Positions 1-64,000 of a stretch of DNA of 64,000 bases are shown here, in pieces. The position numbers and the translations under genes were made by a program. The DNA is from Hyphomonadaceae bacterium (GTDB lineage Bacteria; Pseudomonadota; Alphaproteobacteria; Caulobacterales; Aquidulcibacteraceae), in contig JALHQO010000011.1 in the NCBI GenBank assembly GCA_022841905.1, positions 1-64,000 on the forward strand, in the 5' to 3' direction. The stretch's first letter is position 1. Each line of letters opens with the position of its first letter. The notes beneath the pieces are model-generated. The model was not told the origin of the DNA and ran no database searches. It saw only the letters and a program-made list of their open reading frames with translations.

Positions 1-373
<373 letters not shown>

Positions 374-723
374 TGACTTCTGACATCCTCGCGAGCCAGA
401 AAGCTCCGAGGCGCCGGTTAAAGCGTATGCGTTTAATGTAACGGGAACCGACGCACATTTCGAAACCTAGGCCGAAACCCAGATCTCAATCTGTAAGTCA
501 GTTATAGTTCCAGAAAACACACAACGTCAGCGTCGCTTTGGCTTGCGATTACTCGCTCGCCCGCAGCACGCCGCCGCCTGCGTTTCCCTTCTCCAAAATC
601 ACAATGTCAAAGAGCGCCGCTCAAAATAGCTCCCTTTAGGGGGAGTTTTTCTGTGCCCGCCCACGCAGAGCCGAAGCCCGTCGCGTGCGGGCCGAAACCG
701 TTGGGTCCCGGCGGAAGGCGCGG

Positions 724-752
724 TTTCTATGCGCGCCTCTTAGTCATGTCAA
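724..752 (-). promoter_or_regulatory. Putative sigma70-type rrn promoter
   Basis: On the minus strand TTGACA (747-752), 17-nt spacer, TAGAAA (724-729), about 350 nt upstream of the 16S 5' end. Confidence 0.5.
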
Positions 753-999
753 CGACCTTTTCGCGCAAATGACGCATTTCTCAGTAGTTCAAAAAAACTC
801 TGAAAAATCAGCGTGATTTTTGCTTGCTCAAGGCAGGCGCTGTCCGCGCCAGACGTTTGAGAGTCGCAACAATCTCAACCTATCGATTCCCCAACCAAGC
901 ATCAAGCCGGGCTGAGAGGTCCAAGGTTAAGTTTTCCACAGCACCGTTGCGCCGCGGGACCACGATAAGTGGCTAGTGTAGCGGCCATTTCAAGGCCGG

Positions 1000-1431
1000 T
1001 CAGTGGGTGGCGATATAGGCCTGCATCGCGGCCGCTTCCGCTTCCACTGCGGCGATCCGATGTTTCACTAGGTCGCCGATCGAGATGACGCCGATCAATC
1101 GCCCGCCATCGAGCACCGGCAAATGCCGAATGCGCCGATCCGTCATACGGCCAAGTCCTTCATCAACCGTTTCCGACGGGCCCGCTGTTATGACATCGCG
1201 CGTCATCACCGCGCTCACGCTCTCATTCAAGCATTTCACGCCGTTTTTCGCGATTTCACGCACAATATCGCGCTCGGAAAAAACGCCGGAGATGCCGCCA
1301 TCTTCAGCGATAACGACAAGCGCGCCGACCTTCTTTTCGTTGAGCGCGCGTGCAGCTTCTTCAAGCGTTGCATCGGCGCGCACCGTGTACACCACGCCGC
1401 CTTTGTCGCGCAGAACGTGAGCGATCAGCAT
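1000..1431 (-). CDS. CBS domain-containing protein
   Basis: Two CBS motifs (TLEEAARALNEKKVGALVV; SETVDEGLGRMTDRRIRHLPVLDGGRLIGVISIGDLV); internal ATG chosen (MLIAHVLRDKG). Confidence 0.9.
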   Translation of the reverse strand: MLIAHVLRDKGGVVYTVRADATLEEAARALNEKKVGALVVIAEDGGISGVFSERDIVREIAKNGVKCLNESVSAVMTRDVITAGPSETVDEGLGRMTDRRIRHLPVLDGGRLIGVISIGDLVKHRIAAVEAEAAAMQAYIATH

Positions 1432-1537
1432 AGACCCGTTCTCCCGTTGCTTTTGGGGGAGGATGCGCCGCCCTGCCCTGCGCTTCAAGCGCGAACACCC
1501 GTTTGGCCGCTCGCCTAAAGGCGGTTAGGCTTGGTGA

Positions 1538-2620
1538 ATGGCCGGCTACAAAGAACGCGTCACCAAAGATCTCGACCGCTGGATCGCGGCGGGCCATGTC
1601 GCGGCTGAGAAGCGCGCGGACATTTTAGGCTCGATCCCAGATGCGCGCAGGTTAGACGCGGCGACCGCGCTCGCTTGGGTCGGCGGCCTGCTGCTCGGCA
1701 TCGCCATCATCGCGTTCATCGGCGCTAACTGGGACGGCATGCCGAAAATCGCGCGGTTTGCAGTGTTAATCGCGGTTTTCGCTGCATGCGCCGGCGCTGG
1801 CGCGTGGGCCGCGCACAAGGCGCGTCCCATAGCCAGCAACATCTTGTTGATGATTGCGTCAGTCGTGTTCGCCGCCGCAATCGGCCTCACCGGACAGATA
1901 TTCGACATCGCCGGCGACCCAAAAGCGGCGGCTTATGCATCGGGGATCGCAGCACTGGCGCTGGCGCTCGCGGGACGTTCGACGGGTGCGGCGACAGTCG
2001 GCCTCGTCTTCATCGCCATTGGCGATTTCACCGATAGGCAATGGTTTTCCGGCGCTGAATCAGAAGCGCCGTGGATGCTATTCGCGGCGCCGCTCGGCGC
2101 ATTTCTCGCGCTGCGCTGGGGCTCGGCGCCGCTCGCGCACGTCGCGGCGCTGGCGATCATTTATTGCTTCGGCTGGTTCGCTGGCCGCATGGAAGCCGAC
2201 GCTGGCGTCTTCCTGTTTCTCGCACTTTTGCTCGGCGCCGCAGCTGCTGGCGCGCGTTGGCTTTACACGCAGGAGCGCACGTTTTCTGGCGTGTTTTACG
2301 GTTGGTTTACCGCGGGCGCGCTGCTGTTTTTCGCGATCGCCGGTTATCTGCCGTGGTTCGGCGACGAGAACAGCGCCAATGCAGGCCTCGCCCATCGCCT
2401 GGTTTGGCTGCTGGCTTCCGGCGGCGTGCTCGCGCTCGGCCGCTTCGATCGCCACGCGCTGGTGACGGCTGTCGGGGTGCTTAGCCTCATCGGCGGAGTG
2501 TGCGCGACATTGATGGATCTCGGCCTCGATCTGATGGCGGCGGCTGGCGTCTTTTTGCTGTGCGCGATCGCGGCGCTGGTCGCAGGGCTGGTGCTTCGGC
2601 GGAGCAAAACCCATGCTTAA
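1538..2620 (+). CDS. DUF2157 domain-containing membrane protein
   Basis: N-terminal cytosolic segment followed by many TM helices, DUF2157-like; overlaps the next ORF by 8 nt. Confidence 0.75.
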   Translation: MAGYKERVTKDLDRWIAAGHVAAEKRADILGSIPDARRLDAATALAWVGGLLLGIAIIAFIGANWDGMPKIARFAVLIAVFAACAGAGAWAAHKARPIASNILLMIASVVFAAAIGLTGQIFDIAGDPKAAAYASGIAALALALAGRSTGAATVGLVFIAIGDFTDRQWFSGAESEAPWMLFAAPLGAFLALRWGSAPLAHVAALAIIYCFGWFAGRMEADAGVFLFLALLLGAAAAGARWLYTQERTFSGVFYGWFTAGALLFFAIAGYLPWFGDENSANAGLAHRLVWLLASGGVLALGRFDRHALVTAVGVLSLIGGVCATLMDLGLDLMAAAGVFLLCAIAALVAGLVLRRSKTHA

Positions 2621-3197
2621 TGCGCCTTTACGCATCCTCATCGTCGCCGCTCTGTGCATCGTTGGCCTCATCGCGCTCGTCATCAATGAAGGCGCGGCGC
2701 GTGAAAGCGGGACGGAAGCGCTGTTGCCAATGGAGGCGGTCGATCCGCGTTCTTTGCTGAGCGGGCATTATGTGATCGTCGCTCCGCAACAACGGATCGA
2801 GCCAACGGACGCCTGCCCTGCCGCTGCATTAGTAAGCGACCGCGTACTGCTCGCGCCGACGGGCCAAACCGTAGCCGACGCGCCGATTTATGGCCTTGCC
2901 GATCAAACCGCGACGCTGCCCGACGCCGTTTCGGTGCGCGGCAGCTACATCTGCAACCCGCCAACGCCGCCGCTGAATGACAGCCCAGGCGCGCCAGGCT
3001 GGATCATGTTCGATCTCGGTGTCGATCGCTTTCACATCAACCAAACCGACGCCGAACGCATCGAGCGCGTGCTGCGTGAGCAGAACGTAAACGAAGCAAC
3101 GCGCGCCTTCGCCATTGTCTCGATCGGCCGCGACGGGCGCGCGCGGCTCAAGGGCCTGATCATCGACGGCGAGCGGCTTGAGCTGACTTGGCTCTAA
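2613..3197 (+). CDS. GDYXXLXY-domain-type membrane-anchored protein
   Basis: N-terminal TM; partner of DUF2157 proteins; LLSGHYVIV resembles the GDYxxLxY motif. Confidence 0.6.
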   Translation: MLNAPLRILIVAALCIVGLIALVINEGAARESGTEALLPMEAVDPRSLLSGHYVIVAPQQRIEPTDACPAAALVSDRVLLAPTGQTVADAPIYGLADQTATLPDAVSVRGSYICNPPTPPLNDSPGAPGWIMFDLGVDRFHINQTDAERIERVLREQNVNEATRAFAIVSIGRDGRARLKGLIIDGERLELTWL

Positions 3198-3371
3198 GCT
3201 CGGTGTCGGGTGTCGGCATGCCAGGTGTCATGGGGCTCTTCATCGACGCTTAAGCTTAACGCGCACGTTCCGCTCCAATCTGACACCGGACGCCCGACAA
3301 GCTGACTCCTGAGCGGTGGCACGGCCGTTGCTTTCTCGCTTCGCAGACGAATTTTTGCGGAGCACCCCAAC

Positions 3372-3731
3372 GTGCGCACGTTCATTCTTATCGGCGCAGT
3401 GCTGAGCTTCAGCACCGCCGCCTACGCCGACCCGATCCCGGGGACGAGCGATGTCGAGCGCGCGTTCGGCATGGGCTGGGACAATTTCGATCAACCGATC
3501 AACCCGTCCACACGCGATGAAAGCGGCAACCGCACCATCGTCAACGGACGCATGGAAATCGAAGGCTCGCTCTCGGGCGGGCTGATGGATGGCTACGCCA
3601 GCGGCTTCTCCGCGCAAGCCATCGGCAACCAACTGAACGTGGTTACACAGGGCAGCTACAACACGGTCATCGTGGACGCGACCCAAATCAACAACGGCGA
3701 CATCAGCGCCGATGCCGGCCGAGGAGATTGA
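3372..3731 (+). CDS. hfaA: Holdfast anchoring protein HfaA (curli-subunit-like)
   Basis: Secreted small protein with signal peptide; NRTIVNGRMEIEG...AIGNQLNVVTQGSYNTVIVDATQINNGD; followed directly by CsgG-like HfaB and HfaD. GTG start. Confidence 0.85.
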   Translation: MRTFILIGAVLSFSTAAYADPIPGTSDVERAFGMGWDNFDQPINPSTRDESGNRTIVNGRMEIEGSLSGGLMDGYASGFSAQAIGNQLNVVTQGSYNTVIVDATQINNGDISADAGRGD

Positions 3732-3735
3732 TACA

Positions 3736-4719
3736 ATGCGTGCGCTGAAAAACATTGCCCTTGTTCTTGCCGCGACCACCGCGCTCACCGCGTGCGTCAC
3801 GCCTTATGCCGGCAATGACGGCATGTATGCGCTGCCGATCGGCGACGCGCCGGTGACGCCGAACCCGACCGCCTATACGCCAGCGCTCGATTGCTTGGCC
3901 GCGCACGCGCGCTCCAATCAGCTCACCGCGCCGCGCATCGCTGTCGGCCGCATTCTCGATTACACCGGCGCCGTTTCGGAAGAAGGCGGTCGCCGCATCA
4001 CGCAAGGCGCCTCGCTGATGGCAATGTCGGCTTTCAACAAAGCCGGCGCCCGCTTGGTCGAACGCTTCGATACCTCGGTCACCGAACTCGAGCTGCGCTA
4101 CGCCAACAACCGCCTGATCGGCCAAGAAGGCGACGAGAACGTCCGCCGCATCTATGCCGGCCAGATGCCAGGCTCCGACTTCTACTTCGTCGGCGGCATC
4201 ACCGAGCTGAACTACAACATCCGCTCGGCCGGCATCGACGTGCAAGGCGGCCACACCGACGCACGCGACGGCGTCGGCAACCTGGGCGCCCGCCTCTACG
4301 TCATGAACATCGCGCTCGATTTCCGCATCATCGACACGCGCACGCTCGAAGTTGTCGATGTGATCTCGTACCAAAAGCAGATCGTTGGCCGCGAAGTCCG
4401 CGCCGGCGTGTTCTCGTTCTTCGACGATACGATCATCGACATCGCTGCTGGCGAACGCGCGCTGGAGCCGGTGCAACTGGCGGTCCGTGCTGGCGTCGAA
4501 CGCGCTGTCGTCGAAGTGATGAGCCGCTTCTACAACGTCGCCGATAGCTCGGTGTGCCAAGCCGAACTGCAGGCGCAAGGCGATCCGATGGGCCCGGCGC
4601 AAACCGGCATTGCGTCGGTCAGCCCCGCCACCGTGGCGGTGCAACAAGCACAGCGCGACAGCACTGACGCCTGGCACGACCGCCGCGACAACAACATCGA
4701 CATTCGCGGCCGCTCGTAA
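3736..4719 (+). CDS. hfaB: Holdfast anchoring protein HfaB (CsgG family lipoprotein)
   Basis: Lipobox TALTACV; CsgG-like core; gene order hfaA-hfaB-hfaD. Confidence 0.9.
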   Translation: MRALKNIALVLAATTALTACVTPYAGNDGMYALPIGDAPVTPNPTAYTPALDCLAAHARSNQLTAPRIAVGRILDYTGAVSEEGGRRITQGASLMAMSAFNKAGARLVERFDTSVTELELRYANNRLIGQEGDENVRRIYAGQMPGSDFYFVGGITELNYNIRSAGIDVQGGHTDARDGVGNLGARLYVMNIALDFRIIDTRTLEVVDVISYQKQIVGREVRAGVFSFFDDTIIDIAAGERALEPVQLAVRAGVERAVVEVMSRFYNVADSSVCQAELQAQGDPMGPAQTGIASVSPATVAVQQAQRDSTDAWHDRRDNNIDIRGRS

Positions 4720-4739
4720 GAGCGCCGCCGGAGACGCCC

Positions 4740-5942
4740 ATGAAGCGCGCCGCCCTTCTCGCCACCGCCGCCCTGCTGCTTGCGCCCTTGGCGCACGCGC
4801 AGTCGGTGGTGAACGACCAATATCAGCTCCGCGGCGTCACCTCGGAAACGACGGTTGAAGTCGGTCATGCCGGCGATGTCGGCGCGACGTCTGTGGCCAG
4901 CAGCAACGCGGTGAGTGGCGCCTACGATCAAACCAACGTGGAGATCGACAACACCCAGCACATGGATGGGGACACGCACGCCACCACTGACGCCACGGTT
5001 TGGCACGCTGACGGCGTGATCGCCGCCGCCTCAGCCGCCGTCGCCAATGGCGGCACGGCTGTCATGACCAATGGCGACCAGGATATCCGCTCACAGCAGC
5101 TCGCGCATGGCGACGCCAGCGCCGAAACACGTTTCGTCGGCGGCGATGCCAGCGATGCATCAATGTCTGCGTCCGCAAGCGGCAACGTGTTGGCGGCCTC
5201 GCAGGAAAACGGCCAAACGCGCGTGATCGCGGCGCAGGAAAGCACCGGCGACGTCAGCGCGACCATCGAAGCGGATCATTGCTGCGTCGCGGGTCAAGTG
5301 GTTTCCGGCGCGATCGCCAGCGCCAACAATCTGAGCGCAGGCGGCGACACCGCGACCATCCTCGCCGACGTTCAGCAAAGCGCCACCGGCGACTCCGTCA
5401 ACGCGCGCGTCGATCTTTATGCCGGCTACGCGACCGACGCGTCAGGCAACGCCACGGCCAACGGCAATGCCGCAACGATCGACAACGAGTGGGGCTACGT
5501 CAACGCACGCATCAATCAGGGCTCGACCACTGATGTGACTGCCGAAAGCTACGTCACGCTCGGCGGCGATTTCCTCGGCTTCGGTTCGGCTGGCGCGTAC
5601 GGCGTCGGCAACCAGGCAATCGTCTCGAACATCGGCTCCGATACCGTGATGGATGTCAGCCAGGCCAATGGCGGCGACATCTCCGCCAGCGCAGCGCTTG
5701 CGGGCGAAGGCGGCCAAACTGCGCTCGCCTCCTCCGCCGCCTACGGCAACAGCATCACAGGCTCGCTCTGCGCCTATTGCGACGACAACGTGCCGACGCT
5801 CAATGCGACGAGCGATCAGACCAATGACGGCAGCGTCCACGCCGATGCGACCGTGATTGCGCCACGTGCGGGCTTGGTGGGCGCCACGGCAACTGCCATT
5901 GGCAACGCCGCGACCTATCAAGTGCGCGGTCCAGGCGGCTAA
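4740..5942 (+). CDS. hfaD: Holdfast anchor protein HfaD
   Basis: Signal peptide, long Asn/Ala/Gly-rich repetitive secreted protein directly after hfaB. Confidence 0.85.
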   Translation: MKRAALLATAALLLAPLAHAQSVVNDQYQLRGVTSETTVEVGHAGDVGATSVASSNAVSGAYDQTNVEIDNTQHMDGDTHATTDATVWHADGVIAAASAAVANGGTAVMTNGDQDIRSQQLAHGDASAETRFVGGDASDASMSASASGNVLAASQENGQTRVIAAQESTGDVSATIEADHCCVAGQVVSGAIASANNLSAGGDTATILADVQQSATGDSVNARVDLYAGYATDASGNATANGNAATIDNEWGYVNARINQGSTTDVTAESYVTLGGDFLGFGSAGAYGVGNQAIVSNIGSDTVMDVSQANGGDISASAALAGEGGQTALASSAAYGNSITGSLCAYCDDNVPTLNATSDQTNDGSVHADATVIAPRAGLVGATATAIGNAATYQVRGPGG

Positions 5943-5951
5943 CGCCAAGCC

Positions 5952-6770
5952 TCAGTCGTCGTCGAACTTCTGGTCCATTTCCACGGCAGGCGTCGTGCCT
6001 TCACAGCAAGGGCCGCCGATCGGACGCGCCGGGATGCCGGCAACGGTGCAACGCGGCGGCACGTCTTCGAGCACGACCGAGCCCGCCGCGATGCGCGCAT
6101 CTTCGCCGACTTCGATATTGCCCAACACTTTCGCGCCAGCGCCGATCAGCACGCCGCGGCGAATTTTCGGGTGCCGATCGCCGCCGGCTTTGCCGGTGCC
6201 GCCGAGCGTCACCGAATGCAGCATGGACACGTCGTCCTCCACGACCGCGGTTTCGCCGATGACGATGCCGTGCGCGTGATCGATAAACACGCCAGCGCCG
6301 ATCGTGGCGGCGGGATGAATGTCGACTGAAAACAGCTCGGAAACGCGGCTCTGCAAGTGATAAGCGAGGATTTCGCGATCTTGCGCCCACAGCCAATGCG
6401 CGATGCGATAGGCCTGCAAACCGCCATAGCCTTTGAAATAGAGGAACGGCTGTAAATACGTGCGGCACGCCGGATCGCGCTCACGCACCACGCGCATGTC
6501 ACGCAGCGCTGTCTTCGCCATCTCCGGATCGGCTGTGTAAGCCTCGCGGATCACTTCGCGCAATTGCAGCGCTGGCAGATCGCCGTGCCCAAGCTTTTGC
6601 GCCAAATGATACGAGAGCGCGTCCTCCACGCGATCGTGATGCAGGATCGAGGCGTGCAAGTAGGACGCGAGCAACGGCTCTTCCGCCGCCGCCTGCGCAG
6701 CCTCCACGCGCAATTGCGACCAGACGCCGCCTGACGCTTCGAACACGCGGGTGTTGTTGGCCTCGGTCAC
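5952..6770 (-). CDS. cysE: Serine O-acetyltransferase
   Basis: Left-handed beta-helix hexapeptide region DIHPAATIGAGVFIDHAHGIVIGETAVVEDDVSMLHSVTLGGTGK. Confidence 0.95.
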   Translation of the reverse strand: MTEANNTRVFEASGGVWSQLRVEAAQAAAEEPLLASYLHASILHHDRVEDALSYHLAQKLGHGDLPALQLREVIREAYTADPEMAKTALRDMRVVRERDPACRTYLQPFLYFKGYGGLQAYRIAHWLWAQDREILAYHLQSRVSELFSVDIHPAATIGAGVFIDHAHGIVIGETAVVEDDVSMLHSVTLGGTGKAGGDRHPKIRRGVLIGAGAKVLGNIEVGEDARIAAGSVVLEDVPPRCTVAGIPARPIGGPCCEGTTPAVEMDQKFDDD

Positions 6771-7387
6771 GTCGCCTCTCCCTGGCTGGGCCCCAGCATC
6801 GCCGCTGCGAGCGCTGCCGGCAATTGCCCCGTCACCGCCATGTGGTGGGCGCGCAGCACCGCGGCAACCGTCATCGCGTCACGAATGCGACCATCGGCGA
6901 CCCGCGACAGCACCTCGGCAAACGGCGCGCGGCGGCGCTTGAGCACCTCAGTGCCTTCGGGCTTGGGCTCGCCAGGCGTGAGATCGGTGGCAAGGTAGAG
7001 AATGGCCTGCTCGTCGGTGAGCGAATTGGAGAGATCCATTTCCAGAATGGGCAGATACGCGCGCGCCGACAGCCCGGTTTCTTCCTCCAGTTCACGGCGC
7101 GCACAATCGAGCGCGTCCTCCCCCGGTTCGGCGCCGCCTTCCGGCATTTCCCAGGAATAGCGTCCAAGTGGAAAGCGCCATTGGCCAACGAGATGCACGC
7201 AGCCCTCGTCATCGATCGGCAGCACGCCCACCGCCAAGCGGTGTACGCGCACGACGCCGTAGCTTCCTGGCTTGCCGTCGGGATGGATGACGGCATTGCT
7301 CTCGATCGCCAGCCACGCATTCTCGAACGGCCGCGTTATCTCCGTAACCGTCCAAGGGTTTTCGGCGTCGTCCCACGTATCCTGCAT
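6767..7387 (-). CDS. NUDIX hydrolase
   Basis: Nudix box GGAEPGEDALDCARRELEEETGL; start at MQDTWDDAENPW. Confidence 0.9.
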   Translation of the reverse strand: MQDTWDDAENPWTVTEITRPFENAWLAIESNAVIHPDGKPGSYGVVRVHRLAVGVLPIDDEGCVHLVGQWRFPLGRYSWEMPEGGAEPGEDALDCARRELEEETGLSARAYLPILEMDLSNSLTDEQAILYLATDLTPGEPKPEGTEVLKRRRAPFAEVLSRVADGRIRDAMTVAAVLRAHHMAVTGQLPAALAAAMLGPSQGEAT

Positions 7388-7433
7388 GCAGCCACCTCTA
7401 GCGCTGGCGCGCGCTTGGCGCCATCTGGGGCGC

Positions 7434-8063
7434 ATGGTTCTTCCGCTCTCCGTCATCCCCCACGCGCCCCGCGAAGGCGAACCCGCCAACGCCATCAAGC
7501 AAAGCGCCGAGACGCTGGCGCTGCTCGCACAGCGCCGCTCCAGCAAGGTGATGCACCTCGCCGAGCCCGCGCCGACGAGCGCCGAACTCGACGCGCTGAT
7601 CGAACTCGCCGGGCGCGTGCCCGATCACGGCAAGCTCGGGCCCTGGCGTTTCGTTGTGTTTGAAGGCGAAGCGCGCGTGCGGGCTGGCGAGGCGCTGGCG
7701 CAGGTCATCGCAGGCGATGAAGGCGTCGATGAGGGCAGGCTGGCGCACACACGCGCCTTACTGCAGCGCGCGCCAGCGTGCGTGATGGTCGTCTCCTCAG
7801 CCTCGCCGCACAAGAAGGTGCCGGAGTGGGAGCAACAGCTCTCGTCGGGCGCCGCATGCTTTGCGTTGCTGCTCGCAGCGCATGCGATGGGCTATGGCGG
7901 TTGTTGGCTCACGGAATGGCCGGCTTACGATGCACGCGCACGCGCAGCACTTGGCCTCGCTGAACACGAGCGCATTGCCGGCATCGTTTATCTCGGCACG
8001 CCAACGGAAGGCGCGACCGAACGCGTGCGCGCCGACGTCAGCAGCCGCATTTCGCGCTTCTAA
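7434..8063 (+). CDS. Nitroreductase family protein
   Basis: LLAQRRSSKVMHLAEPAPTSAELDALIELAGRVPDHGKLGPWRFVVF; nitroreductase fold motifs. Confidence 0.88.
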   Translation: MVLPLSVIPHAPREGEPANAIKQSAETLALLAQRRSSKVMHLAEPAPTSAELDALIELAGRVPDHGKLGPWRFVVFEGEARVRAGEALAQVIAGDEGVDEGRLAHTRALLQRAPACVMVVSSASPHKKVPEWEQQLSSGAACFALLLAAHAMGYGGCWLTEWPAYDARARAALGLAEHERIAGIVYLGTPTEGATERVRADVSSRISRF

Positions 8064-8069
8064 GCCAAG

Positions 8070-8105
8070 CAAAAGGCCGCCGCATTGCTGCGACGGCCTC
8101 CGCTT
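8070..8105. terminator. Bidirectional intrinsic terminator between convergent genes
   Basis: AAAAGGCCG...CGGCCT...CTTTT hairpin with A/T flanks. Confidence 0.55.
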
Positions 8106-8122
8106 TTCGTTGTGGCGTGAAC

Positions 8123-8848
8123 TTAGAGTTCGCGGCCGATCGTGAACACGATACGCTCGTCATAGCTCGACGGGCCGTACGTGTAGTATTCGATGTCCGA
8201 GCCCTCATCGATGTCGGTGTCGTGATAGCGGAGATCGAGCGAGAAGCCGTGATAGGCGTAGGTGCCGCCGATGTTCCAGGTGTTGTAATCGCTGTCGTCG
8301 GTCACATCGACGCCGTCTTCGCCGTCAGCGTCTTCGATCGATTGATTGCCGTAAGCGGCGGTGAATTCGAGCGCTTCGCTCGCAGCGAACGTGCCGTTGA
8401 TTTCGAAATACGTGGCTTCACCGGTTTCGCCGTAATTTTCCGGCGAGTGATAAATGCCGCCGCCCAGTGAGAAACGCTCCGTCAACGGCATTTCGACCGC
8501 AGCGAGCAACTCATAATAATCGAACTCGGCGTCGTCATCGTCCGCGCCCGGATAGAAATAGCCGATCACACCGAGATCGAACTCGGCCATGCCGAGCGTG
8601 GGCGTGAAACCGGCATAAACGTCCAGCTCCATCCCGTCCGGGATGCTCGAACCCCAAACGCCAGCATAGAACTTGTCGTTCGACCAATCGAAGCCGCCCT
8701 GGATGGCGGGCTCACCGTCGCTCAGCGATACGCCGCGGAAGACATAGTCCGTGGTGAGGCTGATATTGGCCGACACTTCAGCATTCGCGGTGCCCGCGCC
8801 AGTAATCGACATGCCGGCGACAACGGCCGCTCCAACCAACTTCTTCAT
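8123..8848 (-). CDS. TorF/TIGR02001-type putative outer membrane protein
   Basis: Signal peptide; ANISLTTDYVFRGVSLSDGEPAIQGGFDW...FYAGVWGSSI; beta-barrel pattern. Confidence 0.85.
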   Translation of the reverse strand: MKKLVGAAVVAGMSITGAGTANAEVSANISLTTDYVFRGVSLSDGEPAIQGGFDWSNDKFYAGVWGSSIPDGMELDVYAGFTPTLGMAEFDLGVIGYFYPGADDDDAEFDYYELLAAVEMPLTERFSLGGGIYHSPENYGETGEATYFEINGTFAASEALEFTAAYGNQSIEDADGEDGVDVTDDSDYNTWNIGGTYAYHGFSLDLRYHDTDIDEGSDIEYYTYGPSSYDERIVFTIGREL

Positions 8849-9181
8849 GATCTAAACCCCTATCGGACGCCTACTGGGCGAACTCTGGCCTGAACGCTCA
8901 ACTGTTAAAGTGAACGATGCGTTAACCCAGGCGCCAAGACGCCCCGCAGGCGCCTGCGGGCTGCCCTGCTTAGAGCGGCGTGGCGCCGAGGCAACAGTAA
9001 CGTGGTGCCTATGCCTTGGACGTTTCTGCAGCATTTCCGCTGGCAAGCGCCCAACAAGACGGCGTCCGGCGCAATGTCGCCCGCTCTGGCAGCGCTCTCA
9101 CTACCCAACATCGCTGAACCACTGACGCTTTCACCGCTCGAACAAGAGTGGGCGCACAGCGCTCCTAAGCGGGGAAGACAC

Positions 9182-9853
9182 ATGAAGAACGTAAAGAAGC
9201 TTATCGGCTTGGCCCTATTGGCCAGCGCCGCCACGGTCACCACGACCGGCGCCGCCAGCGCGCAAGAATTCTCAGGCAATGTCGCGCTGACATCCAACTA
9301 TGTGTGGCGCGGCATTACGCAGTCTGACGGCGAATTCGCCGTGCAAGGCGGCGTCGATTATACGCACGGCATCTTTTATGCCGGCGTGTGGGCCTCATCC
9401 GTCGATGATTTCGGCGTCGACGCCTCCAGCGAACTCGACGCCTATTTCGGCATCACGCCGTCACTAGGCCCGGTCGAATTCGATCTTGGTGTGATCGGAT
9501 ATTTCTATCCGGGCGCCTCTGACGAGATCGATTTCACTGAAATCAAGCTCGGCGCCAGCTACAGCCCGATCGAAGCGCTCTCGATCGCAGCAGCCGGCTA
9601 TTTCTCGGACGATTTCGGCAATACCGGCAATGAATCCGTCTATCTCGAACTAGGGCTTGGCTACACGTTCAACGAAACGTTCTCTGTGAGCGGCGCCTAC
9701 GGCAACCAAGACATCGACGGCGACGATTACGACACCTGGAATCTGGGTGCGAGCGTCGCCGCCTACGGTTTCGGGTTCGACCTCCGCTACTGGGACACCG
9801 ATATCGAAGACGCGGACGAAGAAATATCGTTCACGATCAGCCGCGAACTCTAA
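9182..9853 (+). CDS. TorF/TIGR02001-type putative outer membrane protein (paralogue of the previous gene)
   Basis: GNVALTSNYVWRGITQSDGEFAVQGGVDYTHGIFYAGVWASSV. Confidence 0.85.
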   Translation: MKNVKKLIGLALLASAATVTTTGAASAQEFSGNVALTSNYVWRGITQSDGEFAVQGGVDYTHGIFYAGVWASSVDDFGVDASSELDAYFGITPSLGPVEFDLGVIGYFYPGASDEIDFTEIKLGASYSPIEALSIAAAGYFSDDFGNTGNESVYLELGLGYTFNETFSVSGAYGNQDIDGDDYDTWNLGASVAAYGFGFDLRYWDTDIEDADEEISFTISREL

Positions 9854-9873
9854 AGACGACGTCTTGCGACATG

Positions 9874-9901
9874 GAGGCCGTCACAGCGCTGTGGCGGCCT
9901 C
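9874..9901. terminator. Hairpin terminator between convergent genes
   Basis: GAGGCCGtCACAGcgCTGTGgCGGCCTC. Confidence 0.5.
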
Positions 9902-10695
9902 TAGCGTTGCGTAAGCGCGCTATAGCCAAGGTGGAGCCCGGCGTCGACGAGAAGCGTCTCGCCGGTGACGTGCCGCGACGCGTCCGAGAGAAAGAAGAGC
10001 CCCGCATCCGCGATGTCTTCCGCGGTGGACGCAGCTTGTAACGGCGTCATCCGCTTGGTGCCTTCGCGCATGCGGTCGACCATTTCAGTCGGCAGGCCCT
10101 TTTCGTGCCAGGGTGTGTCGATGAAGCCTGGGCAAAGCGCGTTGATCCTGATCTTCGGCCCGAGCACGCGCGCCAGCGACAGCGTCATCGTATTGAGCGC
10201 GCCCTTGGAGGCGGCATACGCGACGGACGAGCCGATCCCGGTGACGCCCGCGATCGACGACACCATCAGCACGCTGGCGCGCTCGGACGCCTCCAGCAGC
10301 GGCCGCGCCGCGCGCAGCATCTGGAACGGGCCGATGACGTTGACGGCATAGAGCCGCTCGAAATCGGCGCGCTCCAAAGCGTCGAGATCGCCATGCGCCG
10401 GCGCGAACTTGGTGACGCCGGCATTGTTGGCGAGCGCGTCGATGCGGCCATAGGGCTCGGCCTTCGCGGCGATGGCGCGGCAATCGCCGTCGTCAGAGAC
10501 ATCGCCCTGCGCCAGTACGGCCTCGGCGCCCGCGGCGCGCACGGCTGCGGCGGTTGCTTCGGCTTCTGCGGCGCTCTTTGCGTAATTGATGATGACAGCT
10601 TTAGCGCCGCGCGTTGCCGCCCCTACCGCGAGCGCTGCGCCGAGCCCGGTCGATGCGCCGGTGACGAGAACGATCTTGCCGTCGAAATCACGCAT
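9901..10695 (-). CDS. SDR family NAD(P)-dependent oxidoreductase
   Basis: [37 protein letters not shown]. Confidence 0.93.
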
Positions 10696-10756
10696 GGGCG
10701 CCTCCTTCTCCACGAACCGGCTTGCCAGCAGCGCGCCGTGGCTTCAAGGGTCGGCC

Positions 10757-11218
10757 ATGAGCACCGATCCCAAAGGCTTGAGCCAGCTCGGCCATGCCGC
10801 GCCCATTCCGCAAAGTCCCGACCAGGCAACGCTAGAGCGCGTGCCCAATCCGCATGCGAGTACGCTCTATCTGGCGCGCTTCACCGCGCCGGAGTTCACC
10901 TCGATCTGCCCTGTCACCGGCCAGCCGGATTTCGGCGTGCTGGTGATCGACTATGCGCCGAAGGATTGGATCGTGGAGTCGAAGAGCCTGAAGCTCTTCC
11001 TGCAGAGCTTCCGCAATCACGGCGCGTTTCACGAAGACTGCACCGTCGGCGTCGCCAAGCGCATCGCCGAAGCCATCGCTCCGGCATGGCTTCGCATCGG
11101 CGGTTACTGGAACCCGCGCGGCGGCATGCCGATCGACGTGTTCTGGCAAACCGGCGAGGCGCCTGCCGGCCTATGGCTGCCGGACCAAGGCGTGGCGACT
11201 TATCGCGCTCGCGGCTGA
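10757..11218 (+). CDS. queF: NADPH-dependent 7-cyano-7-deazaguanine reductase (preQ1 synthase)
   Basis: [14 protein letters not shown]...[22 protein letters not shown]; active-site Cys motif. Confidence 0.95.
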
Positions 11219-11811
11219 TGGCCGAGATAAAGCCCGCAGATCACGATCCAGCCCATCACGCTCGCTTCAAGCACACGCTGTGAAAGGCCGACGAAGGGCG
11301 ATTCCGGCGCCATGGTGAGCAGCCCCGCGAGCGCGGCAGGTGCGGCAACGAAGCCCGCCAACGCGACACCGCCGCCGCTCGGCAAAGCGCGCGCAGCGAG
11401 CGCGAGTAACAGCAACGTCAGCGGCGCTAAGAAGTACCCGGCAAGACCGATCAGCAGATGCATCTGTTGCGAAAAGCTCGGGCTCTCAGGACGGCAGCCA
11501 TAATCGCAGGGGAAGAATGCCGAGCCGACATAACCGATCGCGAAGAGCACGATGCCGATGAAGCCGAGCGTGCCGAGCAAGGATCGTGGCGTCGCCAGCC
11601 ACGCAAACACTGCGAAAGCAATCGTAAGCAACCCAACCGGCAGAAAGCCGTACCAGCTCACTTCATAACCGAACGGCGCACCATTGGCGCCAAGCTCGGA
11701 TATGTATTGCGAGAGGTGATCGTAGCCGGGGAACGTGAACCCTCCGACCACCACCATGGCCAAAAGCCAGAACGCGCCCAAAAGCGCGCAGATCATCGCC
11801 AAGCGTCCCAT
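11200..11811 (-). CDS. DUF998 domain-containing membrane protein
   Basis: Six-TM DUF998 pattern: [22 protein letters not shown]. Confidence 0.8.
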
Positions 11812-11820
11812 CGTGTCCCC

Positions 11821-12723
11821 TTAAGCCGGCCATTTCGGCGCGCGGCTGACCATGCCTGGCGTCGTGCGCCCCAATACGCCGCCGATGAAGCGCGCCGCTG
11901 CAATGGCGCCGTCGAGATCGACGCCGGTGTCGAAGCCCATGCGCGCAAACATGTAGAGCAAATCTTCGGTCGGCACGTTGCCCGCCGCGCCCGGTGCGAA
12001 CGGGCAGCCGCCAATGCCGCCGAGCGATCCATCCAGTACGCGCACGCCCTCTTCCACCGCCGCCACCGCGTTGGCGAGCGCGGTGTTGCGCGTGTTGTGG
12101 AAATGCGCGCGCAGCTGGATGCCGGCGGGGATCGCAGCTTTCACGGCGCGGAAGCGTTCATGCACATCACTCGGCGCGCCGACGCCGATCGTGTCGGCGA
12201 GCGCCAGTTCAAAAATCTCCTGCCCCACACAGCGTTCGGCAACTTCGACGACGCGCGACACCGCCACTTCGCCATCGAACGGACAACCGAAAGCAGTTGA
12301 GATCGTCGCCGACAAACGCGCGCCGCCGGCCTTTGCGGTTGCAGCTACGTCCGGCCAGACAGCGAATGTTTCTTCGACCGTGCCGCCATTGTTTCGGATG
12401 GAGAAACCGTCCGAGGCGCAGAAGACGTAGTTGATCTCCTTCGCGCCTGCCGCCAGCGCACGCTCGACGCCGCGCAGATTCAAGGCGAGCGCGATGTAAG
12501 TCACGTCATCGCGCCTGAGCACGCCTGCAAACACCGCATCGCCATCGGCCATTTGCGGCACTTTTTTCGGATTGACGAAGCTGCCCGCTTCCAATCGCCG
12601 GAAGCCCGCGCGCACGATATGATCGATCAGCGCGAGCTTGTTTTCGGTGGAGACGATATCCGGCTCGTTTTGCAGCCCATCGCGCGGGCTCACTTCGACA
12701 AGCTCAAGTTTCTCTCTGGCCAC
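11821..12723 (-). CDS. Hydroxymethylglutaryl-CoA lyase
   Basis: VEVSPRDGLQNE, GSFVNPKKVPQMAD, HFHNTRNTALAN, GSLGGIGGCPFAPGAAGN; GTG start overlapping the upstream gene. Confidence 0.93.
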   Translation of the reverse strand: MAREKLELVEVSPRDGLQNEPDIVSTENKLALIDHIVRAGFRRLEAGSFVNPKKVPQMADGDAVFAGVLRRDDVTYIALALNLRGVERALAAGAKEINYVFCASDGFSIRNNGGTVEETFAVWPDVAATAKAGGARLSATISTAFGCPFDGEVAVSRVVEVAERCVGQEIFELALADTIGVGAPSDVHERFRAVKAAIPAGIQLRAHFHNTRNTALANAVAAVEEGVRVLDGSLGGIGGCPFAPGAAGNVPTEDLLYMFARMGFDTGVDLDGAIAAARFIGGVLGRTTPGMVSRAPKWPA

Positions 12724-13351
12724 GCTTCGCTCCAAACGCCGGCAGCGCCCAGCCATAATGTATGGCCCCGGCGCGCAAACCGAAACCCGCCACGGCGCCG
12801 GCAATCCCCGCCACGCCGGGCGGAACACCGGCCCAATCGAGCGCGACATAGCTCGCCGCCGCCAGCAGCGCCGCGGAAATGGTGATCTCGCGCTTCAGCA
12901 GCGCGGATGGTTGGCCGGCGAGCACATCGCGAATGACGCCGCCGAAGCACGCCGTCAGCACACCCATGGCGATCGAGACAAATGGATTGACGCCGAGCGC
13001 CATCGCTTTGCCGGCGCCGATCACGGCGTAGCCGCCGAGTCCGACCGCATCGAGCCAGATCAGCGTTTTCGCGCGCTCCAGATACGGCGCGAGGAACCAC
13101 ACCGCGAGCGCCGCCGCGAGGCCGATGCCGAGATAAGCCGGATCGCCGATCCAAAACACCGGCGCGCCGATCAGCAGATCGCGCAGCGTGCCGCCGCCGA
13201 CCCCAGTGAACACGGCGAAGAACCAGAACGTGACAATGTCATGCCGATCGCGCGCCGCCGCGAGCGCGCCGGTCAGCGCGAACACGGCCACGCCCGCGTA
13301 ATCGAGCGCGGGCGGCAGCGCGGGTAAGGCTTCTGGAACGAGACTCACCAT
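12704..13351 (-). CDS. Trimeric intracellular cation channel family protein (UPF0126/YicG-like)
   Basis: GVGGGTLRDLLIGAPVFWI and FGGVIRDVLAGQPS repeats. Confidence 0.9.
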   Translation of the reverse strand: MVSLVPEALPALPPALDYAGVAVFALTGALAAARDRHDIVTFWFFAVFTGVGGGTLRDLLIGAPVFWIGDPAYLGIGLAAALAVWFLAPYLERAKTLIWLDAVGLGGYAVIGAGKAMALGVNPFVSIAMGVLTACFGGVIRDVLAGQPSALLKREITISAALLAAASYVALDWAGVPPGVAGIAGAVAGFGLRAGAIHYGWALPAFGAKRGQRET

Positions 13352-13382
13352 CGCCCGTCTCTACACTGTTTTGCCAAGAGGA

Positions 13383-13469
13383 TGGTGCGAGCGGCGGGAG
13401 TTGAACCCGCACCGCCTTACGGCGAACGGATTTTAAGTCCGCTGCGTCTACCAGTTTCGCCACGCTCGC
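13383..13469 (-). tRNA. tRNA-Leu (anticodon TAA)
   Basis: GCGAGCGTGGCGAAACTGGTAGACGCAGCGGACTTAAAATCC...GGTTCAACTCCCGCCGCTCGCACCA on the minus strand; CCA encoded. Confidence 0.95.
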
Positions 13470-13536
13470 GCCGCTTGCGGCATAGCGGCGTTGGGCAAGC
13501 CTAGGCAAGCCATCTTCACCCGCGTTAGGCTGGCGC

Positions 13537-14214
13537 ATGCGATCACACCCGCTCGATTGCCCGATCTGGAGCGCGCTGAGTTCGCGGCAGGCTGCGTTTG
13601 GCACGGACGGCTCACTGGCGCGGCGTTTCGCGGAAGATATCAGCCCATTTGCGGCAACTGCCGATAGCTCACCGGATGCGGTCGCCGCGCTGGCGGGGCT
13701 TGCCCACGATGATGATGACATGTCGCTGCTGGAGCGCGACCCGCCGTCGCCGCCCTCCGGCATTCTGCTCAAGCTCAACGCCGCCGGCGTGCAGATGGTG
13801 CTCGCCACGCTCACGCCCGGCGCAGACATCGCTTTCGACAATCTCGGCGACGCCGATGCGCGGGACATGCTCGCGCTTGCCACCCTCACGCGCCCCGGCC
13901 CATTCCGTGCGCGCACGCACAAACTTGGCCGCTTCATCGGCGCGCGCGAGAACGGACAGCTGATCGCCATGGCGGGCGAGCGCTTGCAGACGGATGAATT
14001 CGTCGAAGTCAGCGGCATCTGCACGCATCCCGATTATCGCGGGCGCGGTCTAGCCGCTGCGCTGACACGCATTATTGCGGCACGAATTCTCGAGGAAGGC
14101 AAGACACCGTTCCTCCACGCTTACGCCAGCAACACCGGCGCGATTTCGGTGTATCGGAAACTTGGCTTCGAACATCGCTGCAACGTCACGCACGCGATGT
14201 GGACGCGCGCTTAG
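13537..14214 (+). CDS. GNAT family N-acetyltransferase (FR47-like)
   Basis: SGICTHPDYRGRGLAAALTRIIAARILEEGKTPFLHAYASNTGAISVYRKLGF. Confidence 0.9.
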   Translation: MRSHPLDCPIWSALSSRQAAFGTDGSLARRFAEDISPFAATADSSPDAVAALAGLAHDDDDMSLLERDPPSPPSGILLKLNAAGVQMVLATLTPGADIAFDNLGDADARDMLALATLTRPGPFRARTHKLGRFIGARENGQLIAMAGERLQTDEFVEVSGICTHPDYRGRGLAAALTRIIAARILEEGKTPFLHAYASNTGAISVYRKLGFEHRCNVTHAMWTRA

Positions 14215-14266
14215 TCTTGGACCGCGCATCTTTAGACGCGCATGCGGGCCTGAAGGCCCGCGGTCC

Positions 14267-15031
14267 TTACAAGTCAGCCACAACTTCCGGATCCACGCCA
14301 CAACTGCGGATCAGCGCCTGCAAATCCTCGCCCGCTTTCGTCAGCGCCTCAGCATCTGCGCTGCGCGCGACGAGGTTTACGCCATAGTCCTCGCCGGGCG
14401 CGAACCACGGATACGAGCCGAACGAGACGCCAGGCGCGGCCTCCTCCAGCGCTTGCAGCCCTGCCGCGATGTCGCCCTCGCGCAAGCGCTTGCCGCGCAC
14501 CGCAACCGCTTGCACGACGGCCCCACCCTGCAAGCGATGGCCGACATCCTGCAGCATGCCGCGCGTAATCGACGGCACGCCGGCCATCACGAACACGTTG
14601 CCGATCTGAAAGCCGGGCGCGCGTGACACCGGATTGGCGATCAGCGATGCGCCATCCGGAATGCGCGCCATGCGCAGCCGCGCTTCGTTGAGATTGGTCG
14701 CGCCTCTGTAATGCGCTTCGAGGATCGCGCGTGCGTCGTCGCGCACATCGATGTTGACACCGAACGCCGCTGCCATGGCGTCTGCGGTCTTGTCGTCGTG
14801 CGTGGGGCCGATGCCGCCAGTGGTGAAGACGTAATCGTACTTGGCGCGCAGTGCGTTCACAGCGGCGACGATTTCGTCCGGCACGTCCGCCACCACGCGC
14901 GCCTCCGCCACCTGCACGCCGAGCGGCGCCAGGAATTTCGCGATCGTCTGCAGGTTCACGTCCTGCGTGCGGCCGGAGAGCAATTCGTCACCGATCAGCA
15001 GAACGGCGGCTTTGACTTGGCGTTGGCTCAT
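14267..15031 (-). CDS. CinA-like competence/damage-inducible protein A (molybdopterin-binding domain)
   Basis: LLIGDELLSGRTQDVNL...VFTTGGIGPTHDDKTADAMA. Confidence 0.92.
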   Translation of the reverse strand: MSQRQVKAAVLLIGDELLSGRTQDVNLQTIAKFLAPLGVQVAEARVVADVPDEIVAAVNALRAKYDYVFTTGGIGPTHDDKTADAMAAAFGVNIDVRDDARAILEAHYRGATNLNEARLRMARIPDGASLIANPVSRAPGFQIGNVFVMAGVPSITRGMLQDVGHRLQGGAVVQAVAVRGKRLREGDIAAGLQALEEAAPGVSFGSYPWFAPGEDYGVNLVARSADAEALTKAGEDLQALIRSCGVDPEVVADL

Positions 15032-15065
15032 GGGTTCAAGATAGGCCGTTCCCGCGAGGCGCCCA

Positions 15066-15488
15066 ATGACAGAAATCGACTCCGTCGGCCGTTTGACGGA
15101 ACGGCAAGCCGGCAAACTGCCAGATCATTTGAACCTAGTATGGCTCGAAGCGCGGCCGGGCTTCGTCAGCGGGCGCTTTATGGTGGGCGAACATCACATG
15201 GCGCCCAACGGCTTCATGCACGCCGCCAGCGTCATCGCCCTGGCCGACTCCGCCAGCGGCTATGGCTGCGTCATCTCCCTGCCCGAAGGCGCCTCAGGGT
15301 TCACCACGGTGGAGCTGAAGGCCAACTTCCTCGGCACCGCCAAACTCGGCGAAGTCGTCAGCACCGAAGCGCGCCTCGTCCACGGCGGACGCACGACGCA
15401 GGTCTGGGACGCCGTTGTGAAGAACGAGACCAGCGGCAAAACCACCGCGCTCTTCCGCTGCACGCAAATGGTGCTTTATCCGAAGTGA
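15066..15488 (+). CDS. PaaI family thioesterase (hot-dog fold)
   Basis: RFMVGEHHMAPNGFMHAASVIALADSASGYGC...TTVELKANFLGTAKLGEVVSTEARLVHGGRTTQVWDAVV. Confidence 0.85.
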   Translation: MTEIDSVGRLTERQAGKLPDHLNLVWLEARPGFVSGRFMVGEHHMAPNGFMHAASVIALADSASGYGCVISLPEGASGFTTVELKANFLGTAKLGEVVSTEARLVHGGRTTQVWDAVVKNETSGKTTALFRCTQMVLYPK

Positions 15489-15571
15489 GGCAGTGGGAAT
15501 CCGGGCAAACAAAATGGGCAGCGGCTAATGCCTACTGCCCATTGCCTACTGCCTCGCGCGAAAGCGCGTGC

Positions 15572-15739
15572 TTACTTAATCTTGCCTTCGACGAACTCGA
15601 CGTGCTTTTTCGCAATCGGGTCGTACTTCTTGAACTTGAGCTTTTCCGTCTTCGTGCGCGGGTTCTTCTTCGTCACGTAGAAGAAGCCAGTGTCGGCCGT
15701 CGAGTTCAGACGGATCTTGATGGTTGCTGGCTTAGCCAT
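15572..15739 (-). CDS. rpmG: 50S ribosomal protein L33
   Basis: 55-aa ORF absent from the track: [55 protein letters not shown]. Confidence 0.97.
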
Positions 15740-15804
15740 GACGGGCGCTCAAAGAGTTCTGGGGTTCTGGAAAGCGCGCGAAAATAGGGATCGCCACCCT
15801 AAAG

Positions 15805-16476
15805 TCAACTTCTCAGACGCTCGAGGGTGTGCGCCCCCCGGCTCCAACGCAGGAAAGGCGGGTCGACCGGCTGGCCTTCGAGCCGGAGACGGACCTCTTT
15901 CAGCACGAAGCGGGTAATCGAGGGCAGGTCCAGGGCCTCGGCCTCGTCGAGGCTAAACCACCGTGTATGCAGCAATTCTTCGTCGCCGGCGGCTGGCTCG
16001 TCGTGGGCCAGAACCGCCTCGGCGTCGGCCAGGAAGAAGCGAGCGTCGAAGCGGCGGGGGCGGTACGGCGGCGTGATGGCGCGGGCCACGAACTGGAGCT
16101 TGGAGAGGTCCGGGCCCTGGTCGTCGCCCAGCACTAGCCCCGCCTCCTCCCGCGTCTCCCGCACCGCCGCCAGGGCGAACGCGCGCGGCGGCCGCCGCAC
16201 CAGCCCGCCAGCACGCAACAGCGCCTCAGCGCCCGCCGTGAGCTCACACGCGGCGGGCAGGCGCGCATCGCCGGGATCGACCCGGCCGCCGGGAAACACC
16301 CATTTGTCCGGCATGAAGACGTGGCCCTTGGCGCGCTGACCCATCATCACCTCACGCCGGCCGCGGACCAGGATCAGCGTCGCCGCGTCGCGCGGGCGCG
16401 TCGCCTTGGGCTTATCGGCGCCCGGCGGATCGAACGGCTTTTCGTCCGCGTTGAGCTTGAATTCGTTCTCGGCCAT
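15805..16476 (-). CDS. NUDIX hydrolase
   Basis: GGRVDPGDARLPAAC...ALAAVRETREEAGLVLG. Confidence 0.88.
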   Translation of the reverse strand: MAENEFKLNADEKPFDPPGADKPKATRPRDAATLILVRGRREVMMGQRAKGHVFMPDKWVFPGGRVDPGDARLPAACELTAGAEALLRAGGLVRRPPRAFALAAVRETREEAGLVLGDDQGPDLSKLQFVARAITPPYRPRRFDARFFLADAEAVLAHDEPAAGDEELLHTRWFSLDEAEALDLPSITRFVLKEVRLRLEGQPVDPPFLRWSRGAHTLERLRS

Positions 16477-16594
16477 GCGCGCAATCTAGCCCCCCGCCCT
16501 ATCGTCTTGGAACCCGGTTCGGACACGCCTAACATCGCCGGAGCGAAGGAAACGCAGATGGCGCGACGTAAGCCGCCTGCGACTTGAGGATCAG

Positions 16595-17029
16595 ATGAGC
16601 CTGCACGGAAGCTATGACGACGCCAATCTCTTCGCCAAAATCCTGCGCGGCGAGATCCCGGCGGTGAAAGTCTATGAAGACGACGCCGTGCTCGCCTTCA
16701 TGGATATCTTCCCGCAAGCACGAGGGCATGTGCTGGTCGTACCGAAAAATGTGCGTGCGCAAAATTTTCTAGAGCTGCCCGCCGACAAGGTCGCGCCGCT
16801 GATGGCGGCGGTTCACAAGCTGACTCGGGCGACGGTGAAGGCGCTCAATCCGGACGGGATCACCGTCAGCCAATTTAACGGCGCGGCGGCGGGGCAGACG
16901 ATCTTCCACCTGCACTTCCACATCATCCCGCGCTACGAGGGCGTGCGCCTCGCCGGCCACGATCACGGCAAGAAGGCAGACATCGCCGAGCTGGAAGCGA
17001 TCGCGAAGGACATCGCGGCGGCGCTGTAA
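16595..17029 (+). CDS. HIT family protein
   Basis: ARGHVLVVPK; HLHFHIIPR histidine triad motif. Confidence 0.93.
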   Translation: MSLHGSYDDANLFAKILRGEIPAVKVYEDDAVLAFMDIFPQARGHVLVVPKNVRAQNFLELPADKVAPLMAAVHKLTRATVKALNPDGITVSQFNGAAAGQTIFHLHFHIIPRYEGVRLAGHDHGKKADIAELEAIAKDIAAAL

Positions 17030-17033
17030 GCGA

Positions 17034-17061
17034 AACGGCGGCCGCTTGCGCGACCGCCGTT
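17034..17061. terminator. Hairpin between convergent HIT and clpA genes
   Basis: AACGGCGG...CCGCCGTT inverted repeat. Confidence 0.4.
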
Positions 17062-17085
17062 CGATGAGTCAACCGAAGCGGGCGG

Positions 17086-19404
<2,319 letters not shown>

Positions 19405-19405
19405 C

Positions 19406-19744
19406 TTATTCCTTTTCCATCGTGCACTGCAGCGGATGCTCTGACCGCTTCGCCAAATCCAGAACCTGAGCAACCTTCGTCTCGGCCACCTCGTAGGTGA
19501 AGATACCACACACGCCGACGCCGTTTTGATGGACGTGCAGCATGATCGTCGTGGCCTCCTCGCGGGTCTTGTTGAAAAAGCGCTCCAACACGTAGACCAC
19601 GAATTCCATGGGCGTGTAGTCGTCGTTCAGCAGGAGCACGCGATAGAGCGACGGCTTCTTGGTGCGGGTAACGGTCTGGGTGCCGGCGCGCCCATCAGCG
19701 CCGCCGCCTTCCTCGTTATCGTCCCACTGATCGTCGCCGCTCAT
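19406..19744 (-). CDS. clpS: ATP-dependent Clp protease adaptor ClpS
   Basis: [24 protein letters not shown]...[24 protein letters not shown]. Confidence 0.97.
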
Positions 19745-19871
19745 TCACTGACCCTGGACCGACTCGTCCACCCATGAGCCTTCGCTCACTTGCTGAACAA
19801 TTTATGGATCAACTGCGCCGTGGGAAGGCCTTGCGCGCAATGATGTTGCAGCCCATGGGCGCGTGCACGCA

Positions 19872-19905
19872 AAACGGGCCCGGCTCGTGAGAGCCAGGCC
19901 CGTCC
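19872..19905. terminator. Intrinsic terminator-like hairpin downstream of the phasin gene
   Basis: ACGGGCCcGGCTCgtgaGAGCCaGGCCCGT. Confidence 0.5.
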
Positions 19906-19944
19906 TGTTCAGCCTCTCGGGCCAAGGCCCGAAGTGGTGTTTGC

Positions 19945-20403
19945 TTAGCGCTGAGCGGTCTGGATGAATTGGCCAACGGCGTTCACGCGATCGTTGATCG
20001 GCGCGATCGTTTCCTTGGCGACACCCGAAACGAGCTCAGAAACAGTTGTGAGTTCCGCGACATAGGCCTCGAACGAGGACTTCGCGTAGTCGTTTTGCTT
20101 CTCGACGAACTCTTGGACGCTCTTGGAGGTCATGAGCGACTTGGCGGCCGCGACATGCTTTTCCATGGCTTCCTTTTGGAAAGCGACGGTGCGGGCCGAG
20201 AGAGCTTCAAAGCCCTTCTGAGCGGCGGCGGCCGAGGCGACCCAAGCTTCGATGTTCTGCTTGCCGAAAGACGACGCTTCCGACATCGCAGCCAGGCTGC
20301 GGTCGATGTTCTCGCGGACGGCTTCGTTCGAAGCGCCGGTCATTTGCTCGAAGGCCTCGGTGGCCGACTTGGCGGCGCGCGGCGCGGATTTGGCGGTAGC
20401 CAT
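19945..20403 (-). CDS. Phasin family protein
   Basis: AFEQMTGASNEAVRENIDRSLAAMSEASSFGKQNIEAWVASAAAAQKGFEALSARTVAFQKEAMEKHVAAAKSLM; phasin-type helix. Confidence 0.88.
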   Translation of the reverse strand: MATAKSAPRAAKSATEAFEQMTGASNEAVRENIDRSLAAMSEASSFGKQNIEAWVASAAAAQKGFEALSARTVAFQKEAMEKHVAAAKSLMTSKSVQEFVEKQNDYAKSSFEAYVAELTTVSELVSGVAKETIAPINDRVNAVGQFIQTAQR

Positions 20404-20478
20404 GGTGCGGTCTCCTTTTGTGGGCCTTGAGGCCCTGAATGGTTCACGGACTGCCGGGGAGCGGCGAATCTGGAACCA

Positions 20479-20530
20479 TATATGTTATGCTGCACCTGCG
20501 AAGTCAACGGGATTTATGTTGCACTGCACC
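20479..20530 (-). promoter_or_regulatory. Putative phasin promoter with TGCA-rich (PhaR-like) sites
   Basis: Minus strand TTGACT (20502-20507), 17-nt spacer, CATATA (20479-20484); two GGTGCAG motifs (in the spacer and just upstream). Confidence 0.4.
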
Positions 20531-20754
20531 ATGAATTTGCATGGCAGCTTGACGCAGCTGGAGGGGCTTGCGTTCATCTGTGATTAACCTTGTTGTCCAC
20601 AGCCTGGGGTGGCGGTGAATCGGTCGGTAACGCTCTTCGAACCCTCATTAACCGGACGGCTGCTACGGTCGCTTAACCCGGTCTAATGAATCTGTAAGCT
20701 GCGCGGCACGCGATTTGCCTGAAATTGTCCGTGTTTGTGCGGGATTGGACACCG

Positions 20755-21801
20755 ATGAGCTCTGCGGGATCGTTTTCTATTCGTGTCGTCCTCGGCGCCT
20801 TCGCGGCGATGTTCGCGCTCGGCCTGGCCGCGCCGGCATCGGCACAAGACCGCTATGCGGCTGTCGTCATCGATGCGCGCACCAATGAGGTGCTGCTGGA
20901 AGACCAGGCCGACGAGCCCCGGTTCCCGGCGTCGCTGACCAAGATGATGACGCTCTACATGCTGTTCGAAGCGATCGAGCGCGGCGATGTCGCAATGGAC
21001 ACGCGCCTGGTCGCCTCGCGCAACGCGTCGCGCCAGCCGCCGTCCCGCCTCGGCCTGCGCCGCGGCGACACCATCACCGTCGAACAGGCCATCCGCGCCC
21101 TGGTCGTCCAGTCCGCCAACGACGTCGCCACCGTGGTGGCCGAGCGCCTGGGCGGCTCGGAAGCCCGCTTCGCCGCAAACATGACGGCCCGGGCCCGCGA
21201 ATTGGGCCTGACCGATACCCGCTTCGCCAACGCCAGCGGCCTGCCGGACAATCGCCACCGCACCAATGCGCGCGACATGGCGCTGCTGGCGCAAGCAATT
21301 TGGCGTGACTTTCCAGAGCATTACGGCACTTTCTCGGATCAAAACTTCAGCTTCCGCGGCCGCTCCGTGCGCGGCCACAACCGCCTGATCGGGCAAGTCG
21401 AAGGCGTTGATGGCATCAAGACCGGGTACACCCGCGCCTCCGGTTTCAACCTCGCCACCATGGCGGAGCGCAACGGCCGCCGCGTGATCGTGGTCGTTCT
21501 CGGCGGCGAAACCGCCGCTTCCCGTGACGCCCAGGTCGCCTACCTCGTTGAGGGCGCTTACCAAGAGTATGCCCGCCGCGATGGTCCGAACGCCGCGACC
21601 TTCGCCGGACTGCCGAACCGCCGTCTCGATGTCGGCCTGGCGCCCGGGACGCTCACAGCTAGCGGGCCCCCGCCGCCGGCCGCTGGTTCGCCCTATGCGA
21701 CGTACCAGGGCATGGTGGTCGAGACACTTTCGCCGGTGCGTGCGCCGCTGGACAATTACGGCCAGGGCGATCTCGACGACACGACCGAAGAGACCGAGTA
21801 G
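20755..21801 (+). CDS. D-alanyl-D-alanine carboxypeptidase family protein (class A PBP)
   Basis: FPASLTKMMTLYMLFE (SxxK), SANDV (SxN), DGIKTGYT (KTG). Confidence 0.93.
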   Translation: MSSAGSFSIRVVLGAFAAMFALGLAAPASAQDRYAAVVIDARTNEVLLEDQADEPRFPASLTKMMTLYMLFEAIERGDVAMDTRLVASRNASRQPPSRLGLRRGDTITVEQAIRALVVQSANDVATVVAERLGGSEARFAANMTARARELGLTDTRFANASGLPDNRHRTNARDMALLAQAIWRDFPEHYGTFSDQNFSFRGRSVRGHNRLIGQVEGVDGIKTGYTRASGFNLATMAERNGRRVIVVVLGGETAASRDAQVAYLVEGAYQEYARRDGPNAATFAGLPNRRLDVGLAPGTLTASGPPPPAAGSPYATYQGMVVETLSPVRAPLDNYGQGDLDDTTEETE

Positions 21802-21802
21802 C

Positions 21803-22234
21803 TCACTTCAACTTCTTCAAAAGCCGGTCCCGCGCAGCCGCCAGGCGCGCGGCTTCGGCGTGCGTGCCGCCCCGATCGGGATGCGCGCGAGCCATCTTGG
21901 CGCGGTAGGCGGCGCGAATTTCATCAGCTGTTGCAGTTTGGCTGACACCCAAAACAGCGCGCGCGGCGCCATCTTCAGCATCATTTGCAGTCGCCGGCGC
22001 CGCGCGATTGCGCAGCTTCGACTCAATCTGCGGCCACCAGGTCGAGGCCAAACCGGCCAGTGCTGCACAGGCAATCGCAGGCCAAATGGCGCCCCGCAAA
22101 GCCAGCGCCAATGCTGCACCTGCTAACACAACAGCCGGCCAGCGCGGCCTGATCAGGGCGCGTTGCGCGCCGCCGAGGCGAGTCAGAAAGAGCAGCGCGA
22201 AGACCGCTCCGAGGATCAGCAATACCGGTAACAA
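21803..22234 (-). CDS. DnaJ domain-containing membrane protein
   Basis: N-terminal TMs and C-terminal J domain VLGVSQTATADEIRAAYRAKMARAHPDRGG with HPD. Confidence 0.9.
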   Translation of the reverse strand: MLPVLLILGAVFALLFLTRLGGAQRALIRPRWPAVVLAGAALALALRGAIWPAIACAALAGLASTWWPQIESKLRNRAAPATANDAEDGAARAVLGVSQTATADEIRAAYRAKMARAHPDRGGTHAEAARLAAARDRLLKKLK

Positions 22235-22240
22235 ATGACC

Positions 22241-23110
22241 TCAGAACTTGAGCGGTTCGCCCTCAAGCCCAGGCAGCTTCAAGGTGATGAAGAGATCCCG
22301 CAGCTCCTGGCGGGCGGCCAGATGGCCCATCTTCATCTCCCCCGCCGCACCCTCAGTGTCCAGGTCCAGCATGGTCAGCCCCTGCGGGAAGAGTTCGCGG
22401 TAGATTACCCGCTCCGAAAGGCCCGGCGCCAAGCGGAAGCCGATCCGGCTGGAAAGCGTCTTCAGCGCCTCGCCGACCCGCTGCTTATTCTTGGCCTCGA
22501 TCCGGCTAGCGGAGGTCCGGTTGCGCAGCACGACCCAGTCGATCGGGGTGCGGACGGCAAGCGCCTTCTTCTTGCGGCTCTCCCAGACCATCTCGCTATA
22601 GATCGAGGGGCGCACGATTTCGGGGCAGTTCGGATCGATATCGCCCAAGAGGTCGAAGTCGACGAAGCTGTCGTTCAACGGCGTGACCAGAGTGTCGGCC
22701 CAGGCATGAGCGGTGCGGGCGAGATAGGAATCGCCGCCGGGCGAGTCGATGACAATGAAATCGCAGGTTTCAGACAAACGCCGCAGAGCCGCGTGAAATC
22801 CGCTCTCGTCGGCGGCTTCAGCGGCGTCGAGCGAGCGGTCGCGGCTTTCATGCAGTTCGAGGATCTGCGGCGAGGCGAGCTTGGCGCTTTGGCCTGAGAT
22901 GAAGCGCGAGCGGTTCTCGATATAGCGGGTGAGCGAACGCTGGCGGACGTCGAGATCGATGACGCCAGTGCGCCGGCCCATGCGCATCAGCGCAACGATG
23001 ACGTGCATGGCGACGGTCGATTTGCCGGCCCCGCCCTTCTGATTGCCGACGACAATCACGTGCGCCTGGCGAGGCGCGTAAACGGTGTCTGGGGTGTACG
23101 CGAGGCTCAT
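22241..23110 (-). CDS. mipZ: Division plane positioning ATPase MipZ
   Basis: VIVVGNQKGGAGKSTVAMHVIVALMRMGRRTGVIDLDVRQRSLTRYIENR; alphaproteobacterial ParA-like MipZ. Confidence 0.95.
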   Translation of the reverse strand: MSLAYTPDTVYAPRQAHVIVVGNQKGGAGKSTVAMHVIVALMRMGRRTGVIDLDVRQRSLTRYIENRSRFISGQSAKLASPQILELHESRDRSLDAAEAADESGFHAALRRLSETCDFIVIDSPGGDSYLARTAHAWADTLVTPLNDSFVDFDLLGDIDPNCPEIVRPSIYSEMVWESRKKKALAVRTPIDWVVLRNRTSASRIEAKNKQRVGEALKTLSSRIGFRLAPGLSERVIYRELFPQGLTMLDLDTEGAAGEMKMGHLAARQELRDLFITLKLPGLEGEPLKF

Positions 23111-23250
23111 CGGCGCCCGCCCACGATGGCGGACGCTGCGATCTGCTGAAGAGACGCAACGCCGAGACGCATGATTAAAGCGTCGTCCATTGAGGTTAAG
23201 GCCGCCTTAAGCGGCTTGACGCGGGCGCCCGCGCGAAGGATGCGAAACGG

Positions 23251-24102
23251 ATGAGCGCTTCTCCTCTTTCCGCCGCGCGCGACGTTGCGGGCCTGCGCGC
23301 CGCCGTTAATGGCTGGCGCAAGGCCGGCTTGAGCGTCGGCCTCGTGCCGACGATGGGGGCGCTGCACGAGGGGCATCTCTCGCTGGTGCGCACAGCCAAG
23401 GCGCGTTGCGACCGCGTCGTTGCGAGCTTGTTCGTCAATCCGCGCCAGTTCGCACCGCACGAGGATTTCGAGCGCTATCCGCGCGACGAAGCCGGCGATT
23501 CCACTTTGCTCGCCAGCGCCGGCTGCGATCTCCTCTTCGCGCCGGAACGAACGGTGATGTACCCCGAAGGCTTCTCCACCAATGTCATCGTGACGAGCGT
23601 GTCTACGCCGCTCGAAGGCGAAATGCGGCCGCACTTCTTTGGCGGCGTCGCCACGGTGGTGACGAAGCTCCTGCTGCAATGCCTGCCGGACGCGGCGTTC
23701 TTTGGCGAAAAAGATTATCAGCAACTCCTCGTCATCAAGCGGCTGGCGCACGATCTCGACATGCCGATCGAAATCGTCGGCTGCCCGACCGTGCGCGAGC
23801 ACGATGGTTTGGCGATGTCGTCGCGCAATGCGTATTTGAATGCGGACGAACGCCGCGTCGCGGGTCGGCTTAATCTTGTCCTGCATGAAGCTATCAAAGC
23901 CGTGCGCGGCGGCGCTGCAATTGTTGATGCGGAAGCCGAAGCTTCGCGGCATTTGAGCGCGGCGGGCTTCACAAGCATCGATTACGTCGCCATCCGCGAT
24001 GCGGAGACACTTGAGCGATTGGATGAGCTGCGCGACCCCGCACGTGTGCTGGCGGCGGCGTGGTTGGGCAAGACGCGGCTGATCGATAATATGGAGGTGT
24101 AG
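23251..24102 (+). CDS. panC: Pantoate--beta-alanine ligase
   Basis: VPTMGALHEGHLSLVR, FVNPRQF, EKDYQQLLVIKRLAHDLDMPIEIVGCPTVREHDGLAMSSRN. Confidence 0.96.
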   Translation: MSASPLSAARDVAGLRAAVNGWRKAGLSVGLVPTMGALHEGHLSLVRTAKARCDRVVASLFVNPRQFAPHEDFERYPRDEAGDSTLLASAGCDLLFAPERTVMYPEGFSTNVIVTSVSTPLEGEMRPHFFGGVATVVTKLLLQCLPDAAFFGEKDYQQLLVIKRLAHDLDMPIEIVGCPTVREHDGLAMSSRNAYLNADERRVAGRLNLVLHEAIKAVRGGAAIVDAEAEASRHLSAAGFTSIDYVAIRDAETLERLDELRDPARVLAAAWLGKTRLIDNMEV

Positions 24103-24150
24103 CGCTGCGCTTCGCGCATGCGTCATCCTTGTTGGCTTGCGCCTAAACAG

Positions 24151-24177
24151 TCCGCCTTCGCCAAGGCTTCGGCGGGA
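24151..24177. repeat. Palindromic element TCCGCCTTCGCCAAGGCTTCGGCGGGA (family member 1)
   Basis: Hairpin; same core as 47225-47250 with compensatory stem changes. Confidence 0.6.
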
Positions 24178-24204
24178 CGCTCTCGCTTACGCGAGCGCGG
24201 AGAG

Positions 24205-24760
24205 CGGGACGCGGATGGCTCGCGCCTGGTAAGTTGCGGCTCGTGAGAGCCGCTGACGACGCGGGGCCTTCCGCGTCCCGTGACTGGATTTCATCGGCGC
24301 CGTCGCGGGAGATGTTTCACTCCTGGAGGCGGCGCAGCCGATGACGTGCGGGTCGCGCTGTTCGACGCGGTCCCCGGTGCTTCTCCCACGCGGTTACAAC
24401 CCCGCAGGCTTCTGCGTCTGATGCGATACGCGACACGAGACAGTCCAAGGGGTCTGTCCAGCTCGGGCCTCGCCTTCCCGCGATGGCTTGCGGGAGACAT
24501 CAGCGCTTCACGCTCAATCACATCGCTCATCGCATCGGTACGAACAGGGCTGCCGACTGCTCTCCACGCGGAACGATGAGAGGAGTGTAAGCGCGATTGA
24601 GCGCGGTCGGATTGCCGGCGATCTATCCCCGCATTCCCGAACCGCCACGCAGCACGTGCAGCGCCCGTCACGCAGAGGCGCGCAAAGTTGTCCTCGGAAT
24701 TGAAGTCCCTAGTCCGCCGCTTCACGGCGGGAACTTCGTCGCCACGAGAAATCACAGCCA
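24205..24760. other. Candidate structured non-coding RNA / unexplained hairpin-rich intergenic region
   Basis: CGGGACGCGG(24205-24214)/CCGCGTCCCG(24271-24280); GCGGCTC-GTGA-GAGCCGC (24236-24253); CATCGGC...GCCGATG (24292-24343); GAAGT..CCGCCG-CTTCA-CGGCGG..ACTTC (24702-24737); ORFs here have atypical codons. Confidence 0.4.
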
Positions 24761-24878
24761 CGGACTCCGAATATCGGCAGGCATAGCGCGAAGCGTGTTA
24801 CCCTCACGCCTCCTCATCAAGCGAGCGCGCCACGCCATCCGGCGGCGATGCGCTTGGAGCGCCGTTAGGAACCACGCC

Positions 24879-25073
24879 ATGGCTGATGACGCCTTCTTCG
24901 CTCTGCGCTCGCGCGCCTACGATCTCGCCGACACCGGCCGCTATAAGAGCTGGGCCGAGATCGCACAGGCGCTGAACGCGGAAGGCTCCGTGCCGGCTTT
25001 GGTCACGCGTCTGGCCAGTGACGCGCAATCGGTGATGATGATTACGCGCTGCTGCACGCAAGCGCGCGCGTAG
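24879..25073 (+). CDS. Small hypothetical protein
   Basis: 64 aa MADDAFFALRSRAYDLADTGRYKSWAEIAQALNAEG..., followed by a terminator. Confidence 0.6.
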   Translation: MADDAFFALRSRAYDLADTGRYKSWAEIAQALNAEGSVPALVTRLASDAQSVMMITRCCTQARA

Positions 25074-25095
25074 CAGCTCCCGCGCACCGCACAGA

Positions 25096-25132
25096 AAAAG
25101 GGCCGCAGCTTTCGCCGCGGCCCTTTTGTTTT
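25096..25132. terminator. Bidirectional intrinsic terminator
   Basis: AAAAGGGCCGC...GCGGCCCTTTT. Confidence 0.75.
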
Positions 25133-25148
25133 GTGCCTCGCAGCGCTG

Positions 25149-26213
25149 TTACGGCGTCGCGGGCGCCGGTTCGGCTGGCGTGGCCGGCGTTTCAGCAGCA
25201 GGCGCCGCTTCAGCCGGTTGCGCCGGCGCGGGCGCCACAGCTTCGCTCGGCGGCAGAATGCGCTGCAGAGCCGAGATGTCGCCTTGCACGACGTAGAAGA
25301 TCTCTCGATTGCGCGAGCCCCCTTCTTGCGCCGGATCGTCGTTATAGACCTCGTAAGTGGTCCAATCGTCGTCCGTGGTCGCCGGGTTGTCCAAGTGCGC
25401 GGCGCCAAGCAGCGCGTCCATGCGGTCATAAACTTCCGCAAGCACGTTCTCTTCGGTGCCGGTGTAGACGACACGCAGCGCTTGGCCGCCCGGGGTTTGG
25501 CCGGTTTTGCCGATCAACAACGCGCCCGGCGCGCGGCCGGTGAACGGATAGCCGACCTGATAGCAATATTGGCCGGACACGACGCGCGGCTCGACAGCCA
25601 TCAGCGGGCCGCTCGGCGTCAGATTGCGCTGACGCATGACCGGCGGAATGGCGACGACGGCTTGTTGGATAATCGAAGTGATCGAGTCAGCCGAGGCGTC
25701 CGAACAGTTCTCGACGTAGAAGAACGGACGCGCGGTAATTTCCACGACTTGATATTGCAGGCCTTCGAACGTGGCGTTCGGCAGCGCGCCAAGATCGGCG
25801 GTGATTGCGGCAGCGGCCGGTTCGATCAGCGGCGCAACGTCGCCGCCGGTGAGCACGGCGAAACGATCGAGCGGGTTTGGCCCGAGGTCTTGCTCGAGCT
25901 TCACTTGCACGCGCGAACCTTCGCCATCGGGCGAGACGGTGTAAACGACGCGGCCAGTGGCGCCGTCAGCGTAGGTAACCGGCGCCGTGACGGTGTCGCC
26001 TTCGACACTCGCCGCTTCCGCGACAGTTACGCCTTCGACAACGGTGGCGCCGACGGGCGTCGATGCCAAGCGCGCCAGCACCGTCGTCGACGGCGCTTCA
26101 ACTTGCAGCGTCTGGCTGCGGCTGGCGACCGGCGGCACGAGGAAATAACTCGCGCCCGCTGCGACCAGCACCAAAATTAGAACGATCAAAACGATCCGTA
26201 CGACACCACCCAT
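25149..26213 (-). CDS. Membrane-anchored SRPBCC/GyrI-like effector-binding domain protein
   Basis: N-terminal TM (VRIVLIVLILVLVAAGASYFL), polyketide-cyclase-like then GyrI-like regions, Ala/Pro-rich tail. Confidence 0.55.
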   Translation of the reverse strand: MGGVVRIVLIVLILVLVAAGASYFLVPPVASRSQTLQVEAPSTTVLARLASTPVGATVVEGVTVAEAASVEGDTVTAPVTYADGATGRVVYTVSPDGEGSRVQVKLEQDLGPNPLDRFAVLTGGDVAPLIEPAAAAITADLGALPNATFEGLQYQVVEITARPFFYVENCSDASADSITSIIQQAVVAIPPVMRQRNLTPSGPLMAVEPRVVSGQYCYQVGYPFTGRAPGALLIGKTGQTPGGQALRVVYTGTEENVLAEVYDRMDALLGAAHLDNPATTDDDWTTYEVYNDDPAQEGGSRNREIFYVVQGDISALQRILPPSEAVAPAPAQPAEAAPAAETPATPAEPAPATP

Positions 26214-26384
26214 CGCAACTACCCTCCTTGAGCTTCTGCCCCAAGCTTGCCACTCCCTAGCAAACCCGCGCCCCGCCCCAAACCCCCAAATACGGGAACC
26301 TTGCGCGCACAAAGGCCGAACGGCGCTTTTCCGGGCGGTGCGCTCATGCTCTAAGCGCGTGATTCGAGACAAGGAACGGGCGCG

Positions 26385-27173
26385 ATGAGCGACAGCGTCA
26401 CATATGGCGGCTATCTGCGGCTCAATGAGCTTTTGGCGGCGCAGCAGCCGCAGACCGAGCAGCACGACGAATTGCTGTTCGTGATCCTGCACCAGACCAT
26501 GGAGCTCTGGATGAAGCAGGCGATCCACGAGATCGGTGCAGCGCAAGCCGAGATACGCGCCGGAGACTTATCCCCGGCGTATAAACATATGGCGCGCGTC
26601 TCGCGCATTCAGGCTGTGATGACACAGACCTGGGATATCCTGGCGACGATGACGCCGGCGGATTATCTGCGATTCCGTTCGCTACTGGGCTCAAGCTCCG
26701 GCTTTCAATCGGCGCAGTTTCGCGTGCTCGAATACAAGCTCGGCATGAAGGACGCAGCGTTCCTGCGCCATCATCCAGAAGGCAGCGCTGACCGTAAGGC
26801 GCTCGAGACGGCGCTCGCCGAGCCCAGCCTTTATGAAGACGCGATCGAGCAATTGGCCAAAGCTGGATTCGATGTTCCCGAGAGCGCCTATCGCGGCGGC
26901 GCGCAGGCGTATGCGCCAAGCGCCGCGGTCGAAGATGCGTGGCTCGAAGTTTATCGCGACACGGAGAAATACTGGCAGCTCTACCAGCTGGCCGAAAAGC
27001 TCATCGATCTCGACGATGCGATGCTCACTTGGCGTCACAAGCATGTGCTGACGGTAGAGCGCATCATCGGCGGCAAGCGCGGCACGGGCGGCACGGAGGG
27101 CGTTGGCTATCTGCAGCGTACGTTGGCGCGGCGCGCGTTTCCGGAATTGTGGACGGTCAGGACGCGGCTTTGA
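26385..27173 (+). CDS. kynA: Tryptophan 2,3-dioxygenase
   Basis: TYGGYLRLNELLAAQQP...HDELLFVILHQTMELWMKQ...GSSSGFQSAQFR...KRGTGGTEGVGYL. Confidence 0.97.
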   Translation: MSDSVTYGGYLRLNELLAAQQPQTEQHDELLFVILHQTMELWMKQAIHEIGAAQAEIRAGDLSPAYKHMARVSRIQAVMTQTWDILATMTPADYLRFRSLLGSSSGFQSAQFRVLEYKLGMKDAAFLRHHPEGSADRKALETALAEPSLYEDAIEQLAKAGFDVPESAYRGGAQAYAPSAAVEDAWLEVYRDTEKYWQLYQLAEKLIDLDDAMLTWRHKHVLTVERIIGGKRGTGGTEGVGYLQRTLARRAFPELWTVRTRL

Positions 27174-28339
27174 AAAGCTACAAACACCTCTTCTCCCGCG
27201 CCCTCGCCGCCTCGCCCGGGCGGCTCCACTTCGCCGCGCACTCGCATCATCTGTGGCCTGATGCTTCCTATGACGGGCACATGGCGGCGTGGGACGATGC
27301 GGCGGTGCTGGCGGATAAGAAATGGGAGCGCGTCTTCGGCGAGGTAATCCCGGAGGCGCAAGCCAACATCGCGCACGAACTGGGCTTGCCCGATCCAAGC
27401 ACGATCGGCTTGGCGCCGAACACGCATGACCTGCTGATGCGCCTCTTCTCAGCGCGGCGCGGCTCTGGTCCGATTGAAGTGCTGACCAGCGACGGCGAGT
27501 TTCACTCTTTCCGCCGGCAAGCCGCGCGCTGGGAAGAAGATGGGTACGTCAAACGCCGCGTCGTGCCGTGCGAACCATTTTCGACGTTTGGCGAACGCTT
27601 CGTCGCGGCGCTGCGCGAGAAGACGCCGGACATCGTGTTTCTTTCACACGTCATGTTTCGCAGCGGCTTGCGCTTCGATGCGATCGAGGAGGTCGCGGCG
27701 CTAGCTTCGCCGGACGGCATGTGGACAGCGCTCGATCTCTATCACTCGTTCATGGCGATGCCGTGCGATTTCTCAAGCGTCGCTGATCGCGTGTTCCTGC
27801 TCGGCGGCGGCTACAAGTATGCGATGGCCGGCGAAGGCGCAGGCTTCATCCATGCGCCGCCAGGTTACGCGACACGCCCAAGCTTCACCGGATGGTTCGC
27901 CGATTTCGGCGCCATGGAAGGCAAGCAAGGCGAAATCGCCTACGGCCGCGATGGCTCGCGCTTTCTTGGCGCGACGTACGATCCGACCGGGCTTTATCGC
28001 TTCAACGCGGTGTGTGCGATGCTCGCCCGCGAGGGCGTGACGACGGCGGACGTGACAGCGCGCGTGGCAGCTTTGCGTGAACCGCTGGAGTCGGCGATTG
28101 CTTCCGGCGAAGCTGGCGTGTTGCGCGAAGCAGAGATCGTACGCCCGAACGCTAGCGGCCCGAACGCGCGCTTCGTGGCGCTGCGGCATCCGAATGCTGT
28201 GGCGTGGAAGAAGGCACTGATGGATGCGAATATCATAACCGACGCGCGCGACGATGTGCTGCGGATCGGGTTGGGTCTTTATCATGATGGTGATGATGTG
28301 CCGGCGTTCTGCGCTGCGGCGGCGCGGGCGCTCGCCTAG
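27170..28339 (+). CDS. kynU: Kynureninase-like aminotransferase class V-fold protein
   Basis: HFAAHSHHLWPDAS...DLYHSFMAMPCDFSSVADRVFLLGGGYKYAMAGEGAGFIHAP; likely TTG start overlapping the kynA stop. Confidence 0.8.
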   Translation: MKSYKHLFSRALAASPGRLHFAAHSHHLWPDASYDGHMAAWDDAAVLADKKWERVFGEVIPEAQANIAHELGLPDPSTIGLAPNTHDLLMRLFSARRGSGPIEVLTSDGEFHSFRRQAARWEEDGYVKRRVVPCEPFSTFGERFVAALREKTPDIVFLSHVMFRSGLRFDAIEEVAALASPDGMWTALDLYHSFMAMPCDFSSVADRVFLLGGGYKYAMAGEGAGFIHAPPGYATRPSFTGWFADFGAMEGKQGEIAYGRDGSRFLGATYDPTGLYRFNAVCAMLAREGVTTADVTARVAALREPLESAIASGEAGVLREAEIVRPNASGPNARFVALRHPNAVAWKKALMDANIITDARDDVLRIGLGLYHDGDDVPAFCAAAARALA

Positions 28340-28340
28340 A

Positions 28341-28775
28341 TCACCACGCCCCCAACTCCACCAACTTGCGCCGCAGCTCTTCCGGCAAGTCAGCGCCGCC
28401 TTTGAGATCGCCTAGATCGGCGGGCGCGTCTTTGGGATCGAGGTAGCGCCAGCCTTGGAAGGCGCGGCGCGGTTGTGGGCTGGTGCGCACAAGTTGCGTG
28501 TCGAGATAGAGGCCGCAGCGCTGGCCGTGATCGTCGGTGACATCGTCGATGGCGATGATGCGCTGTCGAACCAACACGACGCCCTTAATCACCCAATAAA
28601 GCGAGCCGCCGGCCAGCACGTCTTCCACGCGCTTCGGCCACATGCGCGTACCGCAGACCGGCGCGATGTGCGGGCGCTTTTCCTTCTTCGCGCGCTTAAC
28701 CTGCCCGATCTGCCATTCGGCGAGATCTTCAACGCTATCGGCGCCGACGCAGAGTTTGAGAATGTGGACGGTCAT
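28341..28775 (-). CDS. DUF1489 family protein
   Basis: MTVHILKLCVGADSVEDLAEWQ...TRMWPKRVEDVLAGGSLYWVIKG; typical alphaproteobacterial DUF1489. Confidence 0.88.
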   Translation of the reverse strand: MTVHILKLCVGADSVEDLAEWQIGQVKRAKKEKRPHIAPVCGTRMWPKRVEDVLAGGSLYWVIKGVVLVRQRIIAIDDVTDDHGQRCGLYLDTQLVRTSPQPRRAFQGWRYLDPKDAPADLGDLKGGADLPEELRRKLVELGAW

Positions 28776-28849
28776 ATGAGTCGCATTATGGACCGCCCGC
28801 TCCCTCGCCGGCAAACGCCGGCCCCTGCAGGCGGCCGCCGCCATCCATA

Positions 28850-29497
28850 TTAGTTTCCGTCCGGGTCGTCACTGAGAGCGCGTTCCTCCCGCATAAGGGC
28901 CGCAACTTCTTGCGCGAGTGGATCAATGCTGCCGGCTAATCCGCTGACCACCCCACCGAAATCCGCCTCGCTCTTATTCTGTGAGAGCTTGCGCTTGGCT
29001 TCGATGCGCTCAGCTATGAGCGTGACGCCGACGATGCCGCGTTTGAGCGCGTCTATGTAAGGACGCGGCGCATCGCTCATGGCCCAGGGTTCGGCGCGAT
29101 CGCGTTCGTAGAAGGCGGAGAGTTGATCCAGCATCGCTTCCAAGCGCTCTGCATCGTCGAACCATTCGACGCGGCCGGTGATGTGGACGGCTTCGTAATT
29201 CCAGGTGGGCACGGTTTTGCCGTGCTCGGCTTTCGAGGGATACCAAGACGGCGTGACGTAAGCTTCTGGGCCGTTGAGAACGATCAGGCCTTTGCCGTCG
29301 CCCTGCTGCCATTGCGGATTAGCGCGGGCGATGTGGCCGGTGGCGATGCGTTTGTCGGCGTCCCACAGGATCGGCATGTGCGTGCCGACGGGCGCGCCGT
29401 GTTCGTCCACCGTGATCAGCACGCCGGCCCAGCGCTTCGCCAAACGCTGGATCAACGCATCGGCGTCGTCCGCGTGGAAATGCTCGGGGACGTACAT
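28850..29497 (-). CDS. FMN-binding negative transcriptional regulator (PaiB-like)
   Basis: MYVPEHFHADDADALIQRLAKRWAGVLITVDEHGAPVGTHMPILW. Confidence 0.92.
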   Translation of the reverse strand: MYVPEHFHADDADALIQRLAKRWAGVLITVDEHGAPVGTHMPILWDADKRIATGHIARANPQWQQGDGKGLIVLNGPEAYVTPSWYPSKAEHGKTVPTWNYEAVHITGRVEWFDDAERLEAMLDQLSAFYERDRAEPWAMSDAPRPYIDALKRGIVGVTLIAERIEAKRKLSQNKSEADFGGVVSGLAGSIDPLAQEVAALMREERALSDDPDGN

Positions 29498-29498
29498 T

Positions 29499-30455
29499 TT
29501 ACTCGGCGGGGACAGCTGCGCTTTGCTGGCGCGCGGCCCATTCGGCTTTCAGGCTGGCGCTGGTTTTGCGCGAGCCGTCTGGGCTCCAGCCGGGCGGGCC
29601 GAACATATAGCCCAGCACTTCGCGCGCGCTCTTGGCGTGCGTGACGTCACGCCAAATGCCGATCCATTCGTGGAACGCGACGCGGAACGGATTGAAGGTG
29701 CCGAGCTGGCTGACAATGCCATAACGCGGCGGCTCTTCTTTGCGTTCGGGAATGAAGGTGCCAAACATGCGGTCCCAAATGATCAGCACGCCGGCATAAT
29801 TGGCATCCAGATAATTCGGGTTGATGGCGTGATGGACGCGGTGGTGCGAGGGCGTGTTCATCACCCACTCGAACGGACCCATGCGATCGATCAGTTCAGT
29901 GTGAATCCAGAATTGATAGACGAGGCTGAAGGCCGAGAACATCAGCACCATGAGCGGCGGGAAGCCGATATAAACCAGCGGCAGCCAGAAGATGAAGCTG
30001 AGGCCCAGCGTACCGGTCCAGGTTTGGCGCAGCGCCGTGGTCAGATTGTAGTGCTGCGAAGAATGATGGACGACGTGGCTGGCCCAGAACCAACGCCGCT
30101 CATGCGCGACGCGGTGAAACCAATAATAGGCCAAGTCCTCGGCGAAGAAGCAGGCGACGAGCACCGGCGGCGTCCAGCCGAGGTCGAACAGACGATATTC
30201 GTACACCCAGAAGTACGCGCCGACCGCGAAGGCGCCGAACAAGATGCCGAAGATGCGATTGCCAAGCCCCATGGAGAGAGACGTGGCGCTGTCGGTGACT
30301 TCGTAACGGCCCTTCTTGGTCACTTTCGTGATGACCATTTCGATGAGGATTAGCAGCACGAAGGCCGGCACCGCGAAGGTGATGATGAGCGACACGTCGA
30401 ACGGCGCTTCGTGGGCGCCGTAAACTGGGGCGACGGGCATGACGGGGGCGGTCAC
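29499..30455 (-). CDS. Sterol desaturase family protein
   Basis: His-box motifs WFHRVAHERRWFWASHVVHHSSQHYN and MNTPSHHRVHHAINPNY. Confidence 0.95.
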   Translation of the reverse strand: MTAPVMPVAPVYGAHEAPFDVSLIITFAVPAFVLLILIEMVITKVTKKGRYEVTDSATSLSMGLGNRIFGILFGAFAVGAYFWVYEYRLFDLGWTPPVLVACFFAEDLAYYWFHRVAHERRWFWASHVVHHSSQHYNLTTALRQTWTGTLGLSFIFWLPLVYIGFPPLMVLMFSAFSLVYQFWIHTELIDRMGPFEWVMNTPSHHRVHHAINPNYLDANYAGVLIIWDRMFGTFIPERKEEPPRYGIVSQLGTFNPFRVAFHEWIGIWRDVTHAKSAREVLGYMFGPPGWSPDGSRKTSASLKAEWAARQQSAAVPAE

Positions 30456-30844
30456 TCGGCCTCTCCTGCGGTGAGCGCGGCGATCCAGGGCGGCGCTTCG
30501 CTGAGCCGCATATGTAGCGGCGGATAGCCGGTGTCCGCAAATATCACGCTGAGTTTGTCGCGCTTGAGGCGCAGCCGCGCGGCGGACGCTGCGACAAGCC
30601 GGGCGCTGACATCGGCGCCCATGACGCGGACGACCATGAGCTTGCCGCTAGCCAAGCGCGCCAGCGCGACCTTGCCGTTGGCGGCGATGACCGCCTCGTC
30701 GCTGCGCTCGCCCTCGTTGGCGGCAAGCTGGCGCAGTGCCTCTTCATCCAGGCGCGTTTTGGCGCGGAAGCCCAGCACGAAGGCGACAGCGACCATGAAC
30801 ACGACAACGCCGGCCGAAGCGGCGGTCACGACCCACTCATTCAC
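30452..30844 (-). CDS. Hypothetical membrane-anchored protein
   Basis: GTG start; single N-terminal TM; overlaps both neighbours, suggesting an operon. Confidence 0.6.
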   Translation of the reverse strand: MNEWVVTAASAGVVVFMVAVAFVLGFRAKTRLDEEALRQLAANEGERSDEAVIAANGKVALARLASGKLMVVRVMGADVSARLVAASAARLRLKRDKLSVIFADTGYPPLHMRLSEAPPWIAALTAGEAE

Positions 30845-32169
30845 CCGGCCAGCCCCAGAATGAGGATGATGACGAGGAAAATCGTCGCGATCAGGATCGC
30901 GAACATCAGCATGAAAAACGTTCGCCACAGCGCCGACCACCAGCCGAGTGCGTAGGCGCCTTTCAAGTGAAAGAAGATGTGCACCGGCAGCGCCACCAAG
31001 AGCAGCGTGTTCGAAAGGATCATCATCGCAACCATATTCGAGCCGAACAGGCTGGCGCCGATCAGCAGCGTGATGAACAGAAGCGACGCGAACGAAAGCG
31101 CATAGAGCGCGTAAACGACGTGATCGTAGAAGGTCACGCCGCGCTTCCAGAGGAACAGGAGCGCAATGAACGGCAGCGATAGCGGCGCCAACAAGAACGA
31201 GAACTTCGACGCCGCCTCCTGCACCCGATAGAGCGCGAGATCGGGATTGCGCAACGTCGCGAGAGCGCGCTCGTTCAAATAGGGATGGCCGAGATTGACG
31301 TTTATATCGCCACGTTCGGCGGCGTCGCCAAGTTCGTCCTGCCAGCGGCGTTCGCCGGACTCGATCGCTCTGGCAGTGGCTTCGTCATCAATGAAGACGC
31401 CAACGCGCGCCTCCGAGGGGATTTCAGCGCCAGCCGTGTCGGTTGGCGTTTCGGCGGAGGCGGCCTCGCTCGGCGCTTCGGCGGTCGCCGCTTCGCTGGG
31501 CGTCTCGGCATCTTCCGTCGCGGGCGCTGCGCCATCAGCGTCTTCAGCGGCCCGCTGCGCGGCCTCCTGCTCCTGTCGGGCGAGTTGCGCTTCCAAGCGC
31601 GCGACTTCGGCCTCTGCGATCGCGACTGCGCCTTCGCCCAAACCCGCGGCCAAGCCTTCGGGCTCGCCGGGCGGCGCCTCGCGCTGCGCTTCGGCGAGTG
31701 CGGCGCGCGCTTCAGCTAGCTCGCCGCGCGCTTCCTCAAGATCATCTTGCGTGACCTCAATGTTCGCCTCGACACCGGAGCCGATCTGGGCGTCGCCGAT
31801 GAACGAGAAAACAAAGAACATCAGGAAGACGCACAGCAGGAACGTCGCCAGTGGCGAGATGTAGCGGGCGCGTTTGCCGAAGACGTAATTGCGGGTCAGC
31901 GTGCCGGGGCGGAAGATCACCATCGGCAGCGTGCGCCACGCCTTGGTGTCGAAGTGAAAGAGGCTGTGCAGGAATTCCGCGCCGACGTGGCGCAGGCTGC
32001 GGATCGGCTGAACGTGTTGGCCGCACTGCGAACAATAATGGCCGCTGACCGGCGCACCGCAATTGAGGCATTGCCCCTCCACCGGCAGCCCGCCGGCCCG
32101 CGGTTCGATGGCGCCGGCTACAAGGCCTGCCGTGGCCAGCGCGCCGGCTGCTTCTGCTTCCCCAGTCAT
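30841..32169 (-). CDS. DUF3667 domain-containing membrane protein
   Basis: Zinc-ribbon CLNCGAPVSGHYCSQCGQ; RHVGAEFLHSLFHFDTKAWRTLPMVIFRPGTLTRNYVFGKRARYISPL. Confidence 0.88.
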   Translation of the reverse strand: MTGEAEAAGALATAGLVAGAIEPRAGGLPVEGQCLNCGAPVSGHYCSQCGQHVQPIRSLRHVGAEFLHSLFHFDTKAWRTLPMVIFRPGTLTRNYVFGKRARYISPLATFLLCVFLMFFVFSFIGDAQIGSGVEANIEVTQDDLEEARGELAEARAALAEAQREAPPGEPEGLAAGLGEGAVAIAEAEVARLEAQLARQEQEAAQRAAEDADGAAPATEDAETPSEAATAEAPSEAASAETPTDTAGAEIPSEARVGVFIDDEATARAIESGERRWQDELGDAAERGDINVNLGHPYLNERALATLRNPDLALYRVQEAASKFSFLLAPLSLPFIALLFLWKRGVTFYDHVVYALYALSFASLLFITLLIGASLFGSNMVAMMILSNTLLLVALPVHIFFHLKGAYALGWWSALWRTFFMLMFAILIATIFLVIILILGLAG

Positions 32170-32200
32170 GGCTCAAGTGTCCCGCGCGGCGGGTTCCCGA

Positions 32201-32581
32201 TCAAGCCCGCGCGTCGCGCCGGGAGGCGCCGCCGGCCCGGGTTTCGTCTTCAGCGCTGGTTAGAAAGCCGAACGCGGAGCGGGCGACGGCAGCGGGCTGC
32301 TGCCGCGGGGCCGCGGCGGGGGCGCATTTAAGGGCATCGGCGGTCATGGCCTTCAGGCCGTCATCCTCGACCGCCAGCACCGCCAGGCCCTCGGCCTCTT
32401 CGATGGTGCGGGCCCAGACGTAAATCGCGACAACAGCCGCGTCGTGACGCTTGGGCCAGGCTTTTACGCGGCGATCCAGTTTGGCTTCCACAACGACCCG
32501 CCAAAACGGCATCGGCGCGCGCGCGAGCTTGGAACGATAGAGGAAGGCCCAAAACCCGCTCAAGCCGCGCTTCAGTTTCAC
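32201..32581 (-). CDS. Hypothetical protein
   Basis: 126-aa ORF overlapping the start of the enoyl-CoA hydratase stop region (4-nt overlap). Confidence 0.6.
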   Translation of the reverse strand: MKLKRGLSGFWAFLYRSKLARAPMPFWRVVVEAKLDRRVKAWPKRHDAAVVAIYVWARTIEEAEGLAVLAVEDDGLKAMTADALKCAPAAAPRQQPAAVARSAFGFLTSAEDETRAGGASRRDARA

Positions 32582-33375
32582 TTATTCCACTCCGGCTTGC
32601 GCTTCTCGAGAAACGCGGCGAGGCCCTCTTGGCCTTCCACCGAAGCACGCCGCGCCGCGATGCGCTTGGCGGTCTCCTTGGACAGGCTGTCATCGATCTT
32701 ATGGCCAGTTACGAAACGCACCAGCGCTTTTGCATCAGCGACGGCGCCGGGCGCCGCAGCGAGCGCCAGATCGGACAAATGTTCCATCATCGGACGAAGC
32801 GCGGCTTCGCTGTCCACAATGTATTGAACGAGCCCGATCTTCTCAGCGTACTCCGCGTCAAAGCCTTCGCCCGACGCAAACAGCGCCTTGGCGTGGCGCG
32901 GGCCGACCGCCTCCACAACGAATGGTGCGATGGTGGCGGGTATCAGTCCCAAGCGCACTTCTGAGAAGCGGATCTTCGTGCCTTTCACGGCGACCGCGAC
33001 ATCACACGCCGCAAGCAACCCAGCGCCGCCGCCCATGGCGGCGCCGTGCGCGAGTGCGACAGTCAGTTGTGGCAGTTCGTGCAGATGACGGAGCATGCGG
33101 GCGAGCCCGAGCGCGTCTTTTTCGTTATCGCTTTCGGTGCGCTCGCCGCCGCGGCGCATCCAGTCGATGTCGGCGCCTGCGCAAAAGGTTTCGCCAGCGC
33201 CGCGGATGAAGACGACGCGCACGTGCTCGGCGCCTTTCAGCGTTTCGAAATGTGTGGCCAGATTGGCGATCATCAATTCGTCGAAGGCGTTGCGCTTGTC
33301 GGCTCGGTTGAGCGTGATGACAGCGACGCCTTCGGGCGAGACTTCGAGCAGGACGGGATCGGGAGCGAGGGTCAT
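32578..33375 (-). CDS. Enoyl-CoA hydratase/isomerase family protein
   Basis: FIRGAGETFCAGADIDWM...AHGAAMGGGAGLLAACDVAVA. Confidence 0.93.
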   Translation of the reverse strand: MTLAPDPVLLEVSPEGVAVITLNRADKRNAFDELMIANLATHFETLKGAEHVRVVFIRGAGETFCAGADIDWMRRGGERTESDNEKDALGLARMLRHLHELPQLTVALAHGAAMGGGAGLLAACDVAVAVKGTKIRFSEVRLGLIPATIAPFVVEAVGPRHAKALFASGEGFDAEYAEKIGLVQYIVDSEAALRPMMEHLSDLALAAAPGAVADAKALVRFVTGHKIDDSLSKETAKRIAARRASVEGQEGLAAFLEKRKPEWNK

Positions 33376-34520
33376 GTGGTTCCTAGCGCGCGCATGAGGG
33401 CTTCGGGACGTTCGGCTTCTGGCGTTTCGAACAGGTTGAGCATTTGTACGCCGGCGAAGAAATACTCGAAATCCTCCGGCGGCTCAGCTTGCTCGATAAA
33501 GACGGGAACAAGCCGCTTTTGGTAGCGGTCTGCCAGATAAATCTCGCGCTTGACATGATCGCTCTCAAAAGCGGCCTTCGAGCACATCACGACAACGCGC
33601 GGCGCCGCGCGAATGGCGCGCACGATTTCGCCAGCCCAACCATCGCCCGCGACAATGCCCTGCTGATCGAGCCAAAAGCGCCTGCCCTGCTTCTTCACCG
33701 CTTCGATGACGGGCAGCACCAGGCCTTGGTTTGCCCGCGCGTAAGAGACGAACACAGCGTCGCTCGCTTTCGGCGCGGGCGCCTCACTGCGTGATTGCGG
33801 CGCTTCCGCTTTCGGCCCGCGGCTCGTAAGCCCGCCGATGAGCCTTAGGATGAAACCGACGATGATGACGAGCGTAAGTGCGCCGAAGATTAGGAACAGC
33901 CACGGCGTCACGCCGCTGGGCACACCATAACGCACGCCGAAGCCGTCGATCCCGGCAACCAGATCGACGAACGTGCCCGGTGTTGGGCCGATGCGATTGG
34001 CGAGCCAGATCGAGGCGGTGGCGGCGATCGCGAGCAAGCCGGGCAATGCCAGCAGCGGAAACACGATCCAGCCGAACGCGCCTGACGGCGGCTTATCCGT
34101 TGGCGGCGCGCCCTCTTGCGCAGGCGCCGGCGCGCTCACACCGTCGCGCGACGGCGCGCGAAGCTTGTCACGGATGGCGTCAGCGACTTCGAGCCATTTG
34201 AACTCGCGCTCCGCTTCAAAGCTCGCGTCAATCGCCGGCAAGTCGCGCAGGCCAACCGGCGGAAAGCCGTGATCGAGTTTGACCACGACCAAGCGCCCAT
34301 CCGCCCACGCATCGAGCGCGCGTTGCTCCAGACGTAGACGCGCGGTGGCGAAGGTGAGCGCTTGCGAGACAAGCAGCACCAGAACATCGCTAGCCTGGAT
34401 CGGGCGGAGCGCGGTTTGGCCGTCATCGAGCTCCGCAAACTGGCCGCGCCGCTCAATAACTTTCTCCAGCGCCTCGGCGGTCTGCCGGTCGGCGGGGGCA
34501 TGCGCGATGAAAACGGTCAT
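33372..34520 (-). CDS. Membrane protein with N- and C-terminal TIR domains (TIR-TM-TM-TIR)
   Basis: C-terminal VFVSYARANQGLVLPVIEAVKKQGRRFWLDQQGIVAGDGWAGEIVRAIRAAPRVVVMCSKAAFESDHVKREI; N-terminal TVFIAHAPADRQTAEALEKVIERRG; two TM segments between. Confidence 0.85.
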   Translation of the reverse strand: MTVFIAHAPADRQTAEALEKVIERRGQFAELDDGQTALRPIQASDVLVLLVSQALTFATARLRLEQRALDAWADGRLVVVKLDHGFPPVGLRDLPAIDASFEAEREFKWLEVADAIRDKLRAPSRDGVSAPAPAQEGAPPTDKPPSGAFGWIVFPLLALPGLLAIAATASIWLANRIGPTPGTFVDLVAGIDGFGVRYGVPSGVTPWLFLIFGALTLVIIVGFILRLIGGLTSRGPKAEAPQSRSEAPAPKASDAVFVSYARANQGLVLPVIEAVKKQGRRFWLDQQGIVAGDGWAGEIVRAIRAAPRVVVMCSKAAFESDHVKREIYLADRYQKRLVPVFIEQAEPPEDFEYFFAGVQMLNLFETPEAERPEALMRALGTT

Positions 34521-34625
34521 GGGGCGACCTCTTAGCATGGCCCGGAGGCTTGGGAATGCGACAGAGGGCGGAGCATCATTGCGCCTTAACGAAGCCGCCC
34601 TATTCTCGGCATTTACAGGAAGTTT

Positions 34626-36419
34626 ATGAAGCCGAGCCTCGCCGACTTTCCACTGCTGGACGATGCGCCGCGCGATCTCATCCTCGCCATGGATGCGGTG
34701 GCGGACTGGTACTCGCTGCCGGCTGGCTGGGCGCTGCTCAATGCCGGCGAGCCGCCGGACGGCGTTTACTTCTTGGTATCAGGTTCACTCGCCGCCTTCC
34801 GCCCTGTCGATCGCGGCGGTCATCAGTTGCTCGGCTACATCCGCCCCGGCGAGCCTGTGGGCGAAATGGCGATGATCGCGCGCGAGCCGCATTCGGCCAG
34901 CGTCTATGCGATCCGCGACAGCGAAGTGTTGCGGCTCTCACCTGCCGCGTTCGACATGTTGGTGCACGCACACCCGACAATGATGGAGCACATTGCGCGC
35001 CTCATGCTGACGCGTGCGCGCGCCGGCAACAAGCCGAGCCCGCGCGCCGATCCGAAAGTCTACGCTTTCGTCTCCACCTCGCCCACCATCGACATCAAGC
35101 TGCGCGCGCGCACGCTGCAAGCAGCGCTGAAGCGCCTCGGCGCGCGCGCCGTGATCATCACCGAAGACGATGAAGCGGCGCTCACCGAAGGCATGAACAG
35201 CGCATGGTTCGATGCGCTGGAGCAGAAGAACGACGCTGTCTTCCTTCTGACCAAGATCGCCGATACGCCGTGGTTCCGTACCTGCATCCGGCAGGCGGAT
35301 CGCATCTGGTATTTCGCGCGCGCCGATGCGCGGCCCTCGACGCCGTTGCTGCCGCCGGAAGAGCCCTCGCCCGCGCGGCAGTTCCGCTTGGTCGATGTGG
35401 TGCTCCTGCATCACGGCATGGATCGCAAAGCCGCGACGACCGACGAATGGCGAACGGCCTGCGAAGCGGCGCGGCTGTTTCACTGGCGCGGGCTGGAAGA
35501 TGAAGACGCGGCGCGCTTGGCGCGCGTAATTGCGCGACGTTCGGTTGGCTTAGTGCTCTCGGGCGGCGGCGCGCGTGCGTACGCGCACATAGGCGTGGTG
35601 CGCGCACTGCGCGAAGCCGGGCTTCCGTTCGATGTGATTGGCGGCACCTCGATGGGCGGCGTGATCGCGGCTTGCGCGGCAATGGGCTGGGACGACAACG
35701 AGATCGAAACCCGCATCCGCAAGGCGTTTGTGGAGAGTAATCCGCTCGGCGATTATATGCTTCCCGTGGTTGGCTTCGTGCGCGGCAAGCGTGTCGACGA
35801 TCGCCTGCACGAACACTTCGGCGAGACGCTGATCGAAGATTTGCAAATGCCGTTCTTCACGGTCTCGACCAATCTGGTCGCAGGCGCGGTGCGTGTGCAT
35901 CGCGCGGGCTTGCTGCGGCGGGCGCTGCGCGCTTCGATCTCGCTGCCGGGCATTTTGCCGCCGGTGGTCGAAGGCGATCACGAATTGCTGGTCGATGGCG
36001 CGGTGCTGAAAAATTTTCCGGTCGATGTGCTGAAGGATATGCATCGCGGCCCGATCATTGGCGTCGACGTGGCGCGGCGCGATGGCATAGACATTGAGGA
36101 TTTCCGCAATCCGCCGGGCTTCTTCGGCTGGGTCGCCGCACACGGGTTCCAAGCCGCGCCGCCGATCGCGTCGTTGCTGATGCGCGCCGCGACTTTGGCG
36201 GTCGATCCTTGGGAGGGACGCTCGGGCGCGGATTTGCTGATCGCGCCGGAAATGCCGGACATCGACATGCGCGATTGGAAGCGCTTCGATGAAGCTGTGA
36301 CGGCAGGCTACGAATCCGCAGTTGCGGCGCTTCAGCGTCCGCATGGTCTGTTCAACGCGCCGAGCACGGATGCGATTGCCGATCTCACCGGCAGTGCGCC
36401 GCTGGAAATCGCCGAATAA
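34626..36419 (+). CDS. Cyclic nucleotide-binding and patatin-like phospholipase domain protein (NTE family)
   Basis: cNMP fold (LLNAGEPPDGVYFLVSGSLAAF...PGEPVGEMAMI); patatin GGGARAYAHIG, GTSMGG, DGA motifs. Confidence 0.93.
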   Translation: MKPSLADFPLLDDAPRDLILAMDAVADWYSLPAGWALLNAGEPPDGVYFLVSGSLAAFRPVDRGGHQLLGYIRPGEPVGEMAMIAREPHSASVYAIRDSEVLRLSPAAFDMLVHAHPTMMEHIARLMLTRARAGNKPSPRADPKVYAFVSTSPTIDIKLRARTLQAALKRLGARAVIITEDDEAALTEGMNSAWFDALEQKNDAVFLLTKIADTPWFRTCIRQADRIWYFARADARPSTPLLPPEEPSPARQFRLVDVVLLHHGMDRKAATTDEWRTACEAARLFHWRGLEDEDAARLARVIARRSVGLVLSGGGARAYAHIGVVRALREAGLPFDVIGGTSMGGVIAACAAMGWDDNEIETRIRKAFVESNPLGDYMLPVVGFVRGKRVDDRLHEHFGETLIEDLQMPFFTVSTNLVAGAVRVHRAGLLRRALRASISLPGILPPVVEGDHELLVDGAVLKNFPVDVLKDMHRGPIIGVDVARRDGIDIEDFRNPPGFFGWVAAHGFQAAPPIASLLMRAATLAVDPWEGRSGADLLIAPEMPDIDMRDWKRFDEAVTAGYESAVAALQRPHGLFNAPSTDAIADLTGSAPLEIAE

Positions 36420-36452
36420 GGCCCTATGCTCCCGTTGAATCGGGACATCTTC

Positions 36453-37016
36453 ATGCGCTTTTTGATTTTGAGTTTGGCGGCGCTTTCGCTTGCCGCGTGC
36501 GGCGAACGTGACGCGGAAACTGCGTCCGCCGGTTGCGCGCACGAAGCGACGCAAGAGGTGACCTGGACGAGTACCGAGGCCCCGGACGTGATCACCACGC
36601 GCGCCGAAGGGCCCAGTTGCGCGCAAGCTGTAGTGACGTTTGTGGCCCGCGATAGCGCGGGCAATCCGCTGTGGACGTTTGCATCTACCTACTTTGATCT
36701 GAGCGCCGGCGGCTTGTTGCCGGAAGACTACGAGCCGGTCAGCGACGAGCAGATGGATGCGTTCCTCGCCGGCTGGGCCGACGTGACGGTCAGTTCCTCG
36801 GGCGAGCTGCCGGAATGGCGCGAGGGTGTTGCGACTTTGACGGAGAGCGCAACGACGTTCACCTACGATACGCCGTTCGAACGAGAAACCTATGAGATGC
36901 TGCGCGCGCGCAATCTGGCGATGATCTGCTATGCGGCGGCGGTTGAGGCGACGCAGTGTCTGGTCATCGATCCTGTCTCGCGCGCGCCGACGATGATCGT
37001 GGCGTACGGACCTTGA
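36453..37016 (+). CDS. Putative lipoprotein (tandem family member 1)
   Basis: Lipobox LSLAACG; same architecture as the two following ORFs. Confidence 0.7.
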   Translation: MRFLILSLAALSLAACGERDAETASAGCAHEATQEVTWTSTEAPDVITTRAEGPSCAQAVVTFVARDSAGNPLWTFASTYFDLSAGGLLPEDYEPVSDEQMDAFLAGWADVTVSSSGELPEWREGVATLTESATTFTYDTPFERETYEMLRARNLAMICYAAAVEATQCLVIDPVSRAPTMIVAYGP

Positions 37017-37525
37017 GGTTTCTGCTGATCGCTTTGGCGCTGGCGGGCGCGACCGCGTGTACGCCGCGCGCAAGCACCTGCGACGTGAACGTGGAGCGCG
37101 AGGTCGCGTTTACGGAAGCGGCCAGCCGTGTCCGCGCCGAGACGATCGGACCGAACTGCCACCAAGCCGTTGCGCTCTACACCATACGCAGCGGCGAAGG
37201 CGATGTGCTATGGTCGTGGACGGCGCCGTTGCAGCGCGCGTTCGGCGACGTCTTCGCCGCCGAGCCGGACGAACATCTGCAAACCTTCCTCGATCGCTGG
37301 GCGACGCCTGACATCGCGACGACGCAGAGCGCACCGGAATGGGCAAACCTGTTCCCCGGCCAAACCACACTCGATCAACTCACCTATGACGACATCCGCG
37401 CCCGCGATCTGCCGATGTTGTGCCATTATTCGGGAACATCACGTCAGACATGCGTGTTCTGGGAGCCAATCGCCGGGGGCGCTGGCCAATTGTACGACCG
37501 TGAAGCGGTGGAGACCGAACCATGA
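37013..37525 (+). CDS. Putative lipoprotein (tandem family member 2)
   Basis: TTG start overlapping the previous stop; lipobox AGATAC; ETIGPNCHQAVALYTIRSGEGDVLWSW. Confidence 0.65.
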   Translation: MRFLLIALALAGATACTPRASTCDVNVEREVAFTEAASRVRAETIGPNCHQAVALYTIRSGEGDVLWSWTAPLQRAFGDVFAAEPDEHLQTFLDRWATPDIATTQSAPEWANLFPGQTTLDQLTYDDIRARDLPMLCHYSGTSRQTCVFWEPIAGGAGQLYDREAVETEP

Positions 37526-38103
37526 AACGATTTGCTCTGGGTTTTGCCGCACTCGCGCTGGCCGCGTGCTCACCACCTGCGCAAGATACGCAAACCGAAG
37601 ACGTCGCTTCGAGCATGCCAGTGGGCGCAGCGCCCGCGGGCTGCTTTGCCGAAGCGTCACGCGATTGGTCGGCTGTCGGCGGCCAATATTACGTGATCGA
37701 GGCGGAAGCCTCTGGCGCGACCTGCCGCGAAGCAACGGCGACTTTGCGCATCACCACCAGCGACGGCACGGTGTTGTTCGAGCGCGCATATCCGACCGCG
37801 CAAGTCTCGCTCGCCTTCGCGCCGAATGCAGATCAATCGACGCTGCGCAGCGAACTGGAAGCCTGGACGCAAAACACAGCCGAGACGCCGACAGCGGATT
37901 GGCTCCCGGCTTGGCCGTCAGGCGCGCCGAAGCCGCCTTACTTCCAGCCGGCGGAAGGCGTGACGCGCAACGTCTATGAAGGCGCGCGCGGCAATCAGGG
38001 GCCGGTGTTCTGCTATCCCGATGGCGGCGAGAGCAATGCGTGCGTGGCGCTGGCCGGCACGAACGCGACGATGCTCGGCTCGTGGACGCCAGAGCGGCCG
38101 TAA
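37522..38103 (+). CDS. Putative lipoprotein (tandem family member 3)
   Basis: ATGA overlap with the previous gene; lipobox LALAACS; EASGATCREATATLRITTSDGTVLF. Confidence 0.7.
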   Translation: MKRFALGFAALALAACSPPAQDTQTEDVASSMPVGAAPAGCFAEASRDWSAVGGQYYVIEAEASGATCREATATLRITTSDGTVLFERAYPTAQVSLAFAPNADQSTLRSELEAWTQNTAETPTADWLPAWPSGAPKPPYFQPAEGVTRNVYEGARGNQGPVFCYPDGGESNACVALAGTNATMLGSWTPERP

Positions 38104-38105
38104 GC

Positions 38106-38579
38106 TTAGTTTCCCTCGCGCTCGCGATCGTGGAGCGTGAGGGCGATGCCGCGTTCGGCGCTCAGATCAGCGATGCAGGACGCACGCGCCACGCGTGCGC
38201 CCGAGCCCTCGCCCCAGCGATTGACACGGTAGTTGCACTCGGCATCGCGATAGGCGCGCCAGGCGTCTTGTGACGCCGCCAGCGACGGTGCGAGATCAGG
38301 CTCGGTTGCGGTGAGCCGTTCGAGCGCGGCGTTTATCACGCGCTCCCAAGCTTCGGCCTCGGCGCTGTAGCACATCATCATGCCATGGGTTGTGTAGCCG
38401 CCATCCGAGTCGAGGCACGGCTGCGCGATCACGCCCGGGCACGCACGCAGCGCCGCTGCGTCGCTCGCCGCAGCGCTGACGCAAGCGGCGAGTGGCGCGG
38501 TCTCGATTGTATCGACGTCCGCCCAAGCTGGCGCGACCGGTGCGCAGAGTAGAACCACGCTCAGCACTATCTGCCGCAT
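38106..38579 (-). CDS. Lysozyme inhibitor LprI-like (DUF1311) secreted protein
   Basis: Signal peptide; LAASQDAWRAYRDAECNYRVNRWGEGSGARVARASCIADLSAERG. Confidence 0.85.
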   Translation of the reverse strand: MRQIVLSVVLLCAPVAPAWADVDTIETAPLAACVSAAASDAAALRACPGVIAQPCLDSDGGYTTHGMMMCYSAEAEAWERVINAALERLTATEPDLAPSLAASQDAWRAYRDAECNYRVNRWGEGSGARVARASCIADLSAERGIALTLHDREREGN

Positions 38580-38644
38580 TTTCGCCTCCTGTGATGACGC
38601 TGCCGCACCAATACGCCAGAAGCAGTGCGTTTTAGCCATCACGC

Positions 38645-38673
38645 TTTTCAGATCGCGCGACGCACCCTATCTT
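38645..38673 (+). promoter_or_regulatory. Putative promoter of the small ORF unit
   Basis: TTTTCA, 17-nt spacer, TATCTT. Confidence 0.35.
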
Positions 38674-38710
38674 CGCCTCATCCCGGCGACTGGCGCCGGC
38701 TTTTTGTAGA

Positions 38711-38724
38711 AAAGGAGGTGATCC
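38711..38724 (+). promoter_or_regulatory. Extended Shine-Dalgarno AAAGGAGGTGATCC, exact complement of the 16S 3' tail (GGATCACCTCCTTT)
   Basis: Read directly; immediately precedes an ATG. Confidence 0.8.
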
Positions 38725-38796
38725 ATGTCTCATTGTCACTCGTTCGGGGCACTGTCACAGGCTTGGACCATCTCGAGCGCCAGCTCTGGGGTCTAA
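38725..38796 (+). CDS. 23-aa small ORF MSHCHSFGALSQAWTISSASSGV
   Basis: ATG directly after the extended SD; followed by a terminator hairpin at 38830-38863. Confidence 0.5.
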   Translation: MSHCHSFGALSQAWTISSASSGV

Positions 38797-38829
38797 CCTG
38801 AGATTCCCCGCTAACGCGGACTGACAATG

Positions 38830-38863
38830 GAAGGGCCGTGTCGGGAAACCGATGCGGCCCTTC
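38830..38863 (+). terminator. Intrinsic terminator-like hairpin
   Basis: GAAGGGCCG...CGGCCCTTC. Confidence 0.6.
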
Positions 38864-38869
38864 GGTTGT

Positions 38870-39172
38870 CTAGCGGGCCTTCTTCGCGGCACGCTTCTTC
38901 ACGGTTTTCTTCTTCGCATTCTTGGCGCGCATCGCCGCCGCCTTTTTCGCCGCCTTCTTACGCTTGGCCTTCTGGGCCGGGACTGGGCTGTCTTCGACGT
39001 AGTCGGGTTTGCCCTTGCGTTTGGTGGACGCGAAATCGTCGAGCTGCTTTTCGCTCATCGATTTATACATCTGCTTCGAGGCGCCCTTGAGCGCGCTAGG
39101 CTTGGCGTCGCCGCGCTTGGCCGCGAGTGCGGCGCCGGCGGCTTTCTGTTGTGCTTTGGATTTAGCGGGCAT
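38870..39172 (-). CDS. DUF3008 family protein with Lys-rich C-terminal tail
   Basis: MPAKSKAQQKAAGAALAAKRG...SALKGASKQMYKSMSEKQLDDFASTKRKGKP. Confidence 0.85.
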   Translation of the reverse strand: MPAKSKAQQKAAGAALAAKRGDAKPSALKGASKQMYKSMSEKQLDDFASTKRKGKPDYVEDSPVPAQKAKRKKAAKKAAAMRAKNAKKKTVKKRAAKKAR

Positions 39173-39232
39173 GGCTTCGTCTCCTGACGAAGACACAATG
39201 CAGCGCCCGCTGGCGGCGTTCCAAAAAAGAAA

Positions 39233-39254
39233 GGGGCGGGATTGCTCCCGCCCC
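39233..39254. terminator. Intrinsic terminator-like hairpin
   Basis: GGGGCGGG-attgct-CCCGCCCC downstream of the spmX-like gene (minus strand). Confidence 0.55.
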
Positions 39255-39283
39255 AGGCTCACCAGCAGAACTGAGAAACTAAA

Positions 39284-40393
39284 TCAGGCTTGCGCGCTTT
39301 GCGGACGACGCAGGCCGAAGACAGCCATGAGCACAGCAGCCAGGCCCGGCGTCGCGACAGCAGCGCCGGCGATCATCTCAATCGCCTCGCCCGAGCCGCC
39401 CAAGAGCAGCGAGCCGCCGAGAGCCAGCAAAGCGAAACCAAAGACCAGCAGCGCGATCAGGCCGGCATTCTCAAATGGGCCGCCGAAATCAATGTTCGCG
39501 ACATTGAAGACGCTTTGGCGGCGCTGCTTGCGCAGACGGCGATCCACATTTGGCTTCGGCATCACGATTTCGATTTTGTTCGAACGCGCGCGTTTGAACC
39601 AGGAGAAGCGCACCTTGGCGCCCTCTCCCGCTTGCGTCGCCGCATAGGAGCGACGGGTCGCTTCGCGGACTTCGTCCAGCGAACGGGCGACCGGCTTGGC
39701 GTGCGCGGTGACGATCTCGTCGTCTTCGACAACATCATCCGCCACGACTTGCGTCAGCAGCAGCGCTTCGGTTTGCGGCTCGGACTTCAAGATCTCGACC
39801 AGACGCACAACGGGCTCAGGCTTCGGCTGCACGACGGGCACGGAGCCCACGGCGGGGGCGGCAGCGTACTTGGCCGGAGCGCCGAGAATGGACGCGGCGT
39901 GATCGAGCTTGGCGCGCACGAACACGGACGGCGCCGCGTCGATCGCCATATCTTTCAAGAAGAGCGCCTTTTCAGCCGCGCGGCGGCCGATGAGCGTATC
40001 GACGACTTCGAGTTCGCCGCCGACATCAGACTTGCGCCATGCGTCCATCGCGCAGGCAGCAGTAACGAAATCGCCGGCGTTCACGCGGCGCAGCACTTGG
40101 CTTTGTTCGAACGCTTCGCCGCCAACCGAGAAGGCGAACGAGACGAGGGCGTCGAACTGAGATTGCGTGAGCGATTGGGTTACGCGCGCATTCACCAGGC
40201 GCTCGGTCGGCGCGACATCAATGGCGAGCAGTGCAGCGGCTTCGGCGTGATCGAGCGGCGCGCCCGGCTCACCGACGCGCACATGGCTAAAGCCAACGAC
40301 CCAATTGCCGTCCGGCAATTGTGCGGGTTCGGCGCGGAAGCCTTCGTGGCGCTGTATGAGCGCGAGGCCGTCGGCTGAAACTGAGTACGTCAT
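39284..40393 (-). CDS. spmX: SpmX-like protein: N-terminal muramidase (GH24-like) domain, linker, two C-terminal TM helices
   Basis: RHEGFRAEPAQLPDGNWVVGFSHV...ALVSFAFSVGGEAFEQSQVLRRVNAGDF; no signal peptide; C-terminal TM pair. Confidence 0.75.
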   Translation of the reverse strand: MTYSVSADGLALIQRHEGFRAEPAQLPDGNWVVGFSHVRVGEPGAPLDHAEAAALLAIDVAPTERLVNARVTQSLTQSQFDALVSFAFSVGGEAFEQSQVLRRVNAGDFVTAACAMDAWRKSDVGGELEVVDTLIGRRAAEKALFLKDMAIDAAPSVFVRAKLDHAASILGAPAKYAAAPAVGSVPVVQPKPEPVVRLVEILKSEPQTEALLLTQVVADDVVEDDEIVTAHAKPVARSLDEVREATRRSYAATQAGEGAKVRFSWFKRARSNKIEIVMPKPNVDRRLRKQRRQSVFNVANIDFGGPFENAGLIALLVFGFALLALGGSLLLGGSGEAIEMIAGAAVATPGLAAVLMAVFGLRRPQSAQA

Positions 40394-40542
40394 GGGCGGG
40401 CCTTTCAGGGCTTTGCTCAAAACGCCGTCCCGATTTGAAGCTTCGGAGCCGGCAGTCTTCCCCTTTCAGGCAAGCCCGGCGCCAAGCGCCCTCTCCAAAG
40501 GTGAATTTTCGTTAGCGACGTGCGCCGCTGGCCGATGCAGCG

Positions 40543-40592
40543 TTGACAGATAGGCTTACAGGTGTAATCGTGAGGGTATTACAGGTGTAATC
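40543..40592 (+). promoter_or_regulatory. BlaI-type operator/promoter
   Basis: TTGACA at 40543-40548; two identical TTACAGGTGTAATC copies (40556-40569, 40579-40592), each holding palindrome TTACAggTGTAA, spaced 23 nt. Confidence 0.75.
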
Positions 40593-40961
40593 ATGCGCAT
40601 CAGTGCTGCGGAAAGTCTGATCATGGAGGCGCTCTGGCGGAAAAGCCCGATGAGCGCCGAAGATATCGTCGCCGAAGTTGGCCCAGAGCAGAACTGGGCC
40701 GACAAAACCGTGCGGACGCTAATTAACCGGCTGTTGACCAAGAGCGCGATCTCCGCGACCCGCGATGGCCGGCGCTATCTCTATTCAGCCGCGGTCGAGC
40801 GCGCCGATTACGTATCGAGCGAGAGCAAGGGCCTGGTCGACCGGTTGTTCGACGGCAAGCTCGCACCGCTCGTCTCCCATTTCGCCGAAACCAATCAGTT
40901 GTCAGCCTCCGACATCGCCGAACTGAAACGCCTGGTCGCGGAGCTCGACGATGGTGACTGA
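40593..40961 (+). CDS. BlaI/MecI/CopY family transcriptional regulator
   Basis: ISAAESLIMEALWRKSPMSAEDIVAEVGPEQNWADKTVRTLINRLLTKSAISATRDGRRYLYSA. Confidence 0.95.
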   Translation: MRISAAESLIMEALWRKSPMSAEDIVAEVGPEQNWADKTVRTLINRLLTKSAISATRDGRRYLYSAAVERADYVSSESKGLVDRLFDGKLAPLVSHFAETNQLSASDIAELKRLVAELDDGD

Positions 40962-41061
40962 ATTCTTCTACGCCCTCGATCCGGTGCAAGCCGCATTAGC
41001 GGCGGCGCTCGCGATCACGGTCGCGCATTTCATGATGGCGGAGGTCGAACATGCCGACTGA
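40951..41061 (+). CDS. 36-aa micro-ORF, predicted single-TM peptide, overlapping both neighbours
   Basis: MVTEFFYALDPVQAALAAALAITVAHFMMAEVEHAD; 11-nt overlaps with blaI 3' end and M56 gene 5' end. Confidence 0.55.
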   Translation: MVTEFFYALDPVQAALAAALAITVAHFMMAEVEHAD

Positions 41062-42610
41062 GCTGATCGACGTTCTGCTTCGCGTGAATTTAGCGCTAGC
41101 CGCCGGCGTACTGCTGGTGCTGGCGCTGCGCGTACCCGTGCGACGCTATTGCGGCGCGCGCGTCGCCTATGCGCTTTGGTTGCTGCCGCTGGCGGCGATG
41201 GCGATGTGCTTCGTGCCGGGCCGTATCGAGCATGTGATGCTCGAAGCGCCCATGCCGGGCGCCGCGCATCCGGGGATCATTGAGGCGCCCGCGCCGGAGC
41301 ATCCCTATCTGCTCTGGGCTTGGTGTGTTGGCGTGGTGTTGAGCCTCGTCGTTCTGGCTCTCAGGCAAGCGCGGTTCACCTCAGCGCTCGGCACACTAAG
41401 CCTGCGCGGTGACCTCGGCGCGCGGGTGCGCACGGCGGAATCGGCGGCGCACGGGCCGGCGGTGCTCGGCGTGCTGCGTCCGATCATCGTCACGCCGTCC
41501 GACTTCGAGAGCCGCTTTGACGCAGAAGAACGCCGTATCGTGCTGGCGCACGAACATGCACACCTCGCGCAAGGCGATCCCTTGATCAATGCGGCGGTCG
41601 TGCTGCTGCAGTGCGTGAACTGGTTCAACCCGTTCGCGCATCTCGGCGCGCGCGCTTTGCGGCTCGACCAAGAACTCGCCTGCGACGCGGCGGTGTTGGC
41701 GCAAAGCGACGGCATGCGCCGCCGCTACGCCGAAGCCATGCTGAAGACCCACATCGCGGCGGCCGCGCCCCTCGGATGCGCTTGGCCGCCGTCCAACCTC
41801 AATGCTTTGAAGGAGCGCATCTCCATGTTGAAACTTGCCCTGCCCACACGCACGCAACGCCTCATCGGCGCCTCCGTCATCGCGCTCGCCGCCGCCGGCG
41901 CCGCAGCCGCCTCCTGGGCCGCGCAGCCGGCGCAAGTGGTGACGACTTTTGCGCCGGTGATGGCTGCGGCGCATGCGGCTGAAACGTCGGCGGCAGCATC
42001 CGCCGATGATCTGCTGGCCGGGTTCGACGAAGATGGCGACGGCCGCGTGCGTATCATGCGCGACGGCGTGCTGGTCGAAGAACGCGACCTGACGCCGGAA
42101 GAACGCGAAGAATTGCGCGAGAGCTTGGCCGAAGCGCGCGAAGCGATGGCGCAAGCGCGGGCGGCAATGGATGAAGCGCGGTTGGAACGCCTGGACGCCT
42201 TGCGTGACCTCGAAGGCCTGCGCGATCTGGAGCATCTGCACGCGCTTGAAGGGCTGGCCGCGCTGGAAGCTCTCCGTGAAATCGACGTTCATGTCGATGA
42301 AGAAGAAATCCGTCGCGCCGCGCGCGAAGCGCGGCTTGAGGCCCGACACGCGGCGCGGCTCTCAGCCGAAGAACGACGCGAGATCGAGCAGAGCGCGCGC
42401 GAAGCAATGCGCGAAGCGGAGGTTGAGCTTGCCATGGCGCGGCGCGAAGAGCGCATCGAGGCGCGCGAGGCGATCCGCGAAGCGCGTATGGAGGTGACCG
42501 AAGAACTCCGCCAAGCGCGTGCGCGCGGCGATCAAATCGAAATCGACGCACTCGAAATCGCCGAGCGCACCTTGCGTCAGATCGATGAAGCCGCGGCGGA
42601 CGAGCGCTAA
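41051..42610 (+). CDS. M56 family (BlaR1-like) metallopeptidase with charged coiled-coil C-terminus
   Basis: RRIVLAHEHAHLAQGDPLINAAVVLLQCVNWFNPFAHLGARALRLDQELACDAAVL (HExxH-like HEHAH, ACDA); EF-hand-like FDEDGDGRVRI. Confidence 0.9.
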   Translation: MPTELIDVLLRVNLALAAGVLLVLALRVPVRRYCGARVAYALWLLPLAAMAMCFVPGRIEHVMLEAPMPGAAHPGIIEAPAPEHPYLLWAWCVGVVLSLVVLALRQARFTSALGTLSLRGDLGARVRTAESAAHGPAVLGVLRPIIVTPSDFESRFDAEERRIVLAHEHAHLAQGDPLINAAVVLLQCVNWFNPFAHLGARALRLDQELACDAAVLAQSDGMRRRYAEAMLKTHIAAAAPLGCAWPPSNLNALKERISMLKLALPTRTQRLIGASVIALAAAGAAAASWAAQPAQVVTTFAPVMAAAHAAETSAAASADDLLAGFDEDGDGRVRIMRDGVLVEERDLTPEEREELRESLAEAREAMAQARAAMDEARLERLDALRDLEGLRDLEHLHALEGLAALEALREIDVHVDEEEIRRAAREARLEARHAARLSAEERREIEQSAREAMREAEVELAMARREERIEAREAIREARMEVTEELRQARARGDQIEIDALEIAERTLRQIDEAAADER

Positions 42611-43995
42611 CGCAGTAGGATTAACGTCGCTAGGCCGAGGAAGGCCAGGAAGCCGACGACATCGGTCACGAAGGTGACGAACACTGAAGACGAGACCGCC
42701 GGGTCGGCGCCAAAGCGCCGGAGGGTCAGCGGGACGAGAATGCCTGCGAGCCCGGCGCAGGCGAAAGTGATCAGCACGGCGAGTGCGATCGAGAACGCCA
42801 GCATAACGCTGTTGAACCAAAACGCGACGACACCGGCCAACACGACAGCGAAAATCAGTCCGTTGGAGACCGCCGTCATGCCTTCACGCAAAACGTAGCG
42901 CGGCGCGTTGCTCTCATTGAGATCGCGCGAAGCGATGGCGCGCACAGCCACGGCCAGCGCTTGCGTGCCGGCATTGCCGCCCATCGAGGCGACGATCGGC
43001 ATCAGCACGGCGAGTGCGACGAGTTCAGTGATCGAGTCCTGAAAGGCGCTGATCACCGCCGACGCCACCACCGCGGTGCCTAGATTGACCAAAAGCCACG
43101 GTGCCCGGGCGCGTACGGATTTGAAGACGCTATCGGTCTGCGCCGCTTCGCTGACGCCGGCGAGCTTGAGCAAGTCTTCTTCGCTCTCTTCGCTGATGAC
43201 ATCGACGATGTCGTCGATCGTCACCATGCCAGTGAGCCGGCCGGCGTCATCCACCACGGGCGCCGAGGCCATGTGATATTTTTGGAAGGTTTGCGCCACT
43301 TCTTCCTGGTCCATCTCCGGGCGGATCAGGATCAGCGGGGCGCGCATGATCTCCTTGAGCGGCGTGTCGCGGCCGGAGCGCAGCAGGCTTGAGACACGCA
43401 CCGCCCCGATCGGGCGCATGGCGGCGTCGACGATGTAGATTTCGAAAAACTCGTCCGGCAGTTCGGCGGAATCGGCGCGCATGCGGTCGATGACACTGCC
43501 GACAGTGCCGCCTTCGGGCGCAGCGACGTATTCGCGCTGCATGAGACGGCCCGCCGTCTCTTCGTCGAACGACAACGCTTCTTCGACCGCGAGACGCGTA
43601 TCCTCGTCAGCGGCGGCGAGCACGCGGCCGAGCTGCTTCTCATCAATGTCGGCAGCGACTGCGGCAGCGTCGTCAGTGTCGAGTTGGCCGAGCGCCTGGC
43701 CGACATAATCGGCCGGCAGTTCGGGCAGGATTTCCTCGCGCCGCTCCCACGACAGTTCCGCCAGGAACTCCGGCGGCAGGTCACGCCCCACGGAACGCGC
43801 GATGGTGCGCGCTGTCTCCAGCGGCACGTGCTCGATGACGTCGGCAAGATCGGCGGGGCCGAGATCGGCCAGCAGCCGGCGCAGCAGCGGCGCGTCGTGA
43901 TCTCCGGCAGCGCCGATGACGCGGGCGATGAAGCCGGAATCCTCGGATGGCGTGGCGCGCGCTTGCTCAGCCGCCGTATCGGTCTCGGTGTTCAT
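42607..43995 (-). CDS. mgtE: Magnesium transporter MgtE
   Basis: MgtE N domain, CBS pair, C-terminal TM region with MGGNAGTQALAVAVRAIA. Confidence 0.96.
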   Translation of the reverse strand: MNTETDTAAEQARATPSEDSGFIARVIGAAGDHDAPLLRRLLADLGPADLADVIEHVPLETARTIARSVGRDLPPEFLAELSWERREEILPELPADYVGQALGQLDTDDAAAVAADIDEKQLGRVLAAADEDTRLAVEEALSFDEETAGRLMQREYVAAPEGGTVGSVIDRMRADSAELPDEFFEIYIVDAAMRPIGAVRVSSLLRSGRDTPLKEIMRAPLILIRPEMDQEEVAQTFQKYHMASAPVVDDAGRLTGMVTIDDIVDVISEESEEDLLKLAGVSEAAQTDSVFKSVRARAPWLLVNLGTAVVASAVISAFQDSITELVALAVLMPIVASMGGNAGTQALAVAVRAIASRDLNESNAPRYVLREGMTAVSNGLIFAVVLAGVVAFWFNSVMLAFSIALAVLITFACAGLAGILVPLTLRRFGADPAVSSSVFVTFVTDVVGFLAFLGLATLILLR

Positions 43996-44101
43996 CGGCG
44001 GGCCGCTTCAACGTGTGGAGAGGAATGGGTTCGTGCCCCTCCAAAGCGCCGCGTCGCGCCGTAGGTCAACCCCACACGTGCGTCAAAATCGATCTGGACA
44101 T

Positions 44102-44118
44102 ATACCCCCAAGGGGTAT
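44102..44118 (+). promoter_or_regulatory. CsoR-type operator palindrome
   Basis: ATACCCC-CAA-GGGGTAT, 12 nt before the csoR-like start codon. Confidence 0.7.
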
Positions 44119-44130
44119 GATAAAGCGGCC

Positions 44131-44400
44131 ATGCGAGATCGAACACACTTGTTGAACCGCCTGAAACGCGTCGAGGGCCAAGTGCGCGGCCTCGCCGGCA
44201 TGATTGAGGACGGCCGCTACTGCATCGATGTGCTGACTCAATTGCGCGCGGCCCGCGCGGCGCTGACCCGCGTCGAGCAGTTGATGCTCAAGGAACATCT
44301 CAACCACTGCATCGAGAGCGCCATCGTCAGCGGCGACGCGGGACAACAGCGCAAGAAAGCCTCGGAGTTGATCGAGTTACTGGTCAGGAGCGAGAAATGA
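44131..44400 (+). CDS. Metal-sensitive transcriptional regulator (CsoR/RcnR family)
   Basis: LLNRLKRVEGQVRGLAGMIEDGRYCIDVLTQLRAARAALTRVEQLMLKEHLNHCI. Confidence 0.95.
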   Translation: MRDRTHLLNRLKRVEGQVRGLAGMIEDGRYCIDVLTQLRAARAALTRVEQLMLKEHLNHCIESAIVSGDAGQQRKKASELIELLVRSEK

Positions 44401-45758
44401 ACTTCTGGATCGCAACGTCAGCGCTTTGCCTGGCCGTCTGGGCGTGGCCTGCGCTGGCGCAAGAGCATCAGCACGACCACACGCCGCCCGCTCAGCAGCA
44501 AGAAGAGCCGGCGCACGACCACGACGCGACGCAGGCGGGTCACGACCAGCATGCCGAAGACCATTCCGGGATGCAGCATGGCGGCCACGACACGATGGCC
44601 GCGATGACCGGGCTCTATGGCGCCTACCCGATGGGGCGCGACGCTTCCGGCACGGCGTGGCAGCCGGATGTCTCCTCACACGGCGGCGTGCACGGCCAAG
44701 CGGGCGACTGGATGCTGATGGGGCACGTGATGCTCAATGGCGTCTACGCATGGTCGGATGGGCCGCGTGGCGATGAGGAGGCGTACGTGGCCGGCATGAT
44801 CATGGGCTCGGCGCGGCGCGCCGTTGGCGAGCGCGGCACGCTCAATCTGCGCGCCATGCTCTCACCTGATCCGTTCATGGGCGCGGACGGCTATCCGCTC
44901 CTGTTCGCGGCAGGGGAAAGCGCCGATGGCGTCGAGCCACTGGTGGATCGCCAGCATCCGCACGATTTGTTCATGGAATTGTCGGCCTCCTATGCGCACC
45001 AGCTTGGCGAAAATTCCTCGGTGTTCGTTTATGGCGGCCTACCAGGCGAACCGGCGTTCGGACCGCCGGCCTTCATGCATCGCATGGCGGCGACGGATTC
45101 GCCGGAAGCGCCGCTGACACACCATTGGTTCGACAGCACGCACATCACCTTCGGCGTGCTGACCGCCGGCTACATCCACGGCGACTTCAAGATCGAAGCA
45201 TCCCAGTTCCGCGGCCGCGAGCCGGATGAGGATCGCTACGACATCGAGAGCGGCGATCTGGATTCGACGGCGGTGCGCCTTTCTTGGAACCCGAGCGACA
45301 ATCTCTCGCTGCAGGCATCCTGGGCCGACATCGAAAGCCCCGAAGCGTTGCATCCCGACGAGGATGAAGAGCGCGTCTCAGTGAGCGGGATCTATACGCG
45401 CCGCATCGGCGAAAACGGCTGGTGGTCCGCCACCCTCGCCTTCGCCAACAAGGAACGCAGCGATGGCGTCTCGCTCGACGCATGGCTCACCGAAGCCGCC
45501 TGGCATCCCAACGATCGCTGGACCGTGTTCGCACGCGGCGAAGCGATCGAGACGGATGAGCTTGGCGTGCATCACGGCCCGGTGGAGGACGTGCAGCGCT
45601 TGAGCCTCGGCGCCATCCGCGATTTCCGCATCAACGAAAACGTCGTCTTCGGCGTTGGCGCGCTGGTGCAGCAACATTTCGCGTCGGACTCGCTTGAGCC
45701 CAGCTATGGCGGCGACCAGGAGGGCGCGATGGCGTTCGTTCGGCTCAAGATCGGATAA
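44397..45758 (+). CDS. His/Met-rich outer-membrane-type beta-barrel protein, probable metal-resistance function
   Basis: Signal peptide; QEHQHDHTPPAQQQEEPAHDHDATQAGHDQHAEDHSGMQHGGHDTM; beta-barrel pattern; overlaps csoR stop (ATGA). Confidence 0.75.
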   Translation: MNFWIATSALCLAVWAWPALAQEHQHDHTPPAQQQEEPAHDHDATQAGHDQHAEDHSGMQHGGHDTMAAMTGLYGAYPMGRDASGTAWQPDVSSHGGVHGQAGDWMLMGHVMLNGVYAWSDGPRGDEEAYVAGMIMGSARRAVGERGTLNLRAMLSPDPFMGADGYPLLFAAGESADGVEPLVDRQHPHDLFMELSASYAHQLGENSSVFVYGGLPGEPAFGPPAFMHRMAATDSPEAPLTHHWFDSTHITFGVLTAGYIHGDFKIEASQFRGREPDEDRYDIESGDLDSTAVRLSWNPSDNLSLQASWADIESPEALHPDEDEERVSVSGIYTRRIGENGWWSATLAFANKERSDGVSLDAWLTEAAWHPNDRWTVFARGEAIETDELGVHHGPVEDVQRLSLGAIRDFRINENVVFGVGALVQQHFASDSLEPSYGGDQEGAMAFVRLKIG

Positions 45759-45836
45759 AAATCCGCGCGACCTCTGTCGGCGCGGCGCGCGCTAGATCGT
45801 CTTCAAGCAAGACCTACCCATCGAAGGGATTCTTGC

Positions 45837-46481
45837 ATGACGCTCAAACTCTACGAATTCGCCGTGACCCGCTCCGCCCGTGTCCGCTGGACGCTACTGG
45901 AACTTGGGCTGCCGTTTGAAAGCGTGGCCGGCGAGGAAGCATTCGCGCATCCTGATGTCGCAGCGATCCATCCGCTCGCCAAACTGCCGGCGTTTCGCGA
46001 CAATGGCCGGCCGCTGTTCGAAAGCGCCGCCATCTGCACGTGGCTGGCTGACAGCCATCCTGACGCAAAGCTGATCGCACCGTCCGGCCAGTGGGCGCGC
46101 GCGCTGCACGATCAGTGGACATCCTTCACGCTGTCAGAGATCGAAGCCTATCTGTGGCACACCGCGCGCAACCTCTTCATTCTGCCGGAAGCTGAGCGTC
46201 TGCCGGTGGTGTTTCCGCAGAACGAAGCGGCGGCCAAACGTGGCCTCGCGGCGCTTGATGAGGCGCTGGCCGGCAAGGACTGGCTGATCGACAACCGCTT
46301 CTCGGTTACCGACATTATCGCCGGCTTCGCTGTCGCCTGGGCTTACACGCTCGGCATGACTGAAGGCATGGGCAACGTAAGCGCGTATGCTGAGCGCATC
46401 TTGGCGCGGCCGCTATGCCCGTACGGTGCGATGAAGGACGTGGCGGCGGCTGAACAAGCGAAAGCGGGGGAAGCATTATGA
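45837..46481 (+). CDS. Glutathione S-transferase family protein
   Basis: MTLKLYEFAVTRSARVRWTLLELGLPFESV...ESAAICTWLAD. Confidence 0.92.
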   Translation: MTLKLYEFAVTRSARVRWTLLELGLPFESVAGEEAFAHPDVAAIHPLAKLPAFRDNGRPLFESAAICTWLADSHPDAKLIAPSGQWARALHDQWTSFTLSEIEAYLWHTARNLFILPEAERLPVVFPQNEAAAKRGLAALDEALAGKDWLIDNRFSVTDIIAGFAVAWAYTLGMTEGMGNVSAYAERILARPLCPYGAMKDVAAAEQAKAGEAL

Positions 46482-46873
46482 AAGCGAGCGCATCGATCTG
46501 GGCTGGCCGTGTGCTGAGCGGCTTGTTTGCGCTCTTTATTCTGGGTGCGTCGGTGGCGCCTAAGCTCACCGGCATGCCGGTGGCGGAAGAGACGATGGCG
46601 CAGCTCGGATGGCCGCCAGGGCACACGCTCTGGATCGGCGTGCTCGAACTGAGCTTAGTGCTGCTCTATCTCTTCCCGCGCACGAGCGTGCTGGGCGCGG
46701 TGCTGTGGATGGGCCTGCTCGGCGGCGCGATGGCGACGCAAATCCGCGCCGACACTCCGCTGTTCAGCCACCAGCTGTTCAGCCTCTATCTCGGGCTCAT
46801 CATGTGGGGTGGTTTGTGGCTGCGCGACGAAAAGCTGCGCGCGCTGTTTCCGTGGCGGGGAACGCGCGCTTAG
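46478..46873 (+). CDS. DoxX family membrane protein
   Basis: Four-TM DoxX-like pattern; ATGA overlap with the GST gene. Confidence 0.8.
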   Translation: MKASASIWAGRVLSGLFALFILGASVAPKLTGMPVAEETMAQLGWPPGHTLWIGVLELSLVLLYLFPRTSVLGAVLWMGLLGGAMATQIRADTPLFSHQLFSLYLGLIMWGGLWLRDEKLRALFPWRGTRA

Positions 46874-46961
46874 CGCGCGTCGCGCCAACACCCGATGCGG
46901 TCCGCGCTGGTGGTTTTTCGATCGCTGACGTACTCGACGCAATTGCAACGATTCATTGTGT

Positions 46962-47204
46962 TCACCAAAGCCGCTTGTTGGCAAAAGCTTTGCCAGAGCC
47001 TGACTTTAGATATCGCTCAAAGGCGATTGCTCGCTTCTCATCTTCAAACGTCAAATAGCCGACCAATCGCCATGGCCGGAATTTTGAAGTGTGAGAAGAA
47101 TCCCCCTTGTTGTGAGCCTTCAGTCGAGCGCTCACATCAGTGGTGAAGCCCGTGTAGCGCTGGTCAGGGCGGACCTCGCTCACAATCATATAAACGTAGA
47201 ACAT
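46962..47204 (-). CDS. GIY-YIG nuclease family protein
   Basis: FYVYMIVSEVRPDQRYTGFTTDVSARLKAHNKGDSSHTSKFRPWRLVGYLTFEDEKRAIAFERYLKSGSGKAF. Confidence 0.92.
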   Translation of the reverse strand: MFYVYMIVSEVRPDQRYTGFTTDVSARLKAHNKGDSSHTSKFRPWRLVGYLTFEDEKRAIAFERYLKSGSGKAFANKRLW

Positions 47205-47224
47205 AGGTCATCTTAGGCCGGAGG

Positions 47225-47250
47225 CCCTCCTTCGCTAAAGCTTCGGAGGG
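47225..47250. repeat. Palindromic element CCCTCCTTCGCTAAAGCTTCGGAGGG (family member 2)
   Basis: Hairpin sharing the core with 24151-24177. Confidence 0.6.
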
Positions 47251-47312
47251 CAGCCTTCGCGCGTTGGGGGGTCTGGGCTGGGCCTGCCAGCCATAGCGCG
47301 AAGCGCGAAGGC

Positions 47313-47397
47313 TGGTGCGCTCGAGAGGACTCGAACCTCCACGATGTTACTCGCTGCCACCTCAAGGCAGTGCGTCTACCAATTCCGCCACGAGCGC
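47313..47397 (-). tRNA. tRNA-Leu (anticodon GAG)
   Basis: GCGCTCGTGGCGGAATTGGTAGACGCACTGCCTTGAGGTGGC...GGTTCGAGTCCTCTCGAGCGCACCA on the minus strand. Confidence 0.95.
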
Positions 47398-47439
47398 ATT
47401 TGAGCGCGGGGGGTTACCAGACCCGCCCGCAACGAACAA

Positions 47440-47463
47440 GGGCCGGAGCTTGGCCCCGGCCCT
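47440..47463. terminator. Hairpin between the tRNA and the secreted protein gene
   Basis: AGGGCCGG...CCGGCCCT. Confidence 0.45.
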
Positions 47464-47488
47464 GCCGCATCAGGTCATTTCGACCCAA

Positions 47489-47971
47489 TTATTGAGAATA
47501 GAGCTCCGAGATGTGGAGCTGGGCATTTTCCAGGCGAGCGCCGCCATAGGTGCCGACCCAGATTTCATAACGGCCCGACATCGGACGGTTGAAGCGAACC
47601 ATCGGATTGAGGCCGTTCACGCCAGCATCGTCATCGCAATACCAGGTGCCGTCCGGGGCGTTGACGACCAGGGTGGTGTCCGCGCCAGAGGCGACCGAGA
47701 GGATGAGCGGATAGCCGCCGCCTGCGTTGTAGTTCAGGCGGACGTCCGGTGCGTTGGTGATGAAGCCACGGCACGACGAGCTCAGACGCTGAGCATCGAG
47801 ATTGCCGCCGGACTGCAGGTTAATGACCTGCGGATCGGGCGTGAAGCCGTAATTGAGGTTCAACGTGCCGTAGTTCGGCGCGGCGTTGAAATCTTGCGCC
47901 GACGCGATGGAAGCGGTGGCGACAGCAGCGAGCGCGACGCCAGCGGCGACGAAGCGAGCGATAGGAGACAT
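47489..47971 (-). CDS. Secreted hypothetical protein (pre-peptidase-C-like beta domain)
   Basis: Signal peptide; ADTTLVVNAPDGTWYCDDDAGVNGLNPMVRFNRPMSGRYEIWVGTY. Confidence 0.7.
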   Translation of the reverse strand: MSPIARFVAAGVALAAVATASIASAQDFNAAPNYGTLNLNYGFTPDPQVINLQSGGNLDAQRLSSSCRGFITNAPDVRLNYNAGGGYPLILSVASGADTTLVVNAPDGTWYCDDDAGVNGLNPMVRFNRPMSGRYEIWVGTYGGARLENAQLHISELYSQ

Positions 47972-48103
47972 GAGTGTATTTCCCCGGTTTCGCGCGTCGG
48001 GCTCTGACGCGCAGTCTAAACGATGGCGTCCCGCGCCTGAGCCGCACATGAACAGATCGATAAGGTTGCGTCTACCCCCTAGAACGGGTGAGCAACGGGC
48101 AAT

Positions 48104-48361
48104 CTACGCGGCGGCGTTGAACTCGTGCACGTCAGCCGCTTCGGTGACGGTAATGCATAACCGATCGCCCTGGATGGTGATCTCGCCCCGCGCGATCGGA
48201 TGGCCGTTGGCGAGGATCCAGAGTTGGTCGCTCTCCTTAGTGTCCAACGGAATCACGGCGCCGCGGCCCATGCGCAAAAGTTGCTGCATCGGCATGCGGC
48301 AGCGCCCGAGGACGACCGCGAGTTCGACGTCGACGTGATTGACCTGGCTTTTGTGCGACAC
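48104..48361 (-). CDS. FliN-like flagellar motor switch (SpoA domain) protein
   Basis: VNHVDVELAVVLGRCRMPMQQLLRMGRGAVIPLDTKESDQLWILANGHPIARGEITIQGDRLCITVTE. Confidence 0.88.
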   Translation of the reverse strand: MSHKSQVNHVDVELAVVLGRCRMPMQQLLRMGRGAVIPLDTKESDQLWILANGHPIARGEITIQGDRLCITVTEAADVHEFNAAA

Positions 48362-48414
48362 CTGACGACCCCATTTGATTCTGCTCTAGTCGAACCGGAA
48401 AGGGTTGCAGGGGC

Positions 48415-49095
48415 GTGAACGAACGAGCGGCTATTGGCTGGGCGGTGTCGCCAGGTCTGGTTCAATATGAGCCAGCAGTCGCGGCGATGGAGGCGCGCGC
48501 CGCCGCGATTGCGGCCGGCGAAGCCGGCGAACTCGTTTGGCTTCTAGAACATCCCCCACTCTACACCGCCGGCGTCAGCGCCAAAGATGGCGATCTCTTG
48601 GACGCAACGCGCTTTCCGGTTTTCCGCAGCGGCCGTGGCGGCCAATTCACCTATCACGGGCCCGGCCAGCGCGTGGCTTACATCATGCTCGACCTCCGCG
48701 AGCGCGGGCGCGACGTGACCAAGTTCGTCGCGGATCTCGAACATTGGATCATCGGCGCGCTGGACGATTTCAACGTCAGAGGCGAGGTGCGTGAGGGCCG
48801 CGTCGGCGTATGGGTCGAGCGAAAAGGCCCCGGCTGGGCGCGCGAGGACAAGATCGCCGCCATCGGCGTGCGCTTGCGCAAATGGGTGAGCTTCCACGGC
48901 ATTGCATTGAACGTAGAGCCGGACCTCGAGCATTTTTCCGGCATCACTCCCTGCGGAATCAGCGCGCCGCAATTCGGCGTAACAAGCCTGGTCGATCTCG
49001 GCCTGCCGGTGACGATGGCGGATGCCGACGCTGCCCTGCGCGCCTCTTTCGAACGCGTGTTCGGCGCGACAAGAGCAGCGGCGCCGCCTTTGTGA
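48415..49095 (+). CDS. lipB: Lipoyl(octanoyl) transferase
   Basis: [13 protein letters not shown]...[21 protein letters not shown]...[23 protein letters not shown]. Confidence 0.96.
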
Positions 49096-49153
49096 CATGC
49101 GATTCGCCGCTTCCGGGTAGCGCGCGGTAACGAACGTTACCTACGCTTCTGGC

Positions 49154-50503
49154 ATGAGTGATTCCGCCTTCTCGACGCTTTTCTCCAGCGACTTCGCCGA
49201 CAAGGCCCTCCGCGCGACGACGCGTGACGGCTTGCTGTCAGTGGCCGACGTCACTGCGAACGTACGCAAGGCGACATGGACGCGCGTCGGCTTCGCTGCG
49301 GTGATGGCGGTGCTTTCGTTGGCGGTGTTGCCGCCGGTGGTCGCGGGCGGTTGGCTGGCGCTGATCGCCGCGTGGGAGCTGGTGATCCGCGTCGCGATCG
49401 AGGATCGCGTTGTTACGCCAGCCGCGCAGCGATCACAGCAGAAAGGCTTCTACTGGCTGGCGGGCGTTCATTTCATCGGCGGCCTCGCCTTCACGGCTTA
49501 TCCAGTGCTGGCGTGGTCGACCGGCGACGCGATCGGCATGGTGTTGGCGACGGCGTGGATCTGCAGTTCGGCGAACCATGTGTTCGTGTATTTCTCGCCA
49601 AATCGGCTGGTGACGTGGGCGTGCCTTGGGCCGGTTGCACTCTGTGCGCTCGTTGCACCCTTCACGGTCTCCGGCTTCACGCTCTCGGCGCTGGTCGCCT
49701 CGGCGACTTTGGCGGCGCTCATCGTATCTGCTGGCATGATGGGCTTTGACCGGCGCGTTCTCCTTGGCTCGCTCGCCAAGCATGCGGCGGCGCGCATGTC
49801 GGCAGAACAAGCCAACGCCGCCAAGTCGCAGTTTTTGGCGACGATGAGCCACGAATTGCGCACCCCGCTCAACGCCGTGATCGGCTATGCCGAATTGATC
49901 GAGGAAGAAGCCCAAGGGGCGGTGGCGCAGGACGCGGAGAAGATCCGCGACGCTGCACGACAATTGCTCGGCGTTATCGATGTTATTCTCGATTTGTCGA
50001 AATTGGAAACCGGCGCGGTGGCGCTCGATCGCGAACGCGTCGAAGTGGCGGCGCTGTTCGAGCAATTGCGCGAAAGCGCGCCGGCGCTGGCGGCGGCAAA
50101 TGGCAACACGGTGACGATCGTTGAGACGACGCCGCTGGGCCAAGCCGAGATCGATCATCGCCGGCTCTATCAAAGCATCATGCAACTCGTCTCGAACGCG
50201 GCGAAGTTCACCAAGAATGGCGAGATCAAAATCACGGGCGCGCGGCGCGTCGTCGATGGCCGCGCGCGATTGGAATTCGCCGTGGCCGACACCGGCATCG
50301 GCATCAGCCCCGAGCAGCAAACACGAATCTTCGAGCCATTCGTACAGGCCGAGGGTGACAGCGCACGCCGCTATGAGGGCGCGGGGCTCGGGCTCACTTT
50401 GGTGCGCCGGCTTGCGCGGCTGATGGACGGCGATGTCACGCTCGTCAGCACGCCTAGCCGCGGCTCGACCTTCACGCTCTGGATCGACGCCGGGTCGGCC
50501 TGA
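49154..50503 (+). CDS. Membrane sensor histidine kinase
   Basis: FLATMSHELRTPLNAVIGYAEL (H box), HATPase N/G boxes. Confidence 0.93.
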   Translation: MSDSAFSTLFSSDFADKALRATTRDGLLSVADVTANVRKATWTRVGFAAVMAVLSLAVLPPVVAGGWLALIAAWELVIRVAIEDRVVTPAAQRSQQKGFYWLAGVHFIGGLAFTAYPVLAWSTGDAIGMVLATAWICSSANHVFVYFSPNRLVTWACLGPVALCALVAPFTVSGFTLSALVASATLAALIVSAGMMGFDRRVLLGSLAKHAAARMSAEQANAAKSQFLATMSHELRTPLNAVIGYAELIEEEAQGAVAQDAEKIRDAARQLLGVIDVILDLSKLETGAVALDRERVEVAALFEQLRESAPALAAANGNTVTIVETTPLGQAEIDHRRLYQSIMQLVSNAAKFTKNGEIKITGARRVVDGRARLEFAVADTGIGISPEQQTRIFEPFVQAEGDSARRYEGAGLGLTLVRRLARLMDGDVTLVSTPSRGSTFTLWIDAGSA

Positions 50504-50595
50504 TCGCTTTTTTCGGGACGCTCGCGTCCAAATCCGCTTCGCGACGCATCTGTGTCAGCAACAGGGCAAGATAAGCCCGAACATGGAGCGTACCG

Positions 50596-50991
50596 ATGGA
50601 TGCCGAAATCTTTGTGCCGTTTACGTTTTTCGCCTTTCTCGCGGCGGTGATCCTGATCCCCGTGCTCGCCAAGGAGCGGACCAAGCGTTCGGCCCACGAC
50701 CTCATCTCTCAGGCCATGGCGCGCGGCCAACCGCTTGAGCCGACGCTGGTGTCGCAACTCACTCAGAATATGCTCGACGAGGGAAACCGCGCCCGCAAAA
50801 GCTTGGGCAATGGTGTGATCCTGCTGGCGCTCGCGGTCGGTTTTCTGGGCGCAGGCTACGTCATTGACGGCTACGGCCACGACGACGATGTCATCCGCGG
50901 CATGGCCGTTCCGGCCGTCATCCTCGGCACCGTCGGCGCGGCGTTCATCCTGCTCGCGATCGTGGATTACACGACCAAGAAGCGGACCTAA
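50596..50991 (+). CDS. DUF6249-like membrane protein
   Basis: Two or three TM segments; small membrane ORF with good codon usage. Confidence 0.55.
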   Translation: MDAEIFVPFTFFAFLAAVILIPVLAKERTKRSAHDLISQAMARGQPLEPTLVSQLTQNMLDEGNRARKSLGNGVILLALAVGFLGAGYVIDGYGHDDDVIRGMAVPAVILGTVGAAFILLAIVDYTTKKRT

Positions 50992-51008
50992 ACCGCCCGA
51001 ACCCTCAG

Positions 51009-51040
51009 GAAGGCCGCGCCCGCCAGCGCGGCCTTCTTTG
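51009..51040 (+). terminator. Intrinsic terminator
   Basis: GAAGGCCGCGC-ccgcca-GCGCGGCCTTC-TTT. Confidence 0.75.
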
Positions 51041-51126
51041 CGTCTACCGGCGCTTCAGCCGATTGCGGCCTATCTGACGCCCCATTGTCCGGCCAGAATG
51101 GGGCGGTCGTTATCGGGGGTGCTTCC

Positions 51127-52260
51127 GTGAAATCTTGGCTTGCCGCCATCGCTCTGCTTGCCGTCGGCGCCTGCGCCTCGCCCATCGCCGCGCCGCCAGC
51201 CGAGGCGCGCGAGAGTGTTTCGTTGCCGGTCGGCGAGTGGACGCAGATCACCGCAGAGCCGGTGATGCTCGGGCTCGAGCGCTTCACGCCGACATGCTCC
51301 GACGCCCCCGGCGCCGATCCGGCTTATTCGTTCTGGGTGCGTCGCGGGACAGGCGATGGGCTCGTCATCTTCTTCGATGGCGGCGGCGCATGCTGGGATG
51401 ATCTCACCTGCTCGGTGCCGTGGCTCGCAACCGGTCGCAGCGATGACGGCTTCTACAAAGCCGAAATTCTGCCGACCGATAATCCGAACCGCTTCGGCGG
51501 CATCTTCGTGATGAACGACGAACGAAATCCGGTGCGCGACTGGAGCTTCATCTATGTGCCCTATTGCACCGGCGATGTGCACTTAGGCTCGAACTCGCAA
51601 ACTTACACCGACGTCGATAGCGGCGAGCCGTTCGAGATCGAGCATCGCGGCGGCGACAATTTCCGCGCCATTCTGCAATGGGCGCGCCGCAACATGGCGA
51701 CGCCGGAGCGCCTGTTAGTGACCGGATCGAGCGCCGGCGCTTATGGCGCGATTGGTCACTACATCCGCATCCGCGATGCTTACCCGAACGCGAGCGCAGT
51801 GCTGCTCGGCGACGCAGGCCAAGGCGTCACAACGCCGAACTTCTACGATCTGCGCAATGCGCGCTGGGGCTATGAGCCGCCACGAGCGCTGCGCGGTGTC
51901 GATACGGACTCCGTCGCGCGATTGGCCGAGCTCTATCCCAACGATCGCTTCGCGCAGTTCACGACGGCCAATGACCGCACGCAAGCAGCCTTCTATGCGC
52001 TGATGGGCGTCGATGACGCCTGCCGAGCTTGGCGCGAAAAGATGACGCGCGATCTCACGGCGCGGCAAGCGGCGAGCAATTTCCGCTCCTATGTCGGCGC
52101 CGGCGATGCGCACACGATACTGCGCGCGCCGGGCTTCTATACCGACGCGAGCGGCGGCGAACCGTTCCTCCATTGGTTTGCTGCTTTGGTGAATGGGGCA
52201 GGCGCGGAAAACCGGGCCTGCGTCGACTGCCTGCCGCCGCCCTCCCGCTGCGGGTTCTGA
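51127..52260 (+). CDS. Pectinacetylesterase-family (PAE-like) lipoprotein hydrolase
   Basis: Lipobox AVGACAS; FFDGGGACWDD; VTGSSAGAYGAIGH; GTG start. Confidence 0.85.
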   Translation: MKSWLAAIALLAVGACASPIAAPPAEARESVSLPVGEWTQITAEPVMLGLERFTPTCSDAPGADPAYSFWVRRGTGDGLVIFFDGGGACWDDLTCSVPWLATGRSDDGFYKAEILPTDNPNRFGGIFVMNDERNPVRDWSFIYVPYCTGDVHLGSNSQTYTDVDSGEPFEIEHRGGDNFRAILQWARRNMATPERLLVTGSSAGAYGAIGHYIRIRDAYPNASAVLLGDAGQGVTTPNFYDLRNARWGYEPPRALRGVDTDSVARLAELYPNDRFAQFTTANDRTQAAFYALMGVDDACRAWREKMTRDLTARQAASNFRSYVGAGDAHTILRAPGFYTDASGGEPFLHWFAALVNGAGAENRACVDCLPPPSRCGF

Positions 52261-52270
52261 GCCCACTAAT

Positions 52271-52289
52271 GCTATTGCTAATCGTTCTC
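52271..52289 (+). promoter_or_regulatory. Putative Fur box
   Basis: GCTATTGCTAATCGTTCTC matches GATAATGATAATCATTATC at 14 of 19 positions; upstream of a siderophore receptor gene. Confidence 0.5.
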
Positions 52290-52335
52290 ATTCTTTGCTA
52301 GGTGCTGTCCGTCAGAACGACGGGGAGAACGGGCG

Positions 52336-54408
52336 ATGAAGCGGGGATTTTTGCGGGCATGGGCGCTGGGCGCGACCATGCTCACCGGCCTGGCCAGCCC
52401 GGCCTTTGCTCAAGTGACCGAAGAGGGCGAGCCGATCACCGTGATCGGCCAGCGCCCCTCCTATAGCGACCGCGAAACCTCAACGGCGACGCGCACCGAC
52501 GCCGATTTGCGCGACGTGCCGCAATCGGTGACCGTGATCACCGACGACCTCATTCGCGATCAAGGCATGAGCACGATGGCGGACGTCGTTCGCTACGTGC
52601 CGGGCGTGACCATGGGCCAAGGCGAAGGCCACCGCGATGCGCCCACCATCCGCGGCAACGCCACGACGGCGGATTTCTTCGTCGATGGCGTACGCGATGA
52701 CGTCCAATATTATCGCGATCTCTATAACGCCGAGCGGATCGAGGTGCTCAAAGGCTCCAACGCGATGATCTTCGGCCGCGGCGGCGGCGGGGGCGTCATC
52801 AATCGCGTCACACGCTGGGCCGACTGGTCACCCGTGCAGGAAGTGTCGCTGACGCTGGGGTCCGACGCACAGACGCGCGGATCGATGGATTTTGGCGCCG
52901 CGCTCAATGACGGTGCGGCGCTGCGTCTGACCGGCGTCTACGAAGACTCAGAATCGTACCGCGATTTCGTCTCGGTCGAACGCTACGGCCTCAACCCAAC
53001 GGCGGCGTTTCGCCTGTCAGATGATACGACGCTGCGGTTTGGCTACGAGCTCTTCCGTGACGATCGCACCGTCGATCGCGGCGTGCCCTCCCAGAACGGG
53101 CGCCCTTGGGAAGGCAGCAACTCGGCCTTCTTCGGCAACCCCGATCTCAGCCACGCGGAGACCGAAGTCGATCTCTTGATCGCGCGCTTGGAACACGATT
53201 TCACGCCGAACCTCACGCTGCGCAACACCACGGTCTATGCCGACTATTTCAAGTTCTACCAGAACATCCACGCCAACTCGGCCGTGAACGGTTCAGGCAA
53301 TGTCACGCTGCAGGGCTACAATTCCGACACCAACCGCGAAAACTTCTTCAACCAAACCGATTTTATCTGGCGCACGACGACGGGCGCGATCGGCCACACG
53401 ATTCTCGCCGGCTTCGAGTTCGGTCAGCAACAGACCGCCAATACGCGGTCTCCAAATTTCACCGGCTTGGGCTCGGTCAACGTGGCCGCGCCGACCACGA
53501 GCATCACCGGCGTCATCCCGACGCCGCTACAGACCGATAACGACGTGGATCTGGGATTGGCCGCCTTCTACCTGCAAGACCAGATTGTGCTCAACGAACA
53601 CTGGCAGATCATCGCTGGCGTCCGGTTTGACCGCTTCGATCTCGATTTCGACGATCGCCGCGCCGCCAACGCCGACTATAGCCGCGAGGACGACCTAGTG
53701 TCGCCGCGCGTCGGCGTGATTTACCGGCCAATCGACCCGCTCTCGATCTATGCGAGCTATAGCGTCTCCTACCTGCCGCAATCGGGCGACCAGTTCGGCG
53801 CGCTCGACGCCACGACATCGACACTCGATCCGGAAGAGTTCGAAAACATCGAACTCGGCCTGAAATGGGACGTGCTGCCGCAACTGGCGCTGACGGCGGC
53901 GATCTATCGCCTCGACCGCACCAACACGCGCGCCATCGACCCCTTCTCGAGCCTGACCGTACTCACCGGCGCGCAACGCACGGAAGGTTTCGAAATCGGC
54001 ATTGCCGGAAGTGTAAACGATCGCTGGGAGATCGTCGGCGGATACTCGCATCAAGAGGCCGTGATCACCCGCACCACGACCGCCGCGCCGGCCGGGCGCA
54101 TCGTGCCGCTAACGCCGGAGGACACCTTCTCGTTGTGGAACATGGTGCGCGTGACGGACCGCCTCGGTGTGGGCGTGGGCGCAATTTACCAGAGCGAGTC
54201 CTTCACTTCGATAAGCAACGCGGTCGAGTTGCCGTCGTTTACGCGTGTGGACTTGGCGCTCGCTTACGCCTTGACCAACAACGTTGAAGCCCAGATCAAC
54301 ATCGAGAATATCCTCGACGAGGATTATTGGGCGACAGCGCACAACGACAACAACATCATGCCAGGCTCGCTGACGGCGGCGCGCTTTACGTTGCGAGCGC
54401 GGTTTTGA
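52336..54408 (+). CDS. TonB-dependent siderophore receptor
   Basis: Plug domain RDVPQSVTVITDDLIRDQGMSTMADVVRYVPGVTMGQGEGHRDAPTIRGN; C-terminal barrel ending RFTLRARF. Confidence 0.95.
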   Translation: MKRGFLRAWALGATMLTGLASPAFAQVTEEGEPITVIGQRPSYSDRETSTATRTDADLRDVPQSVTVITDDLIRDQGMSTMADVVRYVPGVTMGQGEGHRDAPTIRGNATTADFFVDGVRDDVQYYRDLYNAERIEVLKGSNAMIFGRGGGGGVINRVTRWADWSPVQEVSLTLGSDAQTRGSMDFGAALNDGAALRLTGVYEDSESYRDFVSVERYGLNPTAAFRLSDDTTLRFGYELFRDDRTVDRGVPSQNGRPWEGSNSAFFGNPDLSHAETEVDLLIARLEHDFTPNLTLRNTTVYADYFKFYQNIHANSAVNGSGNVTLQGYNSDTNRENFFNQTDFIWRTTTGAIGHTILAGFEFGQQQTANTRSPNFTGLGSVNVAAPTTSITGVIPTPLQTDNDVDLGLAAFYLQDQIVLNEHWQIIAGVRFDRFDLDFDDRRAANADYSREDDLVSPRVGVIYRPIDPLSIYASYSVSYLPQSGDQFGALDATTSTLDPEEFENIELGLKWDVLPQLALTAAIYRLDRTNTRAIDPFSSLTVLTGAQRTEGFEIGIAGSVNDRWEIVGGYSHQEAVITRTTTAAPAGRIVPLTPEDTFSLWNMVRVTDRLGVGVGAIYQSESFTSISNAVELPSFTRVDLALAYALTNNVEAQINIENILDEDYWATAHNDNNIMPGSLTAARFTLRARF

Positions 54409-54482
54409 GTTGGGCCGGGTTGGCGGATAGCGCAGCAGTTCGCTCTTGACGCAGCCCCAAGCATTGGCGTTTTGATGCGCTC

Positions 54483-54932
54483 GTGCCTGCTCCCACTATT
54501 TTCATCGACGCCGACGCCTGCCCGGTGAAGGAAGAAATCTATCGCGTTGCGCGACGCACCGGGTGCCCAGTGCAGGTCGTGTCGAACAGCTTCATGCGCA
54601 CGCCCCCGGATGTGACGCTCAAGGTTGTCGAAGCTGGTCCGGACGTGGCCGATGATTGGATCGCGGAACGCGTCCAGCCGGGCGATATCGTCGTCACCAA
54701 CGATATCCCCCTGGCGGATCGCACGCTCAAGGCCGGCGGCGCAGCGCTTGGACCGAACGGCAAGGCATTCACCCAAGGCTCGATCGGCGCGGCTCTGGCG
54801 CAGCGGGGCATCATGGAACATCTTCGCTCAATGGGGGATGTAGTCGGCGGCCCGAAGCCGTTCACCCAAGCGGATCGCTCGCGCTTTCTGTCGGCGCTCG
54901 ACGCGGCGGTGACAAAGGCGAAGCGGCGCTAG
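54483..54932 (+). CDS. YaiI/YqxD family (DUF188) protein
   Basis: IFIDADACPVKEEIYRVARRTGCPVQVVSNSFMRTP; GTG start. Confidence 0.93.
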   Translation: MPAPTIFIDADACPVKEEIYRVARRTGCPVQVVSNSFMRTPPDVTLKVVEAGPDVADDWIAERVQPGDIVVTNDIPLADRTLKAGGAALGPNGKAFTQGSIGAALAQRGIMEHLRSMGDVVGGPKPFTQADRSRFLSALDAAVTKAKRR

Positions 54933-55082
54933 AGCTGCTTTCGCCAGGCTGAATGGTGCGCGCATTAAGCTCAGGATGAGGACTGTCTGAGCAAATGATT
55001 CTGTCTATACTCAGGATGGAATACCTAGGAGCGCGCGCCGCGAGGCTTGTTAACACCTCGGTCCAATGGATTTTTTCGATTG

Positions 55083-56327
55083 ATGTCCGACGCACCAAGC
55101 TCCTCTGGCGACAACGCGCCGACGTCTGCGGAAGTCAAGCCCGAGATGGTGATCACGCCGCCCAACGCGCAGACGCGCGACGAACTCCCCTACCGCCTGC
55201 AGCAACAGGCGTTGTTGGGCGAATTCGGCCGCTTCGCGATGCAGTCGCGCAACCTCGATGACATTCTGCAGCGCGCCGCCGAACTGTGCGCGAAGGGGCT
55301 GGAAGCGCCGTACGCCAAGGTTTTGGAATACATCCCGGAAGGCAATCTCCTCGAAGTCCGCGCCGGCGTGGGTTGGGAAGCTGGCACGATTAACGAGGTG
55401 ACGCTGGGCGCCGATATGGAGTCGCCTGCGGGATACGCTTACCACACCGGCCAATCGGTGATTTCCAATCATCTCCACGAAGAGGCGCGCTTCCGCACGC
55501 CTAAGTTGCTCGCCGACCATGGCGTCAAGCGCGCCATCAACGTGCTGATCGAACGCAGCAATGACAGAACTCAGAACTACGGCGTCTTAGAAGTCGACAG
55601 CCCGGACGCCGGGCAGTTCGATAGCACCGACGCGGATTTTCTCGCAGTGTTCGCAGGCCTCCTGGGCATCGCCATTGAGCGCCAGCAAGCGGACGCGAAG
55701 CTGGCGCGCGCGATGGAATATCAAGGACTGCTGACACGCGAGATGAGCCATCGCGTCAAGAACAGCCTGATGTCGGTGGTGAGCTTGCTGCGCGTGCAAG
55801 CGCGCAGCGCCCAAACGGACGACATCAGTTACGCGTTGGACGATGCCAGTGCGCGTGTGGAAACGATTGCGCAGGTGCATGATCATCTGTGGCGCGGCGA
55901 CGCCATCAGCTTCATCGAGCTCAGCGATTTTGTCGGTGAACTCTGCAAAAAGATGAACGAGACCGTTCCGGCGCTGACGATCACGTGCAAGGCGGATGCA
56001 CTAGTGCTTTCCGCTGACAACGCAGTGCCGCTCGGTCTGCTGATCAACGAACTGGTGACCAACGCCTCGAAGTACGCCTACCCCGCTGGCTCCGGCGTAA
56101 TCGCGGTGTCTGCGCGCAAGCGTGGCAAGAACCTGGAGATCGTCGTTTCCGATCAAGGCATCGGCCTGCCCGACGGCTTCGTAATCGACCAGCCGCGCAA
56201 GAGCCTGGGCTTCAGGCTGATCACCGGCTTTGTGCGCCAACTTGGCGGCCGCTTACTGGTCGAGAAGAACGAGCCGAGCGGCGTGCGCTTTACGGTCGAG
56301 ATGCCGATGCTGGACGACGGCGCCTAG
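55083..56327 (+). CDS. GAF domain sensor histidine kinase (HisKA_2/HWE-type)
   Basis: GAF region; LTREMSHRVKNSLMSVVSLLRVQAR; LGLLINELVTNASKYAYPAG. Confidence 0.92.
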   Translation: MSDAPSSSGDNAPTSAEVKPEMVITPPNAQTRDELPYRLQQQALLGEFGRFAMQSRNLDDILQRAAELCAKGLEAPYAKVLEYIPEGNLLEVRAGVGWEAGTINEVTLGADMESPAGYAYHTGQSVISNHLHEEARFRTPKLLADHGVKRAINVLIERSNDRTQNYGVLEVDSPDAGQFDSTDADFLAVFAGLLGIAIERQQADAKLARAMEYQGLLTREMSHRVKNSLMSVVSLLRVQARSAQTDDISYALDDASARVETIAQVHDHLWRGDAISFIELSDFVGELCKKMNETVPALTITCKADALVLSADNAVPLGLLINELVTNASKYAYPAGSGVIAVSARKRGKNLEIVVSDQGIGLPDGFVIDQPRKSLGFRLITGFVRQLGGRLLVEKNEPSGVRFTVEMPMLDDGA

Positions 56328-56336
56328 CGGTTTGCG

Positions 56337-56750
56337 TCATTCATCGATCGCTTCGATGCCTTGGCGCTTCAATTCTTCGATACCGCTTTTCATCTTCGCC
56401 AGCACCTCCGGGCTGTGGCCCTGCCACTCAGCGACTTCGCCAACGATGCGCAGCGGATCGCGCGTGCGGTAGGATTTGGTCGGGTTGCCGGGGAATTTCT
56501 TGTCGGTGAGGTTGGGGTCGTCTTCGATGGAGCCCGTGGGCTCAACGATATAGATGCGCTCGCGCCCCTCGCCCACCGCAAGCTCCGCGCCCCAGATCGC
56601 CGCTTCGAGCGTGGTGCTCAGATAGACGAAGTTCGCCTTTCGGCGGCTGCCATAGTTCGAGATGAAGCCGGGCGCGATGAGATCGCCCAGGCGCAGATCA
56701 GCGCGGGTGCCGTGATAGTGGATTGGCGGGTTTGACGTGTCTGCTTTCAT
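56337..56750 (-). CDS. arr: NAD(+)--rifampin ADP-ribosyltransferase (Arr)
   Basis: YHGTRADLRLGDLIAPGFISNYGSRRKANFVYLSTTLEAAIWGAELAVGEGRERIYIVEPTGSIEDDPNLTDKKFPGNPTKSYRTRDPLRIVGEV. Confidence 0.93.
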   Translation of the reverse strand: MKADTSNPPIHYHGTRADLRLGDLIAPGFISNYGSRRKANFVYLSTTLEAAIWGAELAVGEGRERIYIVEPTGSIEDDPNLTDKKFPGNPTKSYRTRDPLRIVGEVAEWQGHSPEVLAKMKSGIEELKRQGIEAIDE

Positions 56751-56876
56751 GCGCGGCGATGTCAGACAAAATTAGTGCGCGCACAATTCTTGAAGGCAAT
56801 TTGTTTGTCCCCATTTCTGTTGGGGGCGAGGGAGAGCATGCCCCCGAGGTTACGCGGCGGCCTTCGCCGATGCGCT

Positions 56877-58877
<2,001 letters not shown>

Positions 58878-58931
58878 GGGGGGCGTGCTTAGCGGGCTTT
58901 CATGGCCCCGTCATCTGGGTAAGCTCGGACA

Positions 58932-59924
58932 ATGAATCGACGCGAGATCATTGTGGGCGCAACGGCGCTCGCCGCCTGCGGCCCAGCGGAAAGCCAAGCC
59001 ACAGCCGCACCCTTCCCGATGCGACGCGGCGTCAATCTGGGCAACGCGCTCGAAGCGCCGAACGAGGGCGACTGGGGTTATCGGATCGAGCTGCCGCACC
59101 TCGACGCCATTCGCGACGCAGGCTTCGACGGCATACGGCTGCCGGTGCGCTTCGATGCACATGCGGGCGCCACCCCGCCCTACGCATTCGGCGGCGATTT
59201 CTGGCGCCGGATCGATGAGATCGTGGAATACGCGCTCGGCCTCGGACTCATGGTGCAGCTCGACATGCACCATTATGAAGGGATGATCAGCGAACCGGAG
59301 CGGCAGCGCGATCGCTTTCTCGGCATGTGGGCGGTGATCGCCCAGCATTATCGCGGCGCGCCGCCAGGTTTGTTCTACGAACCGTTCAACGAACCTAACG
59401 GCCGCCACTGGGGCGCGAGCGCGCTGATGGCGCTGCAACGCGAACTGATCGCGGTAATCCGCGAACGCGATGCGCGGCGGCTGATCGTGCTTGGTCCTGG
59501 CAATTGGCAGAACATCGACGCACTGCGCACCTGGCGCCCGCCAGAGGGCGAGAACATCGCTGTCAGCGTGCACTACTACGAACCGCACGCGTTCACGCAC
59601 CAACGCGCCGAATGGCTGGGCGATGCGGCGCCTGTGTTCGAGCGCGATTGGGGAACCAGCGACGACCGCGCACAAGTCAGCGACCACATCGCGCAGGCTG
59701 CACGCTGGAGCGAGCGGCGCGGGTTTGCGATGCAGCTCGGCGAGTTTGGGGTGAATAACGCCGTCGGCGTTCAGCAGCGGGCGGCGTGGACGCGCGCGGT
59801 GCGACAAGCCTGCGAGGCCAATGGCATGGGCTGGTGCGTCTGGGATTTCGCCGGCGCGTTTCCGATCTGGGATCGGGATGCGGGCGCGTTCATTCCGCTG
59901 ATGCGGGATGCGTTGTTTGCTTAG
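58932..59924 (+). CDS. Glycoside hydrolase family 5 (cellulase-like) protein
   Basis: RRGVNLGNALEAP...GFDGIRLPVRF...FYEPFNEPNG...VSVHYYEPHAFTHQ...QLGEFGV. Confidence 0.93.
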   Translation: MNRREIIVGATALAACGPAESQATAAPFPMRRGVNLGNALEAPNEGDWGYRIELPHLDAIRDAGFDGIRLPVRFDAHAGATPPYAFGGDFWRRIDEIVEYALGLGLMVQLDMHHYEGMISEPERQRDRFLGMWAVIAQHYRGAPPGLFYEPFNEPNGRHWGASALMALQRELIAVIRERDARRLIVLGPGNWQNIDALRTWRPPEGENIAVSVHYYEPHAFTHQRAEWLGDAAPVFERDWGTSDDRAQVSDHIAQAARWSERRGFAMQLGEFGVNNAVGVQQRAAWTRAVRQACEANGMGWCVWDFAGAFPIWDRDAGAFIPLMRDALFA

Positions 59925-60436
59925 TAATCGAACATCTTCTCATCGCGCTCCGCCCGCTTCTTGGCTTGCGCCACGATGTGGGCGGCGAGTTCGTCTCGGG
60001 TGAGTGAGGGTGTGACGCCGCTTGGATCGAGATTGTGTTCGGCGACGAGGGCGCGGAGTGCAGTGAGTTCTTGTGACGCGAGTGCTGCGATGAGCGCTGC
60101 TTCGCCGTCCTTCTTGTAGAGGCCGGCGGGATTGATGCTGGGCGCAGATAATGCTCCCCCGCTCGCGGGGGAGCTGTCAGGCCGCGCAGCGGGCTGACTG
60201 AGGGGCGCGTTACGCCTCTTCGCCTTCGGCGCAACTTGCCCCTCCGGCTCGCTATGCTCGCCACCTCCCCCGCTTGCGGGGGAGGACAGCACATCCTCCA
60301 CCACCTCATCCGGCACATCGCGGCGGCTTTCGTGGACACGCAACACCGCATCCAGACGATTTGCGAAATCGGGATTGCGTTTCGCCTCGCGGCGAATTTC
60401 ATCGAACAGGCGATCGAGCGTCTTGTTGAGGCTCAT
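59921..60436 (-). CDS. Hypothetical protein containing an in-frame palindromic-repeat insert
   Basis: N-terminal helix and C-terminal SAP/Rho-like segment separated by SSPASGGGGEHSEPEGQVAPKAKRRNAPLSQPAARPDSSPASGG. Confidence 0.7.
   Translation of the reverse strand: MSLNKTLDRLFDEIRREAKRNPDFANRLDAVLRVHESRRDVPDEVVEDVLSSPASGGGGEHSEPEGQVAPKAKRRNAPLSQPAARPDSSPASGGALSAPSINPAGLYKKDGEAALIAALASQELTALRALVAEHNLDPSGVTPSLTRDELAAHIVAQAKKRAERDEKMFDY
60153..60285. repeat. Palindromic repeat element bounded by two GC hairpins
   Basis: GCTCCCCCGC-TC-GCGGGGGAGC (60153-60174) and CCTCCCCCGC-TT-GCGGGGGAGG (60264-60285). Confidence 0.75.
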
Positions 60437-61305
60437 AAGGCGGGCGCGAGCTCCACTTTGCTCTGAAACTCCTCACCCATTTTTTTCACGGTGCTGGCCA
60501 TGGCGCCGTATTTTTGTTCGAACGTGCGCGGCGTTTCCGACCACTCGGCGGCTTTGGCGATATCGACGTGCTGGGGGATGCGCACATCGAACATCGCGTC
60601 GCCGAGATTGTCCTTCAGCAATTGCGCTTCCGAGCGGTGCAGCGAGAAAGTCTCGTCATACTTTGTGGCGAGCACCATAAGCTGCGAAGCGCCGCCGCGG
60701 CGTTCGTTAATCAAGCGCAGTGCCCGCTTGCGGAAGGTGATGAGGCCGAGGCGCGAGACGTAGTCCGGAATGGTCGGCACCAGGATCGCGTCGGCGGCGA
60801 TCAAGGCGGCTTCGGCAAAGAGCGAAATGCCAGGCGGGCAATCGATCAGGATGTAATCGTAGTCGTTGATCACCGTCTTCAAGCCGTTGGCGAAGCGCTC
60901 GCAGATCCATTTCTGAATTTGATCGATGTGAAAGCCGCGCTTCACGAAATTCTCGATCATGTCGCGTTCGACGATGCGGAACTCGGGCGCTGCGGCGCAG
61001 AGCGCGACATCCGGCTTGCCTTTGAGATCGCTCACCTTGGCTTCGATCAAAGATTTAAACGGCTTTGGCTTTTGCTGAACGATGTAGCTCTCGAAGAAGA
61101 AATCGAGCGTGCGCTCGGCTTCGCGCAGCTTGTTCCACTTGTCGGGGCCGGCGGCCATGATCGACGCATTGGTCTGCGGATCGAGATCGATGACCAGCAC
61201 GCGACGGCGCTGATGGTGTGCCAATGTTTCGGCAAGCGAAACGGTCGTTGTCGATTTACCGACGCCGCCCTTCATGTTGATCACCGAAACTAGTCGCGCG
61301 GGCAT
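60433..61305 (-). CDS. ParA family ATPase
   Basis: VSVINMKGGVGKSTTTVSLAETLA; VLVIDLDPQTNAS; IDCPPGISLFAEAALIAAD. Confidence 0.93.
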   Translation of the reverse strand: MPARLVSVINMKGGVGKSTTTVSLAETLAHHQRRRVLVIDLDPQTNASIMAAGPDKWNKLREAERTLDFFFESYIVQQKPKPFKSLIEAKVSDLKGKPDVALCAAAPEFRIVERDMIENFVKRGFHIDQIQKWICERFANGLKTVINDYDYILIDCPPGISLFAEAALIAADAILVPTIPDYVSRLGLITFRKRALRLINERRGGASQLMVLATKYDETFSLHRSEAQLLKDNLGDAMFDVRIPQHVDIAKAAEWSETPRTFEQKYGAMASTVKKMGEEFQSKVELAPAL

Positions 61306-61519
61306 CGCTCGCCCCTCTCAAAAATGTTGCCGTTGTGAGCGTTGGAAGGTCGGTCCGGGAGGGTTAGTTTCCGGTAAAGACGGGTCAAGCGCGGCTGGCA
61401 GCGTTGCCCACTGCAATCCGAGGACAAAACTCAGTCAGCGTTCAGTGCGCAGGCGCCAAAGTTTGTCTCGAGGGAAGTTGAGACAAAGGTCGAAAGCCGG
61501 TCTCGGGAGCACTTCTACA

Positions 61520-62140
61520 ATGAAAAACAAGCTGTTCGCGGCCGCTTTAGCGGCGCTCACATTGGCATCGGTCGGCGCCGCAAGCGCACAAGACTATCGC
61601 CGCGGCCCGCCCGGCGGCGGCCCGAGCCACGATCAGCGTTGGGATCGCCAGCGCGCGGAAATCACCGTCCGCAACAATGGCCGGACGTTTAGTTTCAACC
61701 GCGGCGACCGCATCTTCTACCGGTTGTTGGATCGGCCATATCATTTCAGAGCCGGGATGACTTATTCGTACACTGACCGCTGCAACCGCCAAGGCTGCGT
61801 CGTGTTCGTGTTCGACGGTCGCAGCCGCCGTCCGGTCGATCGCATCTTCGCGCCGCACTTGCAGGATCGCCGCTACGCTTGGCGCCAGGCGCGTGGCTTC
61901 GATGGCGGCTATGCGCGCTTCGGCCGGTTCGACCGCGACGAGCGCGGCTGGAACAATGATGACGACCGCATGTATCGCGAAGGCCGCGACGGCCGTGGCG
62001 ACAGCCGGGGTCGTGACGACGATGATCGCGGCGAACGTGATGGGCGTGACCGTGACGGACGAGGCGATCGTGACGACCGCGATCAGCGCGATGGTCGGCG
62101 TGACGGCGGCCTCGAAGGCGGCCCGAACCGCCCGCGCTAA
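61520..62140 (+). CDS. Secreted Arg/Asp-rich protein (paralogue A, RD-rich C-terminus)
   Basis: Signal peptide; FNRGDRIFYRLLDRPYHFRAGMTYSYTDRCNRQGCVVFVFDGRSRRPVDRIFAPHL; RDGRGDRDDRDQRDGRRDG tail. Confidence 0.75.
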   Translation: MKNKLFAAALAALTLASVGAASAQDYRRGPPGGGPSHDQRWDRQRAEITVRNNGRTFSFNRGDRIFYRLLDRPYHFRAGMTYSYTDRCNRQGCVVFVFDGRSRRPVDRIFAPHLQDRRYAWRQARGFDGGYARFGRFDRDERGWNNDDDRMYREGRDGRGDSRGRDDDDRGERDGRDRDGRGDRDDRDQRDGRRDGGLEGGPNRPR

Positions 62141-62161
62141 TTGGCTCTAGTCGACAAGAAG

Positions 62162-62195
62162 AGGCGTTCGCTCACAAGGCGGACGCCTTTTTCTG
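62162..62195 (+). terminator. Intrinsic terminator
   Basis: AGGCGT...ACGCCTTTTTCT. Confidence 0.6.
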
Positions 62196-62295
62196 TACGG
62201 CGCTGACAACTGAGTTCCGCGCTCAGCGGCGGTTCAGCTGACGAGCTGCATCATCGTCACATGCCGCTTTCGAGCGGCTTTGGGAGCGCAGTGTT

Positions 62296-62772
62296 ATGAA
62301 GAAGCTCGTTGCCGCTCTGGCGGCTGTTTTCACTTTGGCCACCGCTGGCGTTGCGTCGGCGCAGGATTGGCGCGGCGGCGACCGCGATCGCGGCGAATGG
62401 CGCGGCGACCGCGATGATCGCGGCGGACGCGGCGATCGCGACTGGGATCGTGACAACTGGGATCGTGACAATCGTGGGCGCGGCGAAATTGTCGTGCGCG
62501 ATCTGCGCGGTCGCATCCACACCTTCGACCGCCGCGACCGCGAATGGGATACTATCATCCGCAGCCCGTTCGGCTTCCGCCCCGGCCCGACCTACGTCTA
62601 CACCGACGAGTGCCGTCGCGGCGAATGCCAGATCCACGTCTACGAACGCGGCAGCCGCCGGCCCGTCGCCGCCATCTGGGCGCCGCCGCTGAATAGCCCG
62701 CGCTATTTCAGCTACCGAGCGCACGAAGATTACGGCCATCGCCCGCTCGGCGGCAGACCGCGCTACTATTGA
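62296..62772 (+). CDS. Secreted Arg/Asp-rich protein (paralogue B, RD-rich N-terminus)
   Basis: Signal peptide; DRDRGEWRGDRDDRGGRGDRDWDRDNWDRDNRGRGE; PFGFRPGPTYVYTDECRRGECQIHVYERGSRRPVAAIWAPPL. Confidence 0.75.
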   Translation: MKKLVAALAAVFTLATAGVASAQDWRGGDRDRGEWRGDRDDRGGRGDRDWDRDNWDRDNRGRGEIVVRDLRGRIHTFDRRDREWDTIIRSPFGFRPGPTYVYTDECRRGECQIHVYERGSRRPVAAIWAPPLNSPRYFSYRAHEDYGHRPLGGRPRYY

Positions 62773-62803
62773 TCGCGACTGATCGACAAAAAGAAGCGTC
62801 CGC

Positions 62804-64000
62804 TTAGGCGGGCGCTTCGTTGTCGTGGGCGATGGGCTCGCCCATCAGTACCAGTTCTTCCGCGCCGGTTGGATGCACGGCGCACGTAATGTCCCACTGC
62901 GCTTTCGTCAGGCCTGCTTTCACTGCCACGGCGGCGAGCTGAATCTGTTCCGGGCTGTCGACACCGGCGATGTGGACCCCGAGCACGCGGTCGGTTTGCG
63001 TATCGACCACCATTTTCATCAGCACACGCTGCTCGTTCTGCGCGATGATGTGCTTCATCGGGCGGAAGGTGGTGCGGAAGACTTTGAGCTTGTGGCCTTT
63101 GGCACGCGCCTGCTCTTCGTTGAGCCCAACCGAGCCAACCGGCGGGCGCGAAAACACGGCGCTGGCGATGTCGGCATGATCGAAGGCCGTTGGCCGTCCG
63201 TGGAATTCGGTTTCCACGAACGCCATCGCTTCTCTGATGGCGACAGGCGTGAGGTTCACGCGATCGGTGACGTCGCCCACCGCCCAGATCGAGGGCACGC
63301 TGGAGCGGGAGAACTCATCGACGGCCACAGCGCCGCGATCGGTGAGGCGCACGCCGGCGGCTTCAAGCCCCATGCCGCTCGTGTTCGGTTCACGCCCGAT
63401 CGCCCACATGACATGATCGGCTTCGAGCTTCATCGAGTTGGAGAGTGAAACCAGTTTGCGGCCGTCGCTCAGCCCCGTCACCTCTTCTATGGTCGAGCCG
63501 CAAATGATCTTCACGCCGGTGCGCTCTAGATCGGCTTGAACGTGCGCGCGGATGTCGTGGTCGAAGCCGCGCAGAATGCGCTCGCCGCGATAGACGACCG
63601 TGGTCTCGACGCCGAGGCCGGAAAACACGGTGGCAAACTCCACCGCAATATAGCCGCCGCCGGCGATGACGATGCTGGCGGGCAAGTTTTCCAGCGTGAA
63701 AGCGTCGGTCGAGGTGATGCCGAACTCTTGGCCTTTGATCTCGCTAGGGCGCAGCGTGTGGCCGCCGACGGCGATCAGGATGCGCTCGGCGGTCACGGAA
63801 CGGCCCTCGCGCGTGAGGCGCACAGTGTGCGGATCAACGACGATGGCGCGGTCGTCGATCATTTCGACGGCGGCGGCTTCGAGGTTCTTGGCGTAGAGAC
63901 CCGAGAGCCGGTTCACTTCGTCTTGCACAGCGTCGCGCAAAGTCGGCCAATCGAAGCGCGCCCAATCGACGGTCCAGCCGAAGCCTTTGGCGTCGCGAAA
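62804..64000 (-). CDS. gor: Glutathione-disulfide reductase (partial; N-terminus beyond the right edge)
   Basis: IVIAGGGYIAVEFATVFSGLGVETTVVYRGERILRGFDHDIR; C-terminal AVHPTGAEELVLM; frame stays open to 64000. Confidence 0.92.
   Translation of the reverse strand, partial: FRDAKGFGWTVDWARFDWPTLRDAVQDEVNRLSGLYAKNLEAAAVEMIDDRAIVVDPHTVRLTREGRSVTAERILIAVGGHTLRPSEIKGQEFGITSTDAFTLENLPASIVIAGGGYIAVEFATVFSGLGVETTVVYRGERILRGFDHDIRAHVQADLERTGVKIICGSTIEEVTGLSDGRKLVSLSNSMKLEADHVMWAIGREPNTSGMGLEAAGVRLTDRGAVAVDEFSRSSVPSIWAVGDVTDRVNLTPVAIREAMAFVETEFHGRPTAFDHADIASAVFSRPPVGSVGLNEEQARAKGHKLKVFRTTFRPMKHIIAQNEQRVLMKMVVDTQTDRVLGVHIAGVDSPEQIQLAAVAVKAGLTKAQWDITCAVHPTGAEELVLMGEPIAHDNEAPA

Follow-up and report, generated by a model that had tools for sequence, protein, structure and literature searches.

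A CC2171-family RNA in a Hyphomonadaceae genome, with a short reading frame that appears to be selected for translation

The window analysed here, 64,000 nt of a Hyphomonadaceae genome (contig JALHQO010000011.1), holds a compact intergenic unit in which a complete complement of the 3' tail of 16S rRNA stands directly before a reading frame of only 23 codons. What so extreme a Shine-Dalgarno (SD) sequence might serve at such a short open reading frame (ORF) is the question that this locus raises. An earlier note on the same DNA had offered a ribosome-binding regulatory RNA, a leader peptide or a highly translated small protein as answers. Direct reading placed every element that it had named where it had put them, and these are listed below together with the long-range helix P1.

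38645-38650 and 38668-38673 (+): putative promoter TTTTCA / TATCTT, 17 nt spacing, read directly
38683..38706 (+): 5' hairpin, CCGGCG (38683-38688), ACTGG, CGCCGG (38694-38699), then CTTTTTG, read directly
38711-38724 (+): maximal SD AAAGGAGGTGATCC, complement of the 16S 3' tail
38725..38796 (+): 23-codon ORF MSHCHSFGALSQAWTISSASSGV, ATG at 38725-38727, stop TAA; frame conserved, peptide not conserved
38728..38737 (+): 5' strand of P1, codons 2-5, TCTCATTGTC, pairing with 38823-38831
38823..38831 (+): 3' strand of P1, GACAATGGA, adjoining the terminator stem; placed by own-pair energies and the RF01867 match
38830..38863 (+): terminator-type hairpin, GAAGGGCCG (38830-38838) and CGGCCCTTC (38855-38863), with a weak T tail in the window copy

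Identity of the unit and its conserved parts

Positions 38702..38860 (+) matched the whole model (1-159) of Rfam family RF01867, the CC2171 RNA, which Rfam types as an sRNA gene, with 67.1 bits and an E-value of 7.6e-14. This was the single RF01867 match in the source genome; no other Rfam family matched at the unit, nor did the unit have a hit in PLSDB of the kind expected of a plasmid-borne element. The score lies 8 bits below the gathering score of 75 bits, and since same-genus relatives likewise score only about 30 to 73 bits, the shortfall reflects the reach of the model and not a lack of homology. The locus is thus an unannotated new member of a known RNA family, sub-threshold but clear, which shares with the Rfam CC2171 RNA the SD block, the start region, a P1-like pairing (GACAAUG) and the terminator, and differs from it in falling below the gathering cut-off. 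Copies in Rhodobacterales, Sphingomonadales and Rhizobiaceae score far below that cut-off, with E-values of 2e-6 to 5e-3 for those of Sphingomonadales, Rhizobiaceae and Rhodobacteraceae. Among 15 distant alphaproteobacteria, the site of the SD motif was the top RF01867 hit in 14 and the second hit in the remaining one, a two-copy genome, and therefore types that differ by their peptide constitute one family. Literature searches with the motif, the peptides and the name CC2171 returned a predicted homolog listed in Mesorhizobium huakuii (PMC5596092) and the adjustment of the CC2171 structure in Rfam 15 (PMC11701678); the open-access literature, which does not include the original Caulobacter report, yielded no text on an ORF or a function of this RNA.

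The claim of a 14-nt complement abutting the ATG was borne out. AAAGGAGGTGATCC has no second match at up to one mismatch in the 3.56 Mb genome, in whose assembly the 3' ends of the rRNAs are absent or masked, and it is the sole match in the window, where 0.19 would be expected at up to two mismatches. The 16S tail, CTGGATCACCTCCTTTCTAAGGA, was read directly in two other alphaproteobacteria; several assemblies, the source assembly among them, lack the rRNA genes or have them masked. Window positions 1-370 (-) hold the 5' portion of a 16S gene, and the 3' end of that gene is absent from the assembly because the contig starts inside the rRNA operon. The calculated energy of the SD:anti-SD duplex is -24 kcal/mol vs -8.7 for GGAGG. 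In 208 of 222 loci the base at -1 is a G, which pairs with the C that comes directly after UUU in 16S rRNA, and position -2 is unmatched. A 16S gene fragment or primer-like artefact was considered and rejected, since the match lies antisense to the tail in an intergenic region and is flanked by conserved structure that is not rRNA, and since the site recurs in more than 200 loci. Extended SD pairing that reaches up to the start codon supports initiation in Staphylococcus aureus (PMC13009471), where it resembles the present case in its start-proximal pairing with the start codon just after; mRNAs of that species show it generally, whereas in the present case it is confined to one RNA and found once per genome.

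Across the family the parts follow one order, namely leader, SD, a spacer of 0-1 nt, ATG or GTG, ORF, 3' strand of P1 and terminator, and the predicted fold of the unit is much more stable than its shuffles (z -5.7). The SD, the start codon and the hairpins are conserved across the class, so that the lack of conservation of SD, ORF or hairpins that would have refuted the earlier note was not observed. Alignments of both the genus and the order show clear covariation in the terminator hairpin. The leader is often CAAC-rich; in the source genus it bears the 5' hairpin, whose CCGGCG/CGCCGG-type stem was found in the genus members listed and has a compensatory variant, CCAGCG/CGCTGG, in one of them (L063), and other genera showed no such hairpin before the SD. 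The proposed promoter fared less evenly: the TTTTCA/TATCTT pair is present and a TATCTT-like element recurs at the matching upstream place in most genus members, but the pair scores below the threshold of the consensus scan.

Distribution and neighbouring genes

Within the order, RF01867 matches were found in 166 of 298 genomes, mostly one each; several genomes had two to four model hits. An exact pattern (SD14, 0-2 nt, RTGTC) occurred in 53 of 386 alphaproteobacterial genomes, once in each, and a reversed-pattern control gave 0 hits. When one mismatch was tolerated and the spacer set to 1 nt, the pattern was found in 73 of 136 alphaproteobacteria vs 0 of 263 other Pseudomonadota, these class totals having been tallied by hand from the table, with one control hit in one genome. 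The matches include Sphingomonas, Novosphingobium, Ruegeria, Defluviimonas, Mesorhizobium, Bradyrhizobium and Methylobacterium, as well as Bosea, Ancylobacter, Azospirillum, Inquilinus, Roseococcus, Brevundimonas and Hyphomonas, and only a handful of metagenome bins are labelled as something other than alphaproteobacteria (e.g., L135, L186, L219 and L222). The RNA is usually present in one copy per genome and is effectively restricted to Alphaproteobacteria. One alphaproteobacterial genome holds two diverged copies (G309:C1:805104 and 2921849).

A leader peptide or attenuator would act in cis on a downstream gene, for example arfB in Rhodobacterales, and the arrangement of a short ORF followed by a terminator is of the expected kind, as is the same-strand gene for an RF-1-domain (ArfB-like) protein that lies just downstream in some Rhodobacterales. 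In the window, however, the next gene (DUF3008) is convergent, and over all loci the downstream gene lies on the same strand in 95 and on the opposite strand in 119 (~45% co-directional) and differs between orders. A co-transcribed downstream target was rejected on these grounds, the leader-peptide proposal of the earlier note did not hold up, and we consider a cis-acting role extremely improbable. The remaining neighbours vary too: a divergent LprI gene lies upstream in the window; the Caulobacter flank is a patatin gene, and a patatin gene also lies 2.3 kb upstream of the unit in the window; the Rhodobacterales flanks are a Vut_1 transporter gene and the RF-1-domain protein gene; and some Sphingomonadales have a branched-chain aminotransferase-like protein, named by sequence only. 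Given flanking genes that differ between orders and a mixed downstream orientation, the RNA is autonomous. In three Rhodobacterales loci (L141, L166 and L193) the RNA lies just upstream of the same-strand RF-1-domain gene and often downstream of the Vut_1 transporter gene, and a link to ribosome rescue is conceivable for this clade only.

The reading frame and its peptide

In 88 of 91 Rfam-derived loci, a start codon 0-1 nt from the SD was found together with an SD within two mismatches of the full complement, and the remaining three have altered SDs and keep a GTG start. All Rhodobacterales examined and nearly all Sphingomonadales have an ORF of 18 codons; elsewhere it runs to about 20-26 codons, with lengths in the two remaining clades centred on 22 and 26. 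The standard deviation of ORF length is 0-5 codons in frame 0 vs 14-40 in the other frames (+1 and +2), where lengths scatter, and all three stop codons (TAA, TAG and TGA) are used to end it. A mid-ORF TGG motif is in frame in 64 of 71 ORFs across indels, with offsets stepping by three, and a GCARYCT motif keeps to one frame in 30 of 34, also across indels, while the offset of the terminator, taken as the control, is spread over all three frames. Judged by these comparisons, the reading frame is under selection for translation.

The peptide behaves differently. Among codons with a single change in the short ORFs of 57 disjoint close pairs, 64 changes were synonymous and 155 nonsynonymous, against 64.5 synonymous changes expected, so that the synonymous-biased conservation for which the earlier note had suggested a check was absent; the neighbouring genes of the same genome pairs are under strong constraint (3507 synonymous changes vs 1330 expected). 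The peptide is thus under no detectable purifying selection and appears to evolve neutrally. The proposal of a highly translated small protein survives in part, in that frame, start and stop appear to be selected, and fails for the amino-acid sequence. A gene for a functional micropeptide of 18-26 amino acids with a high translation rate would account for the conserved start, stop, frame and maximal SD and for the order-specific N-terminal motifs (e.g., MSHCH, VSRVILERGVGT and MSHGSA), but these motifs coincide with P1 and are conserved at the nucleotide level, the C-terminal halves vary freely, and the neutral substitution pattern stands beside strongly constrained neighbours; we regard this explanation as unlikely.

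Dual-function RNAs such as rnTrpL/peTrpL of Sinorhizobium and Spot 42, cited in the same report, have a peptide that is reported to be functional (PMC10117765). The likeness consists in a small RNA that ends at a terminator of its own and bears a very short ORF, which is translated there and predicted in CC2171. As to what defines a dual-function RNA, an ORF apparently selected for translation was found here, but not a functional peptide, the CC2171-family peptide being neutral in its synonymous and nonsynonymous changes. In addition, rnTrpL is a leaderless attenuator RNA, whereas the window RNA has a maximal SD and no target in cis.

Two loci, L096 and L205 (the latter from Azospirillum), have a longer, signal-peptide-like ORF of 56-59 amino acids (MSHGA...ALLTAGIANA) at this position behind the SD and seem to depart from the pattern of a short, neutral ORF. 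In the MSSx type (L071-L091, L125, L128 and similar loci), the later part of the ORF has a conserved mini-hairpin of the GGAGCAGCCTCC type, which mostly keeps to one reading frame and in a few cases lies out of it.

Helix P1 and engagement of the ribosome

Codons 2-6 can pair with a segment that adjoins the terminator stem or overlaps it slightly. The resulting duplex, P1, was stronger with its own partner than with swapped or shuffled partners in four main clades, the energies of own vs swapped duplexes between clades being -16.7 vs -8.9 for the SHxx clade and -16.3 vs -10.4, -12.4 vs -7.8 and -12.2 vs -9.2 for the others. Several types of Watson-Crick pairs occupy the P1 positions, with compensatory changes between clades: CAUUGUC:GACAAUG in the window copy, CAUGGUUCAGC:GCUGACCAUG in Sphingomonadales, AGUGAG:CUCAC in hyphomonads and UCGAGAAAG:CUUUCGA in some Rhodobacterales. 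RNAalifold recovered P1 from the alignment in Sphingomonadales only and not from alignments A1, A2 and A4. In the predicted fold of the window copy, opening the ribosome footprint with the SD already free would cost ~7 kcal/mol (-88.5 to -81.1); set against the -24 kcal/mol of the SD duplex, a long SD can pay for opening P1, and a short one barely could. In most clades the initiation region is no harder to open than in shuffles, and two clades have an SD more open than that of their shuffles; both results speak against a strong block of the ribosome by P1. Pairing between the 5' and 3' parts of an RNA can gate the translation of a short ORF in type I toxin mRNAs such as hok. The CC2171 unit is similar in its long-range pairing and in the short ORF that this could gate, but differs in that neither an antitoxin nor a hydrophobic toxin-like peptide was found with it and its peptide sequence is unconstrained.

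A possible conformational switch was also weighed, in which an internal mimic of the 16S tail sequesters the SD and makes the RNA responsive to 30S subunits. TGGACCACCTC is near-invariant in the source genus, CC[AG][CT]CTCC is conserved in Rhodobacterales, and the SD and start are more paired than in shuffles in that order; against this, pairing of the SD with the body of the RNA is just ~1 sd better than in shuffles across clades, and for two of the four clades the SD came out more open than in the shuffles. A general switch of this kind was rejected as weak outside Rhodobacterales; it is plausible only there and, as a conserved motif, in the source genus, and as an account of the family it seems to us very improbable. 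The same openness of the SD in two clades would suit a base-pairing sRNA whose SD-like part is antisense to the 16S 3' end, serving in ribosome titration or in 16S 3'-end processing or quality control, with translation incidental. The 14-nt complement and the conserved G at -1 that matches the C after UUU favour such a reading, position -2 being unmatched, but it leaves unexplained why the start codon, the frame, the length of the ORF and its stop codons are conserved, and we doubt it.

The reading that we prefer, with a probability of roughly 60%, is that of an autonomous RF01867 sRNA gene that acts as a tiny mRNA, in which translation and the competition between P1 and the ribosome matter and the peptide is a by-product. 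Because SD, start, frame and stop are kept but the amino acids are not, we infer that the act of translation, and not its product, is what counts. A 30S subunit would dock on the uninterrupted SD:anti-SD duplex of 14-16 nt and initiate at the start codon 0-1 nt past the SD, for which it would have to open P1, the helix between codons 2-6 and the segment directly 5' of the terminator. The finished RNA would then alternate between a P1-closed state, with the ORF inside a closed loop, and a ribosome-engaged state; engagement would be the functional event, setting the fold, the lifetime or a trans-activity of the RNA, which would thereby respond to free ribosomes. Transcription of the window copy, its actual translation, the competition of P1 with the ribosome and any downstream effect are all presumed in this scheme. 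Of the answers first offered, a ribosome-engaging RNA gene is the one that agrees with RF01867 membership and with the class-wide conservation described above. Counting against it is the rule-level statement of Schrader et al. that intergenic ncRNAs of Caulobacter are in general not translated (PMC4117421).

More tentatively, and with less confidence than doubt, the preferred reading may be extended to a class-wide RNA made for ribosome binding and translation that senses or titrates free 30S subunits that have matured correctly; the signal would then be ribosome engagement and neither a ligand nor the peptide. New in this analysis is that the family spans the whole class and carries a frame seemingly selected for translation and not for product, such that a conserved "non-coding" RNA of an entire bacterial class would be under selection for being translated without selection on what is made. 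If true, this would account for an sRNA bearing the strongest SD in the genome and would let ribosome availability be read out directly or modulated in the Caulobacter, Rhodobacter, Bradyrhizobium and Sphingomonas models. A separate observation concerns the source genus, in which the genus-specific 5' hairpin and its T run (38683-38706) resemble a short intrinsic terminator placed between the promoter and the SD, and early attenuation at this site is possible.
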